IMG/VR virus record: IMGVR_UViG_3300041402_000582
Span: 1 to 36,616 of that record
Reading direction: 5' to 3' (one strand)
Origin: a virus
DNA length: 36,616 nt
The notes below the pieces were generated by a model. The model was not told the origin of the DNA. It did not search any database and saw only the letters and a list, made by a program, of their open reading frames with translations. Position numbers and translations under genes: made by a program. Positions 1 through 36,616 of the stretch are shown piece after piece. Each line of letters begins with the position of its first letter. Within the stretch, counting starts at the first letter, position 1.

Positions 1-2689
1 TAAGTTGCCTCACCTCTTCAAATAATTCACGAATAGATTTTTGAGGCACTTCAATCAATGCACCGGCAGAGCCACCAGTTAGTAACTTGCCGTTACTTGC
101 TGATAAGCATTGAGGCGTACCGATAGTAGTTGCTGTTGATGAAACTCTTTCTAAGCCCGAGAACTCACTAACACCAAAGTCAGTAGCAACATGATAAGTA
201 TTTGTACTTTCATCATAAGCAACATCAGTTACAGAATCAGAGGAGCCATCGAGAGTACATTTAGCATCTTCTTCGAAAAGTTTACGTTCGGTTTCGTAAA
301 TGTGTTTTATTTGTTCGGCTGATGGTGCAGAAGCAGAAATACACCATTTAGATAAAGCAGATATAAAATTACCAGAATACCCATCTTGTCTATTACCAAA
401 ACGTAATGTATCTGCATTGCTATGGTCATAGTTATCAGTATTAACAGAGGAATCTTTTAATTCACCATTTACATACAAGTATCCATTACCACTTAAACGA
501 GTAAAGCATACGTGTATGCTGTTATGGCTTGAGTAGTCTGTTGCATCTACCAATTTTGAACTACCAGCATTTCCCATCCAAGTTATCCCGTTGGGATTAT
601 GCGCCTTTAATTCAAAATATGGAGTAACTATAGATGAAGATGGTGATTTTGAGAGTATTATCTGAGTGGAAAGATCAGCAACGTCCACCCAACCCATCAC
701 ACAAAAGTCGCCTGTTCCAAAGTCTAAACTACTCGAATATGGCTGCTCTAAGTAGTTTGTTGCATTGAATCCACTGTATGAAGCAAGCTCTGCATTAGTG
801 GCGACAGGATTAACCGTAATATTTCCATGAACAATTAGGTCATTACTATTCACAGAACGATCAGGAATTGTATTTGTATCAACTAAGTCTGTTGTATCAG
901 TCTCACACAACGTAGCAAGTTTAGAATCACCATGTTGCCAGCCCGTGTTGTATTCGTGTGTTATATGACTAACTAAGCCGTCATCTGGTGAATCGGGATT
1001 TACATCTAGTAAAGATACCCCGTCGGTAGAACCTATGATATCTTCTATAATACATAGTAGGTCATTCCAACCGCCTAATAAGGCAGGTATAGTGCCATCA
1101 GAGTATTGCTTTAATAGAATGTGAGAATCCGCTGTAGGGATCTCTATATCTTGTAAGTATTCACCCTCTGTACCGGAATCTATGCTTCGCAGGTAACGTA
1201 TCGTAGTATCGTCATAGAATGTAATTTTGTGGGCTTTTCGGAACCCTGCGGAGGGGTGAACACAATCCCAAACATTCCCATCATCCTTAATAACACTCAC
1301 ACCACCATCAGTTGCTACTGCAATTGTAGGGACAGCAATGCCCCGAGTTAGATCAATAGGTGCATCAGGTAATACAGTTATTGCTACGTGGTTAATACCA
1401 CGGTCAATTATTATTATGTCATCAACATCTTGTGTACGATTATCAATATCTGCATTATTTCTGCCAGATATAGGTAGTAAAACGCGAAACCCTGTAACAT
1501 GTAGAATTATCGAACCAATAGATTGATCACTAATAAAGTCCACCCATGACAAAGCTCCTGCTCCTGACTGACCTACTAGTAAATTACCGTTGAGCATATG
1601 TACAGATGATATAGTATTGTATGCAATGTATGAATTAGTATCAGCAGTAAACACCATCCACATTTCAGGAATATCTTTCGTAATATCAAAGATAATGACA
1701 CGATCAGCTTCAGCGACGATTGCTACGCTTGCTGGGAAATATTTTGAGCCTGCTCGATAAATACCAACACCAGAGCCACCACTTAACCTAACCCAGTCAT
1801 TACTGCCAGTATGATAAAACCAATCATCATCTACACCGCCTGCAGCAATAGCCGCAGTTGCATTTGCACGCTGGCCTAAATATCTTCCGCTCGGTACATC
1901 TTCACCAGCATAAGAAGCATTCTCAGCAGCTCGCATTCTCCATGCGCCGCCGTCAGTATCTTTCGAGGTGTCGTAGATAGATACGTCAACAGGATCAAGG
2001 TTTGGGTAAAACTGAGAAATTTCTTTGAGCGTATTGTAATTCGGGTTATAAACCTGCCAGGTTGCGGTACCTAAGTGATAAACCTTGAGTGCTGGCGTTG
2101 ATTCATTAAAGTATAAAGCACCGTCAATCAATGCGTCGCCGTCATTATCTAATGTAGGATCTGAGGCTTTAGAGCCCAGATATCTATCATCAAACGAGTC
2201 GAGAGCGGCTTCAGCAGCAGCTTGAGCGACCTCGGCAGCTGTTCGCGCTGTTTGTGCTGCCGTAACCTGAACAGGAGATTGCGACATCATGTTAAAGGTC
2301 GATGTTGTTGAGTTGTATCTGACTTGTACGATCTGCCCAGTCGCTAATGCTCCGGAATCCAGAGCCGTGTCATTGGCATAGTTTAATGCAACAGCACCCA
2401 GGCCGTTGACGTTGATGGTAGATGCGCCTGTATTGGCTGTGGCGGCTTTAAATTGAACCTCCATACCATCAGCATAAGCGACGGGGGCATGAGGGAGCGT
2501 CACCACGTAGGCATTAGCAGCACCGGCATCGGTACCGTAAGTGGCTTTCGATTGTTTTAGCTCCAACTCTGTCGGTAATTTGTCAAGGCCGACTTCGATC
2601 TCATCGGCGATACTATTGACTTGATCTGCACGCGCACGAGAGCCTGGTGTGATTCGATTAAGAAGGTGCGTGAAAAATTCGTTAGCCAT
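1..2689 (-). CDS. Tail fibre protein with LamG-like domain (partial, C-terminus outside window)
   Basis: The frame is open from an ATG at 2689 to the left edge of the window, giving 896 codons with no stop. The N-terminus (HLLNRITPGSRARADQVN) and the Ala-rich stretch near residues 140-165 followed by SFDDRYLGSK resemble N-terminal parts of phage tail fibres. Around residues 640-790 a concanavalin A/LamG-like domain is visible (SLDFGTGDFCVMGWV, then YLYVNGELKDSS), which suggests carbohydrate binding at the host surface. The ATG overlaps the stop of the upstream 688-residue gene (TAATG), so the two are probably translationally coupled. The fibre role is inferred from these domains and from the position at the end of the virion operon. 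Confidence 0.8.
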   Translation of the reverse strand, partial: MANEFFTHLLNRITPGSRARADQVNSIADEIEVGLDKLPTELELKQSKATYGTDAGAANAYVVTLPHAPVAYADGMEVQFKAATANTGASTINVNGLGAVALNYANDTALDSGALATGQIVQVRYNSTTSTFNMMSQSPVQVTAAQTARTAAEVAQAAAEAALDSFDDRYLGSKASDPTLDNDGDALIDGALYFNESTPALKVYHLGTATWQVYNPNYNTLKEISQFYPNLDPVDVSIYDTSKDTDGGAWRMRAAENASYAGEDVPSGRYLGQRANATAAIAAGGVDDDWFYHTGSNDWVRLSGGSGVGIYRAGSKYFPASVAIVAEADRVIIFDITKDIPEMWMVFTADTNSYIAYNTISSVHMLNGNLLVGQSGAGALSWVDFISDQSIGSIILHVTGFRVLLPISGRNNADIDNRTQDVDDIIIIDRGINHVAITVLPDAPIDLTRGIAVPTIAVATDGGVSVIKDDGNVWDCVHPSAGFRKAHKITFYDDTTIRYLRSIDSGTEGEYLQDIEIPTADSHILLKQYSDGTIPALLGGWNDLLCIIEDIIGSTDGVSLLDVNPDSPDDGLVSHITHEYNTGWQHGDSKLATLCETDTTDLVDTNTIPDRSVNSNDLIVHGNITVNPVATNAELASYSGFNATNYLEQPYSSSLDFGTGDFCVMGWVDVADLSTQIILSKSPSSSIVTPYFELKAHNPNGITWMGNAGSSKLVDATDYSSHNSIHVCFTRLSGNGYLYVNGELKDSSVNTDNYDHSNADTLRFGNRQDGYSGNFISALSKWCISASAPSAEQIKHIYETERKLFEEDAKCTLDGSSDSVTDVAYDESTNTYHVATDFGVSEFSGLERVSSTATTIGTPQCLSASNGKLLTGGSAGALIEVPQKSIRELFEEVRQL

Positions 2690-4755
2690 TAGCGTCTAAG
2701 CCCTCTTGGTGTGTAATGATAAATACAGCCTTGCACGGTGTGTTGAGGTTCATAATTCGATTCGCCACGAAGCGTGATTGAGATATTAAAGCCTTGGCCA
2801 TCAATATAAGCATCGGCCTCGCCAACAGTAGGGCCATCCCAGATAAACTCGCCCCAAAGCGCATCACCCCAGTATCCGCCGCCCGCATTGATACTGCCAT
2901 CTTCAATACTCTTTAACGTAGAAACAGGGATATCGGCGTTACCGTAAGAAAATTCCGGCAGATAACTAAGCACAGGCTTTCCGGATGAATTTAATAAGAA
3001 GGTTACCTTATGCACTCTGCACTTTTGACGATTTCTATGAAGCTGTACAAATGGAAGCCGCAGAAAGTATTCAATCATCTCGCCGTCAAATGAATCACCT
3101 TTTTCTGCCTGGTAGATATAGCCATCATCAGATCCAAAGAAAACCTCTTCAATACCATCAGCATTCTTACCAGAAGAAGAAACTCGTACCACCATGCCGT
3201 AATCGATGAAGCCAAACTCTACCTTGTTCTTTCCTGATAACCGACAGATCAAAGCCGTGTTGTTATCAAAAAATACTCGGTATTGTCTTTTCTCAGTAAT
3301 GCTAACCGATGACACAACTCGGCCCTTATAGGCCTGTATCAGTGGATCGACAATTTCTGAGATGGTGGAATCAACATAGTTGGCAGATGTATCAGATCCT
3401 GTTAAATAGTTAATGCCACGGTCATCCATGTAAAGCGGTCTTGTTACGTTCTGTAAGGAATATTCGATTGCACCACGTTCCCGCGAGTGGTCACGTAGAT
3501 CCCAGGTTGCGGCGTCGGAACCATAAAGTAAATAGGTACTGCCTTCATTGTAGATAGCCATGACATCACCGGCCAATACATCCATACCAACAACACCATC
3601 ACCCGTGGCTATTTCAGCGGCACCGGTAATAGCGTTCCAGATCATAGGGGTGCCGATTGATGAGATTATGACTGAGCTGCCCAAGGTAGCAAAGAAATGA
3701 CTGTTATGCGCTTCGATATGTCGAGGCATGTCTAATGTTGCACCGGTTACGTGATTGAAAGCAAAGTCAGTACCATCAAACCGTAGTATCCGGCCCACAC
3801 CACTGCAGCCCCACATATATGTTGTTTCTTCTTGACCGCCAAAATTGTAATTCACAAACTCATAATGACCACCGATCGGCAATGTCACCGCAGCTTGAGC
3901 ACTGGAGCATGTTGCAGATCCTAATGCACTGGTAATGGTTTCACTTTGGAAGGTGCCCGTGATGGTTTTAATATAAATATTTCCGGCGGCATCGTTACCG
4001 CTCCACGTTCCAGACGTGACACCTACAGCAACAATGGTACCGAAGGCAGTAGATGTGCTACCAGTAACAACCTCGCCCTCTAAAAATTCCGCGGTACCAG
4101 CCGTAAACGCAATAGACTCGCCCAGATCAACCTCTTGCCACCCGGTTGCACTGGAGGCATACATAATACCGGCTGTAGCGCCTGCATTGTCTCTGATAGC
4201 GTATTTAATGCCTTTGTATGGCCATACGCCACGAATAGCGCCAGAGCCTGGCACTGCACCAATATCGGCACGCCTTGCTTCTCTTGCTGCCCGGGTGTGT
4301 GTCTCGTGATCTTCGTCATTGTCTGCAGCGCTTTGTGCGCTCAAACCATCGGCTGTGGCGACGCTGGCTGCTGATACCTGAAGATCTTCGTCGTCGGTAT
4401 AGAGTCCGTCAGCATTGAACACTACGATATAGCCCGCGGCATCATTAGTTCCCCAGTCGCCAGAGGTCACTACAACAGACAAAACTTCGCTACTGGTACC
4501 GGACGTTATGCCGTCAAGGATGTCAGCTGCATTGATGAGAGTGGTACCGGCGTCAAAATTCACATACCAGTAATTGGCCTCCGATGGACTTGGTAGGCCG
4601 TCGAAGCGCTCATGTCCCGCAATACGGCGATATCCACCTTCGTCACTGGGTTCATAATTCTGAACACCAATCAAACGGCCAGGCGGTATATCTGTAGGGG
4701 GTGTTACTAAATCGAGACCGCCCTTTAGCGAGAAAGTCTTTGTTTGTTGAGCCAC
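2689..4755 (-). CDS. Tail nozzle / DNA-stabilisation-like structural protein
   Basis: This is a 688-residue protein between the adaptor gene and the tail fibre gene, where short-tailed phages encode the nozzle or stabilisation protein (T7 gp12 or P22 gp10 type). The second half reads like a beta-propeller (segments such as HFFATLGSSVIISSIGTPMIW and YVDSTISEIVDPLIQ), consistent with that class. The first 300 residues hold two related inserts: GDWGTNDAAGYIVV near residue 98 and GTWSGNDAAGNIYIK near residue 245. This looks like an internal domain duplication. The assignment rests on position and general character, not on a catalytic motif. Confidence 0.6.
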   Translation of the reverse strand: MAQQTKTFSLKGGLDLVTPPTDIPPGRLIGVQNYEPSDEGGYRRIAGHERFDGLPSPSEANYWYVNFDAGTTLINAADILDGITSGTSSEVLSVVVTSGDWGTNDAAGYIVVFNADGLYTDDEDLQVSAASVATADGLSAQSAADNDEDHETHTRAAREARRADIGAVPGSGAIRGVWPYKGIKYAIRDNAGATAGIMYASSATGWQEVDLGESIAFTAGTAEFLEGEVVTGSTSTAFGTIVAVGVTSGTWSGNDAAGNIYIKTITGTFQSETITSALGSATCSSAQAAVTLPIGGHYEFVNYNFGGQEETTYMWGCSGVGRILRFDGTDFAFNHVTGATLDMPRHIEAHNSHFFATLGSSVIISSIGTPMIWNAITGAAEIATGDGVVGMDVLAGDVMAIYNEGSTYLLYGSDAATWDLRDHSRERGAIEYSLQNVTRPLYMDDRGINYLTGSDTSANYVDSTISEIVDPLIQAYKGRVVSSVSITEKRQYRVFFDNNTALICRLSGKNKVEFGFIDYGMVVRVSSSGKNADGIEEVFFGSDDGYIYQAEKGDSFDGEMIEYFLRLPFVQLHRNRQKCRVHKVTFLLNSSGKPVLSYLPEFSYGNADIPVSTLKSIEDGSINAGGGYWGDALWGEFIWDGPTVGEADAYIDGQGFNISITLRGESNYEPQHTVQGCIYHYTPRGLRR

Positions 4756-4759
4756 GTCT

Positions 4760-5431
4760 TCACTCCGAGATTACCGTCATATGCTCAGCTCTTTTGAGAA
4801 CCTGGTCCCAAAGTAGCTGATTCCACATAACACCACCAATGCCTTTAGAGGTATCAATAACCTCTGGTGCGTCCTCAAGTCCACCAAACTCATTCAGCGC
4901 TTCCCATACAATCAATGGATGGAAGCGTGCCGGTAGTTCGGGAACATCGGTATTGCCGCTTAGTAATTGGGGTTCTTTCTGGTACTCAAAGTCGCACGTG
5001 TAGTTAAGCACGGGGGTTGGATAAAAATGTAAGTCGCCATTCGGCTTTTGAGTGACCACTGATGGCCGCTCCGTCGGAATGGTTTGTAGTTGTCCAAAGG
5101 ACGCTTGGTACCGGTCCCAGTCAACATAAGAAATTTTGGTGCGATCACTAAGACCCAAAGAGGTCTCATAGATCATAAAAGTTTTAGTGTGAATCTTTTC
5201 AACACCGGTCAACGGGAAGTCTGTTGTGGCAGATAATACGGATAAGCCGTAAGCATCGACCCACATCCACTTCCAGTCTTTTTCATCAGTTTGAATGCGA
5301 AGCCAGGCATCGCGGACAGCATCAACAAGGCGACCGAGAATTCCGGTCTGTGATACAACGGTTGTTGGTCCTGTACCGGAGATGCCCGACTTAGTTCGGA
5401 CCTCTTGGCAAATTGTCAAGAAATCACTCAT
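4760..5431 (-). CDS. SU10-type head-tail adaptor protein
   Basis: The 223-residue protein starts MSDFLTICQEVRTKSGISGT, continues with TTVVSQTGILGRLVDAV and then a Trp-rich DAWLRIQTDEKDWKWMW. These are recognisable features of the phage SU10 adaptor family, which sits under the portal and joins head to tail. The C-terminal half (PELPARFHPLIVWEALNEFG) also fits this family. Its position between the capsid block and the nozzle-like gene agrees. It ends 4 nt before the nozzle-like gene starts. Confidence 0.8.
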   Translation of the reverse strand: MSDFLTICQEVRTKSGISGTGPTTVVSQTGILGRLVDAVRDAWLRIQTDEKDWKWMWVDAYGLSVLSATTDFPLTGVEKIHTKTFMIYETSLGLSDRTKISYVDWDRYQASFGQLQTIPTERPSVVTQKPNGDLHFYPTPVLNYTCDFEYQKEPQLLSGNTDVPELPARFHPLIVWEALNEFGGLEDAPEVIDTSKGIGGVMWNQLLWDQVLKRAEHMTVISE

Positions 5432-5436
5432 TCAAG

Positions 5437-5652
5437 TTACTTCTTTTCGCTGTCTTTCAGCGCTTCTTCAGCCGCTTTCATAGCTGCTTCAGCTTCTTTT
5501 TTCTTTGCAGCGAGACATTCTTTGCCTTCGGTTGTCTGCTTTTTACAGAGAGTACCATCAGCCATATAGCGAATGTCATCTTGCGTATATCGATGGCCTG
5601 AGGTAGTTTCGCCAATCGTTTCAATAAAAGGTTTATCTTTATCCAAAATCAT
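5437..5652 (-). CDS. Small hypothetical protein with charged C-terminal helix
   Basis: The 71-residue protein is not recognised. Its last 30 residues are almost only Lys, Glu and Ala (ECLAAKKKEAEAAMKAAEE), so a charged alpha-helix or coiled coil is likely. Its ATG overlaps the stop of the upstream 67-residue gene (TAATG), and it ends 5 nt before the adaptor gene. A minor virion or assembly role is possible from context only. Confidence 0.7.
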   Translation of the reverse strand: MILDKDKPFIETIGETTSGHRYTQDDIRYMADGTLCKKQTTEGKECLAAKKKEAEAAMKAAEEALKDSEKK

Positions 5653-5855
5653 TACAACTTCTCCCGATGGACCAGTCCAGTTTCAGCGGCTTGTTTCTCG
5701 CTCCACTGTCGTGTGTCTTCGTGTTTTGGGTTTGCGGTGCCTTTACCGTTTTGACCATAACCATTTGCATAGTTCTCTTGGTTTGAGTAACGACCGTCGC
5801 CTAAATCACTACTACAACATAGATCGGTTGAAACATTTAATCGAGGCTGTCGCAT
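5652..5855 (-). CDS. Small hypothetical protein in capsid-tail junction
   Basis: The 67-residue polar protein has no recognised domain. The ATG is preceded by a good ribosome-binding site (GGGAG, 6 nt spacing). It is the first gene after the terminator at 5872-5898 and is coupled to the next gene by an overlapping stop and start. Polar, Gly/Asn-rich composition and Cys-Cys near residue 13 are its only distinctive features. Confidence 0.65.
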   Translation of the reverse strand: MRQPRLNVSTDLCCSSDLGDGRYSNQENYANGYGQNGKGTANPKHEDTRQWSEKQAAETGLVHREKL

Positions 5856-5871
5856 AGCTATCTCCCGTTAG

Positions 5872-5898
5872 AAAAAAAGGGGACCGGAGCCCCCTTTT
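5872..5898 (-). terminator. Rho-independent terminator
   Basis: Read on the minus strand, an AAAAGGGG arm pairs with CCCCTTTT around a short loop and runs into seven T. It lies 3 nt after the stop of the 63-residue gene and just upstream of the 67-residue gene. It would therefore end or reduce transcription from the capsid genes before the tail genes, setting a head-to-tail expression ratio. The plus strand has only a four-T run, so function in that direction is less likely. Confidence 0.8.
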
Positions 5899-5900
5899 CG

Positions 5901-6092
5901 TTAGCAGCGGTTCTTAAAAGAGCCACGATCAGAGCTGACAGTTTCTGTCTTAGCTTTTGGTCGCTGTTCTTTTTCAGATGTTTCGCCACGAAGTTTTCCG
6001 TCGTGAGAGAAACCGCTACGCTCGCTTAAACCCATATCAATAGGGTTGCCGCTCACTGACGACTTATCGCCTTTTCCTAAGTCTTTATTCAC
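5901..6092 (-). CDS. Small hypothetical basic/polar protein
   Basis: This 63-residue highly polar protein (many Lys, Ser, Gly) ends in Cys and has no domain I recognise. A TAA stop lies directly before the terminator stem. It lies just after the probable decoration protein gene, so it belongs to the capsid transcription unit. A ribosome-binding site (GGGAGG) lies upstream of the ATG. Low complexity suggests a disordered protein. Confidence 0.65.
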   Translation of the reverse strand: MNKDLGKGDKSSVSGNPIDMGLSERSGFSHDGKLRGETSEKEQRPKAKTETVSSDRGSFKNRC

Positions 6093-6106
6093 AGATCACC
6101 TCCCGG

Positions 6107-6478
6107 TTAAGACCATTCGATTGTAACAGTTACATTGCCAACACCGGCAGTAGAGCCGCCACCATTGCTAATAGCAAACTTAGTGTCTGCTGGGATTCTG
6201 TTACCAGAAGCACCAGCTGCCACCACGTTACCCGTTACCGCGTCAGCCGCCGCAATAGCTACTGGAGCCGTTGCGTATGCGTCAAGATCGCCACCAGAAA
6301 TACCGACATTGATGCTTGAAGCTGCGACAGTGACGTCAGTAGTAACTAACGCGACAATACTCGTTACACGACCAGTTAAGCCTTTAGGACCAGCTAATAC
6401 CAAGTCCTCTGCAGCAGCACCAGTGAAATCCATACCAACGATAGTATGGGACGTTTGAATACCGTTTGAATAACTCAT
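6107..6478 (-). CDS. Probable capsid decoration or minor head protein
   Basis: The 123-residue protein is rich in Ala, Gly, Val and Thr and alternates short hydrophobic strands, as small all-beta virion proteins do. It lies 13 nt downstream of the major capsid gene, a common place for decoration proteins, and has a strong ribosome-binding site (AAGGAG). The name is inferred from position and composition; no family motif was recognised. Confidence 0.6.
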   Translation of the reverse strand: MSYSNGIQTSHTIVGMDFTGAAAEDLVLAGPKGLTGRVTSIVALVTTDVTVAASSINVGISGGDLDAYATAPVAIAAADAVTGNVVAAGASGNRIPADTKFAISNGGGSTAGVGNVTVTIEWS

Positions 6479-6491
6479 AGAAACTAACTCC

Positions 6492-7439
6492 TTAAGCTAC
6501 TGAAGACCATTCGACAATGCGAGCATCGTCAGCTTGATCATGAACCAGCGAGAAGCCTTCTTCGGCATACCAGGCAACACCTTTATCACGACCGAAGTCG
6601 CCAGGTAATTTGCCTCGAATTTCCGGAGGACAAACGATTGCTTCGATAACAGTATCTTCACCGAAGAAAAACGCCTGATCAGAAAGACCACCAGACCAAC
6701 CTTGGTTGGCAATAGAGGTATGCTCAAAAAAGCGAATACCTTCGTATGAACGACCCACTTCACCATTAAGGATCATCTGGAAGCCTTCACCAACATACGA
6801 GTGAACAGCTTCTAAGTCGTTTTTAAATCCACGGAAAGTCTTAGGACGACCAATACAGCGGTAGTTACCATCAGAATAAACCGGGATGTTACGCTCTTTC
6901 ATTTCGTCAGAAATAAGTTTCACGTGTACGTCATTCATCGCTAACGCATTTGTTTGCGGTGAAGTGCCGTTTGTAGCTAAATCGATTGCTGTTGCGCTGT
7001 TACCTGATGCTGGAGTTACCTTCAGCGGTGTCAATGCAAACTGCGCGTGCGCTTCGATCTCGAATGCTTTAGTAGCATCGTTCTTAAGTGCTTTCTGGAT
7101 GATCTGCTTCACCGGGTGAGCTGACGCGTCATCTAATCGACCAGAGTAAGGAACAGAGTTACCGAACTCATAAATCACACCACTACCTTGAGTAATCGTG
7201 TAACCAGTTTCAGGCATACGTTGGTTTTCCGCTAAGCGTCCACCTTGTGTGCCTACATCAGAATAGACGTTCCACTGGAATGCTTCACCAGCGTGTAAGC
7301 CTTTGTCTGTAAAATCGTCCGCATCGCAATGCTGGACGAAGCGTGTCATTGGCTGAAGTTCATTTCGTAGCGTAGTACTTAACTCGCCCGAATACATGAA
7401 TCCGCCAGCCGTATTGGTTTCCCATACTTGACCTGACAT
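6492..7439 (-). CDS. Major capsid protein
   Basis: The 315-residue protein has the length and look of an HK97-fold capsid protein without a protease domain. An extended N-terminal region (RNELQPMTRFVQHCDADDF) is followed by a mixed core, including YRCIGRPKTFRGFKNDLEA and GRSYEGIRFFEHT, which resemble peripheral-domain segments of podovirus capsid proteins. It follows the scaffold gene and carries a strong ribosome-binding site (AGGAG, 9 nt from ATG), as expected for the most abundant virion protein. Confidence 0.85.
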   Translation of the reverse strand: MSGQVWETNTAGGFMYSGELSTTLRNELQPMTRFVQHCDADDFTDKGLHAGEAFQWNVYSDVGTQGGRLAENQRMPETGYTITQGSGVIYEFGNSVPYSGRLDDASAHPVKQIIQKALKNDATKAFEIEAHAQFALTPLKVTPASGNSATAIDLATNGTSPQTNALAMNDVHVKLISDEMKERNIPVYSDGNYRCIGRPKTFRGFKNDLEAVHSYVGEGFQMILNGEVGRSYEGIRFFEHTSIANQGWSGGLSDQAFFFGEDTVIEAIVCPPEIRGKLPGDFGRDKGVAWYAEEGFSLVHDQADDARIVEWSSVA

Positions 7440-7462
7440 GATAAAAATCTCCTACTAAATGT

Positions 7463-8569
7463 TTAAGATGCCTCTTGACCACGGTTTTTACGTAACGATT
7501 TAATGTAATCAGAGTCTGTTTGTTTCCGGGCCTTAGGTGGTGCATCAGCACGTCTAGTAGAGGTGGCCGGACGATTCATTGCGCGCTTTTCATCAGCTTT
7601 ATCGTTTAATGTGGTGGATTGAGTTGGCTTGGTGACGCCCTTCCATTCTGAGACACGCTTATAAGCTTCTTTCATTATCTGTGATGGTGTGTAGCTCGGA
7701 AATTCTCTTTCGACAATTTCTGTCTCATCATCAACAGCCGTATAAAGCCTGGTGTCGGTCTTCAGTTCAGGGTGGTCCTTAAACAAATCGGTCTTTGCAT
7801 TAAAGATATCTCTGTTATAACTACGCTCTTCCATTATCTTCTCGCTTTTTTCAGCAACCTGAAGCGCTAGTTCTTCTGGATCAATGCCTTTTTCTTGTTT
7901 GGGTTGGGCTACCAGTTTCAATAACAAATCACGTGCCTCATCATCATCACCATTTAAATAAGCTTGGTGATATTGATCAGCTAAGTCGACTAGAGTTTGA
8001 TCGCCCTCTTCGGGTGGATCGGTTGGTTTCACTTCACCGGGTTTCTTCTCATCCAATTTGGGTAGAGTTTCTTCCTTAGTAGTCAGGTTCTGTTCGCGTT
8101 CGTCCAGAGCCTGTTCACGCTCCGCAAGAGTCTTCTTCTGCGCAGCTACATCTTTGAAGCCCTGCATTACTGCGACTTCTTTCTGGTAGGCGACGATACC
8201 ACCAGCTTTATCAACCTTTTCCTTGGCTACCATCAAGGGCCGACCATGGACCTTTATTTCAACCATTTCTGGTTCGTCTGGGTCGATTGTAGCAGTGTCG
8301 CCGGGTTTGTCTACACTTGATTCAGCAGGTTTTTCTACCTGACCAAAAGTTTCCTTACTTTCATCGATCTCGGCTCGACGCGCTTTATCGTGTTTTTGAG
8401 CAATAATTTCACGAGGGCTGAGTTCTGGCTCTTCTTCTGGCGCTGGTTTTTCTAACTCAACAGCCTCTTCCAGTTCACCGGTCTCGATAACACCTTCTTC
8501 AATGTAACCATCTGCAACGTCATCGCGACTTGCGTGTACTGCTTTTTTTGGCTCTACTTGTGTAGACAT
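7463..8569 (-). CDS. Scaffolding protein
   Basis: The 368-residue protein is strongly acidic in its first 100 residues (many Glu-Glu runs). It has a predicted coiled coil near residues 150-180 (AEREQALDEREQNLTTKEE) and a basic C-terminal tail ending DSDYIKSLRKNRGQEAS. An acidic N-terminus, central coiled coil and basic C-terminal capsid-binding tail are typical of phage scaffolds. The position between portal and capsid genes is the classical one. The ATG has a GGAGAG site 4 nt upstream. Confidence 0.85.
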   Translation of the reverse strand: MSTQVEPKKAVHASRDDVADGYIEEGVIETGELEEAVELEKPAPEEEPELSPREIIAQKHDKARRAEIDESKETFGQVEKPAESSVDKPGDTATIDPDEPEMVEIKVHGRPLMVAKEKVDKAGGIVAYQKEVAVMQGFKDVAAQKKTLAEREQALDEREQNLTTKEETLPKLDEKKPGEVKPTDPPEEGDQTLVDLADQYHQAYLNGDDDEARDLLLKLVAQPKQEKGIDPEELALQVAEKSEKIMEERSYNRDIFNAKTDLFKDHPELKTDTRLYTAVDDETEIVEREFPSYTPSQIMKEAYKRVSEWKGVTKPTQSTTLNDKADEKRAMNRPATSTRRADAPPKARKQTDSDYIKSLRKNRGQEAS

Positions 8570-8611
8570 AATTCTCTCCAGTCGTCCTTTCGGGTGGACA
8601 ATAGTTGTGGG

Positions 8612-8914
8612 TTAGCTTTCTTCTTCTGCTTCTTCGTTTTCTATTTTCACCAGCATCTGACGCCCTGAATTAAGAGCCTCTTCTAGCCAGGTCAGATAAT
8701 TTTTTGCAACTGCAATATCATTTCTGAGTTCACGGTTGGTCTTTGCGTCTTCGGGATCAGCAACAATTAGTTTGGCTGTTGCCTGCTCGATCTCAACATT
8801 GGCCCTGTCTTCCAGATAATGCCCAAGCGATGAGTGTTTGAAGTTCTCAATTTCAATACCCAGTTTAGCAATGCGTATATCGTATTCGCGTTGTGTGACT
8901 TCTTCTGCTGGCAT
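8612..8914 (-). CDS. Small coiled-coil protein between portal and scaffold
   Basis: The 100-residue protein is predicted to be mostly helical and charged, with heptad-like stretches (YDIRIAKLGIEIENFKHSS and VEIEQATAKLIVADPEDAK) and an acidic tail (NEEAEEES). Its start overlaps the stop of the portal gene by one base, so it is probably coupled. An assembly or chaperone role is possible but unproven. Confidence 0.65.
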   Translation of the reverse strand: MPAEEVTQREYDIRIAKLGIEIENFKHSSLGHYLEDRANVEIEQATAKLIVADPEDAKTNRELRNDIAVAKNYLTWLEEALNSGRQMLVKIENEEAEEES

Positions 8915-11037
8915 TAGATACCGCTCCCCGTTCTAAGTTTGACGTTGAATTCATCGACCTTGTTCTGGCGGTCGGTGGTTAACTTCTCGCGTTCAAGTTT
9001 TAGCTGCTCCATAGTAATGGTTTTTTCTTCAGCCATTTTATACAGCGTTTCTTCTCGTTTCATAAACGCCATCTCAGTAGCGTGCTGCCTGGTCATATTA
9101 CCGTCTTCTATCTTGTCTTGGTGCATCTGATACTCTTGATCCAATTTGGCGCGATCAAGGTCAGATAACGGCTCTGCTTGTGGTTCTTGTGGCTTGGCCT
9201 CAGGATCTACTGGTGGGAAGAATCGCTCGGCATTGGCATAACCTAATGCACCAAAGATCTCGTTTAATACCTCTTCACCATCTAATCTAGCCGCAATACT
9301 TGGTACAAAGTTCATCACGGTGCCGAGTCCTAATGAAAGCTTATCGATACGCTGTTTTGGATTAGTGGCGCCAAAACCAACATTAACAGACAGGTTCATC
9401 GTGCCCTGAATCCATGCATCGGTGACATCACTGATACCGTACTGTTGATATAACTCAAGCTTTTCGCCCATCAGCTCCAGCAAGGCCTTATTGGTCTCGT
9501 GTCGCTGCTCTAAACGAAGTAATTGCTTAAGCACCGGTTCAACCCATGTCTTAACAAAAACAAGCATTGGATACTCGGTGAGCTCATCTGCATCTCTGGT
9601 CAATGCATCCATACCGCCAACCGTTTCATTCAGCTTGCGATTCGAGTTAACAGATCCACTGCTGAAATGACCCGTGAGCTCATCAAAATCATTATTGATA
9701 CGATCCTGCTCTTCATAGGACGAAGCTGTTACATCTGGCGGAGCCTCGACACGAATATCATTCTTGATGTCATCCATCTCAGTGACACCGCCGGGCACGT
9801 TACGTTGAAGTGAACCATAGTCAATCATTGCAGACCGGCGCACGAAGTAACGGCGATTCATAGCCAGATTCACATTATCGCGACGCTGATTATTGATCTC
9901 ATTGGCTTCTTGTTGGGACCCAGAGCTCATACCCGTTAATGACTCAGGATAAACTTTGTGTGTCTCAATATTGTTGATACCAATAACGTAAGGACGTTCG
10001 CCTGGTTGTAGATGTGGGTATTCTTCTTCAAGTGGTACCGGATCAGATAATCTGGCATGAATGCCTAACGTGTAATAGATCCAATCACGACCGTCTTTAC
10101 GGATAATATTGCGATGCACCCATACAGTTTGGAAGCCGCTTGTTGTATATCGCTGGTCCTTTGAGTCTTCACGATTACCCTCACGGGCTTGGCGCACAGC
10201 ATCATAGTCAGTCGTCACACCTGTTAGCAGTTGTGCGTCCGTTAAATCAAACCACGGGATCTTCGAGGTCCTGCTGGGCTCAGCCATCTTCTTAACTTCA
10301 TCGACAGTCATTGCTATTTTATCGATCAAGAAAGGCGATGTTTGAACCGGATCTCTCCAGTCAGCTGATGGTGAAAATAATACGTTCTCGATGGGCCTTA
10401 GTTCAACTGCTGGCGTATCCTTTAGAATTTTAAAGGCGTTATTCATTACTGGTTGGCCATCATCATCCATCTCTGGCTCACCTGATTCGCCATTTACCAT
10501 TGGTGTGCTATTGGACTGCTCTTGATAATCCCAAAATTGATGACTGATACAGACACCGGCAACACTGGCATCCTGATACGCGCCCATAGCTGTTAAAAAC
10601 CACGGGATAGTGTTGGTGAGTCGATACTGTAATAATTCTTGATTGATGTCTGCACTGACTTTGTGTGATTTGTCCTTGCCTCGCTCTGCTGCTACATGCA
10701 CAACATCTGCAGTGGAGAACAAAGCGCGTGCCAGTGCTGCTTCCTTCTTGCGCAACATAGAGCGGGTTTTGGGCCTAAAGCCTTTGTGTCTGTGCTTAAA
10801 GGTGGCCTTGAAGTACTTAGAGCCTGGCGCATGTTTGTTTTGGAAGTGAGCAAGGTTACGTTCGATACCGCTCCGAATATTTGAATCAAAATAGCTGCTT
10901 GATTCTGTAAAAGCATCTCTGGCTATCTGAAGCCAATAGTCTTGATTAAGAGACCCGCTTTCATTATCTGGGGATACATCTTCTGCGTGCGGATCATTGC
11001 GGTTACTCGTAGCGTCATGCATTTGGTTACTCGGCAT
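8914..11037 (-). CDS. Portal protein
   Basis: The 707-residue protein has the size, composition and position of a podovirus portal. Recognisable parts are the N-terminal RPKTRSMLRKKEAALARALF, the central YVIGINNIETHKVYPESLTG, and ELTGHFSSGSVNSNRKLNE with the following ETVGGMDALTRDADELTEY. The C-terminal 110 residues are a long charged helix, as in the barrel of large portals. It lies downstream of the large terminase and its start overlaps the preceding 122-residue gene by 11 nt. Confidence 0.85.
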   Translation of the reverse strand: MPSNQMHDATSNRNDPHAEDVSPDNESGSLNQDYWLQIARDAFTESSSYFDSNIRSGIERNLAHFQNKHAPGSKYFKATFKHRHKGFRPKTRSMLRKKEAALARALFSTADVVHVAAERGKDKSHKVSADINQELLQYRLTNTIPWFLTAMGAYQDASVAGVCISHQFWDYQEQSNSTPMVNGESGEPEMDDDGQPVMNNAFKILKDTPAVELRPIENVLFSPSADWRDPVQTSPFLIDKIAMTVDEVKKMAEPSRTSKIPWFDLTDAQLLTGVTTDYDAVRQAREGNREDSKDQRYTTSGFQTVWVHRNIIRKDGRDWIYYTLGIHARLSDPVPLEEEYPHLQPGERPYVIGINNIETHKVYPESLTGMSSGSQQEANEINNQRRDNVNLAMNRRYFVRRSAMIDYGSLQRNVPGGVTEMDDIKNDIRVEAPPDVTASSYEEQDRINNDFDELTGHFSSGSVNSNRKLNETVGGMDALTRDADELTEYPMLVFVKTWVEPVLKQLLRLEQRHETNKALLELMGEKLELYQQYGISDVTDAWIQGTMNLSVNVGFGATNPKQRIDKLSLGLGTVMNFVPSIAARLDGEEVLNEIFGALGYANAERFFPPVDPEAKPQEPQAEPLSDLDRAKLDQEYQMHQDKIEDGNMTRQHATEMAFMKREETLYKMAEEKTITMEQLKLEREKLTTDRQNKVDEFNVKLRTGSGI

Positions 11038-11395
11038 CGTAGATCGCCTCGCCCTTGTTGTTATATTTCATATCGGCCATTTGTTGACGTAGATCAACCG
11101 CGTGGTCTCTGGCTATTCTGAAGCGCTCTAATAGTTCACCAGCAGCGTTTCTGACCTTCTTGCCAGCTGCATCCAATGACGCAATGTGCAACAAGAAACC
11201 CATATTGCCAGATAACAACCGGTTCTTCATTTGGATAACGCCGCCATTCGTATCGATTGACAGTAGCCATGTGCCATCGAGATGAGGATAAGCTTTGTGC
11301 AACGTAATCATTATGTTGTCATGTAATAGCTTAACGGACGCAGGTGCCACGTTTCCATTGTCATCAACCAGGGTCTGATTAATTTGGGTTGTCAT
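11027..11395 (-). CDS. Hypothetical protein between terminase and portal
   Basis: The 122-residue protein starts MTTQINQTLVDDNG. This start was chosen because GGAG lies 8 nt upstream; an in-frame start at 11461 would extend through a separate overlapping gene. The C-terminal half is charged and helical (LLERFRIARDHAVDLRQQMA). Such proteins often sit beside the portal gene, but I do not recognise the family. It overlaps the 50-residue gene at its 5' end and the portal gene at its 3' end. Confidence 0.65.
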   Translation of the reverse strand: MTTQINQTLVDDNGNVAPASVKLLHDNIMITLHKAYPHLDGTWLLSIDTNGGVIQMKNRLLSGNMGFLLHIASLDAAGKKVRNAAGELLERFRIARDHAVDLRQQMADMKYNNKGEAIYDAE

Positions 11396-11531
11396 TGTAA
11401 ACTCCAGCATTATCAGTTTCTTTGAAAGTCTTCTTACTGAATTCGTAAGCATCGTGCTCAACTATTTCATCGGCATCGAGCTCTTCTGCGTCATTCACTA
11501 AGACTGTGTATTCAATTTTTCGGGTAGCCAT
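11379..11531 (-). CDS. 50-residue acidic protein overlapping terminase and the next gene
   Basis: A short frame starts at 11531, where its ATG shares a base with the TGA stop of the large terminase (TGATG). It encodes 50 residues, starts MATRKIEYTVLVNDAEELDA, and is rich in Asp and Glu. It ends 17 nt inside the following gene, past that gene's ribosome-binding site. Overlaps on both sides and coding-like composition support a real coupled gene. No function is recognised. Confidence 0.6.
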   Translation of the reverse strand: MATRKIEYTVLVNDAEELDADEIVEHDAYEFSKKTFKETDNAGVYNDNPN

Positions 11532-12991
11532 CAGTAGTCTCCGTCGTGAGTTGGATCAAGAGAACGCCCACCACCTATGCGAACAGGAGGCGTATTAAAG
11601 GCAAAAGTGAGTGCAACTGCGTCTCCGCAATCAGGACTAGATAAGCCGCGCTTTTTCATATCCGCTTTCTTCTCGAGCACGATCTTGTGCTTGCTGTCGT
11701 AGGTGCACTTAATGGTTGTTAGATCGTCAATCAGCTCTGTATCATCTGGTATGTCGGCGGTAGGTAACCACTCTTTCATTCTATACCACATCTCTGCACG
11801 TTTGTTAAACACTACATCTACATTCTCTGGGTCTGGCCGGCTACCAGATAACACTTCAATAACCTGGTGGCCAAGCTGTCTGCATCGATCCACAACACCG
11901 GCACCCAGGCCAACACCATCAATCATCACCACGTCAATGTTGTTTTCCCGGATCTCTTGGACTACCCGTGCAGCGACCTGCATGGTGTCAAGACCACGAT
12001 ATTTGATTAATGGCTCAACCTTGCGGCCATGGCGACGACAGAAAACCGTTTGATCTGAACCAAAGCGAGCGACATCCACACCCAGTATCTTCGGTGTGCC
12101 AAGAGGGACATCAATGTGCCGCGCTCCAGCCTCTTCTGCTACTTCGGTGGATATGAACTGCTCATCACCCATACGCGGGAATACGCCGCGAATACGAATA
12201 CGAACATAATCTGAATCTTCGCCGTGCTCTTCAACCTCTGCATTAAGCTCTTTCTGGTTGGGCATTTTGCAATTACGGCTATCTACCTGCCTATGGGTCC
12301 ATCTGTGTTTCAATCGACCAAAGCACTGCCTGAAGCGCCCACTGTTCTGAGTAGGGTTACCAAAGACAAACCACATTGTTCGGGGATCTTTTACACCACT
12401 GGAGACTTCCCATATTGAGTCGGGAATAATACTGGCTTCATCATAGATGATTAACGTGTGCTCTCCGTGCTGGCCAGCGAAAGCCTGGGAGTTGTGTTCG
12501 CTGTTGGCAATACAGGCGACGTACCATGTTTCGGGGTTATCAATCTGGAAGAATTTTGTTTCGGTCCACGTGAACCAGTGTGCATTAATGGCTCTCTTAT
12601 GCCATAAAGCCAGCTCTCGCCATGTTGTGGTTTTAAGCTGCGGGAATGTGTTGGCTGTTACCTTGCCGTTTAGGTTCTTTCTGGTGCTCATTGCCCAGAG
12701 GATTATCCACGACACCTCTGCACTCTTACCGATACCGTGTCCCGAGGCTGTGGCGTCCTGCAATAGATCCAGTGGCGTGTTACGAACGTGAGCGGCAATA
12801 CTGAGTAATTGATCAATCTGCCAGTCATCAGGACCCGTCTGATCTTCTAAATCTGTGCCGGGCTCTCCCCACGGAAAGACATACATGACAAACCCAAGCG
12901 GATCGTCATAGAACTCGCCAATCTTATCGACCAGCGCCAGCTCATCATCTAGGTTACTCGCTAACTGCACTTGGTCTCCACTTAGTATCAT
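11531..12991 (-). CDS. terL: Terminase large subunit
   Basis: The 486-residue DNA-packaging motor has both expected domains. The ATPase domain has a Walker A-type loop at residues 83-90 (SGHGIGKS) and a Walker B segment HTLIIYDEAS with D184 and E185. The C-terminal RNase H-like nuclease domain has KILGVDVARFGSD with D306, VVMIDGVGLGAGVV with D358, and GDAVALTF near residue 456. The gene starts inside the zinc-ribbon gene and has no strong ribosome-binding site, which fits translational coupling. The small subunit gene lies separately at 14688-15332, with the small cassette-like genes between them. Confidence 0.93.
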   Translation of the reverse strand: MILSGDQVQLASNLDDELALVDKIGEFYDDPLGFVMYVFPWGEPGTDLEDQTGPDDWQIDQLLSIAAHVRNTPLDLLQDATASGHGIGKSAEVSWIILWAMSTRKNLNGKVTANTFPQLKTTTWRELALWHKRAINAHWFTWTETKFFQIDNPETWYVACIANSEHNSQAFAGQHGEHTLIIYDEASIIPDSIWEVSSGVKDPRTMWFVFGNPTQNSGRFRQCFGRLKHRWTHRQVDSRNCKMPNQKELNAEVEEHGEDSDYVRIRIRGVFPRMGDEQFISTEVAEEAGARHIDVPLGTPKILGVDVARFGSDQTVFCRRHGRKVEPLIKYRGLDTMQVAARVVQEIRENNIDVVMIDGVGLGAGVVDRCRQLGHQVIEVLSGSRPDPENVDVVFNKRAEMWYRMKEWLPTADIPDDTELIDDLTTIKCTYDSKHKIVLEKKADMKKRGLSSPDCGDAVALTFAFNTPPVRIGGGRSLDPTHDGDY

Positions 12992-13127
12992 CGAGAGTAA
13001 TCATCTTTCTACAGTCCACGCAAGCGACACGTCGCGGCTTCTGTTGGTCACTGGGGAATTTCAACAACGAATTCTTGCCGCACCAGTTGCAGTGAACCGA
13101 TATCTCATCTGTGTTCGTAATCGCCAC
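12954..13127 (-). CDS. Com-like zinc-ribbon protein, GTG start
   Basis: A GTG at 13127 follows a good site (AGAGG, 6 nt spacing) and opens a 57-residue frame. Two CxxC pairs, CNWC at residues 13-16 and CVDC at 36-39, form a zinc-ribbon pattern like that of Mu Com-type phage proteins. The frame overlaps the terminase start by 38 nt. By analogy with Com it could regulate translation or bind nucleic acid; the CxxC pairs are seen, the role is inferred. It is the first gene to the left of the cassette-like array. Confidence 0.7.
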   Translation of the reverse strand: MAITNTDEISVHCNWCGKNSLLKFPSDQQKPRRVACVDCRKMITLDDTKWRPSAVSE

Positions 13128-13179
13128 TAGAAACCTCTATGATTAATTACTAATAAACTGATGGCGTCCTATTGCATAA

Positions 13180-13186
13180 GTTATGT
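13180..13186 (+). other. Single GTTRRRY-like core site at left end of cassette array
   Basis: GTTATGT matches the form of an integron crossover core at most positions and begins one base before the stop codon of the 85-residue gene (its TAA is the complement of 13181-13183). No paired left half was found nearby, so this could be a simple attI-like core or the remains of an attC site. The call depends on its alignment with the three better sites to the right. Confidence 0.35.
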
Positions 13187-13438
13187 GTATCCGCGCATCA
13201 TCATTTGCTTTTCACATTCATCAACTAATTCTTGGGAAACAAGATTAATTGGTAGCGCGTCATTAGAGTGTCCGTCTGAAATAACCAGCCACAGATTCTT
13301 TTTTAATGTCACGGTTAAGTCGCCGTATTCAAATTTACAAATATATCCAAAAGGTATTCGTAACCAAACCCACATAACAAAACGCTTAACTACGCTCGCT
13401 TTACTCGCAGGATTCGTCTCTACACTCACTTTGTTCAT
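13181..13438 (-). CDS. Cassette gene 1: 85-residue hypothetical protein
   Basis: The first start is the ATG at 13438, after AGGAGAGG. From there residues 1-21 are encoded by the attC-like site itself. A second ATG at 13375 lies inside the site's left core and would give MWVWLRIPFGYICKFEYG. The protein is small with no recognised domain; the central part looks like short beta strands (LTVTLKKNLWLVIS). The stop falls exactly at the GTTAT core at 13180. The minus-strand frame is preferred over the plus frame because of its ribosome-binding site and its fit to the phage operon. Confidence 0.6.
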   Translation of the reverse strand: MNKVSVETNPASKASVVKRFVMWVWLRIPFGYICKFEYGDLTVTLKKNLWLVISDGHSNDALPINLVSQELVDECEKQMMMRGYT

Positions 13439-13470
13439 TTCGTTCCTCTCCTGTTAGCTGGGTCGTTATA
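13372..13470 (+). repeat. attC-like recombination site C
   Basis: On the plus strand the order is ACATAAC (13372-13378), a 5-nt spacer, GCTTAAC (13384-13390), a central region, GTTAGC (13453-13458), a 6-nt spacer and GTTATA (13465-13470). The outer boxes pair with each other and the inner boxes pair with one extra base (T) in the left inner box. Paired R and L boxes, 5- and 6-nt spacers and an extrahelical base in the left arm are the defining design of integron attC sites. The length is about 98 bp, within the known range. Confidence 0.7.
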
Positions 13471-13471
13471 T

Positions 13472-13741
13472 TTACTTTTTATTACTTCTAACATGGTTAA
13501 TAACCGAAAGAGCTTGAGCAATTACGCTCATCTGATCAGCAAGATCAATCTCATCATAATGAGACATTTCATCTATTTCTGCATTTTTAAAGCAAAAGGT
13601 ATATTTGTCTCTTTCTAGTTTTCGCCTTGTTCCGTCATTTTCGCCACAGCAAACAAATGAACCCCCGCAATCGCTAACTACACGCGCATAAGCTTCACAA
13701 TCTACTTCTCCCCTAATACAGTCGCCCTGCATCTGAATCAC
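13472..13741 (-). CDS. Cassette gene 2: Cys-rich hypothetical protein, GTG start
   Basis: I place the start at GTG 13741 because GGAGG lies 5 nt upstream; an upstream TTG overlaps that site and is unlikely. The 89-residue protein is acidic and has six cysteines in its first 65 residues (including VCCGENDG). It could bind metal or form disulfides, but no family is recognised. It lies between attC-like sites C and A, with its stop 7 nt inside the cassette boundary at 13465. Confidence 0.6.
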   Translation of the reverse strand: MIQMQGDCIRGEVDCEAYARVVSDCGGSFVCCGENDGTRRKLERDKYTFCFKNAEIDEMSHYDEIDLADQMSVIAQALSVINHVRSNKK

Positions 13742-13755
13742 AATAACCTCCAAAA

Positions 13756-13815
13756 TATAACAAATCGTTCAAGAACCGACACTAAAAAGCAGCGCGACTT
13801 AACTTTGCCGTTATA
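13756..13815 (+). repeat. attC-like recombination site A (best match)
   Basis: The 60-bp site has TATAAC, spacer AAATC, GTTCAAG, a central region, CTTAAC, spacer TTTGCC and GTTATA. The inner boxes GTTCAAG and CTTAAC pair with one extra C in the left arm, as in the aadA1 attC site, which I recall has the same inner boxes and the same 5- and 6-nt spacers. The stop codon of cassette gene 3 is the complement of TTA at 13811-13813, right at the predicted G/TT crossover. This is the clearest attC in the window. Confidence 0.78.
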
Positions 13816-13993
13816 AACCCAATTCCTGCATAGCTTCTGCAGTAAGGCATATCTCTGCTGTCTCATCATCTCCAATACCCACAAGAGAGCTGAACCATTC
13901 TCCGTGCCTTTGTGTTTTTGTTGGAGCAGGCTGGAATTGGTTTCTGCTAATTAATTCAGCTAGCAACTGTGTGTCCGAATAATCTTTAAGCAT
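13811..13993 (-). CDS. Cassette gene 3: 60-residue hypothetical protein
   Basis: The start is the ATG at 13993, with GGGAG 8 nt upstream; an ATG at 14008 overlaps that site and is less likely. The N-terminus MLKDYSDTQLLAELISRNQ resembles a type of small helical protein often seen in phages of gammaproteobacteria. No function is known to me. The gene fills the space between attC-like sites A and B and stops exactly at the site A crossover. Confidence 0.65.
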   Translation of the reverse strand: MLKDYSDTQLLAELISRNQFQPAPTKTQRHGEWFSSLVGIGDDETAEICLTAEAMQELGL

Positions 13994-14009
13994 TTTATAA
14001 TCTCCCATT

Positions 14010-14075
14010 TATAACAATTAGCTCCAGCAGATTCACTCGCTGGCGCTCGTTCTCGGCTGAGCATCGTTCGTTATG
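14010..14075 (+). repeat. attC-like recombination site B
   Basis: TATAAC, spacer AATTA, GCTCCAGC, a central region, GCTGAGC, a 7-nt spacer and GTTATG. The inner boxes pair with one extra C in the left arm, the same polarity as sites A and C. The outer boxes pair with one G-T wobble. The 66-bp length is typical of attC. The stop of cassette gene 4 is the complement of TTA at 14071-14073, at the crossover position. Confidence 0.7.
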
Positions 14076-14241
14076 TGTTCACCTTTGCTTTAAATAAACC
14101 AAATTTACTATTCTTCATCCACTTAACTCCATAAGCGTCTCTATAATAAAAAACACTTTCGCCGGTCACTATGTCAGTGAAAGCAAAACCATCATAGGTC
14201 ATCGGTGTTAACCACATAACAAATTGTTTAAACCATTTCAT
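14071..14241 (-). CDS. Cassette gene 4: 56-residue hypothetical protein
   Basis: A start at ATG 14241 gives MKWFKQFVMWLTPMTYDGFA; an alternative ATG at 14217 lies inside the core of the degenerate site, exactly as in cassette gene 1. The frame stays open upstream to 14409, but that part overlaps another gene. The body (TYDGFAFTDIVTGESVFYY) looks like short beta strands. No family is recognised. It ends at the crossover of attC-like site B. Confidence 0.5.
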   Translation of the reverse strand: MKWFKQFVMWLTPMTYDGFAFTDIVTGESVFYYRDAYGVKWMKNSKFGLFKAKVNT

Positions 14242-14269
14242 TTCGCTATTTAAACCTCTTCCGTTGTTT
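14214..14269 (+). repeat. Degenerate attC-like site D
   Basis: ACATAAC, spacer AAATT, GTTTAAAC, then TTTAAAC, a 7-nt spacer and GTTGTTT. The left half is a good attC left half and is nearly the same as that of site C. The right core departs from GTTRRRY and the inner boxes are nearly palindromic, so the extra-base test is ambiguous. It overlaps the 3' end of the neighbouring 77-residue gene. It may be the worn or hybrid right edge of the array. Confidence 0.4.
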
Positions 14270-14479
14270 CCCGTTCCTTTTCCACTTCTTTTCGGGGAAT
14301 GGGTTACGAGATAAGCCCTGTGCGTGCATGCTTTGACGGTCGTCGGGCAGGGAAGGCGGCTCTGTAGTGTCTTCATAATGACTATCGTTGACTGATACTG
14401 TACTAACATAAGCGGTAGCAGATCGATGCCACATGTCCATAAGAGCAGCTGCGCGGTCCGCTATAAATATGATCGCCAT
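14246..14479 (-). CDS. Hypothetical protein with basic C-terminus
   Basis: The ATG at 14479 overlaps the stop of the upstream 69-residue gene (TGATG) and has AGGAG 7 nt upstream, so this start was chosen over an in-frame start at 14506. The 77-residue product begins with a short hydrophobic stretch (MAIIFIADRAAALMDMW) and ends in a very basic tail (EKKWKRNGKQRKRFK), which may bind nucleic acid. No family is recognised. Confidence 0.6.
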   Translation of the reverse strand: MAIIFIADRAAALMDMWHRSATAYVSTVSVNDSHYEDTTEPPSLPDDRQSMHAQGLSRNPFPEKKWKRNGKQRKRFK

Positions 14480-14688
14480 CACGCGGCTCCTATGTGTCGA
14501 AGCCATCTACCATTACCCCACTCCTCAAGAGCAAGCTTGCCGAAATCACTAATAGAGTCAGATTTTTGTGAATATAAAGACATCCCAGCTCTCCAGGTGT
14601 AACTACCAACACTTACCGTCATTACAAAATTCGTTGAACAACCATAATCAAACGGCTCCAGTGTGATTTTTTTAATGAACTCTGCCAT
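14479..14688 (-). CDS. Hypothetical 69-residue protein coupled to small terminase
   Basis: The ATG at 14688 overlaps the TGA stop of the small terminase gene (TGATG). The product MAEFIKKITLEPFDYGCS continues as a small mixed protein with several aromatic residues. No domain is recognised. Stop-start overlaps on both sides argue that it is a real gene co-expressed with the terminase. Confidence 0.65.
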   Translation of the reverse strand: MAEFIKKITLEPFDYGCSTNFVMTVSVGSYTWRAGMSLYSQKSDSISDFGKLALEEWGNGRWLRHIGAA

Positions 14689-15332
14689 CACTTTTGGCTC
14701 CTTTTCGCCGCAGCCTCTTCAACTGCTTTCTGTCGCCTGGCCATTAAGGTCCCGAGATCCACTTCGCCACTAAGTTCTAATTTTTCTTTGAATGCCTGAA
14801 CGGCCTCATGCTTACCGATAGTATCCAGTGCCTTACCAACACCAGCTGCATTGAATTGCCTGGCGTGCGCCTTAACAACAGTACGTTGGCCATCTTCACC
14901 AATAAGAACGAGATCATTAGGAATATCTCTCTCACCCATACACATTTCTAAGTATTCAACTGATTTGGTAAGCACATAAGCCGCATTGATATCAGTAGCC
15001 TCTTCAACCTTTTTGAGCTTAGCCTGGAGATATACCTGCACCTCAGACTTTCTCATTAGCTTCTCTGCGCCGGTCTCACATGATCTTTGTTGTGCTTTGG
15101 GGTGGAGGTCTCGATAGCATGCTGTCGCATTACCTATGAGGTGATCAGGCCCACCTAACCAGTTATTAATAAAGATCTTATCCTTATCAGATATCTTCTT
15201 AGGCTTACGTGCTGCGGGCTTCTTGGTTGTTTTCTTCTTGATTGCTTTCTTCTTGGAGGGAGTTTTCTTCTTAACTGGCGTGCGCACTCTGGGTGCTGCT
15301 TTCTTTTTAGTTGTTTTTTTCTTGTCTGTCAT
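14688..15332 (-). CDS. terS: Terminase small subunit with histone H1-like Lys-rich N-terminal tail
   Basis: Residues 50-130 match the Terminase_2 pattern: DKDKIFINNWLGGPDHLIGN, ATACYRDLHPKAQQRSCE and a helix ending VQVYLQAKLKKV. This subunit recognises the packaging site and hands DNA to the large subunit. The first 48 residues are a Lys/Thr/Ala/Pro tail (TKKKAAPRVRTPVKKKTPSK), like histone H1 tails, and are absent from typical small terminases. I chose ATG 15332; GTG 15335 is also possible. It is separated from the large subunit gene by about 1.7 kb that holds the cassette array. Confidence 0.8.
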   Translation of the reverse strand: MTDKKKTTKKKAAPRVRTPVKKKTPSKKKAIKKKTTKKPAARKPKKISDKDKIFINNWLGGPDHLIGNATACYRDLHPKAQQRSCETGAEKLMRKSEVQVYLQAKLKKVEEATDINAAYVLTKSVEYLEMCMGERDIPNDLVLIGEDGQRTVVKAHARQFNAAGVGKALDTIGKHEAVQAFKEKLELSGEVDLGTLMARRQKAVEEAAAKRSQK

Positions 15333-15377
15333 CACAGTCGCCTAATCATATATTGGGTATAGGGAAGTTATGCACAG

Positions 15378-15383
15378 ATTATA
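15378..15383 (-). promoter_or_regulatory. Possible promoter -10 box upstream of small terminase
   Basis: A perfect TATAAT on the minus strand lies just downstream of the strong terminator and about 45 nt upstream of the small terminase. A 17-nt spacing places the -35 position in the T-run of the terminator, which matches TTGACA poorly. A promoter after a terminator is logical for starting packaging and virion genes, but the -35 is weak, so an activator or phage-specific factor would be needed. Confidence 0.35.
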
Positions 15384-15399
15384 TGCTACTGCTGGGGAT

Positions 15400-15436
15400 A
15401 AAAAAAGCCCGCTCAGTTAGGGGGCTGAGGCGGGCT
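15400..15436 (-). terminator. Strong rho-independent terminator
   Basis: On the minus strand AGCCCGCCTCAG pairs with CTGAGCGGGCT (one bulged base) around an 8-nt loop, followed by seven T. It separates the accessory genes to the right (15507-23540) from the packaging and virion genes to the left, and marks a transcription-unit boundary. Confidence 0.88.
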
Positions 15437-15506
15437 AAGGGTGGTACTACACTTGCTGGGGTGCTCGTGTTTTAATTATGGCTTGTAAAGCTTGATTATA
15501 TAACTA

Positions 15507-15575
15507 CTAACTTTCAAAGTCACCAGTTACACGTATTTTATTAACGAAGCCGTCACTGGAAGAAGTCTCCCACAC
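15507..15575 (-). other. In-frame 22-codon extension after an amber stop
   Basis: Directly after the TAG of the 77-residue gene the same frame continues for 22 sense codons (starting VWETSSSDG) and then meets two TAG codons in a row. WEI just before the stop and WET just after it are encoded by near-repeated TGGGAGA. This may be a lost end of the gene cut off by an amber mutation, or a readthrough tail. It could also be chance. Confidence 0.3.
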
Positions 15576-15809
15576 CTATCTCTTGCAGCCTATCTCCCAT
15601 ATAGACTCCGGTATCCTGGATGTCTCATCGTAAATGACAAGGCCTGGTATCTCGTAATAACCGTCTTTATGGGGCGCACCATTCATATCACTAAAGGGTG
15701 CCTCTGGCTCCGGCTCTGATGTACACGCCGCAGCCTTGCTAATTACTGGTATCGCTGCGATAGCGGCATACGCCTTGAGTCCTAATAATAAAAATTTACG
15801 TCTGTTCAT
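15576..15809 (-). CDS. Small exported protein with Tat-like signal and terminase-like segment
   Basis: The 77-residue product begins MNRRKFLLLGLKAYAAIA, a twin-arginine-like n-region and hydrophobic core, followed by SKAAAC, a possible lipobox or cleavage site. The C-terminal segment VIYDETSRIPESIWEI matches 11 of 16 residues of the Walker B region of this phage's own large terminase (IIYDEASIIPDSIWEV). The gene overlaps the PP-loop gene by ATGA. Its function is unknown; the mixture of an export signal and an ATPase-like scrap is odd and may mark a gene fusion or remnant. Confidence 0.6.
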   Translation of the reverse strand: MNRRKFLLLGLKAYAAIAAIPVISKAAACTSEPEPEAPFSDMNGAPHKDGYYEIPGLVIYDETSRIPESIWEIGCKR

Positions 15810-16549
15810 AATCCACATCCAAACGGTGAGCCGCAGCCCTCATCTTCAAGAGGATCAAGAAATCCTCCGCGTTTACGTCCGTGCTTTGCCCAAACCATCA
15901 CTCCATAAATACCTATAGCCCCGAATCGTTTTGGTCTAAACATTGGTTTGCCAATTTCAACTTCTAACTCATTAACCATCTCAATTTGGTCTTGAGTCAG
16001 CAGCATAAAATCACCTCGATTTGCATTGACACATGGAGAGCACTCCTGACTCCGATGAGATAGTAACTCCATACAAGTGCGCTTGACCAATTCATCCCTT
16101 TGTTCGTCGGTATGCTTAAATAATGGATGCCAAACAGTTCGTCCGCCGTGATACTCGCTACTTTCAACAAACTCTTTGGTGTCAGCTCTCGCTTTGCTTT
16201 CTGCACGCCTTTTGCCAATCAAAACAATCGCTTTATTATCAGGATCAACATCATCAATCCATTGAAGAAAAGGAATGCCCTTTAAGTGTCCAGTACAAAA
16301 CTGCTGCGCGTTTCCCGGCCATCCTTTTTTTATTCTGATTAGCTCAGCCATACCCATGCTTTCAACCCTAACTGTCTTGAATCCATACTCCTTTGCCAGT
16401 TTCTCGCCTTCTTTTATACGCTTTTCCCAGCAAGGCGCTGCCCAGCCAGTATCGCAATAAACAGTAGTTACATCTTCCAGGCCTTCTTCATGCGCATACT
16501 GAATCAATGCAATCGAGTCATTGCCGTAACTAGTGCTAATTACATTCAT
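15806..16549 (-). CDS. PAPS reductase-like PP-loop (adenine nucleotide alpha-hydrolase) protein
   Basis: The 247-residue protein has a PP-loop at residues 7-12 (SYGNDS), in the place of the SGGxDS loop that binds ATP pyrophosphate. It also has CTGHLKG, and a Cys cluster HRSQECSPCVNANRGDF as in phage members of the phosphoadenosine phosphosulfate reductase family. Such phage proteins may act in sulfur metabolism or in nucleic-acid thiolation, as DndC-type enzymes do. The exact substrate cannot be read from the sequence. It overlaps the upstream gene by ATGA. Confidence 0.8.
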   Translation of the reverse strand: MNVISTSYGNDSIALIQYAHEEGLEDVTTVYCDTGWAAPCWEKRIKEGEKLAKEYGFKTVRVESMGMAELIRIKKGWPGNAQQFCTGHLKGIPFLQWIDDVDPDNKAIVLIGKRRAESKARADTKEFVESSEYHGGRTVWHPLFKHTDEQRDELVKRTCMELLSHRSQECSPCVNANRGDFMLLTQDQIEMVNELEVEIGKPMFRPKRFGAIGIYGVMVWAKHGRKRGGFLDPLEDEGCGSPFGCGL

Positions 16550-16818
16550 ATCTGCTCATTTGTCTTGCCTGGCACAGGTTTAGTTGAGGTTAATTTTGCA
16601 TGGGCCTCACTAGCTTTATCAAGCCACATCCTTACCTGCATAAATAAACCGTCAGCGCCCCTTGTGTACCATTGAGAGCCTGAGTCCTGTGCGTGTCTTA
16701 CCTCAGCCAATGCCTGCGCCTGAACCTTAATAACATGATTTAGTTTGTCTATATGATCGCGCAACACCTCTTCATTGGTTCTTTCGTCCATATTGCATGT
16801 TTCAAAGCTGTCTGTCAT
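16546..16818 (-). CDS. Hypothetical helical protein
   Basis: The 90-residue charged protein has a predicted long helix in the first half (NEEVLRDHIDKLNHVIKVQA). A good ribosome-binding site (AGGGG, 7 nt from ATG) supports the start. It is coupled to the PP-loop gene through ATGA. No family is recognised; it could be a partner of the PP-loop protein, but only gene order suggests this. Confidence 0.65.
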   Translation of the reverse strand: MTDSFETCNMDERTNEEVLRDHIDKLNHVIKVQAQALAEVRHAQDSGSQWYTRGADGLFMQVRMWLDKASEAHAKLTSTKPVPGKTNEQI

Positions 16819-16829
16819 TTCAATACCCC

Positions 16830-17225
16830 TTACTTGTTTAACAATTCAGGGTTTTCATAGATATTACCAATTACTTCAAAATCCTTTAATCCTACTAAGT
16901 AGGGCAAAGACATGAATTGCTCGGCACTATTCACATAAAAAACAATGCAGTAGTCTTTTTCGCTATATTCTAATTTGAAAATATCTTGCGGGGTTTTAAT
17001 AATATCACCCTCGCAACTCTCAATGCCATTCTTATCCAAGAGCCCGGTGTATAGCAGTGGAAAAAATACATCCAGAGGGAAAATAACACTACACCTTGCT
17101 GAGTAACTGTCTACATTTATAAATCTGCCATCAGCCAACAGAGTCATTTGATCTGCCACCAACTCAGCACAAGAAAACATTTTATTTTGTTCCACGTGCC
17201 AACCTCTAACTTTGATTTTTCTCAT
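16830..17225 (-). CDS. YopX-like protein
   Basis: The 131-residue protein shows the YopX pattern: MRKIKVRGWHVEQNKMF at the start, LLYTGLLDKNGIESCEGDII in the middle and the typical ending FEVIGNIYENPELL. YopX-family proteins are common in phages and prophages of many bacteria; their biochemical role is unknown. The ATG at 17225 was chosen over the upstream TTG. Confidence 0.8.
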   Translation of the reverse strand: MRKIKVRGWHVEQNKMFSCAELVADQMTLLADGRFINVDSYSARCSVIFPLDVFFPLLYTGLLDKNGIESCEGDIIKTPQDIFKLEYSEKDYCIVFYVNSAEQFMSLPYLVGLKDFEVIGNIYENPELLNK

Positions 17226-17237
17226 TTTCAATAACCC

Positions 17238-17825
17238 TTACGCTACATTACCAAAAGTTAATATCTTTGCCTTCATGCTTAATTCACTTAACTCATTTCG
17301 TTTTCGCTGATCTCTCAGTATTTCTTTTGCTCTTGGTTGTTGAGCCTGTCTTATTTTTTCAAGTAATTCGGGTACGTCTTCCGGTATTACAATTAATTCT
17401 TCCGGTTGCTGATCTTCTTTTGTATGGGGATCAAAAGTAACCAATTCGCCATTAGGTCTAACTAATCCAACGGAAACCGATTCAATCGAATAAGCCATTT
17501 CCATCTGCACATGAAATCTGTTTCTAACTTCGCTACCCAAAACAATCACAGATTTACCACCAATAAGCCTAGACGGATCAAATGAACCCCTGTAATGCAG
17601 ATCCATTAATTCACCCTCATCAACCTCTCGACAGTACCCAACTGCTCCACAATGCGAGTTTTTAAACACAAGCTGACTCCTATAAGCATCGGCATGACGA
17701 ATCATTTGAAACACCCACCCACCTATCGACATCCTGCGAATATCAGACCTCATCCCCGCCCATTCAATTTCAATGGACGGGTGCAGTAAGTTTTCCAGAT
17801 TGTTATAGCTCTGCGCCAATCTCAT
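17238..17825 (-). CDS. Hypothetical protein, phage accessory
   Basis: The 195-residue protein has no motif I can name. Its N-terminal half is mixed (MRLAQSYNNLENLLHPS) and the C-terminal 50 residues are basic and helical (LLEKIRQAQQPRAKEILRD). It overlaps the coiled-coil gene upstream by 23 nt, so the two are probably coupled. Many gammaproteobacterial phages have unknown genes of this kind in the middle region. Confidence 0.65.
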   Translation of the reverse strand: MRLAQSYNNLENLLHPSIEIEWAGMRSDIRRMSIGGWVFQMIRHADAYRSQLVFKNSHCGAVGYCREVDEGELMDLHYRGSFDPSRLIGGKSVIVLGSEVRNRFHVQMEMAYSIESVSVGLVRPNGELVTFDPHTKEDQQPEELIVIPEDVPELLEKIRQAQQPRAKEILRDQRKRNELSELSMKAKILTFGNVA

Positions 17826-17991
17826 GCTCCAATTCTTCTAGTTCGCGTTCAAGATTAGCTAATATGATTTTTGCAGCATCAATCTGCTGTAATTTTGTCT
17901 TAAGCTGCCCACTCGCTTTTTTTATCTTTTCTTCACGAATGTCTTGCTCTGCTTTTTTACGTGCTGCTGCTACATCGAATTTCTCTACCAT
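17803..17991 (-). CDS. Small coiled-coil protein
   Basis: The 62-residue protein is nearly all charged helix with heptad spacing (KTKLQQIDAAKIILANLERE). Its ATG lies 2 nt after the stop of the -1 frame of the preceding gene, which helps to fix that gene's reading frame. It overlaps the downstream 195-residue gene. Confidence 0.65.
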   Translation of the reverse strand: MVEKFDVAAARKKAEQDIREEKIKKASGQLKTKLQQIDAAKIILANLERELEELEHEIGAEL

Positions 17992-17993
17992 GA

Positions 17994-18148
17994 TTATTTA
18001 CTCTCTCTGTTAATGTTGATTAAACGAAAGCGCCATGGAAACCAATGCTTTTTAGCCTTGATCCTGGCTTTCTCTTTTTTTACTGCTTCTTCAAACTGCT
18101 CAATGGCTATTTCCCACTTAGCTTGTTTTTTACGTCTTCAATATTCAT
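17994..18148 (-). CDS. Small phage protein requiring -1 frameshift at A AAA AAC
   Basis: The ATG at 18148 opens a frame that stops after 13 codons, but the -1 frame has no start of its own and is open up to a TAA placed 2 nt before the next gene's ATG. The zero frame reads GTA AAA AAC, so the seven bases at 18125-18131 form a canonical slippery heptamer. Slipping there joins MNIEDVKN to QAKWEIAIEQFEEAVKK and gives a 51-residue product. The -1 part, with a helical WEIAIEQFEEAV and aromatic HWFPWRF, looks like a small phage protein. A loss of one A in the run by mutation or sequencing error would look the same. Confidence 0.6.
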
Positions 18149-18149
18149 C

Positions 18150-18389
18150 TCAACCCTTATTAAAAAACGCCTTAAGTTTTGACTTAATGCCGGTGGATGC
18201 GGAGTGCTTTGCTGCCTGCTCGGTGAGCTCTTCAATCTCTGCCGGTGCAAGTACGTGCAATATCTTGGTTCTCTGCGCATTCACAACACTGACAAGCTTC
18301 ACGCCTGATTTACAACGCTTATCTTTCTTGTAGCCGACTGTTACCGGGAATGGCCTATGCTTACCCATTTTGGTTTTGAAGGTATTCAT
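18150..18389 (-). CDS. Small basic hypothetical protein
   Basis: The 79-residue Lys-rich protein (MNTFKTKMGKHRPFPVTVGY) has a good ribosome-binding site (AGGGG, 5 nt). No family is recognised; basic composition could mean nucleic-acid binding. It lies between the peptide deformylase gene and the frameshift gene and ends 1 nt before the latter's ATG. Confidence 0.6.
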   Translation of the reverse strand: MNTFKTKMGKHRPFPVTVGYKKDKRCKSGVKLVSVVNAQRTKILHVLAPAEIEELTEQAAKHSASTGIKSKLKAFFNKG

Positions 18390-18397
18390 CGTGGCCC

Positions 18398-18823
18398 CTA
18401 TATCAAAATACCGTCGAGATGATCTATTTCGTGTTGTATTAGCCTAGCTTCAAAGGATTTGAACAGCTCCTGCACCAGATCGCCTTCTTCGTTGATGTAC
18501 TGAATTCTAACTTTAAACCATCTTTTGACTCGCCTCGGCACCGTCATGGTTATTGGTACAGAAAAACACCCCTCATTACCAAGGGAAAACTTACCTTTAA
18601 AATCTAGTACTATTGGGTTCACCATAATGGTTCTCTGGCCCTGCACATGGACCAATATAATTCTTTTCTGGTGACCTACTTGTGGTGCCGCCAGCCCAGC
18701 GCAATTATGCAGTGTTGCCGCAGTGTCCTTCAGGTCCTGAATAACCTCAATATCATCGTAATAGGCCCTGTCGCATATAGCCCCTAAAACACCCCTATCT
18801 GTCACTATTGGCTTAACACTCAT
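18398..18823 (-). CDS. def: Peptide deformylase
   Basis: All three signature motifs are present: GLAAPQVG at residues 43-50, EGCFSVP with the metal-binding Cys at residue 86, and HEIDH at residues 131-135 with the two His ligands and catalytic Glu. At 141 residues it is shorter than bacterial enzymes (about 165-170), missing the C-terminal helix, as seen in phage deformylases. It would remove the formyl group from nascent proteins and may support high translation of phage proteins. The ribosome-binding site is GGGGA. Confidence 0.92.
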   Translation of the reverse strand: MSVKPIVTDRGVLGAICDRAYYDDIEVIQDLKDTAATLHNCAGLAAPQVGHQKRIILVHVQGQRTIMVNPIVLDFKGKFSLGNEGCFSVPITMTVPRRVKRWFKVRIQYINEEGDLVQELFKSFEARLIQHEIDHLDGILI

Positions 18824-18834
18824 AGCCGTCCCCG

Positions 18835-19194
18835 TTAGTTATTAAACACAATCATATCGACTGGAACACTCATAACCGATCCGTCTGGCATCTCGACAAT
18901 AGCGGTAGTGTAATTGCCCACCCCATCATCAAATCCTTCATAATTAACACCAAACCGATGAAATAACCCATTGCCAACGGATACTTTTTTGAGTGGTGGT
19001 GCCTTTAAGTCGGTGCTCTTTTTTTTGGCTCTCCGCCACTCATACACCACGACCTTTCTAATAGGCCCGGTATTATCGAACTCTCTGACGGTGTTGATCA
19101 CCAGCTGAATATGGTGCATTGAAACACAGTCAACGCCGTCGATATTTTCGTTATATTTGCTTTTTATTAATGCCCGTAAGTTGTCGTCGCTCAT
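18835..19194 (-). CDS. Hypothetical protein
   Basis: The start at 19194 (MSDDNLRALIKSKYNENIDG) has GGGAG 10 nt upstream and lies just after the stop of the preceding gene; longer starts overlap that gene. The 119-residue product has a mixed fold with a basic segment (VYEWRRAKKKSTDLK). No family is recognised. Confidence 0.6.
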   Translation of the reverse strand: MSDDNLRALIKSKYNENIDGVDCVSMHHIQLVINTVREFDNTGPIRKVVVYEWRRAKKKSTDLKAPPLKKVSVGNGLFHRFGVNYEGFDDGVGNYTTAIVEMPDGSVMSVPVDMIVFNN

Positions 19195-19195
19195 A

Positions 19196-19387
19196 TCAAT
19201 ACTTCTCCCATAAATCACTGAGTTTCTGTAGCTGGTTTTCTGATAAAAACCCAGCACCGTCTGTGTATTCTTTGATGCTTTTTATAAAACCCTTTTCCCA
19301 CTCAGAGAGATGAATGTTGTTCGATAGACGCTCAATAACAAATTTCTGAGTGTCCAGCGTATTATCAAATGAATATTTTTCAGTCAT
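19196..19387 (-). CDS. Small hypothetical protein
   Basis: The start at 19387 follows GGAG with 8 nt spacing and gives 63 residues (MTEKYSFDNTLDTQKFVIER). The frame is open further upstream to a TTG at 19525, but no ribosome-binding site supports that. The stretch 19388-19563 therefore appears to be non-coding; I see no clear signal in it. Confidence 0.6.
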   Translation of the reverse strand: MTEKYSFDNTLDTQKFVIERLSNNIHLSEWEKGFIKSIKEYTDGAGFLSENQLQKLSDLWEKY

Positions 19388-19563
19388 TTCAACTTCTCCA
19401 GTAATTGATATATGGAAAGACACTGTGAGCAGGAACTTGGGGCAGTCTTTTTTATCCACCATACTTTCATCGAAACATCCAGTGTACCCAACTAGATTGA
19501 AAGCCAGTGCCGCTCCATATACCAACTAATTAAATTTCTATTCTTTATGTGTTTAGGAGTGCA

Positions 19564-19779
19564 TCATGCACCAGTATATTCGCCATAATATAAATCATTC
19601 ATTAGCATTTCAGCTGCTTTTTCTGATGGCATGTCCAATACAAAAACCGGCTTATCTTCGCAAGTCGCTATATGTTCCCGTTCATCATACGAAGAAATCG
19701 CGCGGCACTCGATTCTAAGTCCGTGCTGCGTGTATTCTCTCTTCGGTGACCATTCTCTTTGCGGGACTACCTTTTCCAT
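19564..19779 (-). CDS. Small hypothetical protein
   Basis: This 71-residue protein (MEKVVPQREWSPKREYTQHG) is preceded by AGAGAAG and lies 26 nt after the 3' end of the tRNA-like element. No domain is recognised. The composition looks coding, with charged N-terminus and acidic middle. Confidence 0.6.
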   Translation of the reverse strand: MEKVVPQREWSPKREYTQHGLRIECRAISSYDEREHIATCEDKPVFVLDMPSEKAAEMLMNDLYYGEYTGA

Positions 19780-19805
19780 ACTGCTTCTCTTTGGTTGTTT
19801 AAAAT

Positions 19806-20030
19806 TGGTGGCCGGAGCAGGCCTCGAACCTGCGTTGGATTTATGTGGGCTTCACTTATTTCAGCTTCTTACCTTACGGCATGCACATTCCTCAATACCA
19901 TTCCACGATTACCTACCCAGTCGCGCAACAATTCCCGCTTCGCTTGCGGCTAATCGGTACTCAGCCCAAAGGCTAGCGCTCTTCTCTGGTTACTTCCTCG
20001 TGTAGCGTTTACCAATTTCGCCACCCGGCC
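19806..20030 (-). tRNA. tRNA-Leu-like element interrupted by an extra ~140 nt
   Basis: The 5' end has a seven-base acceptor strand GGCCGGG, then TG and a Leu-type D arm (GCGAAATTGGTAAACGC). The 3' end has a perfect T arm (GCAGG TTCGAGG CCTGC), the pairing acceptor strand TCCGGCC, discriminator A and encoded CCA. The ends are 225 nt apart instead of about 85-90. I could not find a normal anticodon arm between them. The 5-mer CGCTA occurs twice 29 nt apart at the start of the insert. It may hold an intron or an inserted element, or be a broken tRNA gene. Confidence 0.55.
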
Positions 20031-20043
20031 GTTGTTTTATGTA

Positions 20044-20361
20044 TCACTGAATAATTCCACCGCCCTCGTTATCAGTCGCAATAGCAACCTCTTGAGTGAT
20101 TATTGCTTCTGAGAGCCTCTGCAAAAGTACAGTGTTCTCAAGCTGCAGTGCGCCCGATAATGTGAGAAGCCCGACTCCATTAGCTGTTTGAGACATTCCG
20201 GTACCGGCCTCAGTCACCATCACAATAGTGAGATTCACAATCTTATTTTTTTGTGCCAGTTTCATCGCGCCGGCTATTGTGCCAGTGATGTCTGGGCCTG
20301 AAAGATAACCGTGATTATCTTCTGTTTCTCCGTTTTCGCCTTGCTGGTTTTCGTCACTCAT
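20044..20361 (-). CDS. Hypothetical 105-residue protein
   Basis: The ATG follows GAGG and overlaps the stop of the DUF3268 gene. The acidic, polar N-terminus (MSDENQQGENGETEDNHG) is followed by a regular, Thr/Gly/Ala-rich part (IVNLTIVMVTEAGTGMSQTA) that could be beta structure. No family is recognised. It ends 13 nt before the tRNA-like element. Confidence 0.6.
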   Translation of the reverse strand: MSDENQQGENGETEDNHGYLSGPDITGTIAGAMKLAQKNKIVNLTIVMVTEAGTGMSQTANGVGLLTLSGALQLENTVLLQRLSEAIITQEVAIATDNEGGGIIQ

Positions 20362-20749
20362 TGGTTTTTCCTCTGTTAATACAAATTTCTACTACTTTTT
20401 GACACACATCGACATCGAACATGCCGATATGACATTTTTTTACTTCTATACCAAGCCGATCGGCCAACCATTGATACCCGGCTTTCCTGGCTTTAGTTTT
20501 CGAACAACCTTCTTTGGCTTTTTTACGCAACCACAACGGATCAAAGGCCGCGTGTGCTTTATTCTTCCAGCCTCGAAGCTCTGCATTGGCTAATCTACCC
20601 AGAGGGGCATGCTGTTTGCTGTTTTTATGAGTGCCCACGTATGCGCCACAGCCACGACAGATCCAGATCATGCCATAACTGCGCGCATAGACCTCAGAGC
20701 TGTCAGTGAGCTCTGCGGGGATCTGACAGTAATGGCAATCAACTTTCAT
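20354..20749 (-). CDS. DUF3268-like zinc-finger protein
   Basis: The 131-residue product has CHYCQIPAEL at the N-terminus and WICRGCGAYVGTHK near residue 30, giving two CxxC pairs, followed by PLGRLANAELRGWKNKAHAA and FDPLW. This set is typical of the phage DUF3268 family. The function is unknown; the zinc finger suggests nucleic-acid binding. ATG 20749 has AGGGA upstream and overlaps the membrane-protein gene. Confidence 0.8.
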   Translation of the reverse strand: MKVDCHYCQIPAELTDSSEVYARSYGMIWICRGCGAYVGTHKNSKQHAPLGRLANAELRGWKNKAHAAFDPLWLRKKAKEGCSKTKARKAGYQWLADRLGIEVKKCHIGMFDVDVCQKVVEICINRGKTNE

Positions 20750-20987
20750 TCTTTCCCTGCATATTATGAATAACAACCTTAATCAGTTTGATTATATTTG
20801 CCTCGATTTTTTCTAATCGAATCATTTGACGCCTGGTGAGTATTGCGTCCATCTCTATTGATATCGAAACAAGAGAAGCGAAAATCGTTGTTGCCGGTCC
20901 GGTCTCCAGATAAATAAACACCAATACGATGATGTTTAAGATAATTCTAATACTTATTTTAATCATTAACAGGCTTGGCGATTTCAT
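20739..20987 (-). CDS. Small membrane protein
   Basis: The 82-residue protein has one or two hydrophobic segments in its first half (IRIILNIIVLVFIYLETG and TTIFASLVSI), then a charged helix. ATG 20987 follows GAGG by 8 nt. A membrane role (holin-like, spanin-like or exclusion) is possible; nothing specific is recognised. Confidence 0.55.
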   Translation of the reverse strand: MKSPSLLMIKISIRIILNIIVLVFIYLETGPATTIFASLVSISIEMDAILTRRQMIRLEKIEANIIKLIKVVIHNMQGKNES

Positions 20988-21013
20988 CACGTTATCCTCA
21001 CGTTGAGAGTTAG

Positions 21014-21349
21014 TTAAAAATTAAATTCAACACCAGCCGATATATTATGACCGACATATAGTGCCTGATTTACTGTAACAACCATGTACCAGCCATCACC
21101 TGCTTTTGAACCTATATAATTATTTAAAATAATAGCGGCTATAAAATAAGTATTAACAGATCCGCGGCTTGGGTATCTTCCCAGTATATTATTTGTTTCG
21201 TAAAATTCATCATTTTCTGAAATGTGCAAAGTCTGCGCCCAGTCAGCTACTAACAAAACATTAGATGCCGTTTGCCAGCCACTTGCGTGTAAGTTAATAG
21301 GTAGTAATAAAATAATAGTAATCACGAGCTTTATGACTGAACTATTCAC
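21014..21349 (-). CDS. Exported or membrane protein of a conserved phage type
   Basis: A GTG start at 21349 has GGAG 7 nt upstream. The first 22 residues are a signal peptide or membrane anchor (LVITIILLLPINLHASGW). The core ADWAQTLHISENDEFYETN followed by ILGRYPSRGSVNTYF is a pattern I recognise in proteins of prophages and phages of proteobacteria; its function is not known to me. It overlaps the upstream gene by 8 nt. Confidence 0.65.
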   Translation of the reverse strand: MNSSVIKLVITIILLLPINLHASGWQTASNVLLVADWAQTLHISENDEFYETNNILGRYPSRGSVNTYFIAAIILNNYIGSKAGDGWYMVVTVNQALYVGHNISAGVEFNF

Positions 21350-21674
21350 TGTCTATCTCCAATAATTTATACGCTATTTTCTGAAGACTTTCGTTGTGTG
21401 CTTTCAGATCTTCTTTGTCGCTGGGTCCTGCGTATTCTGACGGCCTAACACCAGCGTGCCATAACTCATCCATTAGGTTTTTTGCAGAGGTTTGGCTTAG
21501 TGATAAGAACGGCGCCCTTTGATAGGCCAGCTCATCAGATCCTTTTTTGACCGTCTTGATGACTACTGTCTCAATTAGGCACACCGTTTCTGGGTTGCTT
21601 TGATATCCATGAACCTCAAGGGCATTAGTAAACAGCCGCCTTTCGATATGGAATTCAAATGGCTTTTCATTCAT
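21342..21674 (-). CDS. Hypothetical 110-residue protein
   Basis: ATG 21674 (MNEKPFEFHIERRLFTNALE) overlaps the stop of the upstream gene by 8 nt and has GGAG upstream; an in-frame start at 21692 is less likely. The middle segment NLMDELWHAGVRPSEYAG resembles small phage proteins often found upstream of replication or lysis genes, but no function is known. Confidence 0.65.
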   Translation of the reverse strand: MNEKPFEFHIERRLFTNALEVHGYQSNPETVCLIETVVIKTVKKGSDELAYQRAPFLSLSQTSAKNLMDELWHAGVRPSEYAGPSDKEDLKAHNESLQKIAYKLLEIDSE

Positions 21675-22053
21675 GGTCTGCCACTCCATCATCGCTATTG
21701 GCTGTCTCTATTTTGCTTATCTTTTCAACCAGTGTTTGATTGGCTTTTTTGATAATGGCGTTGCGCTCGCCCTGTACACGAACCTCTCGCTGCAAGCTTT
21801 CAATCTCAATATGAATGGCATCGAAGTACGGCATGTAATTCTGGTAGACATCAGGATCGATACCGAGCTGGTTGGCCACCGCATCAATCTGCGTTTCCAC
21901 GCCGCGCATAACATCATGGTATCCAAGCAAGTGTTCAATCGAGTCTATCCAAGGACTGGTCCCTGCAAACTCATCAGCCATCTCGCGCAATAACGCGACC
22001 TTATCTGCATTAGCGTCTTCTGTTGATATTTCTATTGTTGTTTTATCATTCAT
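21667..22053 (-). CDS. Hypothetical coiled-coil protein
   Basis: The 128-residue acidic protein (start MNDKTTIEISTEDANADKV, after GGAAAAAGA) has a likely coiled coil in its last 60 residues (IEIESLQREVRVQGERNAI). No family is recognised. It lies downstream of the nucleotidyltransferase-like gene in a run of small accessory genes. Confidence 0.6.
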   Translation of the reverse strand: MNDKTTIEISTEDANADKVALLREMADEFAGTSPWIDSIEHLLGYHDVMRGVETQIDAVANQLGIDPDVYQNYMPYFDAIHIEIESLQREVRVQGERNAIIKKANQTLVEKISKIETANSDDGVADHE

Positions 22054-22088
22054 TTCTTTTTCCAAATACGCATCATCATGATCTTCGC

Positions 22089-23033
22089 CTAGTCAAATAT
22101 TCTGTCTATGACTTCACTCACATATGTACTATTAATTTTAGCCTCATCAACAGATTTCAATGCTTCGATCAGCTGGTACATGTACGCCATATCAACGCCA
22201 GTTAGCTGTTCACGAAGCACGCTGATGTCTTTCAGGTTGAGCTCTGATATCTGCCACATAATTTTCAATTGCTGTCCCGCTGTTATTCGCCAACCTCTTT
22301 CCAGAAATTTTTTCATTCTGAAAATACTAGCTATTGGATACAGGCTGCCCCGATAAATCAATGTACGGCTAAGCAATGCCTCCAGCGCCTCTGCTGGTAA
22401 TTGAAGCTTTAATTCCGCGTTATCCCAATAACACATTGCATGAATAAAATCATAGTTATCATGGATTTGTTCTGGCTCACCATAAAATCGAATAATGATC
22501 TGTATTTTATTTGATAATGTGATGGCGTTTTGAGACATGAAAACTGGACGATATGCTGGTCCTTTTTCGTTTGCTTCTTGTATTAATGACTCGGCAAACT
22601 CTACCGTTTTATCTTCGCTTTCACTTTCGAAATATCGATAATTATCCTGATCTTCCGCTGCCACTCCAGCAGACCTCATATAGATAGTTACGCGGTCTTC
22701 TGCTTCGCCCTTACAGTTCTCCAGTTTTTCTTCTCTTACTTCTGGAGCACAATCGCAGACATTCGACTTTTCTTTTTTTGTTTCGTTGAATTTTTTAACA
22801 TAATATTTAGCAACTGCCAGTGTTGTTTCTTTTGTCCGGAAATATATATCAAAGTCATTAATCTTTTCACCGAGCAGCATACTGGCGATGGACCCACCAG
22901 TAAGAATAACGTCGTTAGAGACTTTATCTCTTAATTCTTCGTCATCAATGGTATTTATCCATTCAGTTAATTTTTTTACTATTTCACGTTTGATGCCGCT
23001 TCGCTTCCGGCCATATTGAATATTAGGGTTCAT
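22089..23033 (-). CDS. Nucleotidyltransferase-fold phage protein
   Basis: Residues 43-66 (TGGSIASMLLGEKINDFDIY) have the GGS plus DxD signature of the polymerase-beta-like nucleotidyltransferase fold: GGS at 46-48 and D60, D62. The rest, with KIQIIIRFYGEPEQIHDNYD and TLIYRGSLYPIASIFRMKK, matches a conserved phage family of about 310 residues. The enzyme class (nucleotide transfer to RNA, protein or small molecule) is inferred from fold; the substrate is unknown. It overlaps the upstream gene by ATGA. Confidence 0.78.
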   Translation of the reverse strand: MNPNIQYGRKRSGIKREIVKKLTEWINTIDDEELRDKVSNDVILTGGSIASMLLGEKINDFDIYFRTKETTLAVAKYYVKKFNETKKEKSNVCDCAPEVREEKLENCKGEAEDRVTIYMRSAGVAAEDQDNYRYFESESEDKTVEFAESLIQEANEKGPAYRPVFMSQNAITLSNKIQIIIRFYGEPEQIHDNYDFIHAMCYWDNAELKLQLPAEALEALLSRTLIYRGSLYPIASIFRMKKFLERGWRITAGQQLKIMWQISELNLKDISVLREQLTGVDMAYMYQLIEALKSVDEAKINSTYVSEVIDRIFD

Positions 23034-23248
23034 CGTAGTAGCTCCACTGCTGTTTCGGTGTCAATCGTCTCAAAGAAATTAATCAAATTTGCTTTTACTT
23101 CGAGGCAGTCCGGGCAATCAACGCCATCCCAGTCAAGCAAGATATCGGTGAACGGGCCGCGCTTATCGCACATAGTCATGCCAGTGTTTTGGGTTTCTGC
23201 CATTATCTCGGATATGACGTTTCTTGGTTGGAAGTATTTATGCTTCAT
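23030..23248 (-). CDS. Small hypothetical protein with CxxC
   Basis: The 72-residue product has DGVDCPDCLEVKANLINFF, where CPDC could bind zinc, and an AGGAG site upstream of its ATG. It overlaps both neighbours. Similar short CPxC-containing proteins are common in phages of gammaproteobacteria; no function is known. Confidence 0.65.
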   Translation of the reverse strand: MKHKYFQPRNVISEIMAETQNTGMTMCDKRGPFTDILLDWDGVDCPDCLEVKANLINFFETIDTETAVELLR

Positions 23249-23540
23249 TGCGGCGCTCCTTTGAGAAACGAGGCATAAAATACTCGTTCAATTTTCCAGA
23301 GGACTTGGAAATATTGCGGGTGATACCTACCACGTCGTGTAGCAGGTCTTTATCTTTGCCATTAAACATAGCCAAAAGATTAAGCGGTGCGAATTTAAGA
23401 TGGACGACCGTAAGATCTGTTTTTAATTTTTTTTCATCAAAGCGATTGGGCGCGATATTGGATATGCGTTTAATGATACCGTCTAATAAGTGATCTTCTT
23501 CAACCGTCACATATATTCTGGCTTTCTTATAAATATACAT
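23238..23540 (-). CDS. Hypothetical protein, first gene of its operon
   Basis: The 100-residue basic protein (MYIYKKARIYVTVEEDHLLD) is the first gene after the promoter at 23575-23602. GGGGAG 6 nt upstream supports the start. No family is recognised. Confidence 0.65.
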   Translation of the reverse strand: MYIYKKARIYVTVEEDHLLDGIIKRISNIAPNRFDEKKLKTDLTVVHLKFAPLNLLAMFNGKDKDLLHDVVGITRNISKSSGKLNEYFMPRFSKERRNEA

Positions 23541-23574
23541 TGTCTGCTCCCCAGCAATAATCGACTACAGTGTT

Positions 23575-23602
23575 ACTATAATAGATTATCACAAGAGTGC
23601 AA
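23575..23602 (-). promoter_or_regulatory. Minus-strand sigma70-type promoter with operator-like dyad
   Basis: TTGCAC (-35) and TATAGT (-10) are spaced 16 nt on the minus strand, upstream of the gene at 23540. The stretch GTGATAATCTATTATAGTAAC over the -10 is an imperfect palindrome, as repressor operators often are. It starts the accessory operon that runs to the left and separates it from the fibre genes to the right. Confidence 0.6.
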
Positions 23603-23607
23603 GGTTT

Positions 23608-23931
23608 TTATTTCGTTTTGAAATAGGCTTGTATCAGCAGCAGGATCTCTTCGTCCTCTCTTAGTGCCTGTTTGAGGATAGGGGCCTCATATTTGCGAGG
23701 GGCTTTGTGACGAGACGTACCGCCGCCGCCAACAACCTCGGGGTCAATATGTTCTTGTGTAGATCCGTTTACCCATACGCCAGATAACTGACCCCACGAT
23801 ACGGCGCCAGCGGCGGATACAGGCACCTCAACGTATGATACTGGCGCAACACCTTGTAACGCTAAAAGGTCTCGTAAGCCAGCGGCCACACTATGTAGTA
23901 TCCATTCCGATGATAGGCTCTGCTGCTGCAT
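23608..23931 (-). CDS. Hypothetical protein overlapping the 794-residue fibre gene
   Basis: The frame encodes 107 residues from ATG 23931, which lies 41 nt inside the preceding gene. GTG 23889, just past the preceding stop, is a possible shorter start. The C-terminal part RHKAPRKYEAPILKQALRED is basic then acidic. Its place at the end of the fibre block suggests a chaperone or accessory virion protein, but no motif was recognised. Confidence 0.6.
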   Translation of the reverse strand: MQQQSLSSEWILHSVAAGLRDLLALQGVAPVSYVEVPVSAAGAVSWGQLSGVWVNGSTQEHIDPEVVGGGGTSRHKAPRKYEAPILKQALREDEEILLLIQAYFKTK

Positions 23932-26275
23932 CCGTTGTCAGTGCCTGCGTACCGAATGAAGATGTGTCATTTTCTTCGTAAATAATAAGATCGGTGCCTG
24001 TTATAGCGACTTTATTCGTGAGCTTGGATACCGCACCAAGTAATGATCTAAATATAACAGAATCCCCATCGGAGCCTGCTCTCGCCGTAGCTAAAGATCG
24101 CCTCAAAATATGGTCGGCTATCTGGTTCATTTGAGCTGCGGAAAGAACAACGCCATCTGTTCCGGTAAGAGCGATGATCTGATCAAGCTTCCCATCAAGA
24201 GTTGTGCTTGTATCATTTAAAATAGCCGCGATTTCGGTATCAATATAACCAGCTATGGTATTTAAACTGGTCTGTGCCGTGTCCTGCTTGGCCTCTGTTG
24301 CTAATCCTGATTGTATTTGTGATATTGGGTGAACGTGCAATGCATAAATAACAAAAGGGTCAGTATTTACAGGAGTAATAGGCCAATCATCAGGTACAGC
24401 AAATTGGAAATTACCTGTTGCGCTGGTATATCCTGTTACGGGTAAACCAATACCTTTATTTGCTGCGCCATCAGTGAATATAAACATACTATCTTCAAAG
24501 TATCCATCACCATATCCGGTTAAATCAGTATCAAAATCTGCTGTTGTTGGCCCGGCATCAGAGATACTGCCGTCCAATTGAACAATATCAGCAGTATTTT
24601 TAATGGCCTTCGCTAAAGAGCCACCTACATTATGACTAGCTAATCCCTCATCCATCATATCATCAACTAACTGCACTGAATCGAATCTTGCGTCATCTGA
24701 AAGAGTTAAGTTTGTAATTCCAGAAGTAGTGAAATTGCCGCGAATTGTAACAGCACCGCCTGTACATGTGCCCTCAATGACTTGTCCCCAGCCTTCAAGA
24801 CTAGCTACATCCGTTCCAGTATCGCCCATTGATTCCAGTTGCCAACCACCAGAGCTGGCCCTAATATTCAGATTTGTATTGCCTACGGCAACTCCGAAGT
24901 CAAAGATTATCGCCCCTGAGCCAGCAACCCTTGAGCGTGGATCGTTTATGAACCAGTCACCAGTGCCTATGTTTGTTATTGTTCCAAAATAAAAACAGCG
25001 CCGCATAATCGAAGGTTCAAGCGACACATTTCCAACCGGACAATCTTCAAAAACAGTCCCACCACCCGTGCCTATTCCACTGATAGTGGCGCCAAATATA
25101 TAAGCTGAGGCTATTGATTGGTTATTGAGAGCCAGCGTATAACCCTGGCCCGTAATATTATAATTATCACAGTTTCCGGTTAGCGTGATAGCTGATCCAT
25201 TAACTATGTGGAATCGAGTTATATTGAGTTGACCTGATAGAGTTAAAGCTGCCGCCCATGTAGATATTGGATTGTCGGCGGTTCCATCTACAAAGTTTTC
25301 AGTATTGGTATTACTGGCATTAGTATCAACCCATATTTTACCGTCTGCATATCCAACTGATTGAGCTACGACAGCATAACTAACAATGGCCTGATCAATA
25401 TACATCGTTGATGACGTAAGCCCAGAAGCCGCATAACCGCGAATCCTAACTTTGCCTAAATTTGCACCTGTTCCAGTATGTCTAGTTAGTAGATTGAACA
25501 CAGACACGCCATCACTTGATCCACCTGCACCATTCATAGCTCCTATTTGATCCCAAGAAGCTCCGCCCCAGTTATATGCGTAAACCCCAATTGAATCATT
25601 GGCACTAAATAGACGGCCTGTCATTCTCACCTCGGCAGCAACACCATTGCCGCCAACGTTGAATTGATAATAGATTTCTAAAGCACCAGCATCATCAGAT
25701 ATTTCATGATATGTCTGATCAACCTCATCAGTCACCGTGTAGTCGTTGACCTCTGTGCCAGTTGTTAATAATTGACTTTCGGAGACCGTTGATATAGCTG
25801 CTGATCCTGTTGCTAAATTGCCAACTTGCGATTGTGAAGCAGGGAAAGTTTCGCCAGATAAGCCCGTTGTATCGTATTGAAGCTTTAAATTATCAGCAGC
25901 TGTTGAATCGTCTGAAATCTCAGCCACATTAATATTCAATAAGTCTGTTCCGAGTACCAATGCATCAAAAACGGCAGCTGGCAAAATCACATATTCTCTA
26001 TGGACAGCTAATGCTCCAGCCACATGGCAATCCACTTCTAAATTGCCCAGCGTATCTGTATCAGTCGCATCATAAACAACTAAATATCGACCACCAGCAA
26101 CATGAGTTCCGCCACCAGAGTTCTTATTTGTTTCCGTTGTTGATCCGTTCTTTGTAAGCTTAATGTCTGTATTTGTTATTGTTAACCCGGTTTCAGGGGT
26201 ATTACCGTCTGTATCGTCAAGGAACGCACCTAGCTTTCCCTCTTGTGATGCTGTCGATTGTCTTAGGTATTGCAT
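23891..26275 (-). CDS. Large fibre or baseplate-type virion protein
   Basis: The 794-residue protein begins MQYLRQSTASQEGKLGAFLD and continues ETGLTITNTDIKLTKNG and HVAGGRYLVVYDATDTDTLG, a start I recognise in a conserved phage structural-protein type. The middle is Gly/Ser/Thr/Asn-rich and looks like beta-helix repeats (TITNIGTGDWFINDPRSRV). A role in receptor contact is likely by type; the ligand is unknown. Start and stop overlap both neighbours. Confidence 0.75.
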   Translation of the reverse strand: MQYLRQSTASQEGKLGAFLDDTDGNTPETGLTITNTDIKLTKNGSTTETNKNSGGGTHVAGGRYLVVYDATDTDTLGNLEVDCHVAGALAVHREYVILPAAVFDALVLGTDLLNINVAEISDDSTAADNLKLQYDTTGLSGETFPASQSQVGNLATGSAAISTVSESQLLTTGTEVNDYTVTDEVDQTYHEISDDAGALEIYYQFNVGGNGVAAEVRMTGRLFSANDSIGVYAYNWGGASWDQIGAMNGAGGSSDGVSVFNLLTRHTGTGANLGKVRIRGYAASGLTSSTMYIDQAIVSYAVVAQSVGYADGKIWVDTNASNTNTENFVDGTADNPISTWAAALTLSGQLNITRFHIVNGSAITLTGNCDNYNITGQGYTLALNNQSIASAYIFGATISGIGTGGGTVFEDCPVGNVSLEPSIMRRCFYFGTITNIGTGDWFINDPRSRVAGSGAIIFDFGVAVGNTNLNIRASSGGWQLESMGDTGTDVASLEGWGQVIEGTCTGGAVTIRGNFTTSGITNLTLSDDARFDSVQLVDDMMDEGLASHNVGGSLAKAIKNTADIVQLDGSISDAGPTTADFDTDLTGYGDGYFEDSMFIFTDGAANKGIGLPVTGYTSATGNFQFAVPDDWPITPVNTDPFVIYALHVHPISQIQSGLATEAKQDTAQTSLNTIAGYIDTEIAAILNDTSTTLDGKLDQIIALTGTDGVVLSAAQMNQIADHILRRSLATARAGSDGDSVIFRSLLGAVSKLTNKVAITGTDLIIYEENDTSSFGTQALTTDAAAEPIIGMDTT

Positions 26276-27309
26276 TAGCTTATGCCCTGATTTCTTAAAT
26301 GATTAACTATGACGGGTATTACAACACCTCCGACCGCTGGGGCCGAGCTTGTGGCAATCTCCCATGTTGAAATCGTATTATCAAACCAGTCTGTCGTATA
26401 GTCCCCACTTAAATCAGTGGCTACCGTGCCGTTAGAAAATACCGTACTAGCAACTAGTGAAAAATCTCTGCTTTGTGGCGTTGCATTTAATGGATCAACA
26501 AAATAACTTGTACTAACTGCAATACTATCAAGTGAAGCAGGATCGCCGTCTGTACTAACCGATGATGAAGTGGTGACAGTTTCGATAGAATTATAATTAA
26601 AATCAGCGTTAGAATAGCAGTTCTGACAGGTTACAGTTCCTGCCGATCCCTGAAAACCATACATATTGACCGTTGTGGCTATATCACTGATGGCTGAACA
26701 ATTCTGAAAATAAACCGTAGCAGCCCCATTATTCCTAAAGTGCCGTTGATAACCCGATGAAGATGAGCCAAGTCCATTAACCACTACCTTCCTAACGTAA
26801 GATGTACCGCTTGTACCTGATAGAATAATACCAACTAGATTATTAACTGTAAGACTTGCCGCTCCCTGAACTATGCCAGTGTCGATAGTCACGTTGATTC
26901 CGGTTGATATTAGCCCATTAGCAAATTGGTTATTATTAATCAGAATCTGAAAATTATGATATTGTGAATAATTAAGCTCGTCTCTGATGGCATAATCATC
27001 TGTGACATTTGTTTCTACATATGGAGACCCGGGGTCCCATCCTACTAAGGTGGTGTTGGTTGTGCCTATCGTGTCTGTGTAATATGTGGCGTTTGTTGTA
27101 ATACCAGAAAGCAATGTGCCTGTTCCGCAGTTGCCCGCTACCAAATGAATAGTAACTTGTGTGGTTGCTGTTACTAAATCATTGCTCGATTCGGTGGCGA
27201 TAACATCAACAGCTTTTTGATGTGTTGCATAAGGGGTTCCAGATGTGCCGTCTCCGGTAGTGTCATTGCCCGTATCACCATCGACATAATAATCCGTTAA
27301 TAATGCCAT
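26275..27309 (-). CDS. Fibre-like protein with predicted parallel beta-helix
   Basis: The 344-residue protein starts MALLTDYYVDGDTGNDTTGD and continues SGTPYATHQKAVDVI, as DUF1565-type and pectin-lyase-like proteins often begin. The rest is rich in Asn, Thr, Ser and Gly with repeated short strands (NNLVGIILSGTSGTSYVRK), as in parallel beta-helix fibres and tailspikes. No catalytic residues were identified. Its stop overlaps the next start (TAATG). Confidence 0.7.
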   Translation of the reverse strand: MALLTDYYVDGDTGNDTTGDGTSGTPYATHQKAVDVIATESSNDLVTATTQVTIHLVAGNCGTGTLLSGITTNATYYTDTIGTTNTTLVGWDPGSPYVETNVTDDYAIRDELNYSQYHNFQILINNNQFANGLISTGINVTIDTGIVQGAASLTVNNLVGIILSGTSGTSYVRKVVVNGLGSSSSGYQRHFRNNGAATVYFQNCSAISDIATTVNMYGFQGSAGTVTCQNCYSNADFNYNSIETVTTSSSVSTDGDPASLDSIAVSTSYFVDPLNATPQSRDFSLVASTVFSNGTVATDLSGDYTTDWFDNTISTWEIATSSAPAVGGVVIPVIVNHLRNQGIS

Positions 27310-27665
27310 CAGATAGCGTCCACGATAGCAGATTCAAACAACGACCAGTCAATTTCAGACCATCCGTTATTGATAGCTTGAGTTTGTGTAATAGGAGCCT
27401 GTAACCAGTCTATAAAATATCGGCAACGCCTGGTGGTAATAAAAGGCATTTCAGGGTCATTCGATACGTCAATAATTCCCGTCTTGTACATTGCCTTGAA
27501 TTCATCAATGGTATTAAACGGTGTATTTTTAATGATAATCGGCCAGTCTGTTGAGTTTCCGGTGTAGTTAGTCAAGTCAATTGGCGTATAAGCATCGGCC
27601 AGATCGTTAGTGAAACCGCCACTAACATCATTTTTTAGCACCCTGATCATTACATCTACAGCCAT
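27309..27665 (-). CDS. Hypothetical protein in fibre block
   Basis: The 118-residue protein (MAVDVMIRVLKNDVSGGFTN) overlaps the sulfotransferase-like gene by 10 nt and is coupled to the next gene by TGATG. MIRV at 27650 is an alternative start. No domain is recognised; it lies among fibre genes and may be a small virion protein. Confidence 0.6.
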   Translation of the reverse strand: MAVDVMIRVLKNDVSGGFTNDLADAYTPIDLTNYTGNSTDWPIIIKNTPFNTIDEFKAMYKTGIIDVSNDPEMPFITTRRCRYFIDWLQAPITQTQAINNGWSEIDWSLFESAIVDAI

Positions 27666-28342
27666 GATAAGTCCGTATAACCAAACTCAGCCAGCTTTGC
27701 TTTTAATGCTGTGTTGTTTATCAGCGTATCAACATCAGACCAATAATCTCTAACGCCTTGGATATTGTTAGCTGAATATTGTAATTTAGCATCATCATAA
27801 ACCGCGCGTTTCAAGGCTGCGTTTGGATTGCCTTGAACTGTAATAGTATCCTTTGGCCTGGCTGAGTTAATTTTTGGCCAAGCGATGTATTTAGCCTTAT
27901 TATCATGTGACGCTATGCCGCAATAGTTCAATAATGAATTTAACTTCCCGACCTTGCTATCATTCCCATCAAGTATAAATTTATGATGAGGTATCGAATC
28001 TATTGTGTTAACAAATTCATCGATTGCAGGAAAGAAACCTTTATGTCCCATTGTTTTAGCACTGATAAAAGATTGCATTAAATCTCGTATTGGAACAATA
28101 ATTCTTATATCAGGATCTGCCGCTATTACTTCTTGAATTCGCGCTGTATTTGTTGGGTGAAAATGCTCAATGATCAAACAATGATCTGGCGTATAGCTAA
28201 TCGGATTTTTACCTTCCAGCCAACTTTGTACATTAGTTAGCACAATCCGTCCAGTACTCTCAAATAGAAAATGCTGTACAAAATGCGTACCAGTACGGGG
28301 GATAGTTAGCAATAGAATATTAGTGTTATTTACTTCGATCAT
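27656..28342 (-). CDS. Sulfotransferase-like P-loop protein
   Basis: The 228-residue protein has LLLTIPRTGTHFVQHFL near the start, like the PAPS 5'-phosphosulfate-binding loop of sulfotransferases (PRxGT then H20). It also has IIVPIRDLMQSFISAK, like the 3'-phosphate-binding segment, with R86 and S91. Placed among fibre genes, it could sulfate a host or virion glycan, but activity is inferred from the two motifs only. It overlaps both neighbours by ATGA or similar. Confidence 0.7.
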   Translation of the reverse strand: MIEVNNTNILLLTIPRTGTHFVQHFLFESTGRIVLTNVQSWLEGKNPISYTPDHCLIIEHFHPTNTARIQEVIAADPDIRIIVPIRDLMQSFISAKTMGHKGFFPAIDEFVNTIDSIPHHKFILDGNDSKVGKLNSLLNYCGIASHDNKAKYIAWPKINSARPKDTITVQGNPNAALKRAVYDDAKLQYSANNIQGVRDYWSDVDTLINNTALKAKLAEFGYTDLSWL

Positions 28343-28461
28343 TGCGATAATATCTCTAAATTAAGATTAAGATTAAGATTAACTTTTTTGATCTCGCTCC
28401 CCCTGAATTCATCTTCAGCAGCTAAGCCTCTAACCATATTATCTGCTGTTAAATTATTCAT
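28339..28461 (-). CDS. Small 40-residue protein with hexanucleotide repeat
   Basis: A short frame starts at 28461, overlaps the 70-residue gene by 8 nt and ends with TGA overlapping the ATG of the sulfotransferase-like gene. The product starts MNNLTADNMVRGLAAEDEFR and contains a VNLNLNLNL run encoded by a hexamer repeat. No family is recognised. Coupling on both sides supports a real gene. Confidence 0.5.
   Translation of the reverse strand: MNNLTADNMVRGLAAEDEFRGSEIKKVNLNLNLNLEILSQ
28360..28382. repeat. Tandem hexanucleotide repeat (ATTAAG)
   Basis: Three copies of ATTAAG and a partial fourth lie in the coding region of the 40-residue gene and encode an LN repeat. Copy number changes would lengthen the protein without shifting its frame. 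Confidence 0.7.
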
Positions 28462-28666
28462 TTATACATGCTCCAGTGACTGGAGCTCTGGCATAGTGAC
28501 CTCCTATGCCAATTAATCTACTCAACTCGGTCTGAATGGTATGCCGATTTGTACATAATTTGTAAAGGCTGCCCATGTACCCAGTCATACACCCAGTACT
28601 AACAACAGAAAAAACCTGGACAGGGTACTCAATGAGGCATTCTAGTAATTTTGGAAAAAATTCCAT
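28454..28666 (-). CDS. Small hypothetical protein with hydrophobic centre
   Basis: The 70-residue product has MEFFPKLLECLIEYPVQV followed by FSVVSTGCMTGYMGSLY, a weak membrane segment. It starts directly after the coiled-coil/TM gene and overlaps the next gene by 8 nt. Its position at the end of the lysis block suggests a membrane or lysis-related role without proof. Confidence 0.5.
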   Translation of the reverse strand: MEFFPKLLECLIEYPVQVFSVVSTGCMTGYMGSLYKLCTNRHTIQTELSRLIGIGGHYARAPVTGACINE

Positions 28667-28667
28667 A

Positions 28668-28943
28668 TCAAGGCGTCCACTTCATAATTGCTGCAGAAAT
28701 CTTATCAGCAGCAGCAAAACCAATGGTCCCCAAAGTGAAGAAGATCCCAATAAAAATCCCGCGACCAGTTCTAATCTTTGCCTGGATATCTCTGAGTGCC
28801 GTCGAGAGTGTATCAAGCTTTTTACCGAAGTCCTTTTTCGCCGCTCTAAGCTCGGCACTGTGTGCGATTTCATCTTTGGCTACCTGCATCCTTAGGCTTT
28901 CCAGCTGCTCTTTTAATACTGCGATATCCGATTCTTCTGACAT
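28668..28943 (-). CDS. Coiled-coil protein with one TM segment (holin-like accessory)
   Basis: The 91-residue product has a charged coiled coil (LKEQLESLRMQVAKDEI) in residues 5-60 and then one hydrophobic segment (GIFIGIFFTLGTIGFAAADK). This layout matches small phage proteins found beside holins. It may help holin function or anchor to the membrane. Confidence 0.65.
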   Translation of the reverse strand: MSEESDIAVLKEQLESLRMQVAKDEIAHSAELRAAKKDFGKKLDTLSTALRDIQAKIRTGRGIFIGIFFTLGTIGFAAADKISAAIMKWTP

Positions 28944-28958
28944 TTTTTATTCTCATTA

Positions 28959-29492
28959 TTATTTTGACTTAAAAAACTTGTCGCCCCTACTTGAAAACCA
29001 CCAACTAACACACGTAATAGTCAAAAAGAATATCTGGCTGATTATTTGAGTGTACATACCTACAAGCTGCGTGATACCTAATATCTCAATACCTTCAACT
29101 AATTGATGAATACTATATGCAAAGTATGTCGATATTCCTAACAGGTAAACAGTAATAACTGGACGCATCAGAAATCTTATAGCATCTACTATTGATGACC
29201 CTGATTTGATTTGTTGGATTTTCAGCCCTTGAGTAAAGGCTTTTGTTTCTGCAATATCAGTAGCGATATCACCTTCGGTTTCGGTTTGTTCTATTTGTTT
29301 ATCGGCTAGTGCAACAGCATGATTAAATTCTAACGTCATCTGCTGGCTTTCGATCTCAGACATTTTGATATCATGATCAAATTCTAGCTCTTTGAGCAGC
29401 CTGTTTTCTCGTTTCCCCATCCAGCCGCCCACCGCCCCAACGATTGCTCCGAGACCTGATGATGTTAATATTGTTAATAAGCCTTCAATCAT
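28959..29492 (-). CDS. Three-TM holin (GTA-type)
   Basis: The 177-residue protein has an N-terminal hydrophobic segment (LLTILTSSGLGAIVGAVG), a long charged middle and two C-terminal hydrophobic segments (RFLMRPVITVYLLGISTYF and IISQIFFLTITCVSWW). RPVITVYLLG and the ending WWFSSRGDKFF fit the 3TM holin family described for gene-transfer-agent release. It would disrupt the inner membrane at lysis. It overlaps the DUF5675 gene by 8 nt. Confidence 0.75.
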   Translation of the reverse strand: MIEGLLTILTSSGLGAIVGAVGGWMGKRENRLLKELEFDHDIKMSEIESQQMTLEFNHAVALADKQIEQTETEGDIATDIAETKAFTQGLKIQQIKSGSSIVDAIRFLMRPVITVYLLGISTYFAYSIHQLVEGIEILGITQLVGMYTQIISQIFFLTITCVSWWFSSRGDKFFKSK

Positions 29493-29904
29493 GATAACCG
29501 CCTATAATATTTAGATTAAACCCTTCTTCGCCAATTATATCTCTTAATTTGCGCATTGCAGCTCTGCTATTCAATACAGCTGGTTTTCCAGATAGAAAGC
29601 CAGATTTTGTTCCAATCAAAATACATCCCTTCGTATGGCTTACTAGATTGCCATTATGGATAAGTATACCTGTTCTGCCAGGCACTGCTTGCACATGCCA
29701 CGTTTTCCTGTATTTGCCGCTCGCACTGCGTGGTAGATAAGAGCAGAACCTGGTCCCGACGGGAATACAGCTCACATTTGATCGGTTGTTTAGCCATGGT
29801 CGTTCAAGCGTCCTAAACTGATGCACTTCGCCATCATTTATAACGACAAGAATGCCTCGCATAGCACCCTTTACTGGTTTTCTGAACAAATATATTTCAG
29901 CCAT
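29485..29904 (-). CDS. DUF5675 family protein, probable lysis-associated
   Basis: The 139-residue protein has TLERPWLNNRSNVSCIPVG, then HNGN (H83) and SHTKGCILIG (G93-C94), which match DUF5675. The His and Gly-Cys arrangement resembles L,D-transpeptidase-like catalytic motifs; family activity is not established to my knowledge. Position just upstream of the holin suggests a cell-wall role. The terminator stem at 29905-29929 overlaps its ribosome-binding region. Confidence 0.75.
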   Translation of the reverse strand: MAEIYLFRKPVKGAMRGILVVINDGEVHQFRTLERPWLNNRSNVSCIPVGTRFCSYLPRSASGKYRKTWHVQAVPGRTGILIHNGNLVSHTKGCILIGTKSGFLSGKPAVLNSRAAMRKLRDIIGEEGFNLNIIGGYHD

Positions 29905-29929
29905 AAAAAAACCCTACCTTGCGATAGGG
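29905..29929 (-). terminator. Terminator overlapping ribosome-binding site of DUF5675 gene
   Basis: On the minus strand CCCTA pairs with TAGGG around TCGCAAGG and runs into seven T that directly precede the ATG at 29904. The 3' arm (AAGGTAGGG) is also the only Shine-Dalgarno candidate for that ATG. The hairpin could therefore end transcription and hide the ribosome-binding site at once. The stem is short, so termination is likely partial. Confidence 0.65.
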
Positions 29930-29959
29930 CTTATATTACAACATCTTTAGAGAAAGGTG

Positions 29960-30322
29960 TTAAATTCGTATACCGCCAAACGAGCCACCCCCAGACACTC
30001 GATGATCTTTCTGCAATTTAACCTTAGCAAATGAACCGCATTTAGAATTCATGATCTTATGCTTGGTGTCTGAGCCAGGGCGTACTTTTACCATATTTGT
30101 AGTTGCGTTGGAGTTTCCAGGCATTCGTTCAAAGTTTTGGTTTTGAAGTGAGTTCTGATTTTGTGCTTTTGTGTCCTGATGGCATAATCCGCAGTAAGAA
30201 ACATTAGTTAAACCGTCGTTGACCGGCTTAACGTCAGCTTGTGCGACCATGGAAAACACCATCATTAGTAACGCGACAAAAAAACCACGCATCATATTCC
30301 CGCTGAAGTGTGATACACGCAT
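29960..30322 (-). CDS. Secreted protein with CxxCH motif
   Basis: The 120-residue protein has a signal peptide (MMRGFFVALLMMVFSMVAQA at residues 10-29) and then YCGLCHQD, a CxxCH motif at residues 44-48 that binds heme in c-type cytochromes. The rest is polar and basic (NQNSLQNQNFERMPGNSNAT) with a Gly-rich end. One motif in such a small protein may also be chance. GGAG 8 nt upstream supports the start, downstream of the promoter with flanking inverted repeat. Confidence 0.65.
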   Translation of the reverse strand: MRVSHFSGNMMRGFFVALLMMVFSMVAQADVKPVNDGLTNVSYCGLCHQDTKAQNQNSLQNQNFERMPGNSNATTNMVKVRPGSDTKHKIMNSKCGSFAKVKLQKDHRVSGGGSFGGIRI

Positions 30323-30346
30323 ACTATTTTCTCCAAAATAGATTAA

Positions 30347-30391
30347 TGATAATTAACAAAGCTCAATATACTCGCATCTTATTAATTATCA
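30347..30391 (-). promoter_or_regulatory. Promoter flanked by a perfect 10-bp inverted repeat
   Basis: TTGATA (-35, 30387-30392) and TATATT (-10, 30365-30370) have 16 nt spacing on the minus strand. A perfect 10-bp inverted repeat TGATAATTAA (30347-30356) and TTAATTATCA (30382-30391) brackets the -10; one arm covers the -35 edge. A dimeric regulator bound at both arms could loop or block the promoter. It would drive the secreted CxxCH protein and the lysis block. Confidence 0.6.
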
Positions 30392-30403
30392 AGGCGCAAT
30401 CAA

Positions 30404-30514
30404 TCACCCGGTTATCACGGCCCATAAGGTAAAAAAACTACCAATGACACCTATTGAAGTTATTGCCACAAAAAATAAAAATATTGCCCTTTCTACTTTA
30501 GTTTCTCTACCCAT
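30404..30514 (-). CDS. Small 36-residue membrane protein
   Basis: A short frame starts at 30514 after GGGGTAGG, 5 nt before the stop of the HNH gene's end region. It encodes MGRETKVERA and a hydrophobic segment of about 22 residues (IFLFFVAITSIGVIG and SFFTLWAVI). Such tiny proteins occur in phage early or lysis regions. No function can be assigned. Confidence 0.55.
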   Translation of the reverse strand: MGRETKVERAIFLFFVAITSIGVIGSFFTLWAVITG

Positions 30515-30518
30515 TTAC

Positions 30519-31313
30519 CTACCCCTGTTCTAAGTATTTTTTAGGTACTTCTTGCTGGATGTTATTGACTGTTAAGAAAATGCTCAATGCTGATGGTGCT
30601 AATTTTGTTAGTGAATCGATGCCGTAGTGAGCGCATAGGGCTTGATGTGCCCAGTCCGTCGTGTATTTGATTGCTGTGGTTTTTAGTTGCCCCAGCATAT
30701 CTTGCGAGGCCTGCTCTGGTGTGCCTGTGGTCTCCACTGCGTTTTTGCTTTTTTTACGAAACTCATTCCAGCTCGGGATTAAAGCTAAATAACCTTTGTT
30801 GTGCTGCATCTCATGGCAAGCATGGCACATCGGGACCGAGATATAAGGCGGCTTGTAACTAGTTCCCGCATTATCAGATGTTCTTACATGCGACTCTTCA
30901 CAAACTGGTTCGCCAGTCTGTGGGTGCTGATCACAGTCGCCACAAACAACGCAAGGCCTGGACTGCACCCATTTTTTGTGAATTGCCTCAGTGCCTAATA
31001 CTTGCCACATCGCCGGCATTCTCAATAAGCCAGACTGGTGAATCCATTTTGCCAACTCGCCGTAAGAACCTTTTGTGATAACCGGTTTTTCTTTTGATGG
31101 TTCGATGTAACCCTGGGGAGGCATCACCTGCATAGCGCAATTGATAACCATGCCCTTTGTGTTGGCGTCCATAAATTGTGACCACGACTCTCGATCTGCG
31201 AGCTCAAATGAAACCCTATACATCGGCCCATCTTTTGTCTTAGAGCTGGTCGGGTTTGGGTTCATTAATTCAATATGAAAAATATCATGGAAATCAAGCG
31301 GGTTATTACTCAT
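30519..31313 (-). CDS. HNH/DUF968-like zinc-binding nuclease-type protein
   Basis: The start is ATG 31313 (MSNNPLDFHDIFHIELMNPN), overlapping the preceding stop by 8 nt. The second half has CVVCGDC (C121, C124), SHVRTSDNAG (H142) and SVPMCHACHEMQH (C163, C166, H167, H171), a treble-clef HNH/DUF968 pattern of a metal-dependent nuclease. DUF968-type proteins of phages lie near recombination genes. The N-terminal 100 residues form a separate domain of unknown role. Confidence 0.75.
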   Translation of the reverse strand: MSNNPLDFHDIFHIELMNPNPTSSKTKDGPMYRVSFELADRESWSQFMDANTKGMVINCAMQVMPPQGYIEPSKEKPVITKGSYGELAKWIHQSGLLRMPAMWQVLGTEAIHKKWVQSRPCVVCGDCDQHPQTGEPVCEESHVRTSDNAGTSYKPPYISVPMCHACHEMQHNKGYLALIPSWNEFRKKSKNAVETTGTPEQASQDMLGQLKTTAIKYTTDWAHQALCAHYGIDSLTKLAPSALSIFLTVNNIQQEVPKKYLEQG

Positions 31314-31533
31314 ATTTCTCTCTCGTGTTATTTCTGAGCCAGGTATTGGCTCTACATCGCCCAGCATTGTGTTTTCTGTGTTCCAGTGGCTCATCATCCA
31401 TGCCAGCAATAAATTCTCGCTTGTAGCCGCCCTTAAGATCCAAATACTTCTGTCTTGGTTGGCCTTTCAGCTTTTTATTCAGAAACTGCTGATCTTCTCT
31501 GAGCATTAGGTGGCTTATCTCGATATTTTCCAT
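31306..31533 (-). CDS. Small basic hypothetical protein
   Basis: The 75-residue protein (MENIEISHLMLREDQQFLNK) is basic and polar and overlaps the HNH-like gene by 8 nt. I do not recognise a family. Coupling suggests a role with the HNH-like protein. Confidence 0.6.
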   Translation of the reverse strand: MENIEISHLMLREDQQFLNKKLKGQPRQKYLDLKGGYKREFIAGMDDEPLEHRKHNAGRCRANTWLRNNTREKYE

Positions 31534-31563
31534 AACATATTTCTTATATTTGTTTTGGGTGGG

Positions 31564-31995
31564 TTAGTCGTGAGTAAGTAAGTTAAATCCACCTTGCTCT
31601 AATGTTTCGTAAACCGTCTTTCCTGACTGATCCTGCGCGTAGGGTAGAAAAACCTCGGTCATATCAGCCATTTCAGCATCAACAATAGCTAACTGAGCCT
31701 CTACCCAGTCTTTAAGAATTCGCCAAGCTACTTTTGCAGCTTGTTCTTTTGATTTGAGCTTGTTAGGTACTTTACGATCATTTTTAAGGGCTTTATAAAC
31801 GCCCTGAGTATTTGCTGGTAATCTGAAAAAAATCATTCCATGTGGTGTTGATATTCTGAATGACATTGCACACATAACGGTATCGTCATTATATTCACAG
31901 AGAATGGCTTGCGCTTTTGCCATTGCTAATTTTTTCTGTATCTCACCAGCGGTCTTTTCTGTGCTGATACTGGTTGTGTAATTAAGTATTGCCAT
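31564..31995 (-). CDS. Conserved phage/plasmid protein of unknown function
   Basis: The start at 31995 (MAILNYTTSISTEKTAGEIQ) was chosen because this is the usual start of the family and GAGG lies upstream; a longer frame to 32073 is less likely. The 143-residue protein with MSFRISTPHGMIFFRLPA and QAAKVAWRILKDWVEAQLAI matches a type often seen in phages and plasmids. Its function is unknown to me. Confidence 0.7.
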   Translation of the reverse strand: MAILNYTTSISTEKTAGEIQKKLAMAKAQAILCEYNDDTVMCAMSFRISTPHGMIFFRLPANTQGVYKALKNDRKVPNKLKSKEQAAKVAWRILKDWVEAQLAIVDAEMADMTEVFLPYAQDQSGKTVYETLEQGGFNLLTHD

Positions 31996-32242
31996 TAGCT
32001 TTCTATCCTCATAGTTTAGATATACCCCGCCATATTTCTTCATTGCAGGCAGTAACTTAGCCAACTCAGGCACTAGATAGAATCACTTATCTTCATGCCC
32101 TAATGAATACTCTATAAACCTGATTAGAACTAAATAACCAGATTAAGCAAATTTGGCCTCATGCCAAACTGATTCGCCTTACTTAGATACGGGGTATATC
32201 CAAGCCTTTATTTAAAATCCGTTTCCTGCAATCAATCCGTGA
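31996..32242. other. Non-coding stretch with an inverted repeat
   Basis: I see no convincing gene here. GATATACCCCG at 32019-32029 recurs as its exact inverse CGGGGTATATC at 32190-32200, 160 nt away. The region is AT-rich and precedes the 143-residue gene, so it may hold control sites or the remains of a rearrangement. Confidence 0.4.
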
Positions 32243-32392
32243 TTACATGCCGCAATTTCCGTCGATGTTGTCAATGGCAGACAGAGCATCTATGTTTTTC
32301 TTCCACGCAGCCACATAGCCCTTAATGTCGTTTGGAGTACGACCAACTATAAGGTTTTGCTTATGGCTCGAGATAGTTGTCTTAGAATTTAT
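32243..32392 (-). pseudogene. Coding-like frame without a start codon
   Basis: A minus frame of 49 codons to a TAA at 32243 reads like real protein (NLIVGRTPNDIKGYVAAWKK then NIDALSAIDNIDG). No ATG, GTG or TTG lies in frame before the upstream stop at 32393-32395. It may be the 3' part of a gene whose start was lost when the promoter/small RNA region entered. A rare start codon (ATA, ATC) is another possibility. Confidence 0.4.
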
Positions 32393-32406
32393 TTATGCTG
32401 TATAAT
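32377..32406 (+). promoter_or_regulatory. Plus-strand sigma70-type promoter
   Basis: TTGTCT (32377-32382), an 18-nt spacer and a perfect TATAAT (32401-32406) face right, against the surrounding minus-strand genes. Transcription would begin near 32413 and run to the terminator at 32488-32523. Confidence 0.6.
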
Positions 32407-32412
32407 GGCGTT

Positions 32413-32523
32413 ATGCCAGTTGAGTCGTAATTCTAGTAAAAACTGCTCAAACCAAGGGCGGTAACCCAAGGCTGATTTAATAATCATACGCGCTATCTCT
32501 CACTTTGGGAATAGCGCGTTTTT
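32413..32523 (+). ncRNA. Probable small RNA of about 110 nt
   Basis: A plus-strand promoter and a strong plus-strand terminator bracket a stretch with no substantial open frame. A possible stem pairs GTTGAG near 32419 with CTCAAAC near 32448, followed by GGGCGGTAACCC-type pairing and then the terminator hairpin. It is transcribed against the early genes. No known RNA family is recognised; a phage antisense RNA such as C4-type RNA is one possibility. Confidence 0.5.
32488..32523 (+). terminator. Rho-independent terminator, plus strand
   Basis: A perfect 8-bp stem CGCGCTAT/ATAGCGCG around a 14-nt loop is followed by TTTTT on the plus strand. The minus strand lacks a T-run after the stem, so the terminator acts on the plus-strand transcript only. 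It faces the end of the early minus operon. Confidence 0.8.
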
Positions 32524-32553
32524 ATTGCCTAACATGATTTGTCGTTATAGGGT

Positions 32554-32805
32554 TTAATAACCCATCTCGCTCAGCATTATTGATTTAGCAACATCACACA
32601 ATGCCAGGCATTCGCTCATTGTCATACCGGCTTGATGGAAACTTATATTGTAATCACCATTTTTATTATCAAGACTTAAAATCAATATCTTATCTGGCGA
32701 CATGTTTTTATTTTCAATGTCTTTAATAGCTGATTTTAATGAATCCATATGACTCAACATTTTACCGTTATTTGTAAAATCACCTAGTTTTGTTACTTCG
32801 CTCAT
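32554..32805 (-). CDS. Hypothetical early protein
   Basis: The 83-residue product (MSEVTKLGDFTNNGKMLSHM) has a C-terminal MTMSECLALCDVAKSIML, a pattern seen in small phage proteins that count or sense host factors, but no function is known. A GGATAGAGG site precedes the ATG. It is the last gene of the early minus-strand run before the small RNA region. Confidence 0.65.
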   Translation of the reverse strand: MSEVTKLGDFTNNGKMLSHMDSLKSAIKDIENKNMSPDKILILSLDNKNGDYNISFHQAGMTMSECLALCDVAKSIMLSEMGY

Positions 32806-32853
32806 GCCTCTATCCCATTGTTATGTTGTAATATTACTATCTTTACGGGCTTT

Positions 32854-33033
32854 TTATTCCTTTGCTAATCTAATTAAATCAGAGGCATAGAAATCATCAA
32901 TAAAACCGGAAAAAACCTCTTTTCCATCTAAACAAATATGAATACCGTTATCATTTGTAGAGTAGCTAAAAGTTGCTTTATATTTTTCACAAAGAGTCGC
33001 AAGCTCTTCTAAAAATGAATTTTTATCATTCAT
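32854..33033 (-). CDS. Small hypothetical early protein
   Basis: A start at 33033 (MNDKNSFLEELATLCEKYKA) after GGATAGAGAT gives 59 residues. It has short beta-type segments (ATFSYSTNDNGIHICLDGKE). No family is recognised. A similar leader (GGATAGAG) precedes the gene to its left. Confidence 0.6.
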   Translation of the reverse strand: MNDKNSFLEELATLCEKYKATFSYSTNDNGIHICLDGKEVFSGFIDDFYASDLIRLAKE

Positions 33034-33068
33034 ATCTCTATCCAATTGCTGATTAACGTATTAAGGGG

Positions 33069-33269
33069 CTAAGCTAGTTTAGATGAACAACAAGCCACAG
33101 TATCAAGCCCGTTATCTTCTGCAAATTTTCTCATATTCAAATACGCATCTTTGTAATTTTCTATTAGTTTAGCGGCATCCAGCCTTGCCTCTCTAACATC
33201 CGAATTACTATAACCATAAGGATTTCTTAATATATGAATAACATTAGATTCTCTTTTTTCACTTATCAC
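33069..33269 (-). CDS. Small hypothetical early protein, GTG start
   Basis: GTG 33269 has AAGGAT 6 nt upstream and begins MISEKRESNVIHILRNPYGY. The 66-residue helical protein ends with two Cys (VACCSSKLA). Its function is unknown. Confidence 0.6.
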   Translation of the reverse strand: MISEKRESNVIHILRNPYGYSNSDVREARLDAAKLIENYKDAYLNMRKFAEDNGLDTVACCSSKLA

Positions 33270-33295
33270 TTTATTATCCTTTCGTTAGTGGTGGG

Positions 33296-33637
33296 TTAGG
33301 CTTTAGTATCGGCATATTTCATAAGCTCTAAAGCTGTTTTCTTTGAAATCTTGCCGCTAGGTTTACATGCGTCATCGAAGCACATTTGGATAACTTTTTG
33401 TAAGCCGTCAATTTTTTTATCTCTCTCATCTGGGCAGCTTCTTGATACTTTGTAGGCTTCTTCTATGGCTCTTGATGTTTCGCTTGCGCCACATGGCATA
33501 CCACTGGAGCTACGCGCTGTGTAAAACCCATTACCATCATTTTTTACATTAAGCCATAATGTTTCGTTATCTTCTATTTGCTGGATTAAATAACCGACAT
33601 CACGGATTATTTCAAAAACATATTGATTGTCACTCAT
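33296..33637 (-). CDS. Hypothetical early protein
   Basis: The 113-residue acidic protein (MSDNQYVFEIIRDVGYLIQQ) has four Cys, three in the second half. No domain is recognised. It follows the next gene upstream by 2 nt, in the early minus operon. Confidence 0.6.
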   Translation of the reverse strand: MSDNQYVFEIIRDVGYLIQQIEDNETLWLNVKNDGNGFYTARSSSGMPCGASETSRAIEEAYKVSRSCPDERDKKIDGLQKVIQMCFDDACKPSGKISKKTALELMKYADTKA

Positions 33638-33639
33638 AT

Positions 33640-33957
33640 CTATTCGCTTTTATCGGTAGGTGGTAGTAGGGGTTTACATATCTTTTCTACAAGCTTATCA
33701 AGTGCGCAATAAACATCTACCGCGCTATCGTTTAATTTTCTTACATCCTCTTCATCATAATTCATAGGATTTAATTCCGGCTGGTCTTCTGCCATGTTTT
33801 TTATTCTTATTACTTCTTCACCTATACTCTTAGTCGCCTCATAATGAGCTATGAGCTTTTTAACTACATTTGCTTTTTCAGTGTTATGGATATAAATAAA
33901 ATCTAATAGCTTAATTTCTTCATCAGAAATATAACCAGTTGGTTTATCATCACTCAT
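33640..33957 (-). CDS. Hypothetical early protein coupled to membrane protein
   Basis: ATG 33957 overlaps the stop of the 43-residue membrane protein (ATGA) and has GGTGG 8 nt upstream. The 105-residue acidic product (MSDDKPTGYISDEEIKLLDF) is helical and charged. The function is unknown. Confidence 0.65.
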   Translation of the reverse strand: MSDDKPTGYISDEEIKLLDFIYIHNTEKANVVKKLIAHYEATKSIGEEVIRIKNMAEDQPELNPMNYDEEDVRKLNDSAVDVYCALDKLVEKICKPLLPPTDKSE

Positions 33958-34085
33958 GACAATATCCACCATTTTGTTAAAGACATAAGGCCCCAGGCTA
34001 TAAGGACTATAATAGCTACTGAAATATAAAAATGGTCAAACATGAAATCTGCCATCCGTTCTAGAAGTTTATCTAAATCACGCAT
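33954..34085 (-). CDS. Small 43-residue membrane protein
   Basis: A short frame starts at 34085, after GGGA, and encodes MRDLDKLLERMADFMFDHFY followed by a transmembrane segment (ISVAIIVLIAWGLMSL) and a short Trp-rich end. Its TGA stop overlaps the ATG of the next gene. One TM segment with a charged N-terminus suggests an inner-membrane protein, possibly for exclusion or host takeover. Confidence 0.65.
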   Translation of the reverse strand: MRDLDKLLERMADFMFDHFYISVAIIVLIAWGLMSLTKWWILS

Positions 34086-34102
34086 AGTTGTTTCCCATTA
34101 AA

Positions 34103-34354
34103 TTATCCACTGATCTTATCCATATATTTAAAACACTGGTTTCTTATATCTTGCACGGTCCAGTTGTTTAACATCGCCGACACTTCATAAACATCATCCA
34201 ATACTGTTTCTATAATATAAATATCGGGTTTTTTTGCTGAGCAGAAGACACCGCCTTTTGTGCGTAATGGTATGTAAGGTGTGTACTCGAACGTTACATC
34301 TAGCTCAAGATTCCCTGCTGCTTCGATTACTACTGATGTTTTGTGGATGCTCAT
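34103..34354 (-). CDS. Conserved small phage protein
   Basis: The 83-residue product with LELDVTFEYTPYIPLRTKGG and VEAxL-like later parts resembles a beta-type protein common in phage early regions. A GGTGA site supports the start. The function is unknown. It directly follows the Cro-like regulator. Confidence 0.65.
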   Translation of the reverse strand: MSIHKTSVVIEAAGNLELDVTFEYTPYIPLRTKGGVFCSAKKPDIYIIETVLDDVYEVSAMLNNWTVQDIRNQCFKYMDKISG

Positions 34355-34367
34355 AATTCACCGTTAG

Positions 34368-34634
34368 TTAATTAGATTTTTTTTCTTTCATCTCTTGGTA
34401 GCCCGCAAGGATCGATTCTTGCGTTAGGTAACAACCATCGACATGATGTTTTTTTGAATAATTAATAAAAATATCCATCGTCAAACCTGCTGCTGGCATA
34501 TTGGTACCGGCAATGGTCTGGTAGATATAATTAATACCTGTTTCCTTCTTCAAAAGCTTAGCAACTTCTTTTTTCTGTGCTGATGACAATTTTTTCAAAT
34601 AAATATGAAGTGCTATTTCTTTTTTCTTACTCAT
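34368..34634 (-). CDS. Cro/YdaS-like DNA-binding regulator
   Basis: The 88-residue protein has LKKLSSAQKKEVAKLLKKET followed by GINYIYQTIAGTNMPA, which fits a helix-turn-helix like the YdaS/Cro type, in which the recognition helix follows a Gly turn. It is the first gene of the minus early operon and lies opposite the plus recombination operon, the usual place of a phage repressor or Cro. The exact helix borders are not certain. Confidence 0.65.
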   Translation of the reverse strand: MSKKKEIALHIYLKKLSSAQKKEVAKLLKKETGINYIYQTIAGTNMPAAGLTMDIFINYSKKHHVDGCYLTQESILAGYQEMKEKKSN

Positions 34635-34679
34635 TATGGGCCCCTTAAGTCTAGCCTGTTTTTAAATTCTAATAATATA

Positions 34680-34708
34680 TTGCAATAATAATATGACATG
34701 AGTATAAT
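34680..34708 (+). promoter_or_regulatory. Promoter of the recombination operon
   Basis: TTGCAA (34680-34685), a 17-nt spacer and a perfect TATAAT (34703-34708) face right. TTGCAA is its own reverse complement, so a leftward promoter could use the same -35. The gene starts at 34746 after GGGGTG. Confidence 0.75.
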
Positions 34709-34745
34709 CTCAACTGTAGATCAATTCAAGCACGGGGTGTAAATA

Positions 34746-35579
34746 ATGAAAAAAGAAGAGAAACAAATAGTAGAGTTATCTGATGACCTGGTTAAAAAGG
34801 CTTATTCTGATAATGATTTCGAAGGGGTTGTTGATTTTATCAAGAGCCAGGTAGACCCGGATCGCGTATATGATATGGAGGTCAAACAGGATATGGCTGA
34901 TTGCCGTACCAATGCGCATAATGTAGCACGCTCAAAAACCCTCATCGAGAAAGCTGGTGCGGCGCTTATTAAAGCCGAGAAAGCTAAAATCGAAAAGAAA
35001 GTGAAAAGCATTAAAGACAGCCAAACGGATGTTGTAGCGGATCTTGTTGCACTGCAGACAGCGGTTCGACTGCCACTAACTAACTGGGAAACGGCCCGCA
35101 GTGATGTGGATAATAAGATTAAAACTATTGATGCTTTATCTCAATGCCTCAATGATTCGTCTGAAACAATTCAAACAAAACTGGATACTTTAAAATCTTA
35201 TCAAGATGATGAGATTGTTACCGATAAGTTACATGAATACCTGTCTGCTATCGATAGAGTTAACGGTATTTTAACTGGCCAACTAGATGTTGCTAAAATT
35301 CGTGAAAGCGAACAAGAAGAGCTTATGCGGCTTCGCGCAAGCTCACTAGCATCAACAGCACCGGCACCGGCAATCCCAGATATTCAAGATTCCGCACCGG
35401 CAGCAAGCGTGGCGCGCGATGAAGAGCCGGCTGATAAATCTGTTGAAGATATCCGCGCTGTTAATAAAGCAGTTGTTGCTGATCTCATATCAAAATGCAA
35501 GCTTTCTGAAGAACAAGCAAAAGCCGTAGTTATCTGCGTCGCTCAAGGCCGCATTGGTCATCTAGCCATTAACTACTAG
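34746..35579 (+). CDS. Recombination-operon protein (TolA-like annotated phage family)
   Basis: The 277-residue protein is mostly charged helix (KAEKAKIEKKVKSIKDSQ) with an Ala/Pro-rich linker near residue 205. Its C-terminus VVADLISKCKLSEEQAKAVV ending GRIGHLAINY matches a phage family often annotated as TolA-like and encoded beside ERF annealing proteins. It probably takes part in phage DNA recombination or exonuclease regulation. The first gene of its operon. Confidence 0.7.
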   Translation: MKKEEKQIVELSDDLVKKAYSDNDFEGVVDFIKSQVDPDRVYDMEVKQDMADCRTNAHNVARSKTLIEKAGAALIKAEKAKIEKKVKSIKDSQTDVVADLVALQTAVRLPLTNWETARSDVDNKIKTIDALSQCLNDSSETIQTKLDTLKSYQDDEIVTDKLHEYLSAIDRVNGILTGQLDVAKIRESEQEELMRLRASSLASTAPAPAIPDIQDSAPAASVARDEEPADKSVEDIRAVNKAVVADLISKCKLSEEQAKAVVICVAQGRIGHLAINY

Positions 35580-35589
35580 GAGAATTATT

Positions 35590-36420
35590 GTGAACGATAA
35601 AACAAAAGTAAATTACAAAGTAGAGAGTGAAGTCGATGCTATAGAAACACAGTCGGCAGGCGCTATTCAGTCTATCCCGGAACATCAAATGCCGCAGCAA
35701 TCACAATCTGTGCATCCGTCCGCGTTAATTAATGCGTACATGGCGAAACCGGATGTCGACATCGAGAAACTAGAGCAGCTATTTGAATTGCAAACCAAGT
35801 ATGAAGCGCACGAAGCTAAGAAATCATTCAATCGCGCTATGGCTCGATTCCGTGAGATATGTCCTGCTATTAAGAACGATAAGCGCGTTAATTTTGAAGC
35901 TAAAAATGGCGGGGCTGCAACTGATTATCGTTATGCTGGTTTGGCGGCAACGATTGAAACTGTCAAGAGCGCTATGGCTGAGTGCGGCTTATCTCACTCG
36001 TGGCGCCCGGTACAAAAAGATGATCAACTCCATGTGACCTGCTATATCACTCATGCGCTTGGACACAGCATCGAAGCAACGATGAGCTCAGGTCGTGATA
36101 CATCGGGTAACAAAAATAACATTCAGGCGCTCAAATCAACCAAGAGCTATCTTGAGAGAATGACATTTCAAGCATTGCTTGGGCTTGCGACTGATAGTGA
36201 TGATGATGATGGTCGTGGGTCTGAAGCAGAAATACAACCACCAGCGCCACTGGTTAGCAGAGACCAGGCAGCTAATCTTCAGGCGTTACATGACGAAGTG
36301 GGTGGTGACACTTCACCTATCTTGAATTTCTTCAAAGCCAGCGATTGGTCGGGTATTCCGGCAGAGTCTTATCATGCTGTTGTGCAAAAACTTGAGGCCC
36401 GCCGTAATGCCGATAATTAG
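35590..36420 (+). CDS. erf: ERF family ssDNA-annealing recombinase
   Basis: A GTG start at 35590 has AGGAG 7 nt upstream. The 276-residue protein matches ERF: KSFNRAMARFREICPAIKND, FEAKNGGAATDYRYAGLA and IQALKSTKSYLERMTFQALL. ERF proteins bind single-stranded DNA and catalyse annealing during phage recombination. A run of Asp (TDSDDDDGRG) follows the core. It pairs with the exonuclease gene that overlaps its 3' end by 14 nt. Confidence 0.9.
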   Translation: MNDKTKVNYKVESEVDAIETQSAGAIQSIPEHQMPQQSQSVHPSALINAYMAKPDVDIEKLEQLFELQTKYEAHEAKKSFNRAMARFREICPAIKNDKRVNFEAKNGGAATDYRYAGLAATIETVKSAMAECGLSHSWRPVQKDDQLHVTCYITHALGHSIEATMSSGRDTSGNKNNIQALKSTKSYLERMTFQALLGLATDSDDDDGRGSEAEIQPPAPLVSRDQAANLQALHDEVGGDTSPILNFFKASDWSGIPAESYHAVVQKLEARRNADN

Positions 36421-36616
36421 AATAAATGATCTTAAGCAGGGTAGTGACGAGTGGTTTGCTGCGCGTATGGCTATAGCGACTGGTAGCGGCTTCAGTCGCA
36501 TCATTACACCCAGTGGCAAGCCATCTAGCCAACAAGATGACTATATGGATAAGTTGGTAGCTGAGTGGTCAACCGGCAAGGTTGATGAAACCTTCAAGTC
36601 TGACTGGTTGAAGCGC
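36407..36616 (+). CDS. YqaJ-like exonuclease (partial, N-terminal 70 residues)
   Basis: The frame runs from ATG 36407 to the window edge. LKQGSDEWFAARMAIATGSG and IITPSGKPSSQQ match the start of YqaJ/lambda-exonuclease type recombinases; the GTR-like ATGSG segment fits the first core helix and strand. The catalytic Asp and Glu-x-Lys parts lie beyond the window. It would resect double-stranded ends and pass single strands to the ERF protein. Confidence 0.8.
   Translation, partial: MPIIRINDLKQGSDEWFAARMAIATGSGFSRIITPSGKPSSQQDDYMDKLVAEWSTGKVDETFKSDWLKR

Follow-up and report, generated by a model that had tools for sequence, protein, structure and literature searches.

In integrons, a gene and its attC site point in the same direction, so that the integron promoter reads the gene. 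What, then, is an array of attC sites doing between the two terminase genes of a phage, with its ORFs running opposite to the sites? The window, i.e., the whole stretch of DNA analyzed, covers the 36,616 bases of an IMG/VR virus record, which is classed as linear and may be incomplete. Approximately 1.7 kb separate the genes of the small (TerS) and large (TerL) terminase subunits, and this interval contains small ORFs and the attC array (Table 1).

An attC array between terminase genes

The sites were searched for with a covariance model (CM) of 29 diverse bacterial attC sites, none of them from the studied record, under a hand-written structure. Training sites came from 31 genome stretches retrieved via a site-B-derived pattern (mostly Rhodanobacter, other Xanthomonadales and gammaproteobacterial MAGs) and from class 1 plasmids. 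Across the entire window, on both strands and with filters off, the CM matched exactly sites B, A and C, the next best match scoring 10.2 bits. Among the controls, class 1 cassettes scored 18-72 bits and TJE1 and H101, two phages with published CALINs, 18-30 bits, while P12002L gave no CM match. Wrong-strand calls were ruled out, as no opposite-strand match appeared at the three sites with filters off and up to an E-value of 10. A second, structural scan, run at its strictest setting, returned sites A and B and nothing else in the record; shuffled windows averaged 1.45 matches, so the scan alone is weak. An Rfam scan of the record gave no match, and REP/MITE hairpins were set aside, in our judgement, on the attC-type box anatomy.

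Table 1. Features of the terminase region and its attC array (window coordinates).
Feature	Position	Strand	Basis and remarks
Portal gene	8914-11037	-	
Terminase large subunit (TerL)	11531..12991	-	phrog_2, E 2e-38
Small Cys-rich ORF just upstream of TerL	12954..13127	-	By eye from sequence
Terminal R' box GTTATGT, array left end	13180..13186	+	Sequence; G^TTRRRY-type box; abuts ORF A stop codon
ORF A, 85 aa	13181..13438	-	ORF list; starts inside attC site A; stop codon adjoins R' at 13180
Inferred cassette A (R' crossover to R' crossover)	13181..13465	+	Inferred from G^TT positions
attC site A	13372..13471	+	CM 25.2 bits, E 2e-4; GCTTAAC/GTTAGC, bulged T
Inferred cassette B	13466..13810	+	Inferred from G^TT positions
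ORF B, 89 aa, phage protein family	13472..13741	-	GTG start behind GGAGG; tblastn
attC site B	13755..13816	+	CM 35.0 bits, E 7e-7; aadA1-like L boxes GTTCAAG/CTTAAC, bulged C
Inferred cassette C	13811..14070	+	Inferred from G^TT positions
ORF C, 60 aa	13811..13993	-	RBS GGGAG; stop codon adjoins attC site B R'; ORF list and sequence
attC site C	14009..14076	+	CM 24.1 bits, E 5e-4; L boxes GCTCCAGC/GCTGAGC, bulged C
ORF D, 56 aa	14071..14241	-	Starts inside site D; stop codon adjoins attC site C R'; ORF list and sequence
Inferred cassette D	14071..14263	+	Rests on degenerate site D
Putative degenerate attC site D	14214..14269	+	Left arm is a repeat of site A (85% over 20 nt); below CM reporting limit
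Terminase small subunit (TerS)	14688..15335	-	phrog_51, E 4e-16

In all three sites the boxes pair, the left arm has one additional base, and the spacers measure 5 and 6-7 nt, as the first-pass annotation had described at these positions. It had likened site A to aadA1, a likeness that belongs to site B. The geometry of site B is that of many bacterial attC sites; its exact pattern was absent among viral contigs, and a consensus attC query against named phages returned only two class 1-like cases. By box anatomy and the CM, A, B and C are assigned as attC sites, recombination at them being putative. As DNA, their bottom strands fold weakly (-2.8, -2.8 and -5.7 kcal/mol, versus -7.7 to -22 kcal/mol for bacterial sites), the weakest of all those tested, and at site C the attC fold costs 5 kcal/mol over the best fold. 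The sites may be partly decayed, or long or coding loops may lower the folding score.

The three CM-found sites fall inside 710 bp, where a CALIN has at least two close attC sites, and neither an integron integrase (IntI) nor a PF00589 tyrosine integrase was found in the 36.6 kb record, which may be incomplete. The element is thus one without an integron integrase, i.e., a CALIN rather than a complete integron, and the insert probably consists of three, possibly four, integron gene cassettes. The first-pass annotation had proposed just such an integrase-less cluster of small cassettes between two terminase genes, and in these respects it stands. It had also known of no described case, whereas Qi et al. 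2023 (PMC9892861) report 17 phage CALINs; moreover it missed the opposite polarity of ORFs and attC sites. Therefore the array is a phage CALIN of an already reported kind; what is new, as far as open-licence literature goes, is its polarity.

The nearest named TerL proteins include those of epsilon15 and its relatives (40-48% identity), and the record is an epsilon15-like podovirus. TerS and TerL are adjacent, with no insert, in two relatives (L004 and L005), in line with the first-pass annotation, and a third (L002) has ~0.6 kb with other ORFs between them. Only one of the 80 TerL relatives (L014) carries attC above threshold. No near-identical phage was present in the phage collection, nor did any close relative turn up in which a gain or loss at the record's own locus could have been seen. 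In L014/L177, a methyltransferase and an HTH ORF are inverse to two attC sites, and a third site has an ASCH-like ORF, likewise inverse, on one side and a toxin-antitoxin-like pair in canonical orientation on the other (gene names by eye); in L014 this pair, in canonical attC orientation, occupies 6346-7027, upstream of the terminase genes.

Among the genes of the insert, ORFs A, C and D belong to no Pfam or PHROG family and have no tblastn match among named phages, plasmids or collected loci; ORF D also has no viral contig match. A small ORF similar by eye to the Cys-rich ORF upstream of TerL lies upstream of TerL in L003, and tblastn found no counterpart of the Cys-rich ORF. Elsewhere in the record, a PAPS reductase domain protein (15806-16549) adjoins the terminase genes, and an Erf-like single-strand annealing protein (35590-36420) could matter for recombination.

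Polarity of attC sites and ORFs

All sites are oriented along the + strand, opposite to the ORFs and the late operon on the - strand. Their + strand has AACAA... on the left and ...CGTTAT on the right, and the bulged base sits in the left arm, as it does in aadA1. For ORFs A, C and D a TAA stop codon adjoins the G^TT crossover point, and the stop of ORF B is 6 nt away. On the - strand, site A contains the beginning of ORF A, from its RBS through the start codon to the first codons; as polarity assigns site A to the cassette of ORF A, sequence and polarity agree. The array shares with class 1 and chromosomal integron cassettes the attC boxes, bulged base, spacers and R' box (G^TTRRRY). In those integrons, however, gene and attC run in the same direction beside an integrase with a promoter, while in the record all three sites are inverse to the ORFs and no integrase is present.

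Bacterial and viral arrays were surveyed for this relation. The longest ORF between neighboring attC sites was sense in 137, antisense in three and ambiguous in 16 bacterial cases, versus 42, 59 and 47, respectively, in viral sample 1. Counting ORFs that stop in the R box gave 104 canonical and five inverse in bacteria, versus 52 canonical and 97 inverse sites (eight versus 33 contigs) in viral sample 1. Without the one contig carrying a complete intI, seven canonical versus 33 inverse contigs remained (p 2e-5), while sites of at least 40 bits only gave 10 versus 19 contigs, which was not significant (p 0.07). Viral sample 2, drawn with two other attC patterns and collected separately, gave 35 canonical and 124 inverse sites by the same count (five versus 42 contigs, 11 ties; p 1e-8), related contigs in both samples being not fully independent after removal of the nearest duplicates. 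A strand test by GC3 minus GC2 in GC-rich loci yielded canonical-to-inverse ratios of 13:1 in bacteria (a small control), 9:39 in sample 1 and 6:111 in sample 2.

Both viral samples are contigs called viral by IMG/VR. Of the 47 records of sample 1, the one checked for a terminase, 13 carry the gene; contigs with a terminase, counted together with isolated phages, gave two canonical versus 13 inverse. Moreover, attC polarity switches within L263, L232 and L215 while staying mostly inverse to the local ORFs. Inverse polarity is therefore the common state in viral contigs (~100 checked) and rare in bacterial arrays.

The phage CALINs of Qi et al. (PMC9892861) resemble the present array as attC arrays without integrase in phages, with small cassette genes, and differ in that the sections available to us do not describe an opposition of attC and ORF. 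H101, presented there with the direction most typical of bacterial arrays, and MW202573, another previously reported phage, are both inverse by the depositors' gene calls. Neither in those sections nor elsewhere in the open-licence literature searched was inverse polarity found to be reported as a rule, and earlier reports outside that literature are possible.

Movement of attC-to-attC units

In other phages, gains and losses the size of one cassette are established. Two loci ~99.8% identical (L221 and L245) differ by one 381-bp attC-to-attC unit, which carries a 92-aa inverse ORF; its junction fits R', but also fits homologous recombination between similar attC sites. Another pair (L202 and L234) differs by one ~353 bp unit between dissimilar attC sites, with the crossover within nine bases at the R'' box. 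As this lies on the R'' side and not at R', it is not predicted by bottom-strand IntI action. In L202 (4700-4830) a gene start codon lies within an attC loop, as with ORF A of the record.

The family of ORF B offers a third comparison. Its homologues (tblastn) occur in Pseudoalteromonas phage H6/1, two Brevundimonas phages and four viral contigs. L086 and L087 have the gene-B unit in common (98% over 444 bp); at one end the R' box of the attC that follows marks where divergence sets in, and at the other homology starts ~16 bp beyond an attC.

Complete IntI was found in one of the 47 records of viral sample 1, where the array is canonical, and in one of the 50 records of sample 2 (G435); a PF00589 recombinase was present in nine of 50 inverse-array records. 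With IntI this rare, most arrays would depend on an integrase supplied in trans, although the records may be incomplete. In G435 (L257/L258) intI (17558-18496) lies beside the attC array, two of whose four sites were called inverse and two undecided. In G452 (L259) an integron integrase at 10745-11096 lies near an attC array; of the profile, just the first 95 positions and the last 30 match it.

Origin and meaning of the inverse polarity

The most probable reading, in our view, is that the array consists of "inverse cassettes", i.e., integron cassettes in a variant adapted to phages, which lie between the terminase genes of an epsilon15-like podovirus and are probably recombined by a host integrase in trans. 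The mobile unit would be one attC plus the gene after it in the direction of phage transcription, with i) the attC bottom strand, which the integron integrase folds and cuts, as the coding strand; ii) the R' crossovers at or beside the stop codon of the upstream gene; iii) cassettes gained, lost and swapped by the host integron integrase acting in trans; and iv) expression from phage late transcription instead of an integron promoter. We infer the use of host IntI because the phage encodes no integrase.

A different account holds that the hairpins are former attC sites that now act in the phage as intergenic RNA elements (hairpins in 5' UTRs, sites of processing or weak terminators), to which recombination is irrelevant. 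The weak DNA folds of the record's sites, the start of ORF A within site A and the fixed polarity relative to transcription all fit it. Yet the features that an integrase needs (R boxes with GTT, bulged base and spacers) are kept, near-identical phages differ by entire attC-to-attC units, and IntI1 recombines phage attC sites, the bottom strands of H101 attC sites included, as Qi et al. 2023 (PMC9892861) report; we therefore regard this account as unlikely. The inverse polarity could also come from single hairpins flipped in place inside ordinary cassettes, with no special cassette type. L086 indeed holds the same attC hairpin as exact reverse complements (2711-2767 and 5329-5385) with identical 40-nt right flanks, both copies preceding the same gene start, i.e., a flipped hairpin. 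It is the one clear in-place flip among ~430 sites, however, and random flips predict mixed arrays, yet only two of the 61 loci of viral sample 2 are mixed; in both of these, as in L263, most sites remain inverse to their ORFs. Flipping in place is thus an improbable source of the pattern, more so than a conversion to RNA elements.

Least probable of all, and close to negligible, is that a piece of an ordinary host chromosomal integron was copied into the phage, its polarity being coincidental in this array. The attC types do match gammaproteobacterial integrons, but inverse ORFs are nearly absent from bacterial arrays, which makes three or four in a row unlikely. Moreover the gene-B family occurs in phages and was not found in a sample of 369 genomes from the class to which the Marinobacter genome belongs, a weak negative with no positive control genome.

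Returning to inverse cassettes moved by a host integrase, why should this polarity prevail? Our guess is that the coding strand is more often single-stranded, as lagging-strand template or displaced by transcription, so that inverse sites would recombine more. This would fit the reported rise in excision on inversion of the V. cholerae integron (PMC11023631). There the attC bottom strand lies on the lagging-strand template; on the other hand, that was a laboratory inversion of the whole array, with the usual relation of gene to attC.

A large set of phage arrays that uniformly breaks the orientation rule suggests that phages put the same sites to another use. Tentatively, and with the odds slightly against it, phages may keep their own pool of inverse cassettes, matched to phage transcription, shuffled via host integron integrases and forming a branch separate from the bacterial pool. 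If so, phages would be a distinct home for cassettes, which would bear on how small phage genes of unknown function move.
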